Source of the DNA: an uncultured Bacteroidota bacterium
Lineage (GTDB): Bacteria > Bacteroidota > Bacteroidia > Chitinophagales > Saprospiraceae
Length of the DNA stretch: 52,382 nucleotides
Direction: 5' to 3'
Assembly (NCBI GenBank): GCA_903905445.1
Contig: CAIVGO010000206.1
Location: 1-52,382 of the forward strand
The notes below the pieces were generated by a model. It was given only the letters and a program-made list of their open reading frames with translations, ran no database searches and had not been told where the DNA came from. A program made the position numbers and the translations under genes. This document shows positions 1 through 52,382 of the stretch, piece after piece (the first letter of the stretch is position 1; the number at the start of each line of letters is the position of its first letter).

Positions 1-948
1 CGGAAAGATCAAACAGTGGAATACGATGTTATCTTTTCCAATAAAATGAACCAACCCGGTATCATCACTTTGCCAATAGGGGGCCCAGTCTTTACCATGA
101 TCCGCAGCCCATTGCTTGGTGGCTGAAATATACCCAATTGGCGCATCCAGCCATACATACAACTTTTTGCCTGCCGAACCCGGAATATGCTGGGGCACAT
201 CTACGCCCCAGTCCAAATCACGCGTCATTGCACGTGGCTGTAATCCGCTGTCTAACCAGGAATTGCATTGGCCTACGACGTGGTTCTTCCAACTGCCAGG
301 CTGGTGCTGAAGTTTCCCATCCACCATACCCGTGTTGATCCAGGTACGCAACCATGCCTCATGCTCATCCAATTTCAAATACCAATGCTTTGTTGGACGT
401 AATTCCGGCGTTGCGCCACTTAAGGTCGAACGTGGGGTAATCAACTCCGTCGGACTCAAGGTGGTGCCACAGCGCTCACATTGGTCGCCATAAGCATCCG
501 GGTTGGCACAATTCGGGCAGGTACCAATAATATAACGGTCTGCCAAAAACTGTTCTGCCACCGGATCATAATACTGATCGCTCTCTTTTTCGTCAAACTG
601 ACCGTTTTCCAATAACTTTAAAAAGAAATCCTGCGATGTCTTATGATGCAGCGGACTAGAAGTGCGGTGGTACAAATCAAAATGAATACCGATGTCCACA
701 AAGGTATCGCGCAACATGACATGGTATTTATCTACAATTTCCTGGGGTGTAACCCCTTCTTTGCGTGCCTTAACGGTAATTGCCGCGCCATGCTCATCCG
801 AACCGCACACAAACACTACGTCTTTCCCCATCAAGCGTAAATACCGCACATATATATCTGCGGGTAAATAGGCTCCTGCCAAATGCCCAATATGCAATGG
901 ACCATTGGCATAGGGCAATGCGGCGGTAACCAAATAACGTTTTTTCAT
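1..948 (-). CDS. metG: Methionyl-tRNA synthetase, N-terminal 316 residues (runs off window edge)
   Basis: Charges tRNA-Met with methionine in the cytoplasm. The reading frame starts at ATG 948-946 with [20 protein letters not shown], which carries the class I synthetase start; the HIGH motif reads HIGH within [16 protein letters not shown] at about residues 16-31. A zinc-knuckle segment follows ([18 protein letters not shown], about 150-167), with four cysteines as in the two-strand knuckle of MetG. The frame is open to base 1, so the KMSKS loop and anticodon-binding part lie outside. It begins 15 bases after the HD-domain gene stops on the same strand, so the two may be co-transcribed. The identification is secure. 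Confidence 0.96.
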
Positions 949-963
949 GTAACTGGAATGCTT

Positions 964-1617
964 TTAATCTACAAACTGAAAAAGGGTAATGTGCGGAACA
1001 CTCTTTTCAAACCATTTCATTGGAGCAAGGGTCTTGTCTCCTGTAAGGGTGTCGCACTTGAAAAAGGTGTAATACAACTGCATACAATAACCCACCTTTT
1101 CGTATAAATGTTCCAGCGTACGCTCGCGTTTTCCGGGCAACACATTGTCTTGCCGCGCGACCAACCAGGCATAAAATGCATCATCATGCGTTTCTGTAAC
1201 ATCCAATACGGCACGATCGTCCGTATATTGTTCTAAAAAACGGCGTGCAATTAATCCATGATGCTTCGACCAGTCGCGTGGCCGAGACCGATCTTCTGCA
1301 TATTTGAAGGTATCGTGTACCAGGGCTATTTGACGCAATTGAGACCGCATTACACCCGATAATCCAGGTATCCGGTCAATATTGTCCAATACTTCCCGGA
1401 CATGTAAGGCAACTTGACCTTCCGGATGGCCAAAGCGCGGCTCACCCCACAGTAATCCATGCCGATACTCCGGCAAGGTAAACCAGTGAGATTCTAATGC
1501 AGTTTCAGGTTGCAAATAGGCCTCCAGCATGTTGGGCTCGTCGAGCATGCGCTTCATGGGCAGCGTTCGTCGGTCGATTATAGTTGTTGGTCGGTGCGCA
1601 TTGGTCGGGGCAAACAT
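964..1617 (-). CDS. HD-domain family protein (probable metal-dependent phosphohydrolase)
   Basis: A 217-residue protein with the layout of an HD hydrolase: H72 (LHVREVLD), the paired H101-D102 (IALVHDTFKY), H119-H120 and a later H144-D145. HD proteins bind one or two metals through such residues and usually cleave phosphate esters or nucleotides; the substrate cannot be told here. The start is uncertain: ATGs also occur at residues 21, 24 and 30, and the first 20 residues look dispensable. There is no signal peptide, so it is probably cytoplasmic. It lies just upstream of metG on the same strand and is divergent from the HtrA-type gene, with about 190 bases between them. Confidence 0.7.
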   Translation of the reverse strand: MFAPTNAHRPTTIIDRRTLPMKRMLDEPNMLEAYLQPETALESHWFTLPEYRHGLLWGEPRFGHPEGQVALHVREVLDNIDRIPGLSGVMRSQLRQIALVHDTFKYAEDRSRPRDWSKHHGLIARRFLEQYTDDRAVLDVTETHDDAFYAWLVARQDNVLPGKRERTLEHLYEKVGYCMQLYYTFFKCDTLTGDKTLAPMKWFEKSVPHITLFQFVD

Positions 1618-1746
1618 ACGTCAGCAATTTGTACGTTATGAAGAATGTTTTGAATTAAAAAAAACAGAACGCAGGAACCTTAACTTATTGGTTAATACTT
1701 CGTTAAAGTGCCCTTTTCTGACAGCAAACAGAAGCGAACATCGTTT

Positions 1747-1754
1747 TAAATTTG
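1747..1754 (+). promoter_or_regulatory. Candidate -7 promoter element for the HtrA-type gene
   Basis: TAAATTTG matches the Bacteroidota primary sigma factor -7 consensus TAnnTTTG at every fixed position, about 50 bases before the chosen start. A clear TTTG at the -33 spacing is not present, so the call rests on one box. Confidence 0.4.
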
Positions 1755-1804
1755 CTTGCTCAAACAAAGTTAAGATTATTTTAAGCCAAACTAATTGTCA
1801 AACA

Positions 1805-2947
1805 ATGAATAAATTCTGGTCAATGCTTATTGCTGGCGCCGCAGGAGGTCTGGTAACCGTTGGTGCTTCTAAAATGCTGGACAATTCATCAAAGGTATCA
1901 GCGTTTGTTCCAGCGCCTTCCTCCAAACAAGTGAATTTTGGAGACACCCCGGCTCCCTTCGATTTTACAAAGGCTGCCGATCGTTCTATGCCTGCTGTAG
2001 TGCATATCAAAGCTTCAGAAAGCAAGGAAACTGCAGCACAACGCCAACGCCAGGAGTACAATCCTTTCCGCTACTTTTTTGGAGACTCTTACGACGACTA
2101 TGCCCAACCCCGTTCAGGTACCGGCTCCGGCGTAATCTACTCCTCCGATGGCTATATCGTGACCAATAACCACGTGGTTGATTTTGCCGACGAATTTATC
2201 GTTACCCTGCACGACAACCGCGAATTCAAAGCACGCATCATCGGCACCGATCCCAATTCGGATATGGCCGTTATCAAAATTGACGCAAATAATCTGCCAG
2301 CCATCGAAATTGGTAACTCGGACGACGTAAAAGTAGGGGAGTGGGCACTCGCTGTAGGAAATCCGTTCGACCTTACGTCTACCGTCACCGCAGGAATCAT
2401 TAGTGCAAAAGGCCGCGATATCAAAATTATCAAAGGTGGCCGCGCCATAGAATCGTTCATCCAAACCGATGCAGCCGTCAATCCAGGCAATTCTGGCGGT
2501 GCCCTCGTTGATGTAAACGGCAAATTGATCGGCATTAATTCAGCAATTGCTACACCAACCGGAACATTCGCCGGATACTCTTTTGCAATCCCGGTTAACC
2601 TCGTTAAACGCATTTGTGATGACCTGATCACGTATGGCGAATACAAGCGTCCATACCTCGGGGCCGATATCGCTACCATGGATACCGAAGTAGCAGATGC
2701 CCTTGAAATCGATTTTACCCCAGGGGTTGCATTGGTAAAACTTGACCCACAAGGCTCTGCCGCAGTGGCTGGTTTGCGCGAAAAGGATATTATCACTAAA
2801 ATAAATGGCAAAACCGTGACAGGTACCCCCGAACTTCGAGAGTACATCGGTCGTTCTAAAGTAGGTGAAACCATTACGGTGGTTTACAACCGAAATGGCC
2901 AAGAAAAAGAAGCATCCGTACGGCTTAAAAAACGCGCGGATAATTAA
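1805..2947 (+). CDS. HtrA/Deg-family periplasmic serine protease
   Basis: A 380-residue trypsin-like protease that degrades or refolds damaged envelope proteins. An N-terminal hydrophobic segment (residues 5-20, small-residue rich) acts as signal peptide or anchor. The catalytic triad is visible: H123 in TNNHVVDF, D153 in DPNSDMAVIK and S230 in NPGNSGGALVD. A single PDZ domain follows (about residues 285-375, with the binding-loop region YLGAD and VAGLREKDIITKING), so the layout is DegS-like in having one PDZ, although Bacteroidota DegQ/HtrA enzymes also often have one. The open frame extends upstream to 1529, but ATG 1805 is preferred because the signal segment begins there and a promoter motif precedes it. 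A strong terminator follows. Confidence 0.93.
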   Translation: MNKFWSMLIAGAAGGLVTVGASKMLDNSSKVSAFVPAPSSKQVNFGDTPAPFDFTKAADRSMPAVVHIKASESKETAAQRQRQEYNPFRYFFGDSYDDYAQPRSGTGSGVIYSSDGYIVTNNHVVDFADEFIVTLHDNREFKARIIGTDPNSDMAVIKIDANNLPAIEIGNSDDVKVGEWALAVGNPFDLTSTVTAGIISAKGRDIKIIKGGRAIESFIQTDAAVNPGNSGGALVDVNGKLIGINSAIATPTGTFAGYSFAIPVNLVKRICDDLITYGEYKRPYLGADIATMDTEVADALEIDFTPGVALVKLDPQGSAAVAGLREKDIITKINGKTVTGTPELREYIGRSKVGETITVVYNRNGQEKEASVRLKKRADN

Positions 2948-3001
2948 AATATAAAGGGTAAAACCCTAAGATAAAGTTGGTTTTTCGTTTTGTTTTGATG
3001 T

Positions 3002-3033
3002 GTCTGTCCAGCGCAATGCTGGGCAGACTTTTT
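3002..3033 (+). terminator. Rho-independent terminator after the HtrA-type gene
   Basis: The arms GTCTGTCCAGC (3002-3012) and GCTGGGCAGAC (3018-3028) pair over 11 positions with one wobble/mismatch and a 5-base loop, followed by five T residues. Confidence 0.85.
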
Positions 3034-3163
3034 AAATTTAGGCAGGGCTTTTGTACATTTTGCCAAATCTTGCGTTCTTTTGCATCGCATAATCCATACC
3101 TACCCAATGCGCCCTTACTGCTGTCTAATTTTTGCGCGTTGAACCTTTCAATTTCAAATTTTT

Positions 3164-4192
3164 ATGAAAAGAACCCTGCTCTTAGCGGCCTTGTTTACCT
3201 TCCTTGGTATCGCGGCCTGGTATGTACTTACCCAAAAAAATCAGAAAACCAGCGTGAATGTTTCCTGGGATATGGATTTTGGCGTTCCGGAAACCGGTAA
3301 AATTCACAAAATATTCATTGCCGACCGAAAAGGACAAACGGCTACCCTGGTAAGAGAAAAAAATCAGTGGCGCTATAATGGCCAGTTTCGTGCCCGACCT
3401 ACCGCGATCCAAACACTTTTGGAAACCATCGCGCAAGTTCGAGTACAATACGCCCCCACGGAAACAGCTAAACCCAGTCTGATTAAGTCAATTGCAGCAG
3501 AAGGCATCAAAGTAGAGCTCTACGATGAAGATGGAAAACAGATCAAATGCTATTATGTAGGCGATGTTACAACCGATGAACGAGGTACCTATATGATTAT
3601 GGATAAATCTGAAAATCCATACGTTGTCCAAGTCCCTGGTTTTATCGGCCAATTGCGCGTCCGATATATGCTCGGCGATGATAACTGGCGTGACCGAGCC
3701 GTTTTTTCTGAAAAACCCGAAGAAATAGAATCAGTTGTAGTCGAATATCCACAACAAAAGAGCCAGTCTTTTAAAATTAATAAGACAAAGCCGCTTACCT
3801 ATGAGGTAACGCCGTTCTATTCTACGACACCCGTCCTGAAAGGCCCGCAGCGGAAAGGCGTACCAGAAGCCTACTTACTACAATTCGAAAGCCTTATTTC
3901 AGAAGGTTTTGAAAACAAAAACCAGGTGCGCGATTCTGTACGAGCATTGGTTCCATTTGTGATCATTACGGTCAAAAACAAAGAAGGGATAGAAACTAAA
4001 GCACGGTTCTGGCCTGTGGAAGTCGACCAAGATCCAGTCACTGGGCAAACGTTCATTGTGCGCTACTTTACCGACCTCAACGATGGGGCATTGTTTATGC
4101 TGACCCAACATCAGGTATTTGGACCTATTTTCAGAGGGTATTCATTTTTCTTTGAGGCGGGCGATGACCGCAGGCGAGGAATACGCAATTAA
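3164..4192 (+). CDS. DUF4340-like membrane-anchored envelope protein
   Basis: 342 residues. The first 24 residues form a hydrophobic segment (LLLAALFTFLGIAAWYVLT) typical of an uncleaved anchor or signal peptide; the rest is a soluble beta-rich domain. Residues about 35-130 resemble DUF4340 (KIHKIFIADRKGQTATLVREK followed by a WRYNGQ segment and a helix whose role is to compare values at FRARPTAIQTLLETI). DUF4340 proteins in other phyla sit in the gliding-motility-type ABC transporter locus; no such partner genes are adjacent here. The gene stands alone between two terminators. Function unknown; family assignment is from remembered sequence pattern only. Confidence 0.65.
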   Translation: MKRTLLLAALFTFLGIAAWYVLTQKNQKTSVNVSWDMDFGVPETGKIHKIFIADRKGQTATLVREKNQWRYNGQFRARPTAIQTLLETIAQVRVQYAPTETAKPSLIKSIAAEGIKVELYDEDGKQIKCYYVGDVTTDERGTYMIMDKSENPYVVQVPGFIGQLRVRYMLGDDNWRDRAVFSEKPEEIESVVVEYPQQKSQSFKINKTKPLTYEVTPFYSTTPVLKGPQRKGVPEAYLLQFESLISEGFENKNQVRDSVRALVPFVIITVKNKEGIETKARFWPVEVDQDPVTGQTFIVRYFTDLNDGALFMLTQHQVFGPIFRGYSFFFEAGDDRRRGIRN

Positions 4193-4200
4193 CACGTATG

Positions 4201-4246
4201 TTTTGGATAATAAAACAGGCGATGCTCCCATAAGGTGCATCGCCTG
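4201..4246 (-). terminator. Terminator at the end of the ribosomal cluster, probably bidirectional
   Basis: Perfect 10-bp arms CAGGCGATGC (4216-4225) and GCATCGCCTG (4237-4246) around an 11-base loop. On the minus strand the stem is followed by a T-rich stretch (complement of 4201-4215, TTTTATTAT), which suits termination after rplQ. It also lies just after the plus-strand DUF4340 gene, so it may serve both. Confidence 0.75.
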
Positions 4247-4270
4247 CTTCGATATTGTGTTAAGGCTTAA

Positions 4271-4885
4271 TTAAGCCGCTTCGTCTTCTTTCTTTTCTTC
4301 TGTTTCAACCGTTGGTGCTACTTCATCTGCAACGATTTCAGCAACATCTTCTACAACAGGAGTTGTTTCTTCCACTTCTGCCACCGCAACAGTTTCTTCA
4401 GCCGCTACAGCAACTTCATCTACTACACTGGTTTCTTCTGTTTCAGCAACACCGCTTGCACCTTTTTTGCCACCACGACGCGTACGTTTCGCAGTTTTCG
4501 TTTTGCTTGCGTTCGGGTTGTAGATATCATTGAAGTCAACAAACTCAATCATCGCAGTTTCAGCACCGTCACCACGACGGAAGCCCAATTTGATTACGCG
4601 GAGGTAACCGCCTGGACGATCGCCAATTTTGGTGGCAATTGTGCTAAACAGTTCAGTAACTGCTTCTTTATTTTGCAGGTAACTGAACACTACACGACGC
4701 GAGTGGGTCGTATTGTCTTTTGATTTCGTGATGAGCGGCTCCACATAACGACGCAATGCTTTTGCTTTTGCGAGGGTAGTTGTAATGCGCTTGTGTTCAA
4801 TCAGCGAATTGGTCATGTTCGCCAACATAGCACGACGGTGCGATGCTGTCCGACCAAGGTTGTTAATTTTATCTCCGTGTCTCAT
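4271..4885 (-). CDS. rplQ: 50S ribosomal protein L17 with long acidic C-terminal tail
   Basis: Large-subunit protein near the polypeptide exit. The core (residues 1-125) is canonical: [20 protein letters not shown] and the later [19 protein letters not shown] segment. It is followed by a short basic linker (about 125-142, [14 protein letters not shown]) and then about 60 residues made almost only of Glu, Val, Ala, Thr and Asp. The total of 204 residues compares with about 120-130 in E. coli-type L17. The tail should be disordered and strongly negative. It is last in the alpha-operon part, 86 bases after rpoA, and ends at a terminator. Confidence 0.97.
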
Positions 4886-4971
4886 AACGGTATAAACCTA
4901 TTTTTAGGTGGCGGCACCGGGGCAGTTTTACACGCTCAAACGGTTACCACACTTTGTGAAAAAATGGTGAA

Positions 4972-5970
4972 TTAATCTTCTTCTAACTTGTACTTAGCCA
5001 AGTCCATGCCGAATGTCAGGCCCTTGTCTTGCAGCAACTCTTCGATCTCAACCAACGATTTTTTACCAAAATTGCGGAATTTGAGTAATTCGTGGGTGTC
5101 ATAACGTACCAACTCAGCCAAAGTATTGATTTTAGCTGCTTTGAGGCAGTTGTAAGCACGCACGCTCAGATCCAGGTCTTCGAGGGAGGTTTTGAGCAAC
5201 TTGCGCATGTGCAAGATATGCTCATCCACAACGTTCTCTTCGCGGCTTGCTGGTGTATCGAACGTAATATTATCATCGGTGATCAGCATCAAGTGCTGAA
5301 TCAGGATGCGGCTTGCTTCGCGAATCGCTTCCTCTGGATGAATCGTACCATCTGTTTTTACATCGATGGTGAGTTTTTCATAGTCCGTACGTTGACCAAC
5401 ACGGGTGTTTTCAACACGGTAGGAAACATTTTTGATCGGCGTATAGATCGCATCAATTGGAATAACACCAATTGCAGCGTCTTTAGGTGCGCCATCTTCT
5501 GCAGGCTGGTAACCACGTCCTTTGGTGATGGTCAATTCCAACTCCAAAGTTACCGCTGGTTCCATACGGCAAATGAGCAGATCATGGTTCATGATCCGGA
5601 AAACATTGGTAAATTCTTCAATCTGACCTGCACGGAATTCTTCACGACCACTAATGGTCAGGTAAATTTTTTCCTGCGGATTCTTTTCGTCTTGAATAAC
5701 TTGCTTAATCCGTACTTGTTTGAGGTTCAGTACAATATCTACTACGTCTTCCACAACGCCCCGAATGGTGGCAAACTCGTGGTCAACACCTCCAATCCGA
5801 ACTGCGCTAATCGCAAAACCTTCTAGAGAAGAAAGCAGAACCCGACGAAGAGAATTGCCAACAGTTTGGCCAAATCCCGGTTCCAATGGCTTAAATTCAA
5901 AGGTACCTTCAAAATCTGTTGCTTTTTGCATCAAAATTTTGTCAGGCTTCTGGAAATTGAGAATACTCAT
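4972..5970 (-). CDS. rpoA: RNA polymerase alpha subunit
   Basis: 332 residues. The N-terminal dimerisation domain (about 1-230) carries the family segment LEPGFGQTVGNSLRRVLLSS at about residues 31-50, and the C-terminal domain (about 250-325) has the helix-hairpin-helix pattern LKAAKINTLAELV and LKFRNFGKKSLVEIEELL that binds UP-element DNA and regulators. ATG 5970 is chosen because MSILNFQKPDKI is the usual Bacteroidota start; the frame stays open upstream to 6093 but that stretch is unlike the family. It lies between rpsD and rplQ as in other bacteria, with a stable hairpin in the rpsD-rpoA spacer. Confidence 0.97.
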   Translation of the reverse strand: MSILNFQKPDKILMQKATDFEGTFEFKPLEPGFGQTVGNSLRRVLLSSLEGFAISAVRIGGVDHEFATIRGVVEDVVDIVLNLKQVRIKQVIQDEKNPQEKIYLTISGREEFRAGQIEEFTNVFRIMNHDLLICRMEPAVTLELELTITKGRGYQPAEDGAPKDAAIGVIPIDAIYTPIKNVSYRVENTRVGQRTDYEKLTIDVKTDGTIHPEEAIREASRILIQHLMLITDDNITFDTPASREENVVDEHILHMRKLLKTSLEDLDLSVRAYNCLKAAKINTLAELVRYDTHELLKFRNFGKKSLVEIEELLQDKGLTFGMDLAKYKLEED

Positions 5971-6067
5971 ATGTGGAACGCTCCGAATTATAAAAGGGTG
6001 GGAAAAAGAAATGTGATTTTGGGGCCGAAAGCAGTCATAACGATTAACAACGTTTAAACGCGAAAAT

Positions 6068-6095
6068 GGTTGGCGACCGTTACCGACCGCCAACC
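6068..6095 (-). terminator. Hairpin in the rpsD-rpoA spacer, possible partial terminator
   Basis: Perfect 8-bp arms GGTTGGCG and CGCCAACC with a 12-base loop, followed on the minus strand by ATTTTCG. The T-run is short, so it could be a weak terminator, an RNA processing site or a translational-control structure between rpsD and rpoA. Confidence 0.5.
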
Positions 6096-6111
6096 TTTCG
6101 TTATTTTGCTC

Positions 6112-6726
6112 TTATTTTGAGTACAATTCGACGATCAACTGTTCGTTGATCTTTTCTGGGATCTGATCACGCAGCGGATAGGCGAGAAACACACCCTGCA
6201 TTTTATCAGGGTTCCATTCCAGCCAACTAAACTGGCGTACATTGTTGGTTTTTGCACCAACATGCGTCGTAACGATGTCGAGTCCTTTCGATTTGCCACG
6301 TACAGCAACTACATCTCCTGGTTTCAGGGAGTAGGAAGGAATGTTTACTACATTTCCATTTACCGTTACGTGACGGTGGCCTACCAACTGACGCGCACCG
6401 CGACGGGTTGGAGAAATGCCAAGACGGAAAACCGTATTGTCAAGCCGTGCTTCCAACAATTGAAGCAATACCTCACCGGTAACACCATGGCGACGCGTAG
6501 CCTCATGGAAAGTACGGCGGAATTGGCGCTCCAAAATACCATAGGTGTACTTTGCTTTCTGCTTTTCAGTCAACTGAACCGAGTAGTTCGATGCAGCTTT
6601 CTTCTTGCGCGCTTGTCCGTGTTGTCCTGGCGGGTATTTGCGACGTTCAAAGGATTTATCTAATCCGAAGAGAGATTCGCCAAATGCACGCGACTTTTTT
6701 GTGGTAGGTCCTGTATAACGAGCCAT
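6112..6726 (-). CDS. rpsD: 30S ribosomal protein S4
   Basis: A 204-residue primary 16S rRNA-binding protein. It starts [20 protein letters not shown] and has the S4 RNA-binding domain at about residues 95-160 ([29 protein letters not shown]). The N-terminal zinc-binding cysteines found in some S4 proteins are absent. In E. coli S4 represses the alpha operon at the rpsM leader; whether this copy does so is unknown. It sits 71 bases after rpsK and 141 bases before rpoA. Confidence 0.97.
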
Positions 6727-6797
6727 TCTATGTGAATGTATTGATTGTGGTCAATGTGTATAATAACGCTGTTGTGGTAAACAGTCGTGTGGAATGC

Positions 6798-7190
6798 TTA
6801 AACGCGACGACGTTTAGGCGGGCGACATCCATTGTGTGGCATCGGCGTAACGTCGTTGATAACCAACACTTTAATGCCTGATTGGTCAATCGCGCGGATT
6901 GCCGCCTCACGACCAGATCCCGGGCCTTTAACGAAAACTTCAGCCGAACGAATGCCCGCATCAAACGCAACTTTCGCGCAGTCGTTGGCAGCAATTTGTG
7001 CAGCGTATGGTGTATTCTTTTTAGAACCACGGAAACCAGCCTTACCGGCTGATGCCCAGGAAACCACTTCACCCTGCTTGTTGGTGATAGAGATAATGAT
7101 GTTGTTGAAGCTCGCCTGAATGAAGACGATTCCTTCCGGGGTAACTTTTACCTTCCGCTTTACAACTTTTTTAGCAGCTCCTTTAGCCAT
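6798..7190 (-). CDS. rpsK: 30S ribosomal protein S11
   Basis: A 130-residue protein of the 30S platform. The segments [20 protein letters not shown] and [12 protein letters not shown] are diagnostic, and the C-terminus ends in the usual basic [13 protein letters not shown]. It begins with an Ala/Lys-rich stretch. It lies between rpsM and rpsD in the canonical alpha-operon order. Confidence 0.97.
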
Positions 7191-7290
7191 TGTGTATAGT
7201 CGATGTGATGATTCGATGATGTGATGATGCAGTACCCAGATGATTTCAGTTTACTGACACCTGTACATAGCACCTAACCCGCAATGAGTA

Positions 7291-7668
7291 TTACTTAGTT
7301 ACTTTTTTCTTGTTTGCAACCGTCTTACGCTTGCCCTTACGGGTACGCGCATTCGTACGGGTACGCTGGCCACGCAAAGGCAATCCTTTACGATGACGCA
7401 AACCACGGTAACAACCAATGTCCATCAAACGTTTGATATTCATTTGAATCTCAGACCGAAGTTGACCTTCTGTCTTGAATTCATCCGCTATAATACGAGA
7501 GATGGTCTTGATGTTGTCATCCGTCCATTTTTCAACTTTGGTACTTTCGTCTACCCCTGCTTTCTCAAGCACCACCTTTGCGGTAGAGGAGCCGATACCA
7601 TAAATATAGGTCAACGCGATAACCCCTCTCTTGTTACGGGGTAAGTCTACACCTGAAATACGTGCCAT
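7291..7668 (-). CDS. rpsM: 30S ribosomal protein S13
   Basis: A 125-residue protein of the 30S head that contacts the 50S subunit and P-site tRNA. It starts [20 protein letters not shown], has the helix-two-turn-helix pattern ([20 protein letters not shown]) and ends in a basic tail ([19 protein letters not shown]) that reaches the decoding site in the family. It follows rpmJ by 91 bases and precedes rpsK by 100 bases. The rpsM-rpsK spacer holds imperfect GATGATG-type repeats (7202-7229). Confidence 0.97.
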
Positions 7669-7759
7669 TATTGTGTATTTTTAAATGTTGATCTCTCGGC
7701 TCGTTTTTGCACATTCAGACCTCTGGCCCAAATTATACCACAACGAACCCAACATCAAA

Positions 7760-7876
7760 TTATCCCTGACGTTGTTTGAATTTTGGGTTTTTCTTGTTGA
7801 TTACATAAAGCTTGCCTTTGCGGCGCACTATTTTGCAATCAGCAGAACGCTTTTTAATCGACGGTCTGACTCTCAT
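7760..7876 (-). CDS. rpmJ: 50S ribosomal protein L36, zinc-ligand-poor form
   Basis: 38 residues, read from ATG 7876-7874 to TAA 7762-7760: [20 protein letters not shown], then [18 protein letters not shown]. In the zinc form of L36 three cysteines and one histidine bind the metal; here only one cysteine (C14) is left, and the other ligands are replaced (by residues such as N and F). This is therefore the C-minus type, not dependent on zinc, as is usual in Bacteroidota. It lies between infA and rpsM. Confidence 0.95.
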
Positions 7877-7944
7877 GATGGATGTTGTTGTCCGTTTAAA
7901 ATTTACAAACTGCTTTTGCCCCAGTAGGAACAATCACAAATTGA

Positions 7945-8163
7945 TTATTTGTAGCGATAGATAATGCGTCCGCGTGTTAAGTCGTATGGCGACATTTCAA
8001 CTGACACCTTATCTCCCGGCAGAATACGAATGTAATTCATCCGCATTTTACCAGAAATTGTGGCAAGTATGACGTGACCATTCTCTAGGCGAACCTTAAA
8101 GTTTGCGTTAGAAAGCGCCTCGGCTACTTCGCCGTCCTGTTTAATCAAATCTTCTTTAGACAT
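7945..8163 (-). CDS. infA: Translation initiation factor IF-1
   Basis: A 72-residue OB-fold protein that binds the 30S A site during initiation. Diagnostic segments are [40 protein letters not shown] and the terminal RIIYRYK. It lies 33 bases downstream of map and 68 bases upstream of rpmJ, the common alpha-cluster order map-infA-rpmJ. A near-consensus promoter box overlaps the map stop codon, so it may have its own start point. Confidence 0.97.
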
Positions 8164-8189
8164 ATTTTGCCCTTCTGAATTTCGGGCTG

Positions 8190-8197
8190 CAAAGGTC
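8190..8197 (-). promoter_or_regulatory. Possible internal -7 promoter element before infA
   Basis: On the minus strand GACCTTTG (7 of 8 versus TAnnTTTG with the first T replaced) overlaps the last codon region of map, 27 bases before infA. Weak: no clear -33 box was found. Confidence 0.25.
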
Positions 8198-9039
8198 TAA
8201 TTTTTTGGTGAAACTTCCTTTAATTCAGGATTATTTTTTATCTCTTCCAACAAATAACTGTGATCAGAGAGAATATCGGCCTGATTTTTCCGTATAACGA
8301 TCGAATGCTCAAAATGTGCACTCGCTTTTCGGTCTTTTGAATGAATGGTCCAACCATCGGATGCTTGAAAAACGTCTCTTACTCCCAGGTTCACCATCGG
8401 CTCTATGGCCAAAGCCAACCCTTCCCGAAGTACCATCCCATGCCCCCTCTTTCCATAATTGGGCACCTCCGGCTCTTCATGTAAGGACCTTCCTACCCCA
8501 TGTCCTACCAAATCGCGCACCACACCATATTTATGTTTGCGTTCACAATAATCTTGCACCGCAAATGAAATATCTCCAATCCGTTTGCCAACAATCGCTT
8601 GTTCGATTCCCAGATATAAAGACCGGTAGGTCACGCTTAAAAGTTCCATTTCTGGTTCGCCAACTTCCGAAAAAGCAAATGTGAAAGCAGCATCCCCAAA
8701 AAATCCTTCCAACTCTACACCACAATCCACAGAAACCACATCGGTGGGCAAAAATTCCCGCTTTCCTGGTATACCATGCACCACAATGTCATTATAAGAA
8801 ACACAAAGCGTTGCGGGAAATCCATGATAACCTTTAAACGCTGGTTTTCCTTTGTGATCTCGTATAAACGTTTCGGCTGCTTTGTCAATCTCAAGGCCAG
8901 TTATGCCCGGTTTTAACATGCTACCTACTAACGCTAGGGTTTTTGATACCAGCAAATTTGACGCACGCATTAATTCTACTTCGTCGTTGGTCTTGTAGAA
9001 TATATGTTTGCTGTTTTGTGCACTGGTGAAAAAACCCAT
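8197..9039 (-). CDS. map: Methionine aminopeptidase type I
   Basis: Removes the initiator methionine from nascent proteins. All metal and catalytic residues are visible: H89 (VVHGIPG), D105 (VSVDCGVEL), D116 (FFGDAAF), H180 (DLVGHGVGRSLHEEP), E213 (AIEPMV) and E244 (FEHSIVI). 280 residues, slightly longer than the usual 250-265, because of about 15 extra N-terminal residues (MGFFTSAQNSKHIFYKTNDE); ATG at residue 24 is an alternative start. It lies between secY and infA. Confidence 0.96.
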   Translation of the reverse strand: MGFFTSAQNSKHIFYKTNDEVELMRASNLLVSKTLALVGSMLKPGITGLEIDKAAETFIRDHKGKPAFKGYHGFPATLCVSYNDIVVHGIPGKREFLPTDVVSVDCGVELEGFFGDAAFTFAFSEVGEPEMELLSVTYRSLYLGIEQAIVGKRIGDISFAVQDYCERKHKYGVVRDLVGHGVGRSLHEEPEVPNYGKRGHGMVLREGLALAIEPMVNLGVRDVFQASDGWTIHSKDRKASAHFEHSIVIRKNQADILSDHSYLLEEIKNNPELKEVSPKN

Positions 9040-9094
9040 TTTTTGTTTTTATCAATCTCAAACAACCCAAATTGGATGTTTGATGCTGTTTTTA

Positions 9095-10462
9095 TTATTG
9101 AGGCTGGCCCAATTGGATGCCCTGTGTAGAGCGACCCTGAATACGTCCTGATTTGATCAGGCCATCGTATTTTTGTGTCAGCAGATAACTTTCAACTACT
9201 TGCAAAGTATCCAAAGCAACACCCACCATGATGAGTAGGGTAGTGCCACCAAAGAACAGCGCAAACTGCTGGTTAATCCCCAAGGTTGCTGCAATAGAAG
9301 GCAAAATACCAATCAAACCAAGGAATATCGCGCCAGGGAGTGTAATCCGCGTCATGATATTATCAATGTAATCGGCGGTTGCTTCTCCTGGTTTAACACC
9401 TGGGATAAAGGCGTTGCTACGCTTCAAATATTCTGAGTAGTTGGTTGGGCTGATCATCAAAGCTGTGTACACATAAGTGAAAATCACAACTAAAAGGAAA
9501 AACACAACGTTATAGCCTAAAGAATAAATGTCGTTAAAGGCATGTAAACGGCCTGTCATTTGACCTTTATTTCCAGAAAAATATTGAATCGCGGTTGCTG
9601 GAAGGAACATCAATGCTTGTGCAAAGATGATGGGCATTACACCGGCAGAGTTCACTTTAAGCGGAATATAATCCCTTGCACTTGCACTTGGCATGGTACT
9701 GCCAGATCGGCCAACCATCCGTTTTGCAAACTGAATTGGAATCCGACGAACGCCTTGGATTACCAGGATCGTAGCCAACACAATCACAAAGAACAGTGCC
9801 AATTCTACAAAGAACAACAGCAATTTGTTGTCACCGAATAATTTCTGGAATTCGAAGATGAATGCTTGTGGCAAACGTGCGATGATACCGGCCTGGATGA
9901 TCAAGGATGTACCGTTACCAATACCTTTATCCGTGATACGTTCACCCAGCCACATACAAAAGATCGTACCTGCGGTAAGAATGATGATGTTTGAGAACCA
10001 AAATAATCCGTCAGGGATGTTTGGTGAAACTGCACCAGGAATGCTGCGAATTAATTGAAGGTAACCACCACCTTGTACGAGTGCAATTGCTACCGTAAGT
10101 AAACGTGTTACCTGGTTGAGGCGTTTGCGACCACTTTCACCTTCTTTTGATTGGAGGCGTTGAAAGTAAGGAACCGCGAATCCAAGCAACTGAACAATGA
10201 TGGATGCCGTAATATAAGGCATTACGCCTAAAGCAAAAATGGCTGCATTGTCGAATGCGCCACCAGTAAATACATTGATAAGACCCAACAAGTCGTTCGC
10301 GCTACGGCTTTGGCTATAGCGGTCGAGTGCAATCGGGTTTACACCTGGAAGTACCACAAATGTACCTACGCGGTAAATGAGCAACAACGCAAGGGTAAAC
10401 AGAATGCGTTGACGGAGTTCTTTGATACTCCAAATATTTCTGATAACTGAAAGCAGCTTCAT
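9095..10462 (-). CDS. secY: Protein translocase subunit SecY
   Basis: A 455-residue integral membrane channel protein of the Sec translocon with about ten transmembrane helices. Diagnostic segments include the first helix LLLIYRVGTFVVLPGVNP, ALGVMPYITASIIVQLL, the cytoplasmic loop RIPIQFAKRMVGR and the C-terminal IMVGVALDTLQVVESYLL. It starts 15 bases after rplO, so translation of the two is probably linked. SecE and SecG are not in the window. Confidence 0.97.
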   Translation of the reverse strand: MKLLSVIRNIWSIKELRQRILFTLALLLIYRVGTFVVLPGVNPIALDRYSQSRSANDLLGLINVFTGGAFDNAAIFALGVMPYITASIIVQLLGFAVPYFQRLQSKEGESGRKRLNQVTRLLTVAIALVQGGGYLQLIRSIPGAVSPNIPDGLFWFSNIIILTAGTIFCMWLGERITDKGIGNGTSLIIQAGIIARLPQAFIFEFQKLFGDNKLLLFFVELALFFVIVLATILVIQGVRRIPIQFAKRMVGRSGSTMPSASARDYIPLKVNSAGVMPIIFAQALMFLPATAIQYFSGNKGQMTGRLHAFNDIYSLGYNVVFFLLVVIFTYVYTALMISPTNYSEYLKRSNAFIPGVKPGEATADYIDNIMTRITLPGAIFLGLIGILPSIAATLGINQQFALFFGGTTLLIMVGVALDTLQVVESYLLTQKYDGLIKSGRIQGRSTQGIQLGQPQ

Positions 10463-10477
10463 GCCTGCAACGTATGT

Positions 10478-10924
10478 TTAGACGGTTTGAACAGTTCCAC
10501 CAAGCGCTTCAATCGCTGTTTTGGCAGAAGCAGAAATTGCATGTACGGTAATATCCACTTTGGTTTCCAATTTACCATTACCCAGCACTTTAATTTGCTC
10601 GGAGGCTTTTGCAACACCAGCAGCAACTAAAGCCGGTACATCGAATGTGGTTAAACCTGTTTTCTGTATGAGTGCTTCCAGTGCAGACAAATTGAGGGGG
10701 ATAAATTCCACTCGGTTGACGTTTTGGAAACCACGTTTTGGCAAACGACGCTGCATCGGTGTTTGACCACCTTCAAAGTGACGTTTTTCTTTCGAACCAC
10801 TGCGCGCTTTATCACCTTTGTGACCGCGTGTAGAAGTTCCACCGTGGCCAGAACCTGTACCACGACCAATGCGTTTACGCGTTTTTACAGAACCCTGTGC
10901 TGGACGTAGATTATTGAGCTCCAT
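10478..10924 (-). CDS. rplO: 50S ribosomal protein L15
   Basis: A 148-residue late-assembly protein. The N-terminal glycine/arginine-rich extension that threads into 23S rRNA is clear (KTRKRIGRGTGSGHGGTSTR, then KGDKARSG), followed by FEGGQTPMQRRLPKRGF, a family hallmark. It lies between rpmD and secY. The 138-base spacer before it contains a stable hairpin. Confidence 0.97.
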   Translation of the reverse strand: MELNNLRPAQGSVKTRKRIGRGTGSGHGGTSTRGHKGDKARSGSKEKRHFEGGQTPMQRRLPKRGFQNVNRVEFIPLNLSALEALIQKTGLTTFDVPALVAAGVAKASEQIKVLGNGKLETKVDITVHAISASAKTAIEALGGTVQTV

Positions 10925-11003
10925 TGCTGTATTTGTTCGATATTGCGTTAGTAAATTTTTGATTGCCGGATTTACCGGATTTACGCCTGCTTATTTCGTT
11001 ATG

Positions 11004-11035
11004 AAAACCTGTAAAGGGCGAACCCCACAGGTTTT
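11004..11035 (-). repeat. Hairpin in the rpmD-rplO spacer
   Basis: Perfect 9-bp arms AAAACCTGT (11004-11012) and ACAGGTTTT (11027-11035) enclose GGG-CGAA-CCC, giving an extended stem with a tetraloop. On the minus strand the 3' arm ends in TTTT, so it may act as a weak terminator or an RNA-stability structure. A tandem CCGGATTTA pair lies just beside it (about 10972-10983). Confidence 0.55.
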
Positions 11036-11062
11036 GACAAAATCTTTGGCGTTGTTTTCAGA

Positions 11063-11242
11063 TTAAATATTTTCAACCTGAACAAGATGGTCAACCACCC
11101 GCAACATACCACTTAATTGTGGTGTAGCTTCGTGTTCTACCATTTGGTTTATTTTACGAAATCCCAAAGCCTTCAAGGTATCCTTTTGGCGTTTGCTTTT
11201 GTCGATCGGGCTTTTTACAAGCGTAATTTTTACCTTACCCAT
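11063..11242 (-). CDS. rpmD: 50S ribosomal protein L30
   Basis: 59 residues, read from ATG 11242-11240 to TAA 11065-11063. It begins MGKVKITLVKSPIDKSKRQK, followed by DTLKALGFRKINQMVEHEAT and a C-terminal SGMLRVVDHLVQVENI, matching bacterial L30 along its whole length. It lies between rpsE and rplO as expected in the spc region. Confidence 0.95.
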   Translation of the reverse strand: MGKVKITLVKSPIDKSKRQKDTLKALGFRKINQMVEHEATPQLSGMLRVVDHLVQVENI

Positions 11243-11304
11243 TGTTATGGAGTGCTTTATGGTTTTTCAAATCTTGCGGAATGAAACACCAGGCTAAAGT
11301 TGAA

Positions 11305-11832
11305 TTATCCGTTGAACAGTTTTTCAAGTGAAATGCCACGTTGACGGGCAATTTCAACTGGGCTGCGGAGACTTGCCAAAGCAGCAATTGTTGCTTTCAC
11401 AATGTTGTGCGGATTGGAAGAACCTTGCGATTTAGCCAAAACATCATGCACACCAGCCATTTCCAGCACAGCACGCATTGCACCACCCGCGATTACACCT
11501 GTACCGTTGGATGCAGGTTTGATCAATACGCGACCTGCATCAAATTTGCCGTGGGCCTCATGCGGAATCGTACCGTTCAAAATTGGCACTTTAATCAGGT
11601 TCTTCTCAGCGTCTTTAACCGCCTTTTGTATTGCTTCGGAAACCTCCCGTGCTTTACCAAGTCCTTGACCGATTGTGCCTTTACCGTCGCCTACTACTAC
11701 AACTGCAGCAAAGCTAAATGTACGGCCACCTTTTGTAACTTTCGCTACACGGTTGAGCGCTACCAGTTTTTCTTTGAGACCCGAATCTTCTGAAGTGCGG
11801 GAATTATCTCTGTCTCTTTCTTGCTTAGCCAT
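11305..11832 (-). CDS. rpsE: 30S ribosomal protein S5
   Basis: A 175-residue protein important for decoding accuracy and mRNA unwinding at the entry site. The N-terminal double-stranded RNA-binding domain shows [20 protein letters not shown] and [17 protein letters not shown]; the C-terminal half shows [20 protein letters not shown] and [14 protein letters not shown]. It begins with about 20 charged residues ([15 protein letters not shown]) not found in short homologues. It lies between rplR and rpmD. Confidence 0.97.
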
Positions 11833-11918
11833 TACATTTAGCTAATTTGAATGAAATTATGAATGCTTGGCTAGGTTTACAATGAATGTCATTTGCCTTC
11901 GCCATCACTTTAGATTTG

Positions 11919-12266
11919 TTAGAACTGAAGACCGCCTTCGCGTGCTCCATCGGCTACTGCCTTAACACGACCGTGGTACAAGTAGCCACCGCGGTCAAAT
12001 TTTACGTCAACAATTCCGGCGCTTTTTGCTTTTTCAGCCACTAATTTGCCTACTGCAACAGCCTGGTCAATTTTTGAACCTTCGATTGTTGTTTCGTGCG
12101 AACTTGCTGCAACCAGTGTGTGTCCTTTCAAATCATCAATAATTTGACAATAGATTGATTTGTTTGAACGGTAAACACACAGACGAGGCCGATCAGGCGT
12201 ACCGCTTACTTTCTTGCGGACGCGCAAATGAATGCGCCGACGGCTTTGTTGTTTTGTACGTTTCAT
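11919..12266 (-). CDS. rplR: 50S ribosomal protein L18
   Basis: A 115-residue 5S rRNA-binding protein. Diagnostic parts are [35 protein letters not shown] and the C-terminal [20 protein letters not shown] with GGLQF. It follows rplF after a 120-base spacer that holds a terminator-like hairpin, so its transcription may be reduced relative to genes ahead of it. Confidence 0.97.
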
Positions 12267-12318
12267 TGTTACGCTATTTTAATGATTCCGATTTCCGACC
12301 GGAATCCGAATGATTGTA

Positions 12319-12373
12319 TTAAAAAGGTGTTCAACAAGCAATTCCGAAAAAATAGAAAACGTGTTGAACACCT
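12319..12373 (-). terminator. Terminator-like hairpin inside the spc region, between rplF and rplR
   Basis: Perfect 12-bp arms AGGTGTTCAACA (12325-12336) and TGTTGAACACCT (12362-12373). On the minus strand the second arm runs directly into TTTTT AATAC, the layout of a Rho-independent terminator or attenuator with a 25-base loop. A second, smaller inverted repeat follows (GATTCCG at 12284-12290 with CGGAATC at 12300-12306). Both lie within the 120-base spacer. Confidence 0.7.
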
Positions 12374-12386
12374 GATATATGGTGGA

Positions 12387-12947
12387 TTATTTTTTACCAC
12401 CAGCAGTTTTACCTGCTTTACGACGAATAACTTCGCCTTTGAATTTGATACCTTTTCCTTTGTAAGGCTCTGGCTTACGGAAGGCTCGAATTTTGGCGCA
12501 TACCTGGCCAAGTAATTCTTTATCAATGCCTTCCAACTTAATCATCGGTGGAGAACCTTTTTCCATCGCAGTAGTTACTTTCAACTCGCTGGGGATAGAG
12601 AAGATTACTGGGTGCGAATAACCAAGGGTAAATGTTACCATATTACCTTGATTTTCAACACGATAACCTACACCAATGATTTCCATTTCGCGTGTATAGC
12701 CCTCGCTTACGCCAACAACCATGTTGTTAAGCAGTGCGCGGTACAGACCGTGCATCGCTCTATGGCGTTTTTGGTCGGTAGGACGGTTTACCTGTACTAC
12801 GCCATTATCAATGGCGATAGAGATATCGGCGTCCACTTTTTGAGAAAGTGAGCCTTTTGGTCCTTTTACAGTAACCGTATTATCAGGGGCTACCGAAATT
12901 TCAACCTTGGCCGGAAGTGTAATCGGCAATTTACCAATACGTGACAT
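12387..12947 (-). CDS. rplF: 50S ribosomal protein L6
   Basis: A 186-residue protein near the factor-binding site, with two similar halves. It starts MSRIGKLPITLPAKVEISVA; HRAMHGLYRALLNNMVVGVS marks the end of the first half, and EGIDKELLGQVCAKIRAFRK with EPYKGKGIKFKGE marks the second. The C-terminus is basic (IRRKAGKTAGGKK). It lies 33 bases after rpsH; a terminator-like hairpin follows its stop codon. Confidence 0.97.
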   Translation of the reverse strand: MSRIGKLPITLPAKVEISVAPDNTVTVKGPKGSLSQKVDADISIAIDNGVVQVNRPTDQKRHRAMHGLYRALLNNMVVGVSEGYTREMEIIGVGYRVENQGNMVTFTLGYSHPVIFSIPSELKVTTAMEKGSPPMIKLEGIDKELLGQVCAKIRAFRKPEPYKGKGIKFKGEVIRRKAGKTAGGKK

Positions 12948-12980
12948 ATTCCTTACTCAGTTAAGAGTGATGAGTTTAAA

Positions 12981-13391
12981 TTAGCAAATGTAGCAAAGCA
13001 ATTCTCCGCCTACATTTTTTTCGCGTGCTTGTTTGTCGGTTAATACCCCTTTCGAAGTAGAAACGATCATTGTACCAAGCCCGTTGATAATGCGGGGAAT
13101 ATCGCCAGATCCTGAAAACTTCCGCAGTCCTGGACGACTCACACGCACCAATTCCCGAATAATCGGTTTTTTGGTTGTTGGGTCGTATTTCAAAGCGATT
13201 TTGATCAAACCTTGCTTGTGTTCATCCGATTTTTCCTCGAATGTATATTTCAGAATGTAACCCTGATCATACAAGATTTCAGTGATGGACTTCTTTATGT
13301 TGGAAGCCGGAATCTCGACGATGCGATGTCCCGCCATCTGTGCATTGCGGATGCGGGTCAAATAATCTGCTATCGGGTCAGTGACTTGCAT
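12981..13391 (-). CDS. rpsH: 30S ribosomal protein S8
   Basis: A 136-residue primary binder of the central domain of 16S rRNA. Diagnostic parts are [19 protein letters not shown] at the start, [12 protein letters not shown] in the middle and the C-terminal [20 protein letters not shown] with GGELLCYIC. In E. coli S8 is the repressor of the spc operon; no copy of that target was identified here. It lies between rpsN and rplF. Confidence 0.97.
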
Positions 13392-13463
13392 TTTATTGAA
13401 TATTGATTGTTGTCGGTTGTTCGATGCACATCCTTTTTACGGGACTAGCGCGCAACGAAAGAA

Positions 13464-13733
13464 TTACCATGAAGCCTTTGTAACACCTGGAATTTTTCCA
13501 TCGAGTGCCATTTGGCGGAATTTTACGCGGCAGATTCCGAACTTGCGCATATAACCTTTTGGTCGGCCGGTAAGCAGGCAGCGGTTATGCAGGCGAATTG
13601 GGTTTGCGTTGCGTGGAAGTTTGTCCAGTGCATCATAATCACCGGCTTCCTTTAACTTTTTGCGAAGTTCAGCATACTTTGCTACAACACGCTCCCGTTT
13701 TAGTCCACGGGCAATGACTGATTTCTTTGCCAT
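13464..13733 (-). CDS. rpsN: 30S ribosomal protein S14, long zinc-free form
   Basis: 89 residues, the long C-minus type. The C-terminal half reads [20 protein letters not shown] followed by [20 protein letters not shown]; the paired CxxC motifs of the 61-residue zinc form are missing. It lies between rplE and rpsH, 34 bases after the former. This is the usual state in Bacteroidota. Confidence 0.97.
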
Positions 13734-13766
13734 CTTGCGCTATATTTTATTGAAAATGAGCGTCAA

Positions 13767-14315
13767 TTATTTTTTGAACGGAATACCGATTTCTTTCAGC
13801 AGCGCGAAGGCTTCTGCATCCGTTTGGGCTGTGGTCACCATAGTGATGTCCATACCCATAATTTTGTTTACTTTTTCGATATCAATCTCCGGGAAGATGA
13901 TTTGTTCGGTGATACCCATGGTATAGTTACCACGACCATCAAACGATTTATCATTTACACCGCGGAAGTCACGTACACGTGGTAGTGAAATGGAGATCAA
14001 ACGATCTAAAAATTCCCACATCCGTTCGCCGCGCAGTGTTACTCGTACACCGATTGGCATACCTTCACGGAGTTTGAAGTTAGAAACCGACGTTTTAGCA
14101 CGGGTTGGAACCGCTTTCTGACCTACGATTGTGGTAAGGTCATTTGCTGCTACGTCGATCAATTTCTTGTCGCCAGAAGCATCGCCGATACCTTGGTTGA
14201 TGCAAATTTTCACCAAGCGGGGTACCTGCATAACAGAAGAGTAGCTGAACTGCGACATGAGCGCAGGGACTACATCCTGTTGATATTTTGTTTTAAGACG
14301 TGCTGTGTATTTCAT
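13767..14315 (-). CDS. rplE: 50S ribosomal protein L5
   Basis: A 182-residue protein that binds 5S rRNA and contacts the P-site tRNA. Diagnostic parts are [58 protein letters not shown] and the C-terminal [23 protein letters not shown] 14315 is chosen; a GTG codon immediately before it (14318-14316) abuts the rplX stop codon and is an alternative start. Confidence 0.97.
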
Positions 14316-14318
14316 CAC

Positions 14319-14660
14319 TTATATGATGTTTCCAGTTTTTTTAGAATAGCGAACACTTACGCCGTTCTCAATTTTACGGCCAACTCGCGTTGCTTCACCC
14401 GTTTGCGGATCAACCACCAACAGATTAGAGATATGTAGTGGAGCAGGCATATCCTGAATACCACCTTCTTCCGTCTGAGAGGCTTTCACGTGTTTCTTAA
14501 CAATATTGAGGCCATCTACGATTGCGCGCAATTTGTCTGGGAACACCTGAAGAACTTCACCGGTTTTGCCTTTGTCGTCGCCGGCAATAACCATTACTTT
14601 ATCTCCTTTGCGGATATGAAGCTTTTGCGTGAAGCGTTTGGACTTATTATTCGTTGCCAT
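14319..14660 (-). CDS. rplX: 50S ribosomal protein L24
   Basis: A 113-residue assembly-initiator protein bound near the 5' end of 23S rRNA. The KOW motif is clear (GDKVMVIAGDDKGKTGEVLQ, residues about 20-40), followed by GLNIVKKHVK and a C-terminal DPQTGEATRVGRK. ATG 14660 (MATNNKSKRFTQKLHIRKGD) is preferred over a TTG codon further upstream. Its stop codon touches the rplE start region, so translation of the pair is probably coupled. Confidence 0.96.
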   Translation of the reverse strand: MATNNKSKRFTQKLHIRKGDKVMVIAGDDKGKTGEVLQVFPDKLRAIVDGLNIVKKHVKASQTEEGGIQDMPAPLHISNLLVVDPQTGEATRVGRKIENGVSVRYSKKTGNII

Positions 14661-14748
14661 TGTTAATATTGATAATTTGATCGCGCTTTGCAATGCACTC
14701 AGATTGAGTTATTTGCATGGTTTGACCGAAATTAATAGATGCTCAGGT

Positions 14749-15114
14749 TTAGAGTACTTCAGGCGCAAGAGAAACAATACGCATGTAGTCTTTATCGCGC
14801 AATTCGCGTGCAACCGGTCCGAAGATACGAGATCCACGTGGTTCGTCCGAAGCGTTCAGCAGTACTACTGCGTTGTCGTCGAAGCGAATGTATGAACCGT
14901 CTTTCCGACGAATTTCTTTGCGTGTGCGAACAATTACGGCTTTGCTAACGGTACCTTTTTTAATACCGCCTGGAGAAGCGTCTTTAACGGTTACGACAAT
15001 TTTGTCACCGATGCCAGCGTAACGCTGACGAGTGCTACCCAGTACTCGGATACAGAGTACTTCTTTTGCGCCGGAATTGTCGGCCACATTCAAACGAGAC
15101 TCTTGCTGAATCAT
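14749..15114 (-). CDS. rplN: 50S ribosomal protein L14
   Basis: A 121-residue protein at the subunit interface. It starts [20 protein letters not shown] and contains [19 protein letters not shown] and [20 protein letters not shown], all family hallmarks, ending in [10 protein letters not shown]. It lies between rpsQ and rplX. Confidence 0.97.
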
Positions 15115-15202
15115 GACTCTTTTTTATTTTTCAGTGAACGGTTGACAGACGCACGGACTTTCCATGTCGACCCAAGGCCGTCTTACCGATAGTTTTTATT
15201 GA

Positions 15203-15466
15203 TTACTTCGCTCGTTCTAGGATTTCCACCAAACGCCAGCGTTTCATTTTGCTGAGTGGGCGTGTTTCCATAATACGAACCAAATCACCTGGATTACAGG
15301 TATTTTCTTCATCATGTGCGAAGAACTTGTTCGAACGCTTTACGAATTTACCGTAAATTGGGTGCATCAAACGGCGCTCAACCTGTACCGAGATGGTTTT
15401 GTCCATTTTATTGGATACCACCACACCGGTTTTTGTTTTGCGAAGATTTCTTACTAAAGTTTCCAT
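15203..15466 (-). CDS. rpsQ: 30S ribosomal protein S17
   Basis: An 87-residue OB-fold protein binding 16S rRNA helices 7 and 11. Diagnostic parts are [39 protein letters not shown] and [20 protein letters not shown]. It lies between rpmC and rplN. Confidence 0.97.
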
Positions 15467-15560
15467 CTACTCTATTAGATGTGATAATGTGTCGAATTGA
15501 ATTGATTGACAATTGATTTCAAAAGTTTCTTGCCGAGATGACATTAGACTGGATCATCAA

Positions 15561-15821
15561 TTATTTTTGGCGGCTACGGCGTGCGCGCAATTTGGACCGC
15601 AATTCCAACTGTGCAGGAGTAAAGCCAGAAACTTCGCGTGCGCGCATTTCTGTGTTAATCCGTGCAATATTGCGGCGCAATTCGCGGATTTCCATCGGAT
15701 TGCCGAGGCCTCTCACCGCATGGTCGAATTTCATTTGCTGAAGTTCCAGTTCCAGGCTGTTGATGTTGGACACCAGATCCGCATCTGTCATTTCAGCAAC
15801 GTTTAATTTTTCCTTTGCCAT
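15561..15821 (-). CDS. rpmC: 50S ribosomal protein L29
   Basis: An 86-residue alpha-helical protein near the exit tunnel. The family core is LVSNINSLELELQQMKFDHA and GNPMEIRELRRNIARINTEM. A C-terminal stretch of about 20 residues (FTPAQLELRSKLRARRSRQK) makes it longer than the usual 63-70. It lies between rplP and rpsQ. Confidence 0.95.
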   Translation of the reverse strand: MAKEKLNVAEMTDADLVSNINSLELELQQMKFDHAVRGLGNPMEIRELRRNIARINTEMRAREVSGFTPAQLELRSKLRARRSRQK

Positions 15822-15847
15822 TTTACCTTATTGTGATAATTTGTCAA

Positions 15848-15892
15848 TTTAATGGTTGAATTTCAATCGTTTGTTTAAAACCAACCATTAAA
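15848..15892 (-). repeat. Inverted repeat in the rplP-rpmC spacer
   Basis: Perfect 11-bp arms TTTAATGGTTG (15848-15858) and CAACCATTAAA (15882-15892) separated by 23 bases. AT-rich, without a clear T-run on the minus strand; a possible RNA hairpin. Confidence 0.5.
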
Positions 15893-15908
15893 ATTCCTGA
15901 ATTTCTGT

Positions 15909-16328
15909 TTATCCTTCGTAATCGTACCGTGTAACGGCTTTACAAAGAATTGGAAGTTTTTGTGCTGCGAGTCGGAGGGATTCGTAAGCGAGTTCTTCGC
16001 TAACACCTTCGATTTCGAACAAAATTCGTCCTGGTTGTACTTCGGCTACATAGTGGTCGACTGCACCTTTACCTTTACCCATCCGTACCTCAGCCGGTTT
16101 GGAAGTAAGGGGTTTGTCGGGGAAAATGCGAATCCACACTTTACCTTCCCTCTTCATGTTACGCGTCAGCGCAATACGTGCCGACTCAATTTGTCGGCTT
16201 GTGATGCGGCTGAATTCCATTGCTTTCAAAGCAAAAGAGCCGAAGGAGATGGAACTACCTTTGTAAGCAAGGCCGCGATTACGTCCCTTATGCTGTTTGC
16301 GATATTTCGTACGTCTTGGCTGAAGCAT
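15909..16328 (-). CDS. rplP: 50S ribosomal protein L16
   Basis: A 139-residue protein that organises the A-site and factor region. It starts [20 protein letters not shown] and contains the family segments [20 protein letters not shown] and [11 protein letters not shown]. It follows rpsC after an unusually long 134-base spacer that contains an exact consensus promoter, so it probably starts a secondary transcription unit. Confidence 0.97.
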
Positions 16329-16400
16329 TGTGTGCTAGATTTAAAAGCCTGTCGATCAATTGTTTAAGATATTACAACGACCTTTCTTAGAAAGGGGCTG

Positions 16401-16431
16401 CAAAGGTACTACATTTCACCGATTTAACAAA
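16401..16431 (-). promoter_or_regulatory. Exact Bacteroidota-type promoter between rpsC and rplP
   Basis: On the minus strand TTTG (16431-16428), 19 bases of spacer and TACCTTTG (16408-16401) match the TTTG-N19-TAnnTTTG consensus of the primary sigma factor in every fixed position. The predicted start point would be near 16394, about 65 bases before rplP. A short palindrome CCTTTC-TTA-GAAAGG (16381-16395) lies at the start point. Confidence 0.75.
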
Positions 16432-16463
16432 GGCTTAATTTTGTACCTGGTATTGTTTTGCTA

Positions 16464-17429
16464 TTAGCGCCGTCCGCCGCCACCGCCGCCACGGTTTCCA
16501 CCGCCGCCGCTGTTGCCGCCACCACCGCGATTACCGCCGCCGCCAGTGTTGCCACCGCCGCCTCTGCGATCACCGCCGCCACCGCCGCCTCTGCGATCAC
16601 CACCACCGCCGCCTTCGCGACGATCGTTTCCACCGCGACCGCCTTCACGACGATCATTTCCACCGCGATCATTTCCACCTCTGCGATCATTTCCACCACC
16701 GCGTTCGTTTGTTCCGGTGCTACCGGTACCTTCTGCTGCTGTGAATGGGGTCAGTTCGCGTTTGGTCAGTACTTCTCCTTTAAAGAGCCATACTTTGATC
16801 CCGATTTTTCCGTAAACCGTTTGTGCTTCTACTAAAGCGTAGTCAATATCGGCACGGAATGTATGTAAAGGCGTACGGCCTTCTTTGTATTCTTCTGAAC
16901 GTGCAATTTCTGCACCACCTACACGACCGCTGATACGGATCTTGATTCCTTCACCACCTGCGCGCATTGTGCTTTGAATGGCACCTTTGATTGCACGGCG
17001 GTAATTGATACGTGCTTCGATTTGTTTAGCGATTTGTTCGCCAACAATATTGGCATCCAACTCAGGCTTACGGATCTCGAAGATGTTGATTTGAACTTCC
17101 TTACCAGTAAGGACTTTCAATTCTTCTTTGATCAGGTCAACTTCTTTACCACCTTTACCGATAATAATACCAGGACGGCTGGTGTGGATGGTAACCGTTA
17201 CACGCTTGAGCGTTCTTTCGATTGCAATACGCGCAATACCATTTTGAACCGGTTTATTTCGGTCGCGTGGATCTGCCACAGCTGTTTTAGGGCGGCGTGC
17301 ACGCAGGTAATTGCGAATTTTTTCGTCCTCCACAACCTTAAGACCATAGTCTTTGTCGGCATACCAGTTAGAGTCCCAACCGCGGATTATGCCTAAACGG
17401 TTACCAATCGGATTTGCTTTTTGACCCAT
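16464..17429 (-). CDS. rpsC: 30S ribosomal protein S3 with long Gly/Arg-rich tail
   Basis: 321 residues; the core (about 1-235) is a standard S3, which lines the mRNA entry channel: [20 protein letters not shown] at the start, a KH domain with the [14 protein letters not shown] loop at about residues 84-97 and the C-terminal domain ending [15 protein letters not shown]. After that come about 80 residues of Gly, Arg, Asn and Asp in repeats of the type [14 protein letters not shown] and GGGGNRG. Typical S3 has 210-240 residues. Such RGG-type tracts bind RNA and are disordered in other proteins. The coding DNA is a low-complexity CCGCC-type stretch (plus-strand 16465-16700). Confidence 0.96.
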
Positions 17430-17524
17430 TGTATGATGGATGTAATAATGTGAATATTTGATAAAGGGTACTATGGCCGTTTCTGATGCGCATGCAACAG
17501 TATGGTTAAATCCCCTTTGACGTT

Positions 17525-17890
17525 TTATTGTTCTGTTTCGAGTGCGTTACGGTTGGCTACCACGAGTGTTACGTGGTTGCGACGTTTGCGCACGCGGTAA
17601 GCACGACCTTGTGGTGCTGGCAGGAAGCGATAAATAATGCTACCTGGATCCACAAAAGCAGTTTTGATGTAAAGATCATAATCATCTGCGGCACCAACCT
17701 GATCGGATTTTTGTTCCCAGTTGTTGATCGCAGAGAGTAAAAGTTTCTCCAGCCACACCGCTGCCTCTTTGTTGGTGTACTTCAGAATGCCCAAGGCATC
17801 TATTACCCGCTTACCGCGGATATTGTCCACCACCAATCGCATTTTGCGGGGCGACATCGGACAGTTACGCAATTTTGCTACTGCTTCCAT
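17525..17890 (-). CDS. rplV: 50S ribosomal protein L22
   Basis: A 121-residue protein whose hairpin loop lines the exit tunnel. Diagnostic parts are [34 protein letters not shown] and the tunnel loop [20 protein letters not shown]. It lies between rpsS and rpsC. Confidence 0.97.
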
Positions 17891-17897
17891 TTTTTAA

Positions 17898-17933
17898 TCA
17901 ATGTGTTGAATGTGGTCAATGTTTTCAATGTAA
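17898..17933. repeat. Four imperfect 9-bp tandem units in the rpsS-rplV spacer
   Basis: Units TCAATGTGT, TGAATGTGG, TCAATGTTT and TCAATGTAA follow head to tail. A further pair of TTGTCACATT repeats lies nearby (17954-17980). Probably from replication slippage. Confidence 0.6.
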
Positions 17934-17978
17934 CCTTAGGACGTTAGGTCACTTTGTCACATTAATTTAATTGTCACA

Positions 17979-18245
17979 TTATTTTTTATTACCACCGTGA
18001 CCGCGGAAGTTACGCGTTGGCGAAAACTCCCCGAGCTTGTGGCCTACCATATTTTCAGTTACAAAAACTGGAACAAACGTTTTACCGTTGTGTACAGCAA
18101 TGGTTTCGCCCACCATATCGGGGAAAATCATTGAAGCACGGCTCCAGGTTTTGATGACCTGTTTTTTGTTACTCTGTTTTGCTTTGGCGATCTTTTCCAA
18201 CAATTTATGATGGATGTAAGGGCCTTTTTTTAGTGAACGCGGCAT
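17979..18245 (-). CDS. rpsS: 30S ribosomal protein S19
   Basis: An 88-residue protein of the 30S head. It starts [19 protein letters not shown] and contains [20 protein letters not shown] and [14 protein letters not shown], all standard. It lies between rplB and rplV. Confidence 0.97.
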
Positions 18246-18255
18246 ATCCCGAATT

Positions 18256-18279
18256 GTGATATTGTGATATTAGGATATT
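18256..18279. repeat. Three 8-bp tandem units at the rplB-rpsS junction
   Basis: GTGATATT, GTGATATT and AGGATATT follow head to tail; the last unit overlaps the rplB stop codon. Confidence 0.7.
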
Positions 18280-19120
18280 ATTTGTTTTTAATTACACCAC
18301 CGTTTTTACGGCTGATGATCAGCGAATTAGAGGCTTTGGTTCTAGAACGCGTTTTAGCGCCTTTCGATTTAAAGCCTTTGCGTGTACGTGGGTGACCACC
18401 TGAAGCGCGACCTTCACCACCACCCATCGGGTGATCGACAGGGTTCATGGCTACTGGACGGTTACGTGGGCGCCAGCCTTTCCAGCGCATACGACCTGCT
18501 TTACCCATGATTTCCAGGCTATGGTCGGAGTTACCAACAATACCCATGGTTGCACGGCATGTCATCAGGATCCGGCGTACTTCACCTGAGGGCAATTTCA
18601 ATACCGCATAACGGTCTTCTTTACCCATCATTTGCGCACTCATACCTGCACTACGAACCAAAACCCCCCCTTGTCCAGGATACAACTCAATGTTGTGTAC
18701 GAAAGTACCTAATGGAACTTCAGCGAGATAAAGACAGTTACCTGTTTCAGGTAGTGCTCCTTTACCGGAAGTGACCGTTTGGCCAATTTCCATTCCTTTC
18801 GCAGCCAGGATATAACCTTTTTCACCGTCTTCGTATTGAATCAGCGCGATATAAGCGCTGCGGTTTGGGTCATATTGGATAGACTGAATGGTTGCAGCAC
18901 CTTGTTTGTCGCGTTTGAAGTCGACAATACGGTAACGGCGTTTGTGGCCACCTCCACGATAGCGCATTGTACGACGACCATCGCTATTGCGACCGCCTGA
19001 ACTGCTTTTGAAACCTAAAAGAGATTTCTCCGGCTTTGCGCCTTTGGTCAGTTCTTCACGCGAAACCGCGATACGGAAACGCTGACCAGGTGTTATTGGA
19101 TTGAATTTTTTAACTGCCAT
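18278..19120 (-). CDS. rplB: 50S ribosomal protein L2
   Basis: A 280-residue core protein near the peptidyl-transferase centre. The family hallmark RNRPVAMNPVDHPMGGGEG is intact (residues about 218-236), followed by a basic tail typical of L2 (GHPRTRKGFKSKGAKTRS). The middle part has the SH3-like segment GTFVHNIELYPGQGGVLVRS. It lies between rplW and rpsS. Confidence 0.97.
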   Translation of the reverse strand: MAVKKFNPITPGQRFRIAVSREELTKGAKPEKSLLGFKSSSGGRNSDGRRTMRYRGGGHKRRYRIVDFKRDKQGAATIQSIQYDPNRSAYIALIQYEDGEKGYILAAKGMEIGQTVTSGKGALPETGNCLYLAEVPLGTFVHNIELYPGQGGVLVRSAGMSAQMMGKEDRYAVLKLPSGEVRRILMTCRATMGIVGNSDHSLEIMGKAGRMRWKGWRPRNRPVAMNPVDHPMGGGEGRASGGHPRTRKGFKSKGAKTRSRTKASNSLIISRKNGGVIKNK

Positions 19121-19134
19121 GTTATATGGTAGTG

Positions 19135-19155
19135 ATGAGTTATGAGTTATGAGTT
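19135..19155. repeat. Three perfect ATGAGTT tandem units before rplB
   Basis: ATGAGTT occurs three times head to tail in the rplW-rplB spacer (72 bases). Confidence 0.7.
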
Positions 19156-19192
19156 ACGGATGATGAATCATCCCTCACCCATCGCTTATCGT

Positions 19193-19498
19193 TTAAACTT
19201 CTTCGCTTGGACCGAAAATGTCAATTGTTTCGCCAGGAGGCAAGGTCACAAATGCTTTTTTATAAGCGGATTTATGTCCTTTAACAATGGCAGTTTTCGT
19301 GCTGCGCGATTTGGGTTTGCCCGGAATTACAGCTGTGTTCACGCTTTCGACGGCGACATTGAACATTTTCTCAACTGCTTTACGGATTTCAATTTTGTTT
19401 GCGTCTCTATTTACCACAAACGCATAAGTATTGCGTTTGTCGGCAAGTATCGTAGCCTTTTCCGTAATGATCGGCTTGATCAAAATTTGCTTAGCCAT
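19193..19498 (-). CDS. rplW: 50S ribosomal protein L23
   Basis: A 101-residue protein that forms the docking site for trigger factor and SRP at the exit tunnel. Family segments are LIKPIITEKATILADKRNTY and VNRDANKIEIRKAVEKMFNV. It lies between rplD and rplB. Confidence 0.96.
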   Translation of the reverse strand: MAKQILIKPIITEKATILADKRNTYAFVVNRDANKIEIRKAVEKMFNVAVESVNTAVIPGKPKSRSTKTAIVKGHKSAYKKAFVTLPPGETIDIFGPSEEV

Positions 19499-19553
19499 GA
19501 CTTATTTGTTCTGCATTCAATTTTCCGAGTGAATCGAAACCTTGAACTGATTT

Positions 19554-20180
19554 TTAAGCACAAGTTTCTTTAATCTTCTCGATCGCGCTTTCGAGGATTA
19601 CCAGCGTTCCAGCGTGCAAGATCTGATAAGTACTGATATCAGTTGCAGGATGAATTGCGGCTTTTTCGATATTGCGGCAAGAGAGATAGAGTGTTTTGTC
19701 GTAGGCGCCCAAAACTGTCAGTGGCTTTTGATCGGCTACATTCAGTGCACGCAGGATTTCAGTGAAGTCCTTTGTTTTAGGTGCTGAGAAGGTAAAGTCT
19801 TCTACAACAATGATTTTACCTGCTTTTGCTTTCGCCGAAAGGGCGCTGCGACGTGCCAGACGGCGCACTTTAGCATTCACATGTATGTCGTAATTGCGTG
19901 GGCGTGGGCCGAAAACGCGACCACCACCGCGATACAAAGGGTTGTTAATGTCACCTTTACGGGATCCACCTGTACCTTTTTGTTTGTGCAATTTACGGGT
20001 TGAGCCGCTCATTTCACTGCGTTCTTTCGATTTATGCGTACCCTGGCGTTGTGCGTTCAGGTAACGTTTTACATCGAGCCAAACACTGTGCTCGTGGGGT
20101 TCGATTCCGAACACCTCTTCTGGCAGATCAATTGTCCGGCCTGTAGCCTCGCCTTTGATATTATGTACCGCTATGTTCAT
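19554..20180 (-). CDS. rplD: 50S ribosomal protein L4
   Basis: A 208-residue protein with a loop reaching the exit tunnel. The loop region reads RKLHKQKGTGGSRKGDINNP followed by GGGRVFGPRPRNYDIHVN. In E. coli L4 also represses the S10 operon by acting on its leader; a structured spacer here lies between rpsJ and rplC instead of an obvious pre-rpsJ leader. It lies 25 bases after rplC. Confidence 0.97.
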   Translation of the reverse strand: MNIAVHNIKGEATGRTIDLPEEVFGIEPHEHSVWLDVKRYLNAQRQGTHKSKERSEMSGSTRKLHKQKGTGGSRKGDINNPLYRGGGRVFGPRPRNYDIHVNAKVRRLARRSALSAKAKAGKIIVVEDFTFSAPKTKDFTEILRALNVADQKPLTVLGAYDKTLYLSCRNIEKAAIHPATDISTYQILHAGTLVILESAIEKIKETCA

Positions 20181-20205
20181 TTCCGAAGAAATTTAGGGTC
20201 GAAAG

Positions 20206-20826
20206 TTATTTTTCTATGACAACGTATGCACCTTTATGGCCAGGTACTGCTCCTTTGATCAAAATCAAATTTTGATCGGGGAACACTTTAACAACCTGCA
20301 GGCGGCGCACTTTAACCTGGTCGGTGCCCATATGGCCACCCATCCGCATTCCTTTCATTACTTTCGCAGCGAAAGAAGAGTTACCGAGCGAACCCGGAGC
20401 ACGAAGTCGGTTGTGCTGACCATGCGTTTGCTGCATGACACCGCCGAAGCCGTGGCGCTTAACAACACCTTGGAAACCTTTACCTTTGGTAGTACCAGTA
20501 ACCACTACTTTATCACCTTCAGCAAAAACTTCGCTTACTGTGATTACATCTCCCAAAGTTTTTGGCAGATTCATGTTGCGGAATTCCAAAACCTTATGTT
20601 TTGGGGTGGTACCTGCCTTTTCAAAGTGACCTACCAATGCGGCTGGTGTGTTTTTAGGCTTGCGATCACCGTAGGCCAACTGCAAGGCAGCGTAGCCATC
20701 GGAATCTTCATTGAGTACTTGGGTTACGACGCAGGGGCCAGCTTCGATAATCGTCACAGCGATATTTTTACCGTTGTTGTCGTAGATGCTGGTCATCCCG
20801 ATCTTTTTTCCAATCAGACCGTTCAC
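20206..20826 (-). CDS. rplC: 50S ribosomal protein L3, GTG start
   Basis: A 206-residue early-assembly protein. It reads [20 protein letters not shown] from codon 20826-20824, which is GTG; no in-frame ATG occurs upstream before a stop codon at 20862-20860, so the GTG start is the only sensible one. The tunnel-side segment is [20 protein letters not shown] followed by APGSLGNSS. It is preceded by a 176-base spacer with strong hairpins. Low-efficiency initiation could help set L3 output. Confidence 0.95.
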
Positions 20827-20880
20827 TTGAGCTGAATTTAATGTTTGAACGATTGCTTGTTATTTCCGTTTGTATTCGAA

Positions 20881-20927
20881 CCCCTAGAAAAGGGGAAAGC
20901 GATGATCCGTCGGACGGAACCGCTTTC
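20881..20927 (-). promoter_or_regulatory. Structured RNA segment in the rpsJ-rplC spacer
   Basis: Two adjoining inverted repeats lie here. First, CCCCT (20881-20885) with AGGGG (20891-20895). Second, GAAAGCG (20895-20901) with CGCTTTC (20921-20927), enclosing CCGT (20907-20910) and ACGG (20914-20917). The hairpins end about 55 bases before the GTG start of rplC and could form the target of a ribosomal-protein repressor or an mRNA-processing site. No function can be assigned from sequence. Confidence 0.5.
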
Positions 20928-21002
20928 GATTGCAACAGTTATCCGCAGGGCGTGACACTTTGACTACAACCGGAAACAACAGAATTTCTTGCTTAGTGCG
21001 AA

Positions 21003-21311
21003 TTAAGTTAGCTTGACTTGAATGTCAACGCCGCTCGGAAGTTCCAATTTGGAAAGAGCGTCCACCGTTTTTTGAGTCGGTGTGTATATTTCAATCAAGC
21101 GCTTGTGGGTGCGTAACTGGAACTGCTCTCGAGCTTTCTTATTCACGTGCGGGGAACGCAGCACGGTGAAGATTTCTTTCTCAGTGGGCAGCGGAATCGG
21201 GCCAGTTACAACGGCTCCACTCGCACGAACTGTCTTTACGATCTTCTCAGTGGACTTATCCACTAAGTTGTAGTCGTAAGACCGAAGTTTGATGCGAATT
21301 TTTTGATTCAT
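21003..21311 (-). CDS. rpsJ: 30S ribosomal protein S10 (first gene of the cluster)
   Basis: A 102-residue protein, also NusE of the antitermination complex. It reads [20 protein letters not shown] from ATG 21311; the family segments [20 protein letters not shown] and [15 protein letters not shown] follow. The frame is open upstream, but that stretch is unlike S10. The str operon genes (rpsL, rpsG, fusA) that often come before rpsJ are absent; recO is upstream instead. Confidence 0.97.
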
Positions 21312-21399
21312 TACCTGAAAGTATTGAAAATTAATGGTGTTTGCTTTGTTAAGCGGCAATCAAAACTAAATTTTGAACCCCGTTCTTCAAAAGCGAGCG

Positions 21400-21407
21400 C
21401 AAAGGTA
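21400..21407 (-). promoter_or_regulatory. Probable promoter of the S10-spc-alpha cluster
   Basis: TACCTTTG on the minus strand matches TAnnTTTG exactly, in the 185-base gap between recO and rpsJ. It predicts a leader of about 80 bases. The -33 region has no clean TTTG; AT-rich DNA (21431-21465) lies just upstream and could act as an UP element. Confidence 0.6.
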
Positions 21408-21496
21408 ACAACAACCGAATCTAATATCCTAACGTTTTGGAAAAAAAATTAAAAATAAATCTTTAGACTGGAACTATTTCCCACTTTCTCCATGCG

Positions 21497-22228
21497 CTAT
21501 TCCATAATAAGTTCGAGTATTTCGGGGGTATGTACCTCTTTAAAACCTTGTATGTGGAATTGATAAAACTGTATTAGGTTGTTTAATAGTGTTTTGCGTT
21601 CAGGTCGGGTAAGTTGAACTAAATGGCATTCTTGCAAGGTGCTTTGTAATAAGGATAGCATATGACTGGTAGCATCCATTTCCATGTAAAAGCGATGGTT
21701 GGGGCGTTCGGGCAAAAACGTACCTTCCTTCAAGTCGAAAAAAGTGGATTGGTCCAATGCAAATTCCAATACAGGTTGAAAGCCTAGGTAGCCGGTAAGG
21801 TGTAATAGGAAGTGCAGGTGGATATTTGCGATCGGATGGGAGCTTTCATCCAGCCATTGAATGTTTTGAAATACAAATTCAAACAGGTCTGGGTCATATT
21901 CAACTTCTGTGATGCTTTTTCGGCATATTTCAGCCATAAATAATGCAACAGCACCGCGTTTTATTTCAAAAGGGATGGCTGTGAGGATTAAGCAAGCCCT
22001 TAACTCCTTTAAGCGGTGCAGTGCACTTGGATCTTCTTTAAAATAGGCAATGCCTTCCACCGCCATCATGGGTTGAAACAGGCTATAGGGCATGGCAGAT
22101 TTGTTTGAACGAACGCCAGAGGCAATAAAGGAATGAAGTCCTTTCTCTTCAGTCAATATATCTGCGATAATGCTTGTTTCACCATATTTGATGGCGCGCA
22201 GTACAATACCTCTTGTTTTAATGAGCAT
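21497..22228 (-). CDS. recO: DNA repair protein RecO
   Basis: 243 residues. RecO helps load RecA onto SSB-coated DNA with RecR in the RecFOR pathway. The N-terminal OB-fold start MLIKTRGIVLRAIKYGETS is diagnostic, followed by LTEEKGLHSFIASGVR. The C-terminal zinc cysteines of some RecO proteins are absent. Its start overlaps the end of the upstream MtfA-like gene by 11 bases, so the two are probably translated together. Confidence 0.92.
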   Translation of the reverse strand: MLIKTRGIVLRAIKYGETSIIADILTEEKGLHSFIASGVRSNKSAMPYSLFQPMMAVEGIAYFKEDPSALHRLKELRACLILTAIPFEIKRGAVALFMAEICRKSITEVEYDPDLFEFVFQNIQWLDESSHPIANIHLHFLLHLTGYLGFQPVLEFALDQSTFFDLKEGTFLPERPNHRFYMEMDATSHMLSLLQSTLQECHLVQLTRPERKTLLNNLIQFYQFHIQGFKEVHTPEILELIME

Positions 22229-23072
22229 TGATATAGCGTGTGTCGCTCAGGAATGATTTGGTGCCGAAAATTTGACCAAGTTGGCTGTACGCTTCGGGCA
22301 TCGTTGCTTGAAACGTTTTTGGGAAATTGAAATAATGGTGGATGAGTACGGGAAGCGGGGTGATGCCTGCTAGGCCAATTGTTGCCTCTACGTAGGCCCT
22401 ATTCATGTTGCTTACTTGTTCTAGTTGGTCCCAAATGTCTATTTCCGTGCACGCTGGATAATTTTCATCGGGATATGTCAACATGTACACCTTTGCGTAT
22501 TCATATAAGGCCACGTTAAAGAACAAATCGGGTTGGATAAAGGCCTGGGTGACTTGTTGGGCCGAAAACAATAGGCATCCATCGGCCTCATACAATTCAG
22601 ATGCATGGGCAAAAGGATATTCAGGGCTTGGAAATGGTAGGGGGTAAACAATGACCTTTTCAAATTGCTTGAACAGATACTCGGGCTTTTCGAACGTTAG
22701 CATGATCGCTTGAGCGGCTAACATGGTTTTAATGTCGATGGGTACTTCATCTTCTTGAAAACCTTTGGGCATCCAGTCTACGCCCATCGTGAACATTGCG
22801 ACCCGGGTTCGGAAGCGTTTTTGTTCGAGCGGGCTACACTTATTATAGTAAGGGAAAAACTGCTCGAGTAATCGGGTGAGGTCTTTACTAAGTTCGGGAG
22901 GCCAACGATTGTACCACCACCAATTAATTTGAGGAGCCAATATGTAAATTAATACGGCGCCTAAAATAAAAGGTACCATGGCGGGTGCATAGCCAGGATC
23001 GACGTCCCAAGCCAGGTAAAGTAGCAATAAAGCGGGTAAAAGGAAAAAAAAGGCGATTCTATTGGCAGCCAT
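22218..23072 (-). CDS. MtfA-like (peptidase M90-related) membrane protein with lost zinc motif
   Basis: 284 residues. Two hydrophobic helices (about 5-22 and 31-47) are followed by a soluble domain resembling MtfA: FFPYYNKCSPLEQKRFRTRV (72-91), a helix with AAQAIMLTF, and KVIVYPLPFP. In active MtfA peptidases a HExxH zinc motif follows in a segment like NVALHEFAH; here the matching residues 186-194 read NVALYEYAK, so both histidines are replaced (Y190, K194) and only the glutamate remains. It is therefore likely a non-catalytic relative, possibly a binding protein. It overlaps recO. The MtfA assignment is by pattern; moderate confidence. Confidence 0.6.
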   Translation of the reverse strand: MAANRIAFFFLLPALLLLYLAWDVDPGYAPAMVPFILGAVLIYILAPQINWWWYNRWPPELSKDLTRLLEQFFPYYNKCSPLEQKRFRTRVAMFTMGVDWMPKGFQEDEVPIDIKTMLAAQAIMLTFEKPEYLFKQFEKVIVYPLPFPSPEYPFAHASELYEADGCLLFSAQQVTQAFIQPDLFFNVALYEYAKVYMLTYPDENYPACTEIDIWDQLEQVSNMNRAYVEATIGLAGITPLPVLIHHYFNFPKTFQATMPEAYSQLGQIFGTKSFLSDTRYINAH

Positions 23073-23184
23073 AGGTGATGAAGCAAATCGTCAGTACGTG
23101 GATAAAAGGGTGCGGTCGTGCGGTAAAGGTACCTTGTTTTAAAAAAATATTCGAAATTGCTTTTTATTCTGGTGGAAAAGGTAT

Positions 23185-23192
23185 TATCTTTG
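23185..23192 (+). promoter_or_regulatory. Promoter of the tRNA-Phe gene
   Basis: TATCTTTG matches TAnnTTTG in all fixed positions and lies 22 bases before the tRNA. A TTTT in the -33 position (23162-23165, 19-base spacer) fits three of four bases. Confidence 0.65.
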
Positions 23193-23213
23193 CCCCGCTT
23201 TTGACAGCAGGCA

Positions 23214-23286
23214 GGTGCCTTAGCTCAGCTGGTAGAGCAATGGACTGAAAATCCATGTGTCCCCGGTTCGATTCCGGGAGGTACCA
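23214..23286 (+). tRNA. tRNA-Phe (GAA)
   Basis: The 7-bp acceptor stem GGTGCCT/AGGTACC, D arm with AGCTCAGCTGGTAGAGC, anticodon stem ATGGA/TCCAT with loop CTGAAAA (anticodon GAA at 23247-23249) and T arm CCCGG TTCGATT CCGGG are all present. The 3' CCA is not encoded (CAA follows the discriminator A). Confidence 0.98.
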
Positions 23287-23295
23287 CAAAAAATT

Positions 23296-23324
23296 CCCGA
23301 TGGTTTATACCATCGGGTTTTTTT
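23296..23324 (+). terminator. Rho-independent terminator after tRNA-Phe
   Basis: Perfect 9-bp arms CCCGATGGT (23296-23304) and ACCATCGGG (23309-23317), a 4-base loop and seven T residues. Confidence 0.92.
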
Positions 23325-23399
23325 ATTTTATAACCTTTTATTTCGTTAGTTTGTTGTAGAAATGCCGAAGATTTACCAAAACAGGCAAAATACGCTTAT

Positions 23400-24467
23400 A
23401 TGTCGGAGGATATTGTAATTCGGGTTTTATTATTGCCGTTTGCCTTGCTGTATGGGATTGGCGTGGGCATTCGTAATTTTTTATATCGAGTGGGTGCTTT
23501 GCGCAGTGTTCGATTTGATTTACCAGTAATTTCGGTTGGAAATATGACGGTTGGTGGCACTGGGAAGTCGCCACACATTGAATATTTATTGCGTTGGCTA
23601 GATCAATACATTGAAGTTGCAGTATTGAGCAGGGGTTACGGCCGGAAAACGGAAGGGTTTCGTGCTGTATCGGTACAGGACAGCGCTGAAATGGTTGGGG
23701 ATGAGCCACTTCAGTTTAAACGAAAATTTCCAGACCTGCCTGTTGTAGTGAGTGAAAGCAGGGCTTTGGGAATACCTGAGTTGATTAAGCGGAACCCAGG
23801 GACAAACTGTGTTTTATTGGATGATGCATTTCAGCATTTGGCTGTTACACCTGGATTAAATATCTTATTGACTGAATATAATCGGCCATTTACCCGCGAT
23901 TGGTTGTTGCCTGCTGGTCGTTTGAGAGAATGGCGGCATGGATATAAGCGGGCGGATTTAGTCGTTGTGACGAAGTGTCCAGCGGATCTGACAGCAAAAC
24001 AGCGCAGTAACCTCACAGACGAATTAGATTTATATCCTCGGCAGCGCGTTTTTTTTTCTAAGTACAAATATGGAATTCCGTATGACCTATTACGTCCGGA
24101 TGTAAAGCGCCCCTTGGATTTGGAAACGGATATCCTGTTGGTGAGTGCCATTGCCAATTCGGATTATTTGCTTCAATATTTAGGCGGTGAGGCCCGTTCC
24201 GTTGAAACCATCGAATTTGAGGATCATCATTTTTTTGAACCAACTGATTTGTTGGAAGTAAAAAAGCGCTTTGAACGTATGACCGGGCATCAAAAAATTG
24301 TGGTTACCACAGAGAAAGATGCGATGCGCATAGAAATGCACAAAAATTTCTTTTGGGACAATGATTTGCCGTTATATGTGCTACCAATTGAGGTGGCGTT
24401 TTTTGAGCAAGATGAAGTTGAATTTCAGGCAGAAGTCAAGAAGTTCCTGTTAAACTTTAAGGTTTAG
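23400..24467 (+). CDS. lpxK: Tetraacyldisaccharide 4'-kinase
   Basis: A 355-residue inner-membrane-associated enzyme that phosphorylates the lipid A precursor at the 4' position with ATP. The Walker A loop NMTVGGTGKSPH (about residues 48-59) follows LPVISVG, typical of LpxK; DDAFQHL (about 141-147) matches the conserved aspartate/histidine site, and the hydrophobic N-terminus (VIRVLLLPFALLYGI) fits membrane association. It shows that the organism makes lipid A. It is convergent with glgB and their ends overlap by 11 bases. Confidence 0.94.
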   Translation: MSEDIVIRVLLLPFALLYGIGVGIRNFLYRVGALRSVRFDLPVISVGNMTVGGTGKSPHIEYLLRWLDQYIEVAVLSRGYGRKTEGFRAVSVQDSAEMVGDEPLQFKRKFPDLPVVVSESRALGIPELIKRNPGTNCVLLDDAFQHLAVTPGLNILLTEYNRPFTRDWLLPAGRLREWRHGYKRADLVVVTKCPADLTAKQRSNLTDELDLYPRQRVFFSKYKYGIPYDLLRPDVKRPLDLETDILLVSAIANSDYLLQYLGGEARSVETIEFEDHHFFEPTDLLEVKKRFERMTGHQKIVVTTEKDAMRIEMHKNFFWDNDLPLYVLPIEVAFFEQDEVEFQAEVKKFLLNFKV

Positions 24468-26472
24468 ATTTTTTCCCAGAGCCCACTTTTGTTTTTTTGT
24501 CTGGACTGGCAGGCATTCCTTCAGCTGAATCTGTTTTTGCTTTTGACAATTTCTTGGTCTTTGTTGGCATTTCACTTTGGAAAAACTGAACAGCCAGCGG
24601 CGCAAGTTTGAATGAAATGGAGTATGCGTGTCCATGTGAAGGCGTTTGCTGTGCCGTTTTAGGTTCGTTAATTGCACCACTACCACCGAATTCTATTGCA
24701 TCGCTGTTGAGTATTTCCGTCCAAATGCCGTCAATTGGAACACCCAGCGTGTAGGACTCCATCAGATTAGGATTAAAGTGACAGACGATGAGCATGGTTT
24801 GGTCTTCCGAATCACCTTTGCGCAGGAAGGCAACCACTGAATTTTGAACATCGTCGCCTGAAATCCATTCAAAGCCCGTTGGTGTAAATGCGTGCTTCCA
24901 AAATGCGGGTATGGCCTTGTACAGGTTATTGAGTTGTTTTACCCAATTTTGAATTCCTTTATGGGCTTGATGCTCAAGCAATTCCCAGGTTACGCCTCGA
25001 TCGTGGCTCCATTCTGTTGTTTGTGCGATTTCGCCGCCCATAAACAAAAGTTGATGCCCTGGGTGCGCCCATTGTAATCCGAACAAAGCCCGCAAATTGG
25101 CAAACTTTTGCCATTCATCACCGGGCATTTTATAAATCAGGGATGATTTTAAATGCACCACTTCATCGTGGCTCAAGGGCAACATAAAGCGTTCGGAAAA
25201 GGCATATGCCAAAGAAAAGGTAATTTCATTTTGGTGCCATTTTCTGAATATGGTAGGGCGCTTGAAGTAGCTGAGGGAATCGTGCATCCAACCCATCATC
25301 CATTTTTGACCAAACCCGAGGCCACCTTCAAAAGTAGGATGGCTGACTTTAGGAAATGCTGTACTTTCTTCCGCAATTGTTTCAACTCCCGGGTAATTCA
25401 GATAAACGGCCTCGTTGAAATCTTTTAAAAACGAAATCGCTTCCAGATTTTCTCTACCACCATATATATTTGGGATCCATTCACCCTCTTTGCGGGAATA
25501 ATCGTGGTAAAGCATGGAGGCCACCGCATCTACCCGTAAGCCATCGATGTGGTACTGGTCGAGCCAAAAAAGTGCGTTGGAAATTAAAAAGGAGCGTACT
25601 TCATTACGGCCATAATCAAAAATATACGAGTTCCAATCTGGTTGAAACCCGCGGCGCATATCGGCATATTCATATAAATGAGAGCCATCAAACAGGTAAA
25701 GGCCATGAATATCACTTGGAAAATGGGATGGTACCCAGTCCAGGATTACCCCGATTTCTGCTTTATGGAAGGCATCAACTAATTCCTTCAAGTCGTCGGG
25801 GTTTCCAAATCGACTGGTTGGAGCGAAATAGCCGGTAACTTGATAGCCCCAAGATGGGAAGTAGGGATGCTCCATCAAAGGCATAATCTCTACGTGGGTA
25901 AATCCCATTTCCTTTACATATTGTACCAACTCGGTGGCCAATTCCTTGTAATTGAGAGAGCGATTGCCATCTTCCACTAATTTTTTCCAGGAACCAATGT
26001 GTACTTCATAAACCGACCATGGTTTTGGTTCTTTTGCAACGGTTTTGCGGTGTTCCATCCAGGCGGCATCCTCCCATTGGTGGTCAAAGGACCAAACCAT
26101 TGAACCCGTACGAGGGGGCGTTTCCCAGCGCAGCGCATAGGGATCGCCTTTGTCGAGTTCGATGCCAGTAGCGGTATGAATATGATATTTATAGGTGTCT
26201 CCTTTTACGACGCCAGGTATGAAACCTTCCCAGATTCCACTTTTATCCCACCGAGGCAGCAGTTCGTGTGCCCCTGATTGCCAGTTGTTAAAATTGCCCG
26301 TCACCGACACCAATTTTGCATTTGGGGCCCAAACCGCAAAGTAAGCACCATGTCTTCCATCTAAATCCATTAAATGGCTGCCAAGTTTGCGATAAAGTTG
26401 AAAATGTTTACCGGCTTGAAACAGCGCGATATCAAATTCTGTGAGTAAAGAGTAGGCGATAACTTTTTCCAT
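24457..26472 (-). CDS. glgB: 1,4-alpha-glucan branching enzyme
   Basis: 671 residues, GH13. It makes alpha-1,6 branches in glycogen. An N-terminal CBM48 domain (about 40-130, GAYFAVWAPNAKLVSVTGNF) precedes the catalytic barrel with the four conserved regions: D315 in DGLRVDAVASMLY (nucleophile), E368 in VETIAEES (acid/base) and D436 in LPLSHDEVVH. The last 45 residues are Lys/Ser-rich (KTKKLSKAKTDSAEGM) and go beyond the normal end. A TACCTTTC box (26496-26503) is its likely promoter. No glgA or glgC is in the window. Confidence 0.95.
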   Translation of the reverse strand: MEKVIAYSLLTEFDIALFQAGKHFQLYRKLGSHLMDLDGRHGAYFAVWAPNAKLVSVTGNFNNWQSGAHELLPRWDKSGIWEGFIPGVVKGDTYKYHIHTATGIELDKGDPYALRWETPPRTGSMVWSFDHQWEDAAWMEHRKTVAKEPKPWSVYEVHIGSWKKLVEDGNRSLNYKELATELVQYVKEMGFTHVEIMPLMEHPYFPSWGYQVTGYFAPTSRFGNPDDLKELVDAFHKAEIGVILDWVPSHFPSDIHGLYLFDGSHLYEYADMRRGFQPDWNSYIFDYGRNEVRSFLISNALFWLDQYHIDGLRVDAVASMLYHDYSRKEGEWIPNIYGGRENLEAISFLKDFNEAVYLNYPGVETIAEESTAFPKVSHPTFEGGLGFGQKWMMGWMHDSLSYFKRPTIFRKWHQNEITFSLAYAFSERFMLPLSHDEVVHLKSSLIYKMPGDEWQKFANLRALFGLQWAHPGHQLLFMGGEIAQTTEWSHDRGVTWELLEHQAHKGIQNWVKQLNNLYKAIPAFWKHAFTPTGFEWISGDDVQNSVVAFLRKGDSEDQTMLIVCHFNPNLMESYTLGVPIDGIWTEILNSDAIEFGGSGAINEPKTAQQTPSHGHAYSISFKLAPLAVQFFQSEMPTKTKKLSKAKTDSAEGMPASPDKKTKVGSGKKSKP

Positions 26473-26495
26473 GGTGTAAGAACGTTCGTAGGGGG

Positions 26496-26503
26496 GAAAG
26501 GTA
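26496..26503 (-). promoter_or_regulatory. Candidate -7 promoter element for glgB
   Basis: TACCTTTC on the minus strand matches TAnnTTTG in seven of eight positions, 24 bases before the start codon. Confidence 0.4.
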
Positions 26504-26605
26504 ATAGAATAACTACGTAATATCTACATTTTTTTGCATTGGCACAGTTTTGGTAACATAGCGTTCGAGATCTATTTTCCTACTTCTGAATTTGAACAAC
26601 TCCAT

Positions 26606-27286
26606 ATGAACGCACATGATTTGACTGATACATTTAGCAAATTTCCGCTTTTTTCTGCGCTGCAGCAACCTGATTTGACTTTATTGGGCAAAATGGCTGA
26701 ATATCGCATTGTGCCCAAGCATTCGTTTATTTATTTGGCGGATGAACCGAGCAATTATATTTGCTTATTGGTTAATGGAGCCGTTAAAATTGGGATTTTT
26801 TCTCCGGATGGTCGCGAGATCATCAAAAGTATCCAACATCCGCAGTCCATGTTTGGCGAACTGGGATTGACCGGGGAGCATCGGCGCGCTGAATTTGCTG
26901 CAACTATGAATCGTGAGGTAGAATACTACCTGGTCAAAGTTGACGACTTCAAAGTATTGCTTCAGCAAAATTTTGAATTGGCGCAAGCTGTGATGCTTTA
27001 TTTGGGAGAGCGCCTGCGCAAAGCCGAACGCCAATGGGAGTCTTTGATTTTGAAAGATGTGCGCACCCGGATTGTTGAGTTTTTGAAAGAAAGTGCGGGA
27101 GAACGCGGACGGCAAGTAGGTTATGAAACGTTGGTAAAACATGGTTTGACACAGCAAGATATTGCCAATTTAGTTGGTGCAAGCCGTCAAACAGTAACGG
27201 CCATTTTGAATGAGCTCAAAAAGTCGAATCTTATCCATTTTAATCGCAATACCATTTTGATTCGCGATATGGATAAACTCAACTAG
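26606..27286 (+). CDS. Crp/Fnr-family transcription regulator
   Basis: 226 residues. A cyclic-nucleotide-binding-like beta-roll (about 15-115) has the phosphate-cassette-like segment FGELGLTGEHRRAE, then a dimer helix and a winged helix-turn-helix near the C-terminus (LTQQDIANLVGASRQTVTAI, about 178-197). The cassette keeps the GE and R residues used for cAMP, but binding cannot be proven. There is no iron-sulfur cysteine cluster as in FNR. ATG 26606 is preferred because the upstream open stretch is not family-like. It is divergent from glgB; regulation of glgB is possible but unproven. Confidence 0.88.
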   Translation: MNAHDLTDTFSKFPLFSALQQPDLTLLGKMAEYRIVPKHSFIYLADEPSNYICLLVNGAVKIGIFSPDGREIIKSIQHPQSMFGELGLTGEHRRAEFAATMNREVEYYLVKVDDFKVLLQQNFELAQAVMLYLGERLRKAERQWESLILKDVRTRIVEFLKESAGERGRQVGYETLVKHGLTQQDIANLVGASRQTVTAILNELKKSNLIHFNRNTILIRDMDKLN

Positions 27287-27287
27287 T

Positions 27288-28169
27288 TTAATGATCAAAT
27301 CGGTTGAGGTCATATTTTTCGATGACACCTATTAATTTCTCGGCATAATTACGGTCTGTTGCGTAACCAACAGACTGTAATCCTTTTGCCCACTTTCGGT
27401 AATCGCGGCCGTATTTCTTCAGTTTGGCATAACGGCCGGTTGAAATCATTTGGCTATGTGCACGCCAGCTTTCCCACGGATTTGGAAATATCCGGAAAAA
27501 GTCCTTGTGGGTATCATCCGTGAAATTAGAGCAATGTCCTTTTCTACATTTTTTAGAGAAACATTTCATGCCGAAATGGTTGTTGTTGCTTTTGGCCAAT
27601 TTACTTGCTCCTGCCCGGCTTTCAATTAATCCTTGCGCCAAGCTAATACTGGCGGGCACTCCGAATTTACGCATCTCTTCGATGGCAATTTTGGAATAAC
27701 GGGCAACATAATCGCCCGATTCTCCCCCCAATTCCTGCGCACTCACCGGCGCGGCTTCGTTTTTTGGCTTCTTTTTGCTTGTTTTTTCAATTTTAGTAGA
27801 CGCGCCAATCTCTAAAGCCGTTTCGACAGCCAGTCCTGGAATATCTTCTGATACGGGTAGACTTTCCGGGTTATAGATCAACAGCAGGTAGGCTGCACTC
27901 CCAACAAATACGAGTTTAATAACGCCTTGTTTGTGAAAAAGCCCAAAAGTGTAGCGATTCAGTTGAAAACGGATGGCAATCCAGTTGCGTCGAATACGGA
28001 CGAGCATTAAACGGAAAAGATCCGACATTGGAATTGCATCCGGCGCTTCATACATCAACCTGCCTGGGCTCATAGAAGCGCGGTTAATGCGGTTCAAGGC
28101 CGAAGAAGTGCGTTGGTTTTTTTTGTTTTGGTTGTTTTCTTGCTCGGAGTATAATTTTGTGCGTCCCAT
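27288..28169 (-). CDS. Membrane-anchored GH73-type glucosaminidase
   Basis: 293 residues. The first 80 residues are basic and cytoplasmic, then one transmembrane helix (about 82-99, GVIKLVFVGSAAYLLLIY), a linker rich in Lys/Ser, and a C-terminal glucosaminidase domain (about 155-293) with SISLAQGLIESRAGASKLAK (putative catalytic E182) and NNNHFGMKCFSKKC. Such enzymes cut the glycan strand of peptidoglycan. A type II single-pass topology with the enzyme in the periplasm is inferred. No LysM repeats are seen. ATG 28169 is chosen over a TTG further upstream; a consensus promoter box lies 40-47 bases before it. Its 3' end is convergent with the Crp/Fnr gene. Confidence 0.82.
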   Translation of the reverse strand: MGRTKLYSEQENNQNKKNQRTSSALNRINRASMSPGRLMYEAPDAIPMSDLFRLMLVRIRRNWIAIRFQLNRYTFGLFHKQGVIKLVFVGSAAYLLLIYNPESLPVSEDIPGLAVETALEIGASTKIEKTSKKKPKNEAAPVSAQELGGESGDYVARYSKIAIEEMRKFGVPASISLAQGLIESRAGASKLAKSNNNHFGMKCFSKKCRKGHCSNFTDDTHKDFFRIFPNPWESWRAHSQMISTGRYAKLKKYGRDYRKWAKGLQSVGYATDRNYAEKLIGVIEKYDLNRFDH

Positions 28170-28208
28170 AGTAAAGGCGGAGATTTTGATTGATGACCAA
28201 TGAGACTG

Positions 28209-28216
28209 CAAATATA
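28209..28216 (-). promoter_or_regulatory. Promoter of the glucosaminidase gene
   Basis: TATATTTG on the minus strand matches TAnnTTTG exactly; ATTG (28241-28238) gives a possible -33 box with a 21-base spacer. Confidence 0.6.
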
Positions 28217-28289
28217 AAACAATTAGTTTTTAAAAGTCAATAGTTGAAACAAAAAATTTGTCCCATGTGGTCACTTTTTTAACTTAGTT

Positions 28290-28321
28290 TGTATTTGCAG
28301 GATGGTAGGCATCCTTTTTTT
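28290..28321 (+). promoter_or_regulatory. Promoter-like box overlapping a short terminator hairpin before the ECF sigma gene
   Basis: TGTATTTG (28290-28297, seven of eight to TAnnTTTG) is followed at once by AGGATG-GTAGG-CATCCT (28299-28315) and six or more T residues, a compact intrinsic terminator. The sigma gene starts 126 bases later. It may be a block to read-through from upstream, or a control point of the leader. Confidence 0.4.
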
Positions 28322-28446
28322 CATTGGATACGTCAGAGAGGCAGCGTTTGGGTTTGGTGCTTCGTTTTAACATTTAAGTCTAACGAAGTACGAACGGATT
28401 TTGCCGAACGGTTTCTAGTCCTTAACTTTCCAACGGAAATCAACCT

Positions 28447-29034
28447 ATGGATTTCGCACTTAATTTGGAATCTGCTGAACATGATTTGATCAATGCCCTT
28501 TTGCGACAAGAAAGATGGGCTCAACAACTGCTTTACGAGCAGTATTACGGCGCTATGATGGGGGTTTGCCTTCGTTATGCAGGGTCGAAGGATGAGGCAT
28601 TGGATTTGCTGCATGAGGGATTTATCAAAGTGTTTCAACGTATTGACCGCTATCGCCCGGGAACTTCTTTGCCTTCGTGGATTCGGACCATCATTGTAAA
28701 TACCTGTATTGACTATTATCGGAAGATGGTGCGCCGTCGTACGGAGGATATCCATGAGGCTACTTACACCTATAATGATGATCCGGATGCGTTAAGCCAG
28801 TTGACGGAACAGGAGATATTAGCGGCCGTACAAGAGTTATCGCCGGCTTACCGGGCGGTATTTAACTTATATGTGGTGGAAGGGTACTCGCACAAAGAAA
28901 TTGGAGAGGCGCTTCAGATCACAGAAAGCACTTCACGGAGTAATCTGGTGAAAGCCCGGATTAAATTACAGGAGTTTTTTGCTTCCCGACGTATGGATTT
29001 TGAGATCGGGAAAGTTGAAGCCCAATTGGATTGA
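28447..29034 (+). CDS. ECF-type RNA polymerase sigma factor
   Basis: 195 residues. Region 2 (about 25-93) reads LLYEQYYGAMMGVCLRYAGS, then DEALDLLHEGFIKVFQRID and SWIRTIIVNTCIDYYRK; region 4 (about 121-175) reads ELSPAYRAVFNLYVVEGYSH and EIGEALQITESTSRSNLVKA. These are typical of Bacteroidota ECF sigmas, which direct core polymerase to small envelope-related regulons. The next gene starts 45 bases downstream and encodes a membrane protein with an anti-sigma-like layout, suggesting that they work as a pair. Confidence 0.93.
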   Translation: MDFALNLESAEHDLINALLRQERWAQQLLYEQYYGAMMGVCLRYAGSKDEALDLLHEGFIKVFQRIDRYRPGTSLPSWIRTIIVNTCIDYYRKMVRRRTEDIHEATYTYNDDPDALSQLTEQEILAAVQELSPAYRAVFNLYVVEGYSHKEIGEALQITESTSRSNLVKARIKLQEFFASRRMDFEIGKVEAQLD

Positions 29035-29078
29035 TTTTTGCAAACCTATATGAAAATACTTCGACCCAACTAAAGGTC

Positions 29079-30467
29079 ATGATTGAAGAAGGAAAATTTG
29101 ATGCTACTTTAAAATCTGCACTCGAAGGATTGCAGGTTCCCTATGATCCCGCTAGTTGGGACCAACTGGAGCAACGTATTGCCCAAATGCCCAGATCGGA
29201 CGGGCAAGCACCTGGGATGGACCAACATTTCCGGCAGGTATTGCAGGGATTGGAAGTGCCTTTTCAATCGGGGCATTGGGATTTGATGGCGGACCGGATC
29301 GTTCGGGAGCAGCGGATGCGTCGGCGAATTTGGATCACTAAATTTGCAGAGGCGGCCGTTTTCTTACTGCTTGTTGCGAATTTGGATGGTTTGTTGGGCG
29401 GAATAAACGCTGCTGCGACGGATTCGAATACAGCAGACGCAAGTTCCAGCACGCCATTTGCAGCCGCGGGTTTGTCACAACCAGCTAATCGTTCGGGAAA
29501 AACTGCCGGAATAACTACTTCGGCATCGGAACAGACATCCACGGCCACCGGATTTTGGTCAGAGAATAACGCATCTGCCCAGGCTGTAGATATTTTTGAA
29601 ATGGGGAATGCGGTATCGGGCTATATGGAAGAAAATCCGGCCTTATTTGGCGTTAACCCAGGCTTTGAAGTTGCAACTCAACCGGTTTTGGCTTTAAACA
29701 CCGATGCTTCGGCAATTTCAGTGTTGGATCCGATTCCCGTTTTACAACAAGGCAACGCGCTTTCAGCAACTTTTGCTTTTGCAGGGTTGCCACAGGGTGT
29801 GCATCAAAAAGTAGCCAAACAACGGAATTTCTACGCATTGGCATTTTTGGGCGGTGATCAGAATCAAATTCATGAAGGAAATGATTTGAGGAAAGCAACT
29901 GGTGTCAAAGGAGGGATTGGAATCGGTTATCGCAAAGGGAAATGGGGTGTTGAAACGGGTATTGCCTATGCGAAGAAAGTTTTTCAGCCTAAGCGGAAAA
30001 TTGAAATTTATGCTGGCAATACAAGTGGTGGTTATTACGGTACTTATGTTGATCAAGTAACCGCAGATGTAGTTGCCGTTCCGGTGCATGTAACCCACCG
30101 TTTGGGGCGTGTAGGTCGGGTTAGTTTGCAGGCGGTTGCGGGTTCTACTGCCCATTTTGCCGTTCAAAAAGCGTTTAAGTATCAAACCGTTTTTTACCCG
30201 GGTTTGTCACAAAATCCGGATCCGAATGGGAATAAGCCACCCGTTGTTCAAGCAGCCGGGGATGGTATTTTTGAAAAAGGTTCGGTAAATGAGAACTTTT
30301 ACGCAAGTGTTGATGCGGGTATTCGGCTTGAGCGGCCGTTGGGTAAATCGTTTGCTGTTTATTTGGCACCCATGGTTCAAACAACGCTGACAAAACGTGG
30401 CATTGGTCCGGGACCTTCAAAAATTAATACGATTTCGTTGCAGGCAGGTGTTATTGCTGCATTGTAA
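29079..30467 (+). CDS. Membrane protein with duplicated N-terminal motif, one helix and a beta-barrel-like C-terminus (candidate anti-sigma)
   Basis: 462 residues from ATG 29079; the upstream alternative is a TTG at 29031. The N-terminus holds two copies of a motif: ALEGLQVPYDPASWDQLEQR (about 14-33) and VLQGLEVPFQSGHWDLMADR (about 54-73). A positively charged patch (RMRRRIW) precedes one transmembrane helix (about 88-107). Then comes a Ser/Thr/Ala-rich linker (about 110-240) and a C-terminal domain (about 265-462) with alternating strands, such as GVETGIAYAKKVF and VSLQAVAGSTAHFAV, like PorT-type outer-membrane barrels. Placement after an ECF sigma suggests an anti-sigma N-terminus joined to an envelope sensor. 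Function not established. Confidence 0.6.
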   Translation: MIEEGKFDATLKSALEGLQVPYDPASWDQLEQRIAQMPRSDGQAPGMDQHFRQVLQGLEVPFQSGHWDLMADRIVREQRMRRRIWITKFAEAAVFLLLVANLDGLLGGINAAATDSNTADASSSTPFAAAGLSQPANRSGKTAGITTSASEQTSTATGFWSENNASAQAVDIFEMGNAVSGYMEENPALFGVNPGFEVATQPVLALNTDASAISVLDPIPVLQQGNALSATFAFAGLPQGVHQKVAKQRNFYALAFLGGDQNQIHEGNDLRKATGVKGGIGIGYRKGKWGVETGIAYAKKVFQPKRKIEIYAGNTSGGYYGTYVDQVTADVVAVPVHVTHRLGRVGRVSLQAVAGSTAHFAVQKAFKYQTVFYPGLSQNPDPNGNKPPVVQAAGDGIFEKGSVNENFYASVDAGIRLERPLGKSFAVYLAPMVQTTLTKRGIGPGPSKINTISLQAGVIAAL

Positions 30468-30482
30468 AAATATATATTGTTA

Positions 30483-30526
30483 AAAAAAGCGGCTAAACCG
30501 AATCATTGGTTTAGCCGCTTTTTTAT
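30483..30526 (+). terminator. Bidirectional terminator between the barrel gene and the TlpA-like gene
   Basis: AAAAAAGCGGCTAAACC (30483-30499) pairs with GGTTTAGCCGCTTTTTT (30508-30524), with an 8-base loop. A/T runs on both sides make it usable from either strand. Confidence 0.9.
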
Positions 30527-30552
30527 TAAAAGATGACTTTTTAACAAGTCAA

Positions 30553-31947
30553 TTATTCTCCAAAAATCTCTTTGAGTTTTACGCCTAATTGTTCGCCCCG
30601 GATATTTCTAGCCAGGATATTGCCTTTTTTGTCGATCAGGACCGTTTGTGGAATAGAGGTTACGGAATACATGGCCGCATGTTCGCTTTGCCAACCTTTG
30701 AGGTCACTTACATGGTGCCAGGTAAGTCCGTCTTGTTCGATCGCGTTTTTCCAGGCTGTTCGGTCGCGGTCGAGGCTCACGCCCAGGATTTCAAAACCTT
30801 TATCCTTGTATTTGTTGTAATTCACTTTCACATTTGGATTTTCCTTGCGGCATGGTCCGCACCAGCTTGCCCAAAAGTCAATAAGTACCACTTTGCCACG
30901 CAACTTACTGAGTGCAAAGGTGGTGCTATCGGGCGTCATGCCGGCGATATCGGGCGCTTCGAAACCGGGTGTGAAAGTGGATGTTTTTTTCAGTTCATAA
31001 TCGAGGCGGTTGATTTCACCATAGCTTTGGCTTTTGTATTGCTCGATATACATACGTGCCCAGCTCGGATAGTTTCCGGAGTTGGAGTTTTTAGCCGCGT
31101 TCACCATGCCACTCAATGCCATCCGGTGGGTTTTGGTACCGCCCAAGATTTTCGCGAGCGCGGCTTCCATGATCGGTTTAATTTCTTCCGGGGTGGCTGC
31201 AACGGCAACCAATGCGGTATGGAAGGCTTCAAAAGCAGTGGTTACATCTGGGATGTTATCAAAATTCCGGTCGGTCGCGAGGTTTGCGTTTGCGAAAAAC
31301 TGCTTGCTTAAAAAGTCTTTTTCATCGGCAAAGCCTTTTTGGCCGGTAAACTCGGGATGGAGGAACAAGGAAGCAACGCGCCAAAGGAGTTGGTTGTTCA
31401 ATTTAAGCGAATCGAGGTATTTTGTTTTTGCAACATTGAGTGCAGTCAATTGTTTGATTGCGTCTTGTTGTTCGGCTCCTTTAGCGGAGATTCGGGTTTG
31501 TCGGGCTTTTTCGGCTTGCGTGCGGAAAAGTTCGATGCGTTTAAGGACATTTTCATAGGCCTTATTGATCGCGGATCCGGAGGTACGTCCTTTTTGGATA
31601 ATTTGAGCGTTGGCAAAAAAGTTGACATTACTTTCTTCGCCGAGGATAACTGTCGCGGTATTAATTTCGTTCAAGCCGATCGCATAAAAGCGTGGGCTGG
31701 AAGCAGGAATCGTAAAAATAAACAAACTATCGCTTGCGCGTTTGCCACCGCGTGCAATGGGGCGCGTTGCCAATCCCATTGGTTCAAACAAGGTGATACT
31801 GTCCATATTTGAAGACATGCCATACAATCGGCAGGCGAGGGTAATGGTTGCGTTTTCGCGCGGATCTTTTGGGGCTGGTTTGGCATTGCTTTTTTGAAAT
31901 GCAAAAAGTGAAGCCGGTAAAAAGAGCAGCAGAAATAGATATTTCAT
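30553..31947 (-). CDS. TlpA-like thiol-disulfide oxidoreductase with DUF4369-like N-terminus
   Basis: 464 residues from ATG 31947, chosen because the signal peptide MKYLFLLLFLPASLFAFQ begins there (GTG and ATG codons upstream are less likely). A DUF4369-like region (about 35-130) precedes a helical linker (about 130-320), and the C-terminal thioredoxin domain (about 330-464) has the active site WCGPC (C363 and C366) and the cis-proline loop SIPQT. Periplasmic reductases of this type keep cysteines reduced or take part in cytochrome c maturation in Bacteroidota. It ends at a bidirectional terminator. Confidence 0.87.
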   Translation of the reverse strand: MKYLFLLLFLPASLFAFQKSNAKPAPKDPRENATITLACRLYGMSSNMDSITLFEPMGLATRPIARGGKRASDSLFIFTIPASSPRFYAIGLNEINTATVILGEESNVNFFANAQIIQKGRTSGSAINKAYENVLKRIELFRTQAEKARQTRISAKGAEQQDAIKQLTALNVAKTKYLDSLKLNNQLLWRVASLFLHPEFTGQKGFADEKDFLSKQFFANANLATDRNFDNIPDVTTAFEAFHTALVAVAATPEEIKPIMEAALAKILGGTKTHRMALSGMVNAAKNSNSGNYPSWARMYIEQYKSQSYGEINRLDYELKKTSTFTPGFEAPDIAGMTPDSTTFALSKLRGKVVLIDFWASWCGPCRKENPNVKVNYNKYKDKGFEILGVSLDRDRTAWKNAIEQDGLTWHHVSDLKGWQSEHAAMYSVTSIPQTVLIDKKGNILARNIRGEQLGVKLKEIFGE

Positions 31948-32111
31948 AGTAGTTGTAAACATTGGTGAATTATGAAGAACCACAAAATTAGGGTATTCGC
32001 TGCCTTGCCCACCATGATCAAAAGTTAATAAGCCCTTAAATCGGATGGAAACCCAGTTTTTGGCGGGCGTTTTTAGATAGAAATCAGGATAGCAAGGCTT
32101 AACAACCTGGA

Positions 32112-32771
32112 TTAGCGCACGGTGATGGTTCGTGATTTCGTGTAAAGTTCGACGATAGAGGATGTTTGAACACCATCAACATCTTTTTTGATGAGTTTTT
32201 TGCGCACCAGGTACAGTTCCCATTTACCAGGGCCTATTTCGTTCATTTTGGTGGCGGGGAATTCTATTTTGGGTTCGGGGCCTTGGGATATAATTTCCAT
32301 CGGGACGGTTTGTCCGGTGGCTTTTTGTTCCCAGATGAGGACCATGGTTTCGCCTTTTTCGAGTGCGGGGCCTTTCCAGCGCAAGGTGGCGGGTTGTTTG
32401 GCGGGCAGCGTATCAGCAGCGAATTTGAATTCGGAGATTGGATTTGGTGCTAATAATAAGGTGTGCAATTTAGATTCCGGGGTGTTCCAGGTGAATTTGA
32501 GTTCGGGTACAAAGGCTGCGTTGTAAGAAGTTCGGTACTGCAAACCCTGGATCGGCATTAAATCCATGGCAATTCCTTGGAACTGAATTCCGCCTGGAAT
32601 TTCAACCGGATTCGTATCGGTACCGAGTTTCATGGTCGATTCTGCTTTAATGATCCCTTGTTGTTCATCGAGTCGGACATAACATTGGAGGGTAGCAGTT
32701 TGGTCAATTGTCGGATTGGCGCAATAAGAAAATGCCAAAGTGGTCAGAACTGAAAAAAAGATGTGTTTCAT
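32112..32771 (-). CDS. Small exported protein of unknown function
   Basis: 219 residues from ATG 32771 (MKHIFFSVLTTLAFSYCANP). The N-terminus is a signal peptide; C17 could be a lipobox cysteine, although the residues before it (FSY) fit the rule poorly. The mature part is rich in beta-strand signals (YRTSYNAAFVPELKFTW, PATLRWKGPALEKGETMVLI, GKWELYLVRKKLI), suggesting immunoglobulin-like sandwich domains. I do not recognise the family. It is divergent from the dehydrogenase gene. Confidence 0.6.
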   Translation of the reverse strand: MKHIFFSVLTTLAFSYCANPTIDQTATLQCYVRLDEQQGIIKAESTMKLGTDTNPVEIPGGIQFQGIAMDLMPIQGLQYRTSYNAAFVPELKFTWNTPESKLHTLLLAPNPISEFKFAADTLPAKQPATLRWKGPALEKGETMVLIWEQKATGQTVPMEIISQGPEPKIEFPATKMNEIGPGKWELYLVRKKLIKKDVDGVQTSSIVELYTKSRTITVR

Positions 32772-32784
32772 AGCAATGTCTAAA

Positions 32785-32792
32785 TATCTTTG
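32785..32792 (+). promoter_or_regulatory. Candidate promoter element facing the dehydrogenase gene
   Basis: TATCTTTG matches TAnnTTTG exactly; TGTG (32762-32765) stands at the correct 19-base spacing for the -33 box with one mismatch. The next plus-strand gene starts 171 bases later. Confidence 0.45.
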
Positions 32793-32835
32793 CCGCTGAT
32801 CGGCTTGCGTTGAGTGTTGGTAGAAAAATGAATGA

Positions 32836-32843
32836 CAAAGGTC
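32836..32843 (-). promoter_or_regulatory. Candidate promoter element facing the small exported protein
   Basis: GACCTTTG on the minus strand is seven of eight to TAnnTTTG, with GTTG (32867-32864) about 20 bases upstream. It overlaps the plus-strand promoter region, giving a divergent pair. Confidence 0.4.
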
Positions 32844-32963
32844 TGCGATGTGCGGCGAATTTTCAACTTCTTTCACGAAGCGAAATTGTTCATTCACAGT
32901 TGGCAGCGGGTATTTCACACAATCGGCCTTTACGGATAAATAAACAATGGTTATTTTCGACCT

Positions 32964-33911
32964 ATGAATCACATGAAACGCGTATTAATTACGGATGATT
33001 GCCATCCAGTGTTGATGGAAGGTTTGGAGTCTTTGGGGTATCAATGTGATTTTGTACCGGATATTACGCCTGAGGCTACACTCGATCAAATTCCGGATTA
33101 TACGGGTTTGATTATCAATAGTAAGATTCAGGTTAACCGCGATTTTTTAGATCGCGCTGTTTTGTTGAAGTTTGTAGGTCGCTTGGGTTCCGGGATGGAG
33201 ATTGTGGATCGGCCCTATGCTGCAGAACGGGGCGTTTCGGTTTTCAGTAGCCCAGAGGGAAATCGGAATGCGGTAGCGGAACAGGCATTGGGGATGTTAT
33301 TGAGTTTGTCTAACCATTTATCCCGTGCTGATCAGGAAGTGCGGCAGAAAATATGGCGACGGGAGGCAAATCGAGGATGGGAATTGCGGGGTAAAACCCT
33401 AGGAATCATTGGTTTTGGGCACACTGGCAGTCAGTTTGCAAAAAAACTAGCAGGGATGGAAATGAAAGTATTGAGTTACGACAGATATTTGAACGATTAT
33501 TCGGAGGGGATGCCTTGGGTAAAAGAAGTAGAAAGTTTGGAGGAGATCGTAAGTCAGTCGGATATTATCAGTTTACATTTGCCGTTGACGCCGGAGACCA
33601 AGCACTTGGTAGATGCCGCATTTATACAGCGGTGCAAACCGGGTTTTATTTTGATCAATACAGCCCGTGGGGCATGCGTGGATACTGCAGCGGTTGTGGA
33701 AGGATTGGCAAGTGGACAGATTGGTGGGGCATGTTTGGATGTTTTCGAAAATGAGAAGCCAGTTACCTACACGGTTTCAGAATTGGCGGTGTATGAGCAA
33801 TTATTCGGCTTTGAAAATGTAGTTTTGACGCCGCATATCGCTGGATGGACGCTAGAGTCGAAACGATTGCTTGCAGAAACGCTTTTACAGAAAATAAAAG
33901 GGGTGTTTTAG
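32964..33911 (+). CDS. D-isomer 2-hydroxyacid dehydrogenase (3-phosphoglycerate dehydrogenase-like)
   Basis: 315 residues. The NAD-binding motif GFGHTG (in LGIIGFGHTGSQFAKKL, about residues 144-160), the catalytic arginine in NTARGACVDT (about 231-240), the glutamate in LDVFENEKP and the histidine in LTPHIAGWTLES are all present. Substrate cannot be told: SerA-like, glyoxylate/hydroxypyruvate and other enzymes share this pattern, and no ACT domain follows. Start uncertain by three codons (a second ATG lies at residue 4). It is followed by the TonB-receptor gene 61 bases later. Confidence 0.88.
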   Translation: MNHMKRVLITDDCHPVLMEGLESLGYQCDFVPDITPEATLDQIPDYTGLIINSKIQVNRDFLDRAVLLKFVGRLGSGMEIVDRPYAAERGVSVFSSPEGNRNAVAEQALGMLLSLSNHLSRADQEVRQKIWRREANRGWELRGKTLGIIGFGHTGSQFAKKLAGMEMKVLSYDRYLNDYSEGMPWVKEVESLEEIVSQSDIISLHLPLTPETKHLVDAAFIQRCKPGFILINTARGACVDTAAVVEGLASGQIGGACLDVFENEKPVTYTVSELAVYEQLFGFENVVLTPHIAGWTLESKRLLAETLLQKIKGVF

Positions 33912-33972
33912 TACATATTTACTATCATTGCGCCCTTTTTGGATTATATTCATCTTTTTTAACCACTGTTCT

Positions 33973-36900
33973 ATGGTACGTTCTTTACTATTAACATTCG
34001 CAATGCTCCTGAGCGCCGGAGCCCTACTTGCCCAGTCGACTGTATTGTCGGGCAAGGTATCGGACGATAAGGGCGAAGCGCTGATTGGAGCAACCGTCAA
34101 GGTGCTGAAAGGCACTGATTTTGTGAAGGGGACTATTACCGACTTCAATGGCGATTATCGTATTCAGATTGATCCGGGAAAATATGACCTGGAAATTTCT
34201 TATACAGGTTTTTCAACATCTCGCCAGTCAGGAGTACAGGTAATCGCTGGCAAGCTCAACCCTTTGGACATTACAATGTCTTCCAATACGGTGTTGACGG
34301 AAGTCATAATTACCCAATATCGTGCTCCACTGATTGAGCAAGATAAAACGCAAGGAGGTCAGACATTGACTTCTGAGCAAATTAAAAACCTTCCAACACG
34401 GAGCGTGAATGCGATTGTGGCCACTACTGCGGGTACCACATCCATTGATGGAGGTGAAGTAAACATCAAAGGTTCGCGTTCGAATGGCACGAACTATTAC
34501 ATTGATGGTATTCGTGTACAAGGTTCACCACCACCTGTTCAGGACATTGAGCAATTGTCTGTTATCACAGGCGGCTTGGGTGCCGAGTATGGTGACGTGA
34601 CCGGTGGTGTAATTTCGGTGATCACCAAGGGGCCTGCCAGTGAGTACCATGGTTCTGTTGAAGTTGAAAACTCCAATGGATTGGATCCTTATGGATGGTT
34701 TTTGGCAACAGCCAACGTGAGTGGCCCGATTTTGAAGAAAAAAGAAGCTAATGGAGAAACCCGTACGGTGGTTGGTTTCCGTATGTCTGGTCAGTATCGA
34801 TACCAGAAAGATGATGATCCGCCAGCAACCAACGTGTTTAGGGCAAAAGAAAGCGTTTTAGCGAATCTCGACCGCAATCCTTTGCGTCGGAATGGCGCTT
34901 CTATTTCTAACTCAGCAGAATTTATCAACAACGATTCTGTAGATGTTTTTAACTATCGGACTGATCAGAACCGTTCGGACCTTGATTTGACAGGTAAGTT
35001 GGACTTCAAATTGACGGATAAGATTGATTTTAGCATCACAGGTACCTTTGCTGATGTACAAAATCGTTTTAATCCGACCGACGATTATCCAACTTGGGCG
35101 ATTTTGAATTCAAAATACAACCCGACCGATTACAGTCAGCGTTACCGGGGGATTGCCCGTTTCCGCCACCGTTTGGGTAGTGCAGAAGAAGTTGAAAGCA
35201 AAGCCAGCAACAAGATTGCAATTTCTAATGCAAGTTATCAATTGCAATTTGGTTTTGAACGTGGTTTGAGTAAAAACAGCGATTCACGCCACCAAGAACG
35301 GTATTTTGATTACGGCTACATTGGTCGATTCAATTTTGACTATGTTCCGGTAGCAGGCTTAAATGACAATGGTGATTTTGCCCACATTGATAACCGCGAG
35401 CAGTTTACCGGCTTTGAAGCAGGCTATATTAATGCAAATGGTAAACTGGTAGTTCCGAATGGTAGCCGTAATGGCAATGGAGAAACCGGTGCGCAAGGTG
35501 GCTTGGTCGCATACAATCAGTTTGCTGACCAGAATTTTTATTCTTCCTATGTTGCGCGGAACGGATTGTTGAGTTCTACCTATGATGATGTTTGGGGTGG
35601 TATGTATGCCAATATTAATACCATTTACAACCGCTCTAGAAAATCTGAAAACGACATTGTGACCATTATGGCCAACAGTAGTTTTGATTTGAAATTGGGT
35701 AAAACGGGTACACACAATATTCAGTTTGGTTTGATGAATGAGCAGCGCACTTTGCGCAGTTATACCTTGGCGCCTTTTGGTTTGTGGAACCTGGCGGAGC
35801 AATCGGCCAACAGCCATTTCAATGGTTTGGATACGACGAAAGTAATTGGGAAGATTTTTGTAGAGTTTACAGGCGATTCGATTGACCAATATGCGAACGC
35901 GTACGTAGATTTTCCAGACAATAAGTTTTACAAGAAAGTACGCGAAAAACTGGGTGTTCCTTTAGATCAATGGGTGAACACCAATGCCCTGACACCAGAC
36001 CAGTTGAGTTTGGACATGTTTGCGCCGCGTGAATTAACAGAACAAGGTTATGTAAGTTTTTATGGTTACGACTACCTGGGCAACAAAACGGCCAATGGTG
36101 TAACCTTTAATGACTTTTTCACCAGCACCGATGTAGATGGTGTGCGGAATTATCCGGTTGCACCCTTGCAGCCTTTGTATCAGGCAGCGTTTATCAAGGA
36201 CAAATTTACCTTTAACAAGATGATTGTGAGTCTTGGTGTGCGGGTAGAGCGGTTTGACTTGAATACCAAAGTATTGCGTGATCAGTATTCTTTGTACCAG
36301 ATCATGTCTGCCAAAGATTATTTCGCAACGGTTCCAGGTGTTCCGAACCGTCCGGGTACCATTGGAGATGATTTCAAGGTGTATGTTACAAGTCCACAAG
36401 AATTAGGTAAGCCGAAAGCTTTCCGGGATGGTAACATCTGGTATTTTGCAGATGGCCGTCAGGCGAATGATGGCAACGTGATCTTTGGGGGTGGAGTTGT
36501 GACACCATTATTGTTGGACTCAATTTCTGGTGATGATATTATAGACAAACGTTATAACCCAAACACATCGTTTGAGGATTATACGCCACAAGTAAACTGG
36601 TTGCCACGTTTGGCGTTCTCCTTCCCGATTTCGAAGGATGCAAACTTTTTTGCGCACTATGACGTATTGGTACAGCGCCCACCAAGCAACTGGGAGGTGA
36701 CACCCTTGGATTACTTGTATTTTTATACACCTGGTCGCACGCCAACGAACAATGCAAATTTGCGTCCAGAGCGTGTAGTTGACTATGAGGTTGGTTTCCA
36801 GCAGCGTTTGAATCAAAACTCTGCCCTTAAATTCTCTGCATACTACCGCGAGTTGCGCGATATGATTCAGCGTCGTACCATTTTGTATGTTCCAGTAATT

Positions 36901-37632
36901 GGTCGTTACGATACGTATGGCAACATTGACTACGGTACGGTTAAGGGTTTCACCTTACAATATGACTTGCGTCGTATTCAGAACACAGAGTTGCGTTTGG
37001 CGTACACGTTGCAATTTGCAGATGGTACTGGTTCGGATGCCAACTCACAGCGTGGTTTGACTTCGCGTGGCAATATTCGTTCTTTGTTCCCTTTGAATTT
37101 TGACGAGCGTCACAACATCCAAGCCATCATCGATTACCGTTTTGACAATGGTAAAGCATACAATGGCCCTCGGATTTTCGGCAAAGACATTTTGGCTGAT
37201 TTTGGCGCAAACATGCAACTTGCGGCAGTTTCTGGTCGTCCATACACTTCAAAAATCCGCGCTACCCGTTTTGGTGGAGAGGGTACTTCTGGAGCGATCA
37301 ACGGCAGCCGTTTGCCATGGCGTTTGAACATCGACTTGCGTTTGGACAAAACCTGGAGTTTGACAGCAAAGGACAAAAAACCATTGACGATCAATGTATA
37401 TTTCCGCGTTTCGAACTTGTTGAACAAATTGAACGTGGTAGGTGTCTATGGTGCAACAGGTGATCCGAAAAATGACGGTTATCTTGCAAGTGATCAAGGC
37501 GTATCTGAACTTTCGGGTATTACTGGTGCACAAATTGCCGCTTATCAAAGTTCATATTCTTGGATCTTGAATAACCCAAACAACTTTGCGCAACCACGCA
37601 GAATGTTTATTGGTGCTGCTTTAGGATTCTAA
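33973..37632 (+). CDS. TonB-dependent outer-membrane receptor with carboxypeptidase-regulatory-like domain
   Basis: 1219 residues from ATG 33973; signal peptide about 1-21 (RSLLLTFAMLLSAGALLAQS). A carboxypeptidase-D regulatory-like domain (about 23-102, with GKVSDDKGEALIGATVKVLK) precedes a plug (about 125-220, with YYIDGIRV and the GLGAEYGDVTGGVISVITKG repeat) and a large barrel to the end, finishing RRMFIGAALGF. The layout is SusC-like, but no SusD gene follows; instead a giant secreted protein and a PorV-like protein follow in the same direction. The substrate is unknown. A TTG start further upstream (33928) was rejected. Confidence 0.9.
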   Translation: MVRSLLLTFAMLLSAGALLAQSTVLSGKVSDDKGEALIGATVKVLKGTDFVKGTITDFNGDYRIQIDPGKYDLEISYTGFSTSRQSGVQVIAGKLNPLDITMSSNTVLTEVIITQYRAPLIEQDKTQGGQTLTSEQIKNLPTRSVNAIVATTAGTTSIDGGEVNIKGSRSNGTNYYIDGIRVQGSPPPVQDIEQLSVITGGLGAEYGDVTGGVISVITKGPASEYHGSVEVENSNGLDPYGWFLATANVSGPILKKKEANGETRTVVGFRMSGQYRYQKDDDPPATNVFRAKESVLANLDRNPLRRNGASISNSAEFINNDSVDVFNYRTDQNRSDLDLTGKLDFKLTDKIDFSITGTFADVQNRFNPTDDYPTWAILNSKYNPTDYSQRYRGIARFRHRLGSAEEVESKASNKIAISNASYQLQFGFERGLSKNSDSRHQERYFDYGYIGRFNFDYVPVAGLNDNGDFAHIDNREQFTGFEAGYINANGKLVVPNGSRNGNGETGAQGGLVAYNQFADQNFYSSYVARNGLLSSTYDDVWGGMYANINTIYNRSRKSENDIVTIMANSSFDLKLGKTGTHNIQFGLMNEQRTLRSYTLAPFGLWNLAEQSANSHFNGLDTTKVIGKIFVEFTGDSIDQYANAYVDFPDNKFYKKVREKLGVPLDQWVNTNALTPDQLSLDMFAPRELTEQGYVSFYGYDYLGNKTANGVTFNDFFTSTDVDGVRNYPVAPLQPLYQAAFIKDKFTFNKMIVSLGVRVERFDLNTKVLRDQYSLYQIMSAKDYFATVPGVPNRPGTIGDDFKVYVTSPQELGKPKAFRDGNIWYFADGRQANDGNVIFGGGVVTPLLLDSISGDDIIDKRYNPNTSFEDYTPQVNWLPRLAFSFPISKDANFFAHYDVLVQRPPSNWEVTPLDYLYFYTPGRTPTNNANLRPERVVDYEVGFQQRLNQNSALKFSAYYRELRDMIQRRTILYVPVIGRYDTYGNIDYGTVKGFTLQYDLRRIQNTELRLAYTLQFADGTGSDANSQRGLTSRGNIRSLFPLNFDERHNIQAIIDYRFDNGKAYNGPRIFGKDILADFGANMQLAAVSGRPYTSKIRATRFGGEGTSGAINGSRLPWRLNIDLRLDKTWSLTAKDKKPLTINVYFRVSNLLNKLNVVGVYGATGDPKNDGYLASDQGVSELSGITGAQIAAYQSSYSWILNNPNNFAQPRRMFIGAALGF

Positions 37633-37762
37633 TTTGGTGCATTTTCAGGGCAACCATGTTGAAAAAGTTATGTTTCAATGAGGAATATACCCTATAAAAC
37701 AATATCCTTCAAATCTGCTTGGACTGTTCAATTTCATTTCAAGACATTTAAAAATTAAACTC

Positions 37763-40700
37763 ATGCGTAATTACAAACTTTGGATAGCAACCCTGCTTGC
37801 AATAGTAGTTTGCGGAAGTGCCATGGCGCACGTTCCCGACTATGCGCGCAAGGTCACCCGCCAGAACAAGGTTCAATACCGCGATGTTTGCGCCAACTCC
37901 AAGTCACAAATTGACCAGGAGATCAACAATGTGCGCGCACGTTTGCTTGGTGGTGGCGACTGTTGGTGGGACTTTTCTTTTGGCCGATATATTGTACCGA
38001 AAGTAGACATTACTTCTGGTCAGCGGGAGGTATCTTCCATTTTTGCTGGCTCTGTATGGTTGGGTGGCGTTGACCCAGGTGGCAACCTGAAGTTGGCTTG
38101 TCAGGATTACCGGAATGACGGTAAAAACGATTTTTGGCCTGGTCCATTGACCGAACAGGGTATTACAGACGAATTTACCTGTACCAACTGGGACCGTCAT
38201 TTTCGTGTGACGGGCGAGGAAATTCGTCGGCATTTGAAAAACCTTTCGGATAGTATTTTTGATGTATCCGCTATTCCAATTGGAGTAAAAGGTTGGCCAG
38301 CGCAAGGCAATCAGTATTTTCCGTTTGTTTGGGGTTTTAGCCTTCCTAATACGCAACAGGCATTGGCTGGTTTTTTTGATGCAGATGAAGATGGTTTGTA
38401 CAATCCTTTGAAAGGCGATTATCCGTCCATTGAAATTCGGGGGTGCCCACAAAACCGTTACCCCGATGAAATGATTTTCTGGATATACAATGACCAGGGT
38501 GCTGGTGCTCCGCACGCACGTACCAATGGCAAGCCGATTCAGATGGAGGTACAGGTACAGGCATTTGGCTACCTGACCAACGACGAGTTGAACGATATGA
38601 CGTTCCACCGTTACAAATTGATCAACCGTGCAGTAGAGCGCATCGACTCGATGTTCTTTGCGATGTGGCTTGATGCTGATTTGGGTTGTTCTATTGATGA
38701 CTACATTGGTTGTGACAGTTCAAAAAACCTGATGTACATCTACAACCAGGATGCGACCGATGGTCAGCCAGGTGCTAACTGTGATGGTGGTGTTGCTACC
38801 TATGGTACCACGGTTCCAATTTTGGGTTGCGACTATTTCCGCGGTCCTTTGGATACGTTTGCGAATGAAATCGGCATGTCTTCTTTTATGTATTATAACC
38901 GGACCGGTACAGGAGGCCCCTTTGCGGGTACCTATGACCCGACTCAGCCGGGTGAATACTACAATTATATCACTGGTAGCTGGCGGGATGGAACGCCGCT
39001 AACCCAAGGAGGCAATGGCTATAACAACAATACCGGTATTCCGACCAAATATGCATTGACAGAAACACCCGACGATCCAAATGGATGGTCGATGTGTACC
39101 GCCAACTTGCCAGTCGGTGACCGTCGTACCCTGCAGGCTTCTGGTCCATTTACTTTGAAGCCGGGTGCCGTAAACGAATTGATTATTGGTTTGCCTTGGG
39201 TGCCGGAGCAGGATTACCCATGTCCAAACCTTGATAACTTGTTCCGTGCCGACAACCTTGCACAAGGTTTGTTTGATAACTGCTTTGAGCTATTGGAAGG
39301 CCCGGATGCACCAACCGTAGGCTGGATTGAGTCGAATAAGGAAGTAATTGCGGTGTTGTCAAATGCACCACCGTCAAATAACTTTGTAAAAGAAAACGAG
39401 GATTACAGAACACAAGACTTCCTGGCGCCTGAAAGTTTGAAAAACAGTCCAGACTCTTTGATCCGGGAATCTACGTTCTACAAATTTGAAGGTTATCTGG
39501 TTTACCAATTGTCTGACCCTAATGTATCAACTTCGGAGTTTGATAATCCGGAGAAGAGCCGTTTGGTGTACAATGTAGACGTTAAAAACAACGTAACAAA
39601 ACTGTACAACTGGATTGAAGGTCGCGATCCGTTTACAAAAAAGCGGATTTACTTCCCAGAAGAGCAGATTGCTGGCTCGGATGGTGGTGTTCGCCACACT
39701 TTTAGCATCAAGGAAGATAAATTTGCCTTGGGCAACAGTAAAGCGCTGATTAACCATAAGAAATATTACTATGCTGTAATTGCATATGGTTACAACAACT
39801 TTGAAAACTTCAACCCGCTTGCGCAACCTTCGGCTACCGGACAATCTCGTACATACTTGCCAAGCCGTAAATCGGGCGATGGTAGTGCAATTCAGATTTA
39901 CACGGTGATTCCACGTCCGATTGTAGACCAGGCATTACAATCTTCTTATGGAGATGGTTTGGAAGTGACGCGTTTGGAAGGTGTGGGTGCTGGTGGTAAC
40001 TTCCTGGATTTGACGGATGAGACCTACGACCGCATTTTGAACAGTGATTTCGACAGTACTTTGACGTACAAACCGGGTCGTGCACCAATTACGGTGACCA
40101 TTTTCAATCCACTGGAAGTAAAAGACGGCGATTTTGAATTGAGTTTTGTGGATTCTAACAACGATGACAGTCAATTGGACATGAATGCACGTTGGCAATT
40201 GCGCCGCGTTTCTGATGGCACCATCATTGGATCTGAAAAGTCGATTGAAAAATTGAACGAGCAATTGATCCTGCAATATGGTTTCTCTGTGTCGATTGCC
40301 CAATCTGCCGAGCCAGGTGATTTGGCGGATGAAAAGAACGGTGGTATTGGTATGGAAATCGAGTACAAAGATCCGAACGCTGCTTGGTTGACGGGATATG
40401 GCGATCAATTGACGGCACCTTTCAACTATATACGTACAACAGAACCAGTTCCAGATGCGGATTACGACCAAAACGGTGATGGTATTCCATTGGATCCGAA
40501 CGGTGGTTTGAGCAAATTGGGTAATGAAACAGATGGTGAGTTGGGTTGGTTTGTTCCTTATGTATTGGCCAACTGGCGCTTGCGCGACCAGGCGGATGTT
40601 CCGAACGACCGCTTGCTTACGCCAGCATGGACCGATAAATTTGGCAATATTCCACAAGGACAGTTTAACAGTCAGGCGGTATTTGCTTCAGAATCACAAG

Positions 40701-41905
40701 AAAACGTACGCCGCAGCCGTTTGCGCCTGTTGCCGAATGTTGATATTGTGTTGACCAGCGACAAGAGCAAATGGAGCCGTTCGGTGATCATTGAATCTGC
40801 ATCTGGTTACTGGACAGACACCAATACCTATGGTGCATCACAGGATGTAGCACAGGCTACTGAAAGTCCTGCAAGCAGAAAGCGCCAATCATTTGATGCG
40901 CGTTATGGTTTGTCGGTAGGTAAAGACGATGCCAACGGTGATGGATTGCCTGATCCGGATGGCGAATTAAACCCAACCGATGGTACGCCTGCAGCGGGTA
41001 CGCCATTGCGTGGTATGGGTTGGTTCCCAGGCTATGCAGTAGATGTAGAGACTGGTCAGCGTTTGAATATCTTCTTTGGAGAAAACTCTTGTTATTCAAA
41101 AGATCTGGATCCAGATTATACTGGCCGGGATATGATGTGGAATCCAACCAGCCAATTGGTGAGCGATGATGTGGTAAATATCAACCAGTCAGACTTCCCG
41201 AATTGGGTATTGGGTGGCCAGCATTGGGTGTATGTGACCTATTCAAAATACGATGGTTGTGACTCTTTGCGTCGTGCATTTACGCCAGAGCGCTTTTCTG
41301 GAAGTGCCATTTACAACAACAAAACAGCGCAAATCCGCAATATCGCATGGGCTGGTATGGTCCAATTGGCTGCTGGCGCTCAATTGAAATCGTATAAAGA
41401 TGGTTTGATTCCAACAGATACGAAAATCAAATTGCGTGTACAAAACGCGTACAAAACGTGGTGGCGTCAAGATGGTGACCATACCAAACGCAACGGTCAT
41501 CCAAAGTATTTGATCCGCATCCGCAACCAGCAACCGATTGCACTGGATCAGGTGCAGGTGGAAAATGCACTTGACTCTATCAAGGCAGTTCCAAACCCGT
41601 ACTATGGATTCTCGCAATATGAAACTTCACAGTTTACAAACATTGTGAAAATCACGAACTTGCCTGCAAAATGTGTGGTAACCATTTACTCTTTGGATGG
41701 CAAGTTTATCCGTCAGTACAATCGTGCAGAGCAATATTCTGCCTACAAGCAATATTTGCCTGCGATTGAATGGGATATGAAAAATAGCAAGGGCATTCCG
41801 GTAGCGAGTGGCGTTTACCTGATCCATGTTAACGCAGAAGGCCTGGGTGAACGAACGGTAAAATGGTTTGGTATTGGGCGACAGTTTGACCCATCCGGCC
41901 TATAA
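37763..41905 (+). CDS. Giant secreted protein with calcium-type repeats and C-terminal sorting-like domain
   Basis: 1380 residues with a signal peptide (about 1-22, KLWIATLLAIVVCGSAMA). At least three Asp-rich calcium-type loops occur: DADEDGLYNP (about 206), DADYDQNGDGIPLDPNGG (about 896) and DDANGDGLPDPDGE (about 1055). The last 105 residues (from about 1276, VPNPYYGF) resemble a type A T9SS sorting domain: LPAKCVVTIYSLDGKFIRQY and GVYLIHVNAEGLGERTVKWF, but the end (GIGRQFDPSGL) is longer than usual. It is rich in tryptophan, aromatic and paired cysteine segments. It lies 130 bases after the receptor and before a PorV-like gene. Function unknown; surface exposure is inferred. Confidence 0.75.
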   Translation: MRNYKLWIATLLAIVVCGSAMAHVPDYARKVTRQNKVQYRDVCANSKSQIDQEINNVRARLLGGGDCWWDFSFGRYIVPKVDITSGQREVSSIFAGSVWLGGVDPGGNLKLACQDYRNDGKNDFWPGPLTEQGITDEFTCTNWDRHFRVTGEEIRRHLKNLSDSIFDVSAIPIGVKGWPAQGNQYFPFVWGFSLPNTQQALAGFFDADEDGLYNPLKGDYPSIEIRGCPQNRYPDEMIFWIYNDQGAGAPHARTNGKPIQMEVQVQAFGYLTNDELNDMTFHRYKLINRAVERIDSMFFAMWLDADLGCSIDDYIGCDSSKNLMYIYNQDATDGQPGANCDGGVATYGTTVPILGCDYFRGPLDTFANEIGMSSFMYYNRTGTGGPFAGTYDPTQPGEYYNYITGSWRDGTPLTQGGNGYNNNTGIPTKYALTETPDDPNGWSMCTANLPVGDRRTLQASGPFTLKPGAVNELIIGLPWVPEQDYPCPNLDNLFRADNLAQGLFDNCFELLEGPDAPTVGWIESNKEVIAVLSNAPPSNNFVKENEDYRTQDFLAPESLKNSPDSLIRESTFYKFEGYLVYQLSDPNVSTSEFDNPEKSRLVYNVDVKNNVTKLYNWIEGRDPFTKKRIYFPEEQIAGSDGGVRHTFSIKEDKFALGNSKALINHKKYYYAVIAYGYNNFENFNPLAQPSATGQSRTYLPSRKSGDGSAIQIYTVIPRPIVDQALQSSYGDGLEVTRLEGVGAGGNFLDLTDETYDRILNSDFDSTLTYKPGRAPITVTIFNPLEVKDGDFELSFVDSNNDDSQLDMNARWQLRRVSDGTIIGSEKSIEKLNEQLILQYGFSVSIAQSAEPGDLADEKNGGIGMEIEYKDPNAAWLTGYGDQLTAPFNYIRTTEPVPDADYDQNGDGIPLDPNGGLSKLGNETDGELGWFVPYVLANWRLRDQADVPNDRLLTPAWTDKFGNIPQGQFNSQAVFASESQENVRRSRLRLLPNVDIVLTSDKSKWSRSVIIESASGYWTDTNTYGASQDVAQATESPASRKRQSFDARYGLSVGKDDANGDGLPDPDGELNPTDGTPAAGTPLRGMGWFPGYAVDVETGQRLNIFFGENSCYSKDLDPDYTGRDMMWNPTSQLVSDDVVNINQSDFPNWVLGGQHWVYVTYSKYDGCDSLRRAFTPERFSGSAIYNNKTAQIRNIAWAGMVQLAAGAQLKSYKDGLIPTDTKIKLRVQNAYKTWWRQDGDHTKRNGHPKYLIRIRNQQPIALDQVQVENALDSIKAVPNPYYGFSQYETSQFTNIVKITNLPAKCVVTIYSLDGKFIRQYNRAEQYSAYKQYLPAIEWDMKNSKGIPVASGVYLIHVNAEGLGERTVKWFGIGRQFDPSGL

Positions 41906-41920
41906 GGAGCGGGCTTCAGC

Positions 41921-41987
41921 CAGCGCGGTAAAAAAGTACATCGGTTCCTGATTGTGAACGATTGTGCTTTTTTACCAGCGCTGTTTT
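41921..41987 (+). terminator. Long terminator between the giant secreted protein and the PorV-like gene
   Basis: CAGCGCGGTAAAAAAG (41921-41936) pairs with CTTTTTTACCAGCGCTG (41967-41983) with one bulged A, then TTTT. Inner bases can pair further. It would limit but need not abolish read-through into the PorV-like gene. Confidence 0.8.
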
Positions 41988-42030
41988 AAGCATTAAATGC
42001 AACCAATCAAGCATTCAATTAAACAAAATT

Positions 42031-43080
42031 ATGAAGAAAATATACGCATATTTGCTGTTCAGTGTATTGGTGCTGTTGGCAAATCCAATGTTTGCGGGTA
42101 ATCCTGACCGTCAAGGTGAGGCGGGCGCAAACCAATTGCTGATCAATCCATGGGTACGCAGTGCGGGTTTACACACCATGAATACTGCATCGACCACTGG
42201 ATCGGAAGCGATGTTTTTAAATGTGGCAGGTTTGTCGCGCATCAACAAGACACAAATCCAGTTGAGCCATACCCGTTATTTGTCTGGGGCCGACATCAAC
42301 ATCAACGCCTTGGGTTTTGCGCAACGGGTTGGTAAAGGTGGCACTTTTGGCATCAGCCTGGTTGCTTTTGATTTGGGCGATTTTGATTACACCACCGAAG
42401 ATAATCCGGAAGGAACGGGTGCGGTTTTTAGCCCGTCTTTTTTCAACATGGGTGTTTCTTATGCACACTTGTTTGACAATAAAGTATCGGTAGGGGTAAC
42501 GACAAAGTTTGTAAGTGAAACCATTTCAAATGCACGGGCCAGCGCTTTTGCAATTGATGCCGGTGTACAATATGTAAGTGGCCCACAAGACAATTTCAAG
42601 TTTGGAATTTCTTTGCGCAATGTAGGTTCTAAAATGCGGTTCTCAGGAGAAGGTTTGTCAAAAGCATTGCCAAATCCAGGTCCATTTACCTACAATAACA
42701 CCTATTACGAGCGTTCTACTGCTTACGAACTTCCATCTCAATTGAACATTGGAATGTCGTACGATTGGGTATTGGGTCGTACCAGCCGCTTGGGTTTTGT
42801 GGCTAACTTCACTTCCAACTCTTTCTCGCGTGACCAGGTTGGTGGCGGATTGGAATTCTCTTTGGGCCAGAATTTTGCTTTGCGCGCTGGCTACAAAGCG
42901 GAATTAGACAAGTCGGAAGGTGATTTAGAAGCAACCCTGGACAATGGTTTTGCAGGCGGATTTTCCGTTTCTGTGCCGTTGAAAAAGGATACTAAGTCGC
43001 GCTTGTCCATCGATTATGCTTATCGCACCACCGATATTTATAACGGCATCCACAACATTGGTTTGCGGATTGACCTGTAG
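42031..43080 (+). CDS. PorV/PorQ-family outer-membrane beta-barrel protein
   Basis: 349 residues from ATG 42031 with signal peptide about 1-22 (KKIYAYLLFSVLVLLANPMF). The PorV/PorQ hallmark NVAGLSRINKTQIQLSHTRY is at about residues 68-87, and the remainder alternates strands to a final GIHNIGLRIDL, as in FadL-related barrels. PorV shuttles T9SS substrates at the outer membrane and PorQ is a related protein; this copy, next to a candidate T9SS substrate, could be a dedicated partner. Which subfamily it belongs to cannot be told without a tree. Confidence 0.82.
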   Translation: MKKIYAYLLFSVLVLLANPMFAGNPDRQGEAGANQLLINPWVRSAGLHTMNTASTTGSEAMFLNVAGLSRINKTQIQLSHTRYLSGADININALGFAQRVGKGGTFGISLVAFDLGDFDYTTEDNPEGTGAVFSPSFFNMGVSYAHLFDNKVSVGVTTKFVSETISNARASAFAIDAGVQYVSGPQDNFKFGISLRNVGSKMRFSGEGLSKALPNPGPFTYNNTYYERSTAYELPSQLNIGMSYDWVLGRTSRLGFVANFTSNSFSRDQVGGGLEFSLGQNFALRAGYKAELDKSEGDLEATLDNGFAGGFSVSVPLKKDTKSRLSIDYAYRTTDIYNGIHNIGLRIDL

Positions 43081-43107
43081 GTGCCAGTGCTAAAAAGCAT
43101 ACAATTA

Positions 43108-43139
43108 TTTGCTGCATTTGTAATTCTATCGTATATTTG
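43108..43139 (+). promoter_or_regulatory. Promoter upstream of greA
   Basis: TTTG (43108-43111), a 20-base spacer and TATATTTG (43132-43139) match the Bacteroidota consensus with the spacer one base longer than 19. The predicted start is near 43146, about 170 bases before greA. Confidence 0.7.
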
Positions 43140-43156
43140 CAGTTCGAATTGATCAA

Positions 43157-43197
43157 CAGAAACGTTTCTATCACCCGATGGAGACGTTTCTGTTTTT
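43157..43197 (+). terminator. Strong hairpin with T-run in the greA leader
   Basis: CAGAAACGTTTCTATC (43157-43172) and GATGGAGACGTTTCTG (43177-43192) form a 16-bp stem (two G-T pairs) with a 4-base loop, then TTTTT. It begins about 11 bases after the predicted start point of the greA promoter, so it can act as an early terminator for that transcript as well as closing the upstream PorV-like transcript. Confidence 0.85.
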
Positions 43198-43213
43198 GCT
43201 ACCCGAATGCGGG

Positions 43214-43252
43214 CGGAGGTTTATCAGACCATACGGGTTTGGTAAACCTCCG
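43214..43252 (+). repeat. Second hairpin in the greA leader
   Basis: Perfect 10-bp arms CGGAGGTTTA (43214-43223) and TAAACCTCCG (43243-43252), with an inner AGACC/GGGTTT pairing. No T-run follows, so it is unlikely to terminate; it could stabilise the leader or be a protein-binding site. Confidence 0.6.
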
Positions 43253-43316
43253 TTGCTCTAAGTAGGGAGGGACGAATCTCGAACCAAATTTTGAACCCAA
43301 TTTTAATTTTTTACCA

Positions 43317-43793
43317 ATGGCTAATTACACGTATTTGACGCAGGGTGGATACGACAAACTCAAGGCAGAGTTAGAAGAGTTGAAATCCACAGGACGTAAA
43401 GAGGCTGCCATGGCCATCGCGGAAGCACGCGCGCAAGGCGACTTGTCAGAAAATGCCGAGTATGATGCGGCAAAAGATGCGCAGGGTTTGCTTGAAATGA
43501 AAATCAATGAACTGGAAACTGTAATGTCGAATGCACGGGTGATTGATGAAAGCCTGTTGGATGACTCCAAGGTGGCCATTTTGTCGAATGTGACGATCAA
43601 GAACCTGAAAACGGGGAAGGAAATGACCTATAAATTGGTTTCTGAAACAGAAGCGGATGCTAAGTTGATGAAAATATCGGTTACGTCTCCCATTGGCCAA
43701 GGGCTGTTGGGTAAAGTTTTAGGGGATATTGCGAAAGTTCAAACGCCAGCGGGCATCATGGAATTTGAAGTGGTGAATATCACGATCGGATAA
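43317..43793 (+). CDS. greA: Transcription elongation factor GreA
   Basis: A 158-residue protein that enters the polymerase secondary channel and promotes cleavage of backtracked RNA. The coiled-coil tip reads GDLSENAEYDAAKD (about 41-54) with the acidic residues needed for cleavage, and the C-terminal domain includes VTSPIGQGLLGKVLGD. The ATG at 43317 is the natural start. It is followed by the HIT gene after 20 bases, suggesting an operon. Confidence 0.96.
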   Translation: MANYTYLTQGGYDKLKAELEELKSTGRKEAAMAIAEARAQGDLSENAEYDAAKDAQGLLEMKINELETVMSNARVIDESLLDDSKVAILSNVTIKNLKTGKEMTYKLVSETEADAKLMKISVTSPIGQGLLGKVLGDIAKVQTPAGIMEFEVVNITIG

Positions 43794-43813
43794 ACAAACA
43801 CAAAAGAACAACC

Positions 43814-44212
43814 ATGGCCAGCATTTTTACCCGAATTGTCAACGGCGAGATTCCTTGCCATAAAATCGCTGAAACGGCCGATTATTTGGCGTTTTTGGAT
43901 GTACGTCCCGTTGCAATGGGCCATACCCTTTGTATCCCTAAGCAGGAAATCGATTATTTCTTTGATTTGGACGATGCTTTGTTGTCGGGTTTGATGTTGT
44001 TTGCCAAGCGTGTGGCGGTTGCTGTTAAAAAAGAAGTGCCTTGTTTGCGTTGCGGGGTGGCCGTTATTGGCCTGGAAGTTCCGCACGCGCATGTGCATGT
44101 GATTCCGATGAATTCAATGGCTGATATTGATTTTCAGCATAAATTGGATGTTGCGCCCGCTGATCTTGCGGCTTTGGCCAATCGGATCGCGGCCCAGGTA
44201 GATTTGACCTAG
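43814..44212 (+). CDS. HIT-family protein
   Basis: 132 residues. The nucleotide-binding histidine triad reads HAHVHVIPM (about 96-104), preceded by the usual DVRPVAMGHTLCIPKQEIDY and FTRIVNGEIPCHKIAE near the start. HIT proteins hydrolyse nucleotide conjugates such as adenosine phosphoramidate or dinucleoside polyphosphates; the substrate here is not known. It forms an apparent two-gene operon with greA, ended by the 44245-44279 hairpin. Confidence 0.93.
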   Translation: MASIFTRIVNGEIPCHKIAETADYLAFLDVRPVAMGHTLCIPKQEIDYFFDLDDALLSGLMLFAKRVAVAVKKEVPCLRCGVAVIGLEVPHAHVHVIPMNSMADIDFQHKLDVAPADLAALANRIAAQVDLT

Positions 44213-44236
44213 TTTTTATTTCTGTAAAATTTGCCT

Positions 44237-44279
44237 TATTTTTGAAACCCCGTTCGGAATCTAAGCCGGACGGGGTTTT
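44237..44279 (+). promoter_or_regulatory. Promoter-terminator overlap before the GH113-like gene
   Basis: TATTTTTG (44237-44244) matches TAnnTTTG exactly, with TTTT at the -33 position 19 bases earlier. A hairpin follows at once: AAACCCCGTTCGG (44245-44257) and CCGGACGGGGTTT (44266-44278, one bulged G), then T. It ends one base before the start codon of the next gene. It should terminate the greA-HIT transcript, while transcripts started here would lack part of the left arm. Confidence 0.55.
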
Positions 44280-45341
44280 ATGATGCGTTTACTGACCCTG
44301 TTTTGTCTTATTTGTAGTGTTTATGGCTTTGGTTGCAAGGATCATTCCGGGCATACCACCCGTATTGGCACAGCCGTTGCGCCCCCTGTTTTTCAGGGGG
44401 AGAAAATGAACGGTCTCACCTTTGTTGCGCCGCCCGAACCTTTTCCAAGCGATCCGATGCCTGCGGTTAAAGAAGTTGGTGCAAGCTGGATTGCCGTTGT
44501 GCCGTACGCATTTACCCGTATGGGGGTGCCGAATGTGCGTTTTAATGAGTCTGGTTCACATTGGTGGGGCGAACGACCGGAGGGCGTAAGAGAAACCATT
44601 CGGAAGGCTCATCAGGCAGGCATTAAAGTGATGCTCAAACCGCAGGTGTATGTACCGGGTGGCTGGACGGGTGCGCTGGATTTTAACACAGATGCTGATT
44701 GGGAATCGTGGGAATCAACTTACCGTTATTACATCCTGTATTTTGCTGAATTGGCCCAGGCGGAGCAGGCTGATTTGTTTTGTATCGGGACCGAATTTAA
44801 CCGGGCTATCTCCAAACGGCCCGCATATTGGCATGACTTGGTCCAAAAAATCAAAGAAAAATACCAAGGCAAATTAACCTACTCGGCCAACTGGGACGAT
44901 TGGGATCGGGTGCCGTTTTGGGCCGACTTAGATTATATTGGGCTTGGCGGCTATTTCCCTTTAGTAGAAGCACAAACGCCCTCGGTAGAAGCATTGAAGA
45001 CCGCCTGGAAACCGATCAAGGCGCGTATTGCGCAGTATTCGGCAGATCAACATCGACAGGTTTTATTTACAGAGTTTGGGTACCTGAGTGTGGATAGTTG
45101 CGGCTGGCGAAACTGGGAACTGGAGCGCGGTATTAATGACCGAGCAATTAATGAGCAGGCCCAAGCCAATTGTTATGAGGCACTATTTGCCACGTTTCAG
45201 CCAGAGCCCTGGTGGGCAGGCGGCTTTTTGTGGAAATGGTTTCCGAATATGCGCGGGCATGAAGGTTACCCCGAGCGGGATTATACGCCGCAGGGGAAAT
45301 TGGGGGCGGCTACTTTGCGCAAATGGTATGATGGGAAATAA
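44280..45341 (+). CDS. GH113-like glycoside hydrolase lipoprotein
   Basis: 353 residues. A lipoprotein signal (LLTLFCLICSVYGFGC, cysteine about residue 19) suggests outer-membrane or periplasmic anchoring. The TIM-barrel domain has two expected acidic residues: E in FCIGTEFN (about 173) and E in VLFTEFGY (about 264), and ends in WKWFPNMRG. GH113 enzymes include beta-mannanases; the true substrate is not established. ATG codons occur at 44280 and 44283. Its start lies right after a terminator hairpin. Confidence 0.75.
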   Translation: MMRLLTLFCLICSVYGFGCKDHSGHTTRIGTAVAPPVFQGEKMNGLTFVAPPEPFPSDPMPAVKEVGASWIAVVPYAFTRMGVPNVRFNESGSHWWGERPEGVRETIRKAHQAGIKVMLKPQVYVPGGWTGALDFNTDADWESWESTYRYYILYFAELAQAEQADLFCIGTEFNRAISKRPAYWHDLVQKIKEKYQGKLTYSANWDDWDRVPFWADLDYIGLGGYFPLVEAQTPSVEALKTAWKPIKARIAQYSADQHRQVLFTEFGYLSVDSCGWRNWELERGINDRAINEQAQANCYEALFATFQPEPWWAGGFLWKWFPNMRGHEGYPERDYTPQGKLGAATLRKWYDGK

Positions 45342-45415
45342 GTCAGGTTACGCATTTACCCACGATTTTTTTGATACTTGAAATTTTATCAAGGATGTGC
45401 GCTAACGTGTAAACT

Positions 45416-45454
45416 CTATTGGCGGGGTGACAGAAAAAGTCGCCCCGTCAATAG
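45416..45454. terminator. Bidirectional terminator between the GH113-like and Old Yellow Enzyme genes
   Basis: CTATTGGCGGGGTGAC (45416-45431) and GTCGCCCCGTCAATAG (45439-45454) pair over 16 positions with two G-T pairs and a 7-base loop. T-rich tracts occur on both sides farther out. The two genes converge here. Confidence 0.75.
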
Positions 45455-45490
45455 AATTTACGCATTTACACGGGCTTAAAGGAGGCTATG

Positions 45491-46579
45491 TTACCCTGCA
45501 TGTACCGGATAATCCGTGTATCCTGCGGCTTCAGCGGTATAAAACAAGTCCATTTTTAGTTCTTGATTGAGTGGCCAGCCGTTTTGCATTCTTTCCACCA
45601 AATCCGGGTTGTTGATAAAGGGTCGTCCAAACGCAATTAAATCAGCCAATCCGCTTTCTATGGCCGCTTCGGCACTTTTTTGGTTGAAACCGCCTGCGAG
45701 GATGATGGTATTTTTGAAATTATTGCGAATGGTTTGTTTGATTTCCAGGGGTACAGCTGGGGCCCCCATTGCGCTATGATCGACCAGGTGCATATAGACG
45801 AGGCCTAACTTGTTGAGCGAAGTAGATAAATAATCGTAGGTCGCATCAATTTCGGGATAATGGGGCATATCACTTGCCACGCCATAGGGCGAAACCCGAA
45901 TGCCCGTCTTTTCCTTTCCGATGGCCGATACGATTTCGGTAGCCACTTCGAGCACAAAACGCGCCCGATTTTCGATACTTCCGCCGTATCTATCTGTTCT
46001 GATGTTGCTGACTGGAGAGAGAAACTGTTCGAGCAAGTATCCATTTGCGCCATGCAGTTCAACCCCATCAAAACCGGCGGCGATGGCATTTTTAGCCGCC
46101 TGCACGTATTCTGCTCGGGTGCTTGCGATTTCGTCGTCGGTCATCGCCGAAGGAATCGGGAAGTCCTGCAGTTGCTTTGCGTCCGTCCAGGTTTGTCCTG
46201 CGGGTTTTACGGCAGAAGGGGCGAGGATTTTTGCGCCAGTTGGTAAATTGAGTTCATGGCTAATACGGCCGGTATGCATCAATTGTAAGAAAATTTTACC
46301 GCCTTTTTTATGGACGGCACTTGTGGTTTTTTTCCATCCTTCCACTTGTTCGGGGCTAAAAACACCCGGAATACGAGCATAACCCAATCCATTTGGAGCG
46401 GGTGTTGTGCCTTCTGTAATGATTAAACCGGCAGATGCACGTTGTTCGTAGTAGGTCGCCATCAGGTCATTGGGAATATTCCCAATTGCCCTAGAACGAG
46501 TTAAAGGGCACATTACTACCCGATTTTTTAAGGTTAAATGCCCCAAATGGTATTGACTAAATAAATTGGACGACTGCAT
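45491..46579 (-). CDS. Old Yellow Enzyme-family alkene reductase
   Basis: 362 residues. An FMN-dependent oxidoreductase that reduces activated double bonds, and often nitro or quinone compounds. Diagnostic parts are LKNRVVMCPLTRSRA (about 17-31), the active-site pattern GVELHGANGYLLEQFLSP (about 171-188; H175, N178 and Y180 for substrate binding and proton transfer), and GLADLIAFGRPFINNPDLVE near the end. It lies downstream of the small acidic protein gene on the same strand, 59 bases away. Confidence 0.93.
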   Translation of the reverse strand: MQSSNLFSQYHLGHLTLKNRVVMCPLTRSRAIGNIPNDLMATYYEQRASAGLIITEGTTPAPNGLGYARIPGVFSPEQVEGWKKTTSAVHKKGGKIFLQLMHTGRISHELNLPTGAKILAPSAVKPAGQTWTDAKQLQDFPIPSAMTDDEIASTRAEYVQAAKNAIAAGFDGVELHGANGYLLEQFLSPVSNIRTDRYGGSIENRARFVLEVATEIVSAIGKEKTGIRVSPYGVASDMPHYPEIDATYDYLSTSLNKLGLVYMHLVDHSAMGAPAVPLEIKQTIRNNFKNTIILAGGFNQKSAEAAIESGLADLIAFGRPFINNPDLVERMQNGWPLNQELKMDLFYTAEAAGYTDYPVHAG

Positions 46580-46638
46580 TCAATGAATATTTGATTTTGT
46601 GAAATAAAACAATCGGTTTATGTTCGGACGCAACAAGC

Positions 46639-46998
46639 CTATTCTCCTTGGTCTTCCTCGAGGTCATTGTGGTTATCGCCGCCGAGGCTGTAGTAGTTGT
46701 TTTCCTCGTCTTCATTTCCAATGATTTCGGCGTCATCATCTAGTTCACTGCCGGGGATATCCAGGTCGTCGCCGTATGGATCCTCCTTGAAGTCTTTTTC
46801 ATTTCGGATGCCAGCACGGTCAAATTCAGTTGATTCAACATGTCTGGAAATATCTTCCGGATCAATGTCTTTGTCTTCAATGTCGGTATTGTAAATGTCT
46901 TCGCTGGGCGGGTAAATGGGGTACCCTGGAAGTACATCCTTTTCTGAAATGTCTTTTTCGGGGGGTAATGGCGTTGATATATTTGTTTTTTTGAGCAT
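46639..46998 (-). CDS. Small acidic protein, conserved in Bacteroidota, function unknown
   Basis: 119 residues with no signal or membrane segment. Over a quarter of residues are Asp or Glu. Recognisable pieces are LPGYPIYPPSEDIYN (about 23-37), DIDPEDISR and DLDIPGSELDD, then GNEDEENNYYSLGGD at about 93-107. I recall similar short proteins in many Bacteroidota, but no function. Likely disordered and cytoplasmic. It lies 35 bases after the SOUL gene on the same strand, so they may share a transcript with the Old Yellow Enzyme gene. Confidence 0.6.
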   Translation of the reverse strand: MLKKTNISTPLPPEKDISEKDVLPGYPIYPPSEDIYNTDIEDKDIDPEDISRHVESTEFDRAGIRNEKDFKEDPYGDDLDIPGSELDDDAEIIGNEDEENNYYSLGGDNHNDLEEDQGE

Positions 46999-47033
46999 TT
47001 TTTGCGTATTAATCAGGTTAAAACGGGTATTTG

Positions 47034-47639
47034 TTATAGATTGGGGTTGTCCAAATCGACCGTAACAATAATTTCATTGCGTCGACCAAAAAGTTGGTAG
47101 GGCGGATTGTATCCTAATACACGAAAATGGCCAACCGATAGAATGGAAGCGGATTTGAGCGCATTTTCCAGTTTTTCCGAATATTTTTTAATGTCTTTTT
47201 CTGAAGCAAATCCACCGAAACGAATTGCCGCAACATACTCTTCGGGTTTTGTTTGAAGGAGTATCTCTTCGTTTTGTGGCTTGGGTAGATTGCTGGTGTT
47301 TAAAGTAGCAGGCATCACAAAACTCATGGTAGCGCTGGAATCATTTACCGCCATGTGCACCGGTGTCGTCATGGCTATTTTTTGCTTCTCCTCATTTCCA
47401 CCAAAAATATAGGCGGCGAGTTTTCTAAATCCATTGTTTCCCAATGATTTATAAGATTTTTCGGCAGAAAGGATGGTTGCCATGGTAACGGCGGGGTAAT
47501 ATCGGATTTCAAAGTCCTTTTCCGTGCGGATCACTTTATAGGCCTGCGTTTCCGTTTTCTTGGAGGAGATAACAGTGTAGGATTGAAAGAATAAAAATAG
47601 GAGAATTATTAGAGTCGTTATCATGATAAATGGTTTCAT
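47034..47639 (-). CDS. SOUL/HBP-family protein
   Basis: 201 residues from ATG 47639. One hydrophobic segment at about 5-22 (MITTLIILLFLFFQSYTV) acts as signal or anchor; the remainder is the SOUL domain: YKVIRTEKDFEIRYYPAVTM, KIAMTTPVHMAVND and SVGHFRVLGYNPPYQLFGRR. Some members bind heme, others are stress related. A TTG codon upstream was rejected. A consensus promoter box lies 25 bases before the start. Confidence 0.85.
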   Translation of the reverse strand: MKPFIMITTLIILLFLFFQSYTVISSKKTETQAYKVIRTEKDFEIRYYPAVTMATILSAEKSYKSLGNNGFRKLAAYIFGGNEEKQKIAMTTPVHMAVNDSSATMSFVMPATLNTSNLPKPQNEEILLQTKPEEYVAAIRFGGFASEKDIKKYSEKLENALKSASILSVGHFRVLGYNPPYQLFGRRNEIIVTVDLDNPNL

Positions 47640-47663
47640 CGCTATCGTTGTGAGATCAAAACA

Positions 47664-47671
47664 CAAAGATA
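47664..47671 (-). promoter_or_regulatory. Promoter element for the SOUL gene
   Basis: TATCTTTG on the minus strand matches TAnnTTTG exactly, 25 bases before the start codon. No clear -33 box was seen. Confidence 0.5.
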
Positions 47672-47745
47672 GCGGTGATGTTTGCGCGACGGCTTACATA
47701 CTTTTCTAAAATATTTGCATAAATCACTGGTTAATAGACTTGGCT

Positions 47746-48837
47746 TTATACTTTTTGGGCTAAAGCGGCTTCCTTAGCCATTGTTTGCAAGCGTTTAAAA
47801 TGTGCCCAAATTCCACCGAAATAACTTGTATAGTGGGGATAAATTCCGTTCTTGTTCAAAATTGGGTACATTTTTCGGTTTATTTCAGGGTAAACAAGGT
47901 GGTGCACCTGCGGAAATAGATGGTGCGCAACATGATTGTTAAACCCTCCTAAAATAAAGTTTGCAATAGGGCTAAAAGGATGAATATCGTTGGAACTTTC
48001 AATTTGATTCATCAGCCACGATTGCTGAATTTGCCCATCGGGGCCCACTTTTGGATAACAAATGCCTTGCACATGGTGGGTAATTAAAAACGTAAATAGT
48101 ATAAAAACAGACTGGAATACGTGCATACTTAAAAACGCAGCGATAACCAGTGTCCAACTTAAAGGGCTGAAATAAAATGGAATAACTAATAAGTAGATCA
48201 GGTAAATTGCCTTTCGTCCCCAAAAAAACAGGCTATAATGACCTTTTTTTCGCGCATACCTATTTTCAGCGCTATAAAAAACGCGAACGTCTTTCACTAA
48301 AATCCAATACAGCGAATAAATTGAGTACGCGAAAGGAGCGTACCAATGCTGATATCGATGAAACCAGTAATGTGGACTGTCGGGCAGGATGCGGATCAGG
48401 TTGGATAATTTCAAGTCGGGGTCAAAGCCGGGGACATTGGGTGCAAAATGATGTTCGCGCACATGCCGGTCGCGCCACGCAATGCCATCCGCGCCGAGTA
48501 GCGCAAAAATGCCGATAAACCCGTAGTCGTTGTATCGTTTGTTGGAAAATACGGTTTGATGGGCAAAATCATGGCCAAAATTGAAGGCTAACAGCACACT
48601 GGAAAGGCCAACCAGAATATATCCAGCAAATAATACCGGTACCGTATGCGTAAACAGGAGTGCAAGGTAACTCAGCACGAATATTCCACCCCAAAGTAAG
48701 GCCTTCACAGAAAGGTACCACCCCAATCGGAGCCGCGATGGCGCAACCAAGGCGGCGGTTTCCTGATAGAGCAGGGCCAATAGTTTGTTGTCTTCCGGAA
48801 CAATCAGGTGCTTACCGCGCATAGGGGATCGGTGCAT
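47746..48837 (-). CDS. Membrane fatty-acid desaturase (second of a tandem pair)
   Basis: 363 residues with about four hydrophobic helices. The three histidine boxes of the di-iron family are clear: HDFAH (about 89-93), HVREHH (about 125-130) and NNHVAHHLFP near the C-terminus. These enzymes insert double bonds into acyl chains of membrane lipids; no cytochrome b5 domain is present, so ferredoxin or similar is the likely donor. Position of the double bond is unknown. Its start overlaps the end of the upstream desaturase by 26 bases, so the pair is probably translationally coupled. Confidence 0.9.
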   Translation of the reverse strand: MHRSPMRGKHLIVPEDNKLLALLYQETAALVAPSRLRLGWYLSVKALLWGGIFVLSYLALLFTHTVPVLFAGYILVGLSSVLLAFNFGHDFAHQTVFSNKRYNDYGFIGIFALLGADGIAWRDRHVREHHFAPNVPGFDPDLKLSNLIRILPDSPHYWFHRYQHWYAPFAYSIYSLYWILVKDVRVFYSAENRYARKKGHYSLFFWGRKAIYLIYLLVIPFYFSPLSWTLVIAAFLSMHVFQSVFILFTFLITHHVQGICYPKVGPDGQIQQSWLMNQIESSNDIHPFSPIANFILGGFNNHVAHHLFPQVHHLVYPEINRKMYPILNKNGIYPHYTSYFGGIWAHFKRLQTMAKEAALAQKV

Positions 48838-49909
48838 AATGCTGATAACGCCCCATTTTTTTTAGAAAACGAAAATGTGCGGCTAAGGATTGACTATAGG
48901 ACATTTCCATGTAAGATAAACCGTGTTTGCGCGCAGTTTCCCGGAAAATGGGCATCAGTTTGAGGTAATGCACATGGGAAACATTGGGCAATAAATGGTG
49001 CACCGCATGCGCATTGAATCCGCCGAGCGTCCAGTTAAGCAAAACACTGTCCGGATTGTAATCTACAGAAGTAGCCATTTGCAGTGTCGGCCAACTCATG
49101 TTGATTTTATGGTTTTTATCCGGAATGGGGTGCGCCACAAAGTCCGAGAGGTGTGAAACCGACAATCCGCCCACAAAGACGACCGAAACGATAAAATGGT
49201 TGAGTAAAAATGCCCAAAGCACAGGCTCCCAGCCGAAAGGCAACAGCCAAATCGGCAGCACGATCATATAGCCGATGTACAATATTTTGTACAAAACCAG
49301 TTTGAATACCTCCACGGGCGGAATTACCACTTTAATGGTTCTGCTGGAAAAATGAAAAAGCAGGAGTATTTCCCGAAAGAAAAACCAGTTGAGGGAGTAC
49401 AAAAGGTATAAAAAAGGCGCATAAATGTATTGAAACCGATGAAACCATCTAAGCGGTTGCGATTCGGTCATGCGAAACAAAGGATTGTTCAATACATCAA
49501 TATCGCTTCCTTCCACATTGGTATAGAGGTGGTGCGATTCGTTATGGTTTTTGCCCCACACATAGGCATTGTTCCCCTGGAGGTTAAAACTGAGTGAAAA
49601 CAGCACTTTGTTCCAGAATTTACTTTTTACAGCCACCCCGTGTACTGCATCGTGCGAAATATTGAAGGCGGTAAGCAACACCGACAAACCCATCAATAAA
49701 TAAAAAGTATAAAACCCGGCTACGGTAGTGCTGGTAATCATCAATCCGTAAAACAGGAAATCTAATCCGAAGTAAAGGGCAATTTTTATCCACATGATAT
49801 AATTGCCCGATTTTTCCAGACTGTTTTCCTGAAAATACTGATCTACGCGCTCCTGCAGTTCTTTATAAAAATCAGAACCTTCGTCTTTACTGAATTGGAG
49901 TTTGTTCAT
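48812..49909 (-). CDS. Membrane fatty-acid desaturase (first of a tandem pair)
   Basis: 365 residues, similar in plan to its neighbour. Histidine boxes are HDAVH (about 86-90), HNESHH (about 122-127) and NAHAVHHLLP near the end, with about four hydrophobic helices between. The pair looks like an old duplication with considerable divergence. The regioselectivity is unknown. Its promoter was not found; a CATTGC-GTCT-GCAATG inverted repeat lies about 35 bases upstream (about 49946-49961). Confidence 0.9.
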   Translation of the reverse strand: MNKLQFSKDEGSDFYKELQERVDQYFQENSLEKSGNYIMWIKIALYFGLDFLFYGLMITSTTVAGFYTFYLLMGLSVLLTAFNISHDAVHGVAVKSKFWNKVLFSLSFNLQGNNAYVWGKNHNESHHLYTNVEGSDIDVLNNPLFRMTESQPLRWFHRFQYIYAPFLYLLYSLNWFFFREILLLFHFSSRTIKVVIPPVEVFKLVLYKILYIGYMIVLPIWLLPFGWEPVLWAFLLNHFIVSVVFVGGLSVSHLSDFVAHPIPDKNHKINMSWPTLQMATSVDYNPDSVLLNWTLGGFNAHAVHHLLPNVSHVHYLKLMPIFRETARKHGLSYMEMSYSQSLAAHFRFLKKMGRYQHYAPIPYAR

Positions 49910-50056
49910 GGCCGTTCTATTTCTTTACTAGCAAGATAAAACATCATTGCGTCTGCAATGTCTACCACCAAACTTTCAAAATGGATGATTTTAGAGGGTG
50001 CGAACGTTGAGATTGATCAACTTAGAGTCTGCGAAAAATATAATTTTTTACAGGCT

Positions 50057-52039
50057 CTAATACGCCAGTAATTTTTCAATCGTTTGTTTCATCCGCTCCA
50101 CCGGGAAGAAATTCTGCTCCAAGGGAATTGCAAAAGGAACCGGTGTGTCCAAACTGGCTGCCCGCATGACCGGAGCATCCAAATGTTCAAACAAGTTTTC
50201 GGTGATCCAGGCCGCTATTTCACCGCCAATGCCACCAAAAAGGGTGTCCTCATGTAAAATCAATACACGGTTGGTCTTTTTTACCGTGTTGGTAATGGCT
50301 TCATAATCAAGCGGTACCAACGAGCGCAGGTCAATAATATCGGCATCTAACTGCATTTCATCGGCTACCTTTTCTGCCCAGCGGCAACCCAGTCCATAGG
50401 TCAGGATGCTCAGTTGTTGGCCATCGCGCACTTTGCGGGCTTTGCCGATTTCAACCGTATAAAAACCATCGGGAATTGGGCCGCTTTCCGAGCGATAGAG
50501 TCCTTTGTGCTCGAAATACATGACCGGATTGGGATCTTCAAATGCTGCCAACAACAAACCTTTGGCGTCGTAGGGCGTGCTTGGATACACTACTTTTAGT
50601 CCCGGAACATGGGTAAACCAGGCTTCGTTGCTTTGGGAGTGAAAGGGGCCCGCGCCCGTACCCCCGCCCGTGGGCATGCGTACGACCACATCGGCCGCTT
50701 GTCCCCAGCGCCAGTGCAATTTGGCCAGGTTATTTACAATTTGGTTGAATCCGCAGGTGACAAAATCGGCAAACTGCATTTCCACCATACTTTTCATGCC
50801 TTTCAGGCTCAATCCGAGGCTAATGCCCACGATCGCGCTTTCGCACAAGGGGGTGTTGCGCACGCGGTCCTTGCCAAACAAATCTACAAATCCCTGGGTA
50901 ATTTTGAAAACACCGCCGTAATCGGCAATATCCTGTCCCATGAGCACCAGCGATGGATGACGCTGCATGGCCTCGCGCAAGCCTTCCGAAATGCCATCGA
51001 TGAAGCGCAAATCGCGTTCCGCACCGGTTGGTTGAATGGCGGTATTGTGAAAAGGTGCATACACATCGGCCAATTCTTCCTCGGTATTGGGAATTGGTTC
51101 GGGCTCATTGAACATCACATCCACGGCATCTTGTACCGTTTGTTTGTATGTTTTACGCAGGTTTTCGGCATACGCTTCGGTCAGGATACCTTCTTTGAGC
51201 AGCCATTTTTCAAAATTATCGAGCGGGTCTTTTTGAGCCCATGCGTCCATCATTTCCTGGGGCACATATTTGGTGCCGCTGGCTTCTTCGTGCCCGCGCA
51301 TGCGGAAGGTGACGCATTCGAGCAGGAATGGTTCTGGGTTTTCGCGGAGTTCGGCGGCCACTTTTTGCAAGGTGGAATATACTTCCAGGATGTTATTGCC
51401 ATCAATTTTGGCACCGCGCATGCCGTAACCGTGTGCGCGATCGACCAAATCTTTGCAGGCGTATTGTTCGCTGGGCAGCGTTGAGAGGCCGTAACCGTTA
51501 TTTTCAATGACAAAAATAACGGGTAGTTTCCACACGGAAGCTACATTGAGCGCTTCGTGGAATTCGCCCTGGCTGGTGGCACCTTCGCCGGTAAATGCGA
51601 GCGAAACGCGGCCTTCTTGTTTGAGTTTGTGGGCCATGGCCACACCCGCAGCGAGGGAAAGTTGCGGACCGAGGTGGGAAATCATGCCTACAATATGGTG
51701 TTCCATTGCGCCAAAGTGGAAAGAACGGTCGCGGGCTTTGGTGTAGCCGAGGCGTTTGCCCTGCCATTGGCAAAACAGGCGGTCGAGCGGCATATCGCGG
51801 GCGGTAAATACGCCCAAATTGCGGTGCATGGTAAAAATGACTTCATCCGGCAACAAGGCGGTGGCTGCACCCACGGCGATTGCTTCCTGTCCGATGCCGC
51901 TAAACCATTTGGATATTTTGCCCTGGCGCAGCAGGTTGAGCATTTTTTCTTCAATGAGCCGGGGTTTTACCAATTGCTCATACAGGTGCAGGAGGGTTTC
52001 TTTTTTGAAGCCTTTTTTATTGTATTTGATCAGGGACAT
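50057..52039 (-). CDS. 2-oxoacid dehydrogenase E1, fused alpha and beta subunits
   Basis: 660 residues from ATG 52039 (MSLIKYNKKGFKKETLLHLY). The alpha part (about 1-330) has the thiamine-diphosphate motif GEGATSQGEFHEALNVASVW with IENN (about 151-181); the beta part (about 350-660) shows GQDIADYGGVFKITQGF and a C-terminal transketolase-like half. In other bacteria the two are separate subunits; fused forms are common in Bacteroidota. Branched-chain oxoacid or pyruvate specificity cannot be separated by eye, although the branched-chain type is most likely. E2 and E3 genes are not in the window. An in-frame upstream extension to 52171 is rejected as His/Pro/Ala-rich low complexity. Confidence 0.9.
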   Translation of the reverse strand: MSLIKYNKKGFKKETLLHLYEQLVKPRLIEEKMLNLLRQGKISKWFSGIGQEAIAVGAATALLPDEVIFTMHRNLGVFTARDMPLDRLFCQWQGKRLGYTKARDRSFHFGAMEHHIVGMISHLGPQLSLAAGVAMAHKLKQEGRVSLAFTGEGATSQGEFHEALNVASVWKLPVIFVIENNGYGLSTLPSEQYACKDLVDRAHGYGMRGAKIDGNNILEVYSTLQKVAAELRENPEPFLLECVTFRMRGHEEASGTKYVPQEMMDAWAQKDPLDNFEKWLLKEGILTEAYAENLRKTYKQTVQDAVDVMFNEPEPIPNTEEELADVYAPFHNTAIQPTGAERDLRFIDGISEGLREAMQRHPSLVLMGQDIADYGGVFKITQGFVDLFGKDRVRNTPLCESAIVGISLGLSLKGMKSMVEMQFADFVTCGFNQIVNNLAKLHWRWGQAADVVVRMPTGGGTGAGPFHSQSNEAWFTHVPGLKVVYPSTPYDAKGLLLAAFEDPNPVMYFEHKGLYRSESGPIPDGFYTVEIGKARKVRDGQQLSILTYGLGCRWAEKVADEMQLDADIIDLRSLVPLDYEAITNTVKKTNRVLILHEDTLFGGIGGEIAAWITENLFEHLDAPVMRAASLDTPVPFAIPLEQNFFPVERMKQTIEKLLAY

Positions 52040-52382
52040 GCGCTGTGGTGGTGCGTGCAGTGTGCGTGCCTGTGGGTGCGCTTGTGCTTGCGAGTGTGGA
52101 CTTGCGTGAGGATGTGAGTGTACGCCAGCGCACATTCGTGGTAATGTGCAATGTAACCACGCAATGAACACTCACCTCTATCGCGTCAGCGGCGGCGCAC
52201 CGCATGCGCGCAGGGTGGTGCACACGGCGGCGGAATGGGACGGTTGGTGGCTTGGTCAATCTGTACCGACACGCCGGTGCGCGGGCCGTGCTTGCTCAGT
52301 CGATGTTCGTCAATATTCTCATAGCATGCTTTCGTATTCTCTTCTTTGTATTCTTCTTCTCCTTCTCCTTCTTGACCTCATC
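52040..52382. other. GC-rich low-complexity stretch upstream of the E1 gene
   Basis: About 340 bases without a convincing gene. The part 52043-52130 on the plus strand is biased to GTG, GCG and TGC-type words, and the last 45 bases are pyrimidine-rich (TTCTTC and CTCCTTC words). No TAnnTTTG box for the E1 gene was found. Short open frames here have no recognisable protein. Confidence 0.5.

Follow-up and report, generated by a model that had tools for sequence, protein, structure and literature searches.

A conserved unit of a TonB-dependent receptor, a giant T9SS-type protein and a separate PorV-family barrel points to a possible overlooked surface machine in Bacteroidota

Results

Three genes in line

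Three open reading frames lie in line on the forward strand of contig CAIVGO010000206.1 from an uncultured member of the Saprospiraceae (assembly GCA_903905445.1), within a stretch of 52,382 nucleotides (the window): a TonB-dependent receptor, a giant protein that we call BIG, and a PorV-family outer-membrane barrel that we call PORV (Table 1). This arrangement agrees with a previous sequence-only reading of the same DNA, which had also remarked on the absence of a SusD gene; the immediate flanks, to which that absence applies, are occupied by a D-2-hydroxyacid dehydrogenase and greA. The receptor and BIG genes are separated by 130 bp, and BIG and PORV by 125 bp containing a strong RNA hairpin (region 41906-42030, -41.5 kcal/mol, z -5.25, with 0 of 200 shuffles as stable), so that co-transcription of the three genes is unproven, a point that counts against the explanation we prefer below. 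Promoter and terminator counts (15 and 15, against 16.2 and 10.8 in shuffles) are near shuffle level and uninformative.

Table 1. Features of the locus and its immediate context (positions in the window).
Feature	Position	Strand	Remarks
D-2-hydroxyacid dehydrogenase	32964..33911	+	recurrent upstream neighbor; context, outside the system
TonB-dependent receptor, dedicated subfamily	33973..37632	+	1219 aa; start taken as ATG at 33973; CarboxypepD_reg extension, Plug, and a remainder that is presumably barrel
BIG, giant exported protein	37763..41905	+	1380 aa; T9SS-type C-terminal domain
BIG C-terminal sorting domain, residues 1262-1380	41546..41902	+	PorU/PorZ-like; conserved tail at end
Strong RNA hairpin in the BIG-PORV spacer	41913..41991	+	from folding energy against shuffles
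PORV, PorV-family outer-membrane barrel	42031..43080	+	349 aa; start taken as ATG at 42031 (search query 42028-43077); probable dedicated BIG carrier/anchor
greA	43317..43793	+	recurrent downstream neighbor; context
HIT-family gene (named by eye)	43814..44212	+	recurrent downstream neighbor; context

The receptor

The receptor matches the Pfam models CarboxypepD_reg (64.5 bits) and Plug (PF07715, 38.6 bits with a cut-off of 23.9), both above cut-off, and the latter identifies it as having the plug of a TonB-dependent transporter. For its N-terminal extension there is a PDB match in the extension of a SusC homologue (9hfj). NCBIfam includes SusC/RagA models, and none of them is among the NCBIfam matches of the receptor at E 0.1; membership in the SusC family, implied when the receptor was earlier called SusC-like, is therefore not borne out, and with no SusD beside the receptor we rejected a SusCD identity. 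When its own genome is searched with a profile of the receptor subfamily, the receptor scores 1676.6 bits and the next of the 56 matches 95.7 bits; the subfamily is without a close paralogue in this genome.

PORV and the T9SS of the same genome

PORV is a PorV/PorQ-family barrel, as had been recognized from its sequence: both PF19572 (PorV, 41.1 bits) and NF033709 (PorV/PorQ family, 152.1 bits, cut-off 90) score above cut-off. Against the models for PorV, PorQ, and PorV2 it reaches only 81.5, 82.9, and 44.4 bits (cut-offs 250, 220, and 325), and in a tree of 110 sequences, comprising parts of some sets and canonical PorVs picked by family score, it falls into a separate clade, the fourth in the PorV family (support 1.0); on the strength of cut-offs and tree we rejected PORV as a PorV, PorQ, or PorV2. 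A type B protein with a PorP-type partner was rejected as well, PORV scoring 15.6 bits for TIGR03519 (PorP/SprF family, cut-off 90.55) and the type B Pfam model CHU_C matching only 5 of 101 BIG domains (best E 0.017). The genome has both translocon and shuttle of type IX secretion (T9SS), with SprA present as two contig pieces and porU adjoining a PorV-family gene that is PorV by its 412-bit family score and its place; PorQ and PorV2 are also present, together with at least 150 type A sorting-domain matches.

The C-terminal domain of BIG

BIG has an N-terminus that resembles a signal peptide by eye, and its C-terminus, previously read as a T9SS-like sorting region, is indeed one, if atypical. 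On the domain alone, the PorZ (32.2 bits) and PorU (25.1 bits) models both exceed the type A cargo model TIGR04183 (23.7 bits, and 17.6 bits on the whole protein; cut-off 23), and the Pfam sorting domain PF18962 gives 14.9 bits (cut-off 27). At E 1 the PorZ model matches 101/101 BIG domains, the PorU model 99/101, and TIGR04183 101/101, the comparison covering 101 of 105 selected domains (L054 and the second L043 copy are incomplete, and L097 and L100 were left out). Seven cargo domains from the same genome, which come from genes near PorV-family or BIG-like genes and are not a random draw, are matched by the PorZ model in no case and by the PorU model in one; two of them score lower for TIGR04183 (21.1 and 20.5 bits) than does the BIG domain.

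Structural comparison points the same way. The best PDB sequence matches of the BIG domain are PorZ (E 0.011) and PorU (E 0.028); the sole Foldseek match below 0.001 is PorZ (5m11, E 1.3e-4), and CTDs bound in the PorV translocon follow at rank 3 (8gl8_D, E 0.012, TM by target 0.67) and rank 7 (8glk_D, E 0.048, TM by target 0.70), the alignments being inferred to lie on the C-terminal domain of BIG. In the AlphaFold2 models (residues 25-735, pLDDT 92.5; residues 520-1380, pLDDT 88.6; 83 of 105 sequences used in the fold alignments) the last 107 residues are predicted to form seven strand elements, as in a seven-stranded Ig-like CTD. An extra WD...G.Y hairpin is found in 101/101 BIG domains and in the PorU of the same genome, and in 0/7 cargo domains. 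Lysine 106 of the domain, near the C-terminus, is kept in at least 90% of the 101 domains and, on our own reading of the alignment, corresponds to the published last-strand lysine; excerpts of PMC10994853 describe a lysine near the C-terminus of T9SS domains as important.

We regard it as well supported that BIG ends in a predicted T9SS domain of the PorU/PorZ kind; the PorU and PorZ models match only the last ~115 residues. Such likeness is no proof that the domain is retained, because the mirolase cargo domain likewise has PorZ and PorU as its nearest structural matches, and because RgpB was still cleaved when given the PorZ hairpin (both from excerpts of PMC11285876).

Conservation, linkage, and chromosomal site

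The loci surveyed are those of the best 80 of at least 571 relatives, several of which are metagenome bins with possibly mistaken labels. The order receptor-BIG-PORV is found in 66 of the 72 loci with both flanks covered, the other six being five lone BIG genes and one locus with broken frames. Cultured strains with the block include Neolewinella agarilytica DSM 24740 and Saprospira grandis DSM 2844 (loci L071 and L098). Locus and genome sets overlap (L090/L176, L087/L195, and L101/L127 are the same DNA), and counts from the two are not independent. Across 149 genomes of the class, BIG relatives occur in 128 (an upper bound, as it takes in paralogues with just the N-terminal domain in common) and PORV in 125; 124 genomes have both, four BIG only, one PORV only, and 20 neither. 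All but one of the 125 PORV-bearing genomes have a single PORV match (G024 has two), and in 110 of them a BIG match lies less than 3 kb away, a count that rests on the BIG matches listed, the weakest being absent from that list. The 126 PORV matches thus comprise 110 near a listed BIG; nine without a listed BIG on the same contig, two of which are less than 500 bp from the contig start; six in genomes without a placed BIG listing; and one in G036, which is without BIG. Among these nine are G094, G011, G062, and G016, in which over 20 kb of sequence separates PORV from the contig start (distance on the start side only). Second BIG copies are found in G047, G018, G044, G022, and G024, one of them also among the five lone-BIG loci, and the existence of lone copies without receptor or PORV implies that BIG may also function independently of the receptor.

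The site of the block recurs. Counted over the full 80 loci, some of them truncated at contig ends, greA lies downstream in 56, a HIT-family gene nearby in 49, and the dehydrogenase upstream in 39; the next recurrent neighbor family, RuvC-like by eye, is found in 23, mostly on the opposite strand, and no recurrent metabolic partner was found near the block in this survey. The greA loci of BIG-less genomes all have greA and the HIT-family gene and none of the three genes (15/15), and the dehydrogenase adjoins greA in 7 of these 15; they come from the 19 genomes searched of the 21 without BIG (G025 and G036 lying outside), the receptor having been sought at those loci only. That receptor, BIG, and PORV form one unit, present or absent whole at one chromosomal site, is supported by these comparisons. 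A single PORV per genome beside greA makes a core function likelier than a niche nutrient system, and one copy at a fixed locus would be unusual for a nutrient-specific receptor.

Tree distances of the three proteins are also correlated, with partial r of 0.67 for receptor and BIG, 0.75 for receptor and PORV, and 0.61 for BIG and PORV (0 of 2000 permutations as high), in 39 of 40 operons (G120 is without the receptor) and with canonical PorV as the species proxy (for G047, the best of three similar genes). BIG distances follow the species proxy as well (r 0.80), so much of the tree correlation reflects common descent. The sequence-only reading had proposed a search for the same neighborhood across genomes and had named mostly scattered homologues as the outcome that would speak against it; instead the order is kept and distances correlate beyond the species proxy, although lone BIG copies do exist. 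Like the class of the BIG domain, the linkage of the three genes is well supported.

Discussion

A possible T9SS-delivered partner for a TonB-dependent receptor

The explanation that we prefer, and to which we give about an even chance, is an outer-membrane complex in which T9SS-delivered BIG, anchored on its dedicated PORV, serves the dedicated TonB-dependent receptor. The signal peptide would take BIG into the periplasm, and the type IX translocon would take it across the outer membrane; PORV, as fourth PorV-family member, would collect the PorU/PorZ-kind domain in place of PorV, the general shuttle; BIG would then stay on the surface with its uncleaved domain held in PORV, like PorU on PorV and PorZ on PorQ. 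So anchored, it could be the extracellular capture or lid subunit of the receptor, doing what the surface lipoproteins SusD or BtuG do for theirs, and the receptor would import a ligand common to these bacteria. By analogy with the known pairs, it is rather likely that PORV acts as carrier and that the BIG domain is retained; a physical complex of BIG with the receptor, with less support than carrier use, seems somewhat probable; and ligand import, likewise with less support than carrier use, could equally well prove right or wrong. Much the same had been suggested from the sequence, and the suggestion survives in part: the three genes are a unit, and a BIG with a T9SS domain beside a separate PorV-family barrel fits an exported protein plus export or anchor helper, but a place for the receptor among SusC proteins is not supported.

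In SusCD the genes for a TonB-dependent barrel and its surface partner lie together, as do those for the receptor and its putative partner here; the present receptor differs in having no SusC model match. BtuBG is organized alike (excerpts of PMC10404256), and in both systems the partners are lipoproteins, whereas BIG is a T9SS-type protein. For the other half of the unit the closest parallels are PorU held by PorV and PorZ held by PorQ (excerpts of PMC5562754), the CTDs of PorU and PorZ being described as retained in Porphyromonas (parts of PMC10202324 and PMC11285876). There too a surface protein with an unusual CTD is held by a PorV-family barrel, as we propose for BIG and PORV; porU adjoins the PorV gene in this genome, and the BIG domain matches PorZ and PorU best. 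BIG and PORV differ from these pairs in that the likeness is confined to the end of BIG, in that PORV remains well under the cut-offs for PorV, PorQ, and PorV2, and in their linkage to a TonB receptor. The type B pairs SprB-SprF and PG1035-PorP likewise have a dedicated carrier gene directly downstream of the exported substrate, and according to excerpts of PMC12618676 and PMC9143113 such carriers also anchor their substrate; unlike type B proteins, BIG has a domain matching type A-fold models, and PORV falls far short of the PorP/SprF cut-off.

Alternatives

BIG could instead be ordinary type A cargo that general PorV carries and PorU cleaves, after which it would be either set free or attached to LPS; PORV would then be a transporter or auxiliary and the linkage regulatory only. 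The BIG domains all match TIGR04183 at E 1 (the window domain alone lying just above cut-off), the lysine near the BIG C-terminus is nearly invariant, and two paralogues in the same genome combine the BIG N-terminal domain with a short tail of type A (scores of 41.7 and, just below cut-off, 20.5 bits). We nonetheless think this unlikely, as the PorZ and PorU models fit the BIG domain better than the cargo model does and hardly fit the seven cargo domains, and 124 of the 128 genomes with BIG also have a member of the separate PorV-family clade. A little less unlikely, though still doubtful, is a structural or biogenetic surface platform, concerned with attachment, envelope organization, or T9SS function, in which the TonB link would provide force or signaling. 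The single PORV in 124 of 125 genomes having it, the recurrent site beside greA, and the lack of a recurrent metabolic partner in the neighbor survey would all suit a platform, and excerpts of PMC12578637 and PMC12611786 describe the Bacteroidota BAM as a non-transport complex of surface proteins with a FadL-type barrel. In BamG-BamH, as proposed for PORV and BIG, such a barrel holds a large surface protein; BamH differs in being a surface lipoprotein, in a complex built on BamA (PMC12611786, in part), and no recurrent BamA-like gene stood out among the neighbors surveyed here. Against a platform, the receptor retains its plug domain; against a platform for T9SS function in particular, the block is absent from the 17 of 21 BIG-less genomes that have PorV-family genes, which implies that it is not generally needed for T9SS.

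Finally, the receptor itself might act in export, helping BIG or another protein out, much as has been proposed for Oar in the export of PopC by Myxococcus. The domain layout is similar (extension plus plug) and the linkage to an exported protein is strict, but with a T9SS-type domain on BIG and T9SS parts in the genome a second export route is not needed, and we consider an export receptor very improbable.

Significance

The three-gene block was not found described in the literature searched, and may be a surface machine that has been overlooked in Bacteroidota. PorV is described as the one shuttle that recognizes every type A substrate (excerpts of PMC12618676), and the way in which PorZ keeps its domain is said to await explanation, with cognate PorV-like barrels put forward as hypothetical protectors (excerpts of PMC10202324). 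A widespread, co-inherited substrate-carrier pair, if real, would make both questions testable. We hold it possible, at slightly less than even chance, that the block represents a further, so far undescribed T9SS placement route in which a dedicated fourth PorV-family barrel collects and permanently keeps a giant PorU/PorZ-type substrate as subunit of a TonB machine in the core envelope of many Bacteroidia. If the preferred reading is correct, T9SS and TonB-dependent transport, both of them large systems of the outer membrane, would meet in one complex, and an unstudied core surface machine, with BIG and PORV in 124 of 149 class genomes and recurrent beside greA, would be added to the phylum. 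To our knowledge, this would be the first receptor to obtain its extracellular partner through type IX secretion and not through lipoprotein export.

The body of BIG

The whole of BIG is without a Pfam match at E 0.1, and a sequence profile of its N-terminal part found no PDB match at E 1. The N-terminal fold gives matches to sugar-active enzymes (E 7.3e-6, TM 0.26); the PDB matches are poor even at this best E, and we assign no enzyme function on that basis. An acidic loop (loose expression; examples AGFFDADEDGLYNPLKGDYP and AGFWDENGDGLYNPLDGDFP) is found in 109 of 123 BIG relatives, in keeping with the calcium-type loops noticed earlier; by its motif it may bind calcium.

Gene order and neighborhood of the receptor, BIG, and PORV

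Features of the three-gene block in the window
Feature	Position	Strand	Length
Receptor (TonB-dependent)	33973-37632	+	1219 aa
BIG (giant exported protein)	37763-41905	+	1380 aa
BIG residues 25-735	37835-39967		
BIG-PORV gap	41906-42030		
PORV (PorV-family barrel)	ATG at 42031 to 43080	+	349 aa

The sequence-only reading had suggested looking for this three-gene neighborhood in other Bacteroidota as a check, and a scan of named genomes shows it to be conserved: among the best 80 of 571 BIG relatives, BIG is immediately preceded by the receptor and immediately followed by PORV in 66 of the 72 loci with both flanks. Many of these 80 relatives are labelled Saprospiraceae and some Chitinophagales, Flavobacteriales, Cryomorphaceae, or Bacteroidales, with isolates of Neolewinella, Lewinella, Membranihabitans, and Saprospira among them. 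Of the six loci that depart from this order, five hold a lone BIG gene; in the sixth, L077, the genes are frame-broken and the pieces are present at spacings that fail the distance rule. In a second set of 44 regions from genomes of the class, which shares at least three loci with the first (L090/L176, L087/L195, and L101/L127), BIG occurs with PORV in 39 and with the receptor too in 38 of those; the one region without a receptor (L170) comes from a contig that ends just upstream of BIG. The other 5 regions hold lone BIG copies from genomes G018, G022, G024, G044, and G047, each of which carries the operon in another fetched region.

The block is also present or absent as a whole. BIG is matched in 128 of 149 class genomes (1e-10) and the PORV profile in 125 (1e-60), so distributed that 124 genomes have both, 4 only BIG, 1 only PORV, and 20 neither; PORV gives a single match in 124 of the 125 PORV-bearing genomes, and in 110 of the 125, PORV is no more than 3 kb away from a listed BIG match. 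Of the nine PORV matches on contigs without a listed BIG, 2 are within 500 bp of the contig start and 4 are over 20 kb away from that start. The site recurs as well: in the 80 named loci (best 80 of 571), greA is found downstream in 56, a HIT gene downstream in 49, and a D-2-hydroxyacid dehydrogenase gene upstream in 39. Where a genome lacks BIG, greA and HIT remain neighbors in 15/15 fetched loci (no more than 500 bp apart in 14 and about 1.4 kb in the other), and the dehydrogenase gene adjoins greA in 7 of the 15, in one case across about 1.2 kb. A profile search of these 15 loci found the receptor, BIG, or PORV in none; the three profiles matched a single gene there, a generic receptor encoded on the opposite strand (locus L230, 69 bits).

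Tree distances were compared over 39 genomes, with species distance approximated by that of canonical PorV. The partial correlations are 0.67 for receptor-BIG, 0.75 for receptor-PORV, and 0.61 for BIG-PORV, with 0/2000 permutations as high. Much of the correlation is common descent, because high values (0.74-0.80) are obtained in plain correlations with canonical PorV too; and since linked genes with a common history would correlate likewise, the result supports a unit rather than contact.

Properties of the three proteins

The receptor had been described as SusC-like in layout, and the label holds for the layout (an N-terminal extension of the carboxypeptidase type and a plug domain, both above Pfam cut-offs) and fails for the family, the SusC/RagA models being absent from its matches. 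Against its own subfamily profile the receptor scores 1676.6 bits, whereas the runner-up among the 56 matches in its own genome has 95.7 bits, confined to the N-terminal part; it belongs to a subfamily tied to the operon, as opposed to the many interchangeable receptors.

PORV exceeds the thresholds of Pfam's PorV model and of the model for the PorV/PorQ family, confirming its assignment as a barrel of this family, and is far under the cut-offs of the PorV, PorQ, and PorV2 models themselves; in NCBIfam, it reaches the cut-off of the general PorV/PorQ family model only. A tree built from 110 sequences places the operon PORVs, canonical PorVs, PorQs, and PorV2s in one group apiece (supports 1.0, 1.0, 0.99, and 1.0), and on this phylogeny we regard PORV as a fourth PorV-family clade. 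Each of the four is represented once in the window's own genome, alongside a weak fifth match to the family (24.8 bits). The gap between BIG and PORV holds a strong hairpin (-41.5 kcal/mol, z -5.25, equalled in 0/200 shuffles), which may protect the mRNA or tune PORV expression.

BIG has a signal-peptide-like N-terminus by eye, gave no match in a Pfam search, and matched nothing in NCBIfam at E 0.1 outside its C-terminal part. Residues 25-735 are modelled with a pLDDT of 92.5 and have poor PDB matches (best TM 0.26), possibly representing an undescribed domain arrangement.

The C-terminal domain of BIG

The C-terminal region of BIG had been read as a T9SS-like sorting region. This is right in kind, though the region is of an unusual type. 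The final ~119 residues of BIG were taken from 101 relatives; every one of these domains matches both the type A cargo model TIGR04183 and the PorZ model at E 1, 99 match the PorU model, and 81 a FlgD model, and the window BIG domain scores higher with PorZ (32.2 bits) and PorU (25.1) than with the cargo model (23.7, cut-off 23). Seven control cargo domains from the same genome score 20.5-43.2 bits with the cargo model (two below cut-off), and match PorZ in 0/7 and PorU in 1/7, weakly (E 0.017). With Pfam, the best models over the 101 domains are FlgD_ig (75) and the sorting domain (66), both below cut-off in the window BIG. A search of the PDB with the domain profile has PorZ (E 0.011) at the top and PorU (E 0.028) next, ahead of an NHL protein and FlgD. 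These matches are weak alone, yet the fold search with the BIG model points the same way: PorZ is the only match below 0.001 (E 1.3e-4) and PorV-bound domains of translocon structures rank 3 and 7. The WD...G.Y hairpin described as common to PorU and PorZ (PMC11285876) is found by regular expression in 101/101 BIG domains and in the genome's own PorU, and in 0/7 cargo domains. Beyond a conserved lysine, 97 of the 101 domains fit a loose expression for a conserved tail; the BIG model is uncertain over these last residues, and a tail so conserved and so loosely modelled can have the look of a partner-binding segment. The resemblance leaves cleavage undecided, because a Tannerella cargo domain is reported to resemble PorU/PorZ too, and cleavage still occurred in a test where the hairpin was added (both PMC11285876).

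Export, probable retention, and possible function

The window's own genome (G000, 5.9 Mb) has a T9SS: SprA is in two pieces on two contigs, PorU adjoins a PorV gene, and, with 150 of 379 candidates scored, type A sorting domains give at least 150 matches. Two further proteins of this genome (L123:6017-7771 and L124:2786-5614) share the BIG N-terminal domain and end in short type A tails (41.7 bits, and 20.5 bits, just below cut-off), a further pointer to T9SS export of this kind of protein; the domain itself would be a reusable T9SS cargo module.

PorV-family barrels are described as pairing with surface proteins, PorV with PorU and PorQ with PorZ (PMC5562754), and the C-terminal domains of PorU and PorZ are retained and bound, with protection through handling by cognate PorV-like barrels suggested in a review (PMC10202324); BIG with PORV fits this pattern of pairs. 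We favor a modified form of the earlier proposal, in which BIG was the receptor's exported partner and the barrel its export helper: i) BIG would be exported by the T9SS, which is well supported; ii) PORV would most likely collect BIG through its PorU/PorZ-type domain, as analogy and linkage suggest; and iii) BIG would then be kept on the surface, where it may be a capture subunit for the receptor, with linkage as the ground. A block kept as one copy in a fixed place points to a function of a general kind, which makes a structural or biogenetic role a serious rival to capture.

Lone BIG genes with neither receptor nor PORV (L128, L176, which is the same DNA as L090, L194, L196, L198, L079, L088, L103, and L105; ten copies, nine distinct) keep the tail except in L196, and lack the lysine in L128. 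With the tail mostly kept, one PORV may serve two or several BIGs, or BIG may work on its own as well.

Searches on PorV relatives, on T9SS with TonB-dependent receptors, and on PorV2/PorU2 found no paper on the three-gene operon, in a literature from which most subscription journals fall outside coverage; within that scope we rate the parts as known kinds and the combination as undescribed.

Tandem BIG-PORV-BIG arrangements occur in loci L043, L044, L059, L082, and L126, the second BIG of L059 being without the conserved tail. In the window's own genome, the PorV2 gene (L121:9018-10127, 461 bits) adjoins, on the opposite strand, a reading frame of 2204 residues (L121:10450-17061) whose C-terminus looks T9SS-like by eye.
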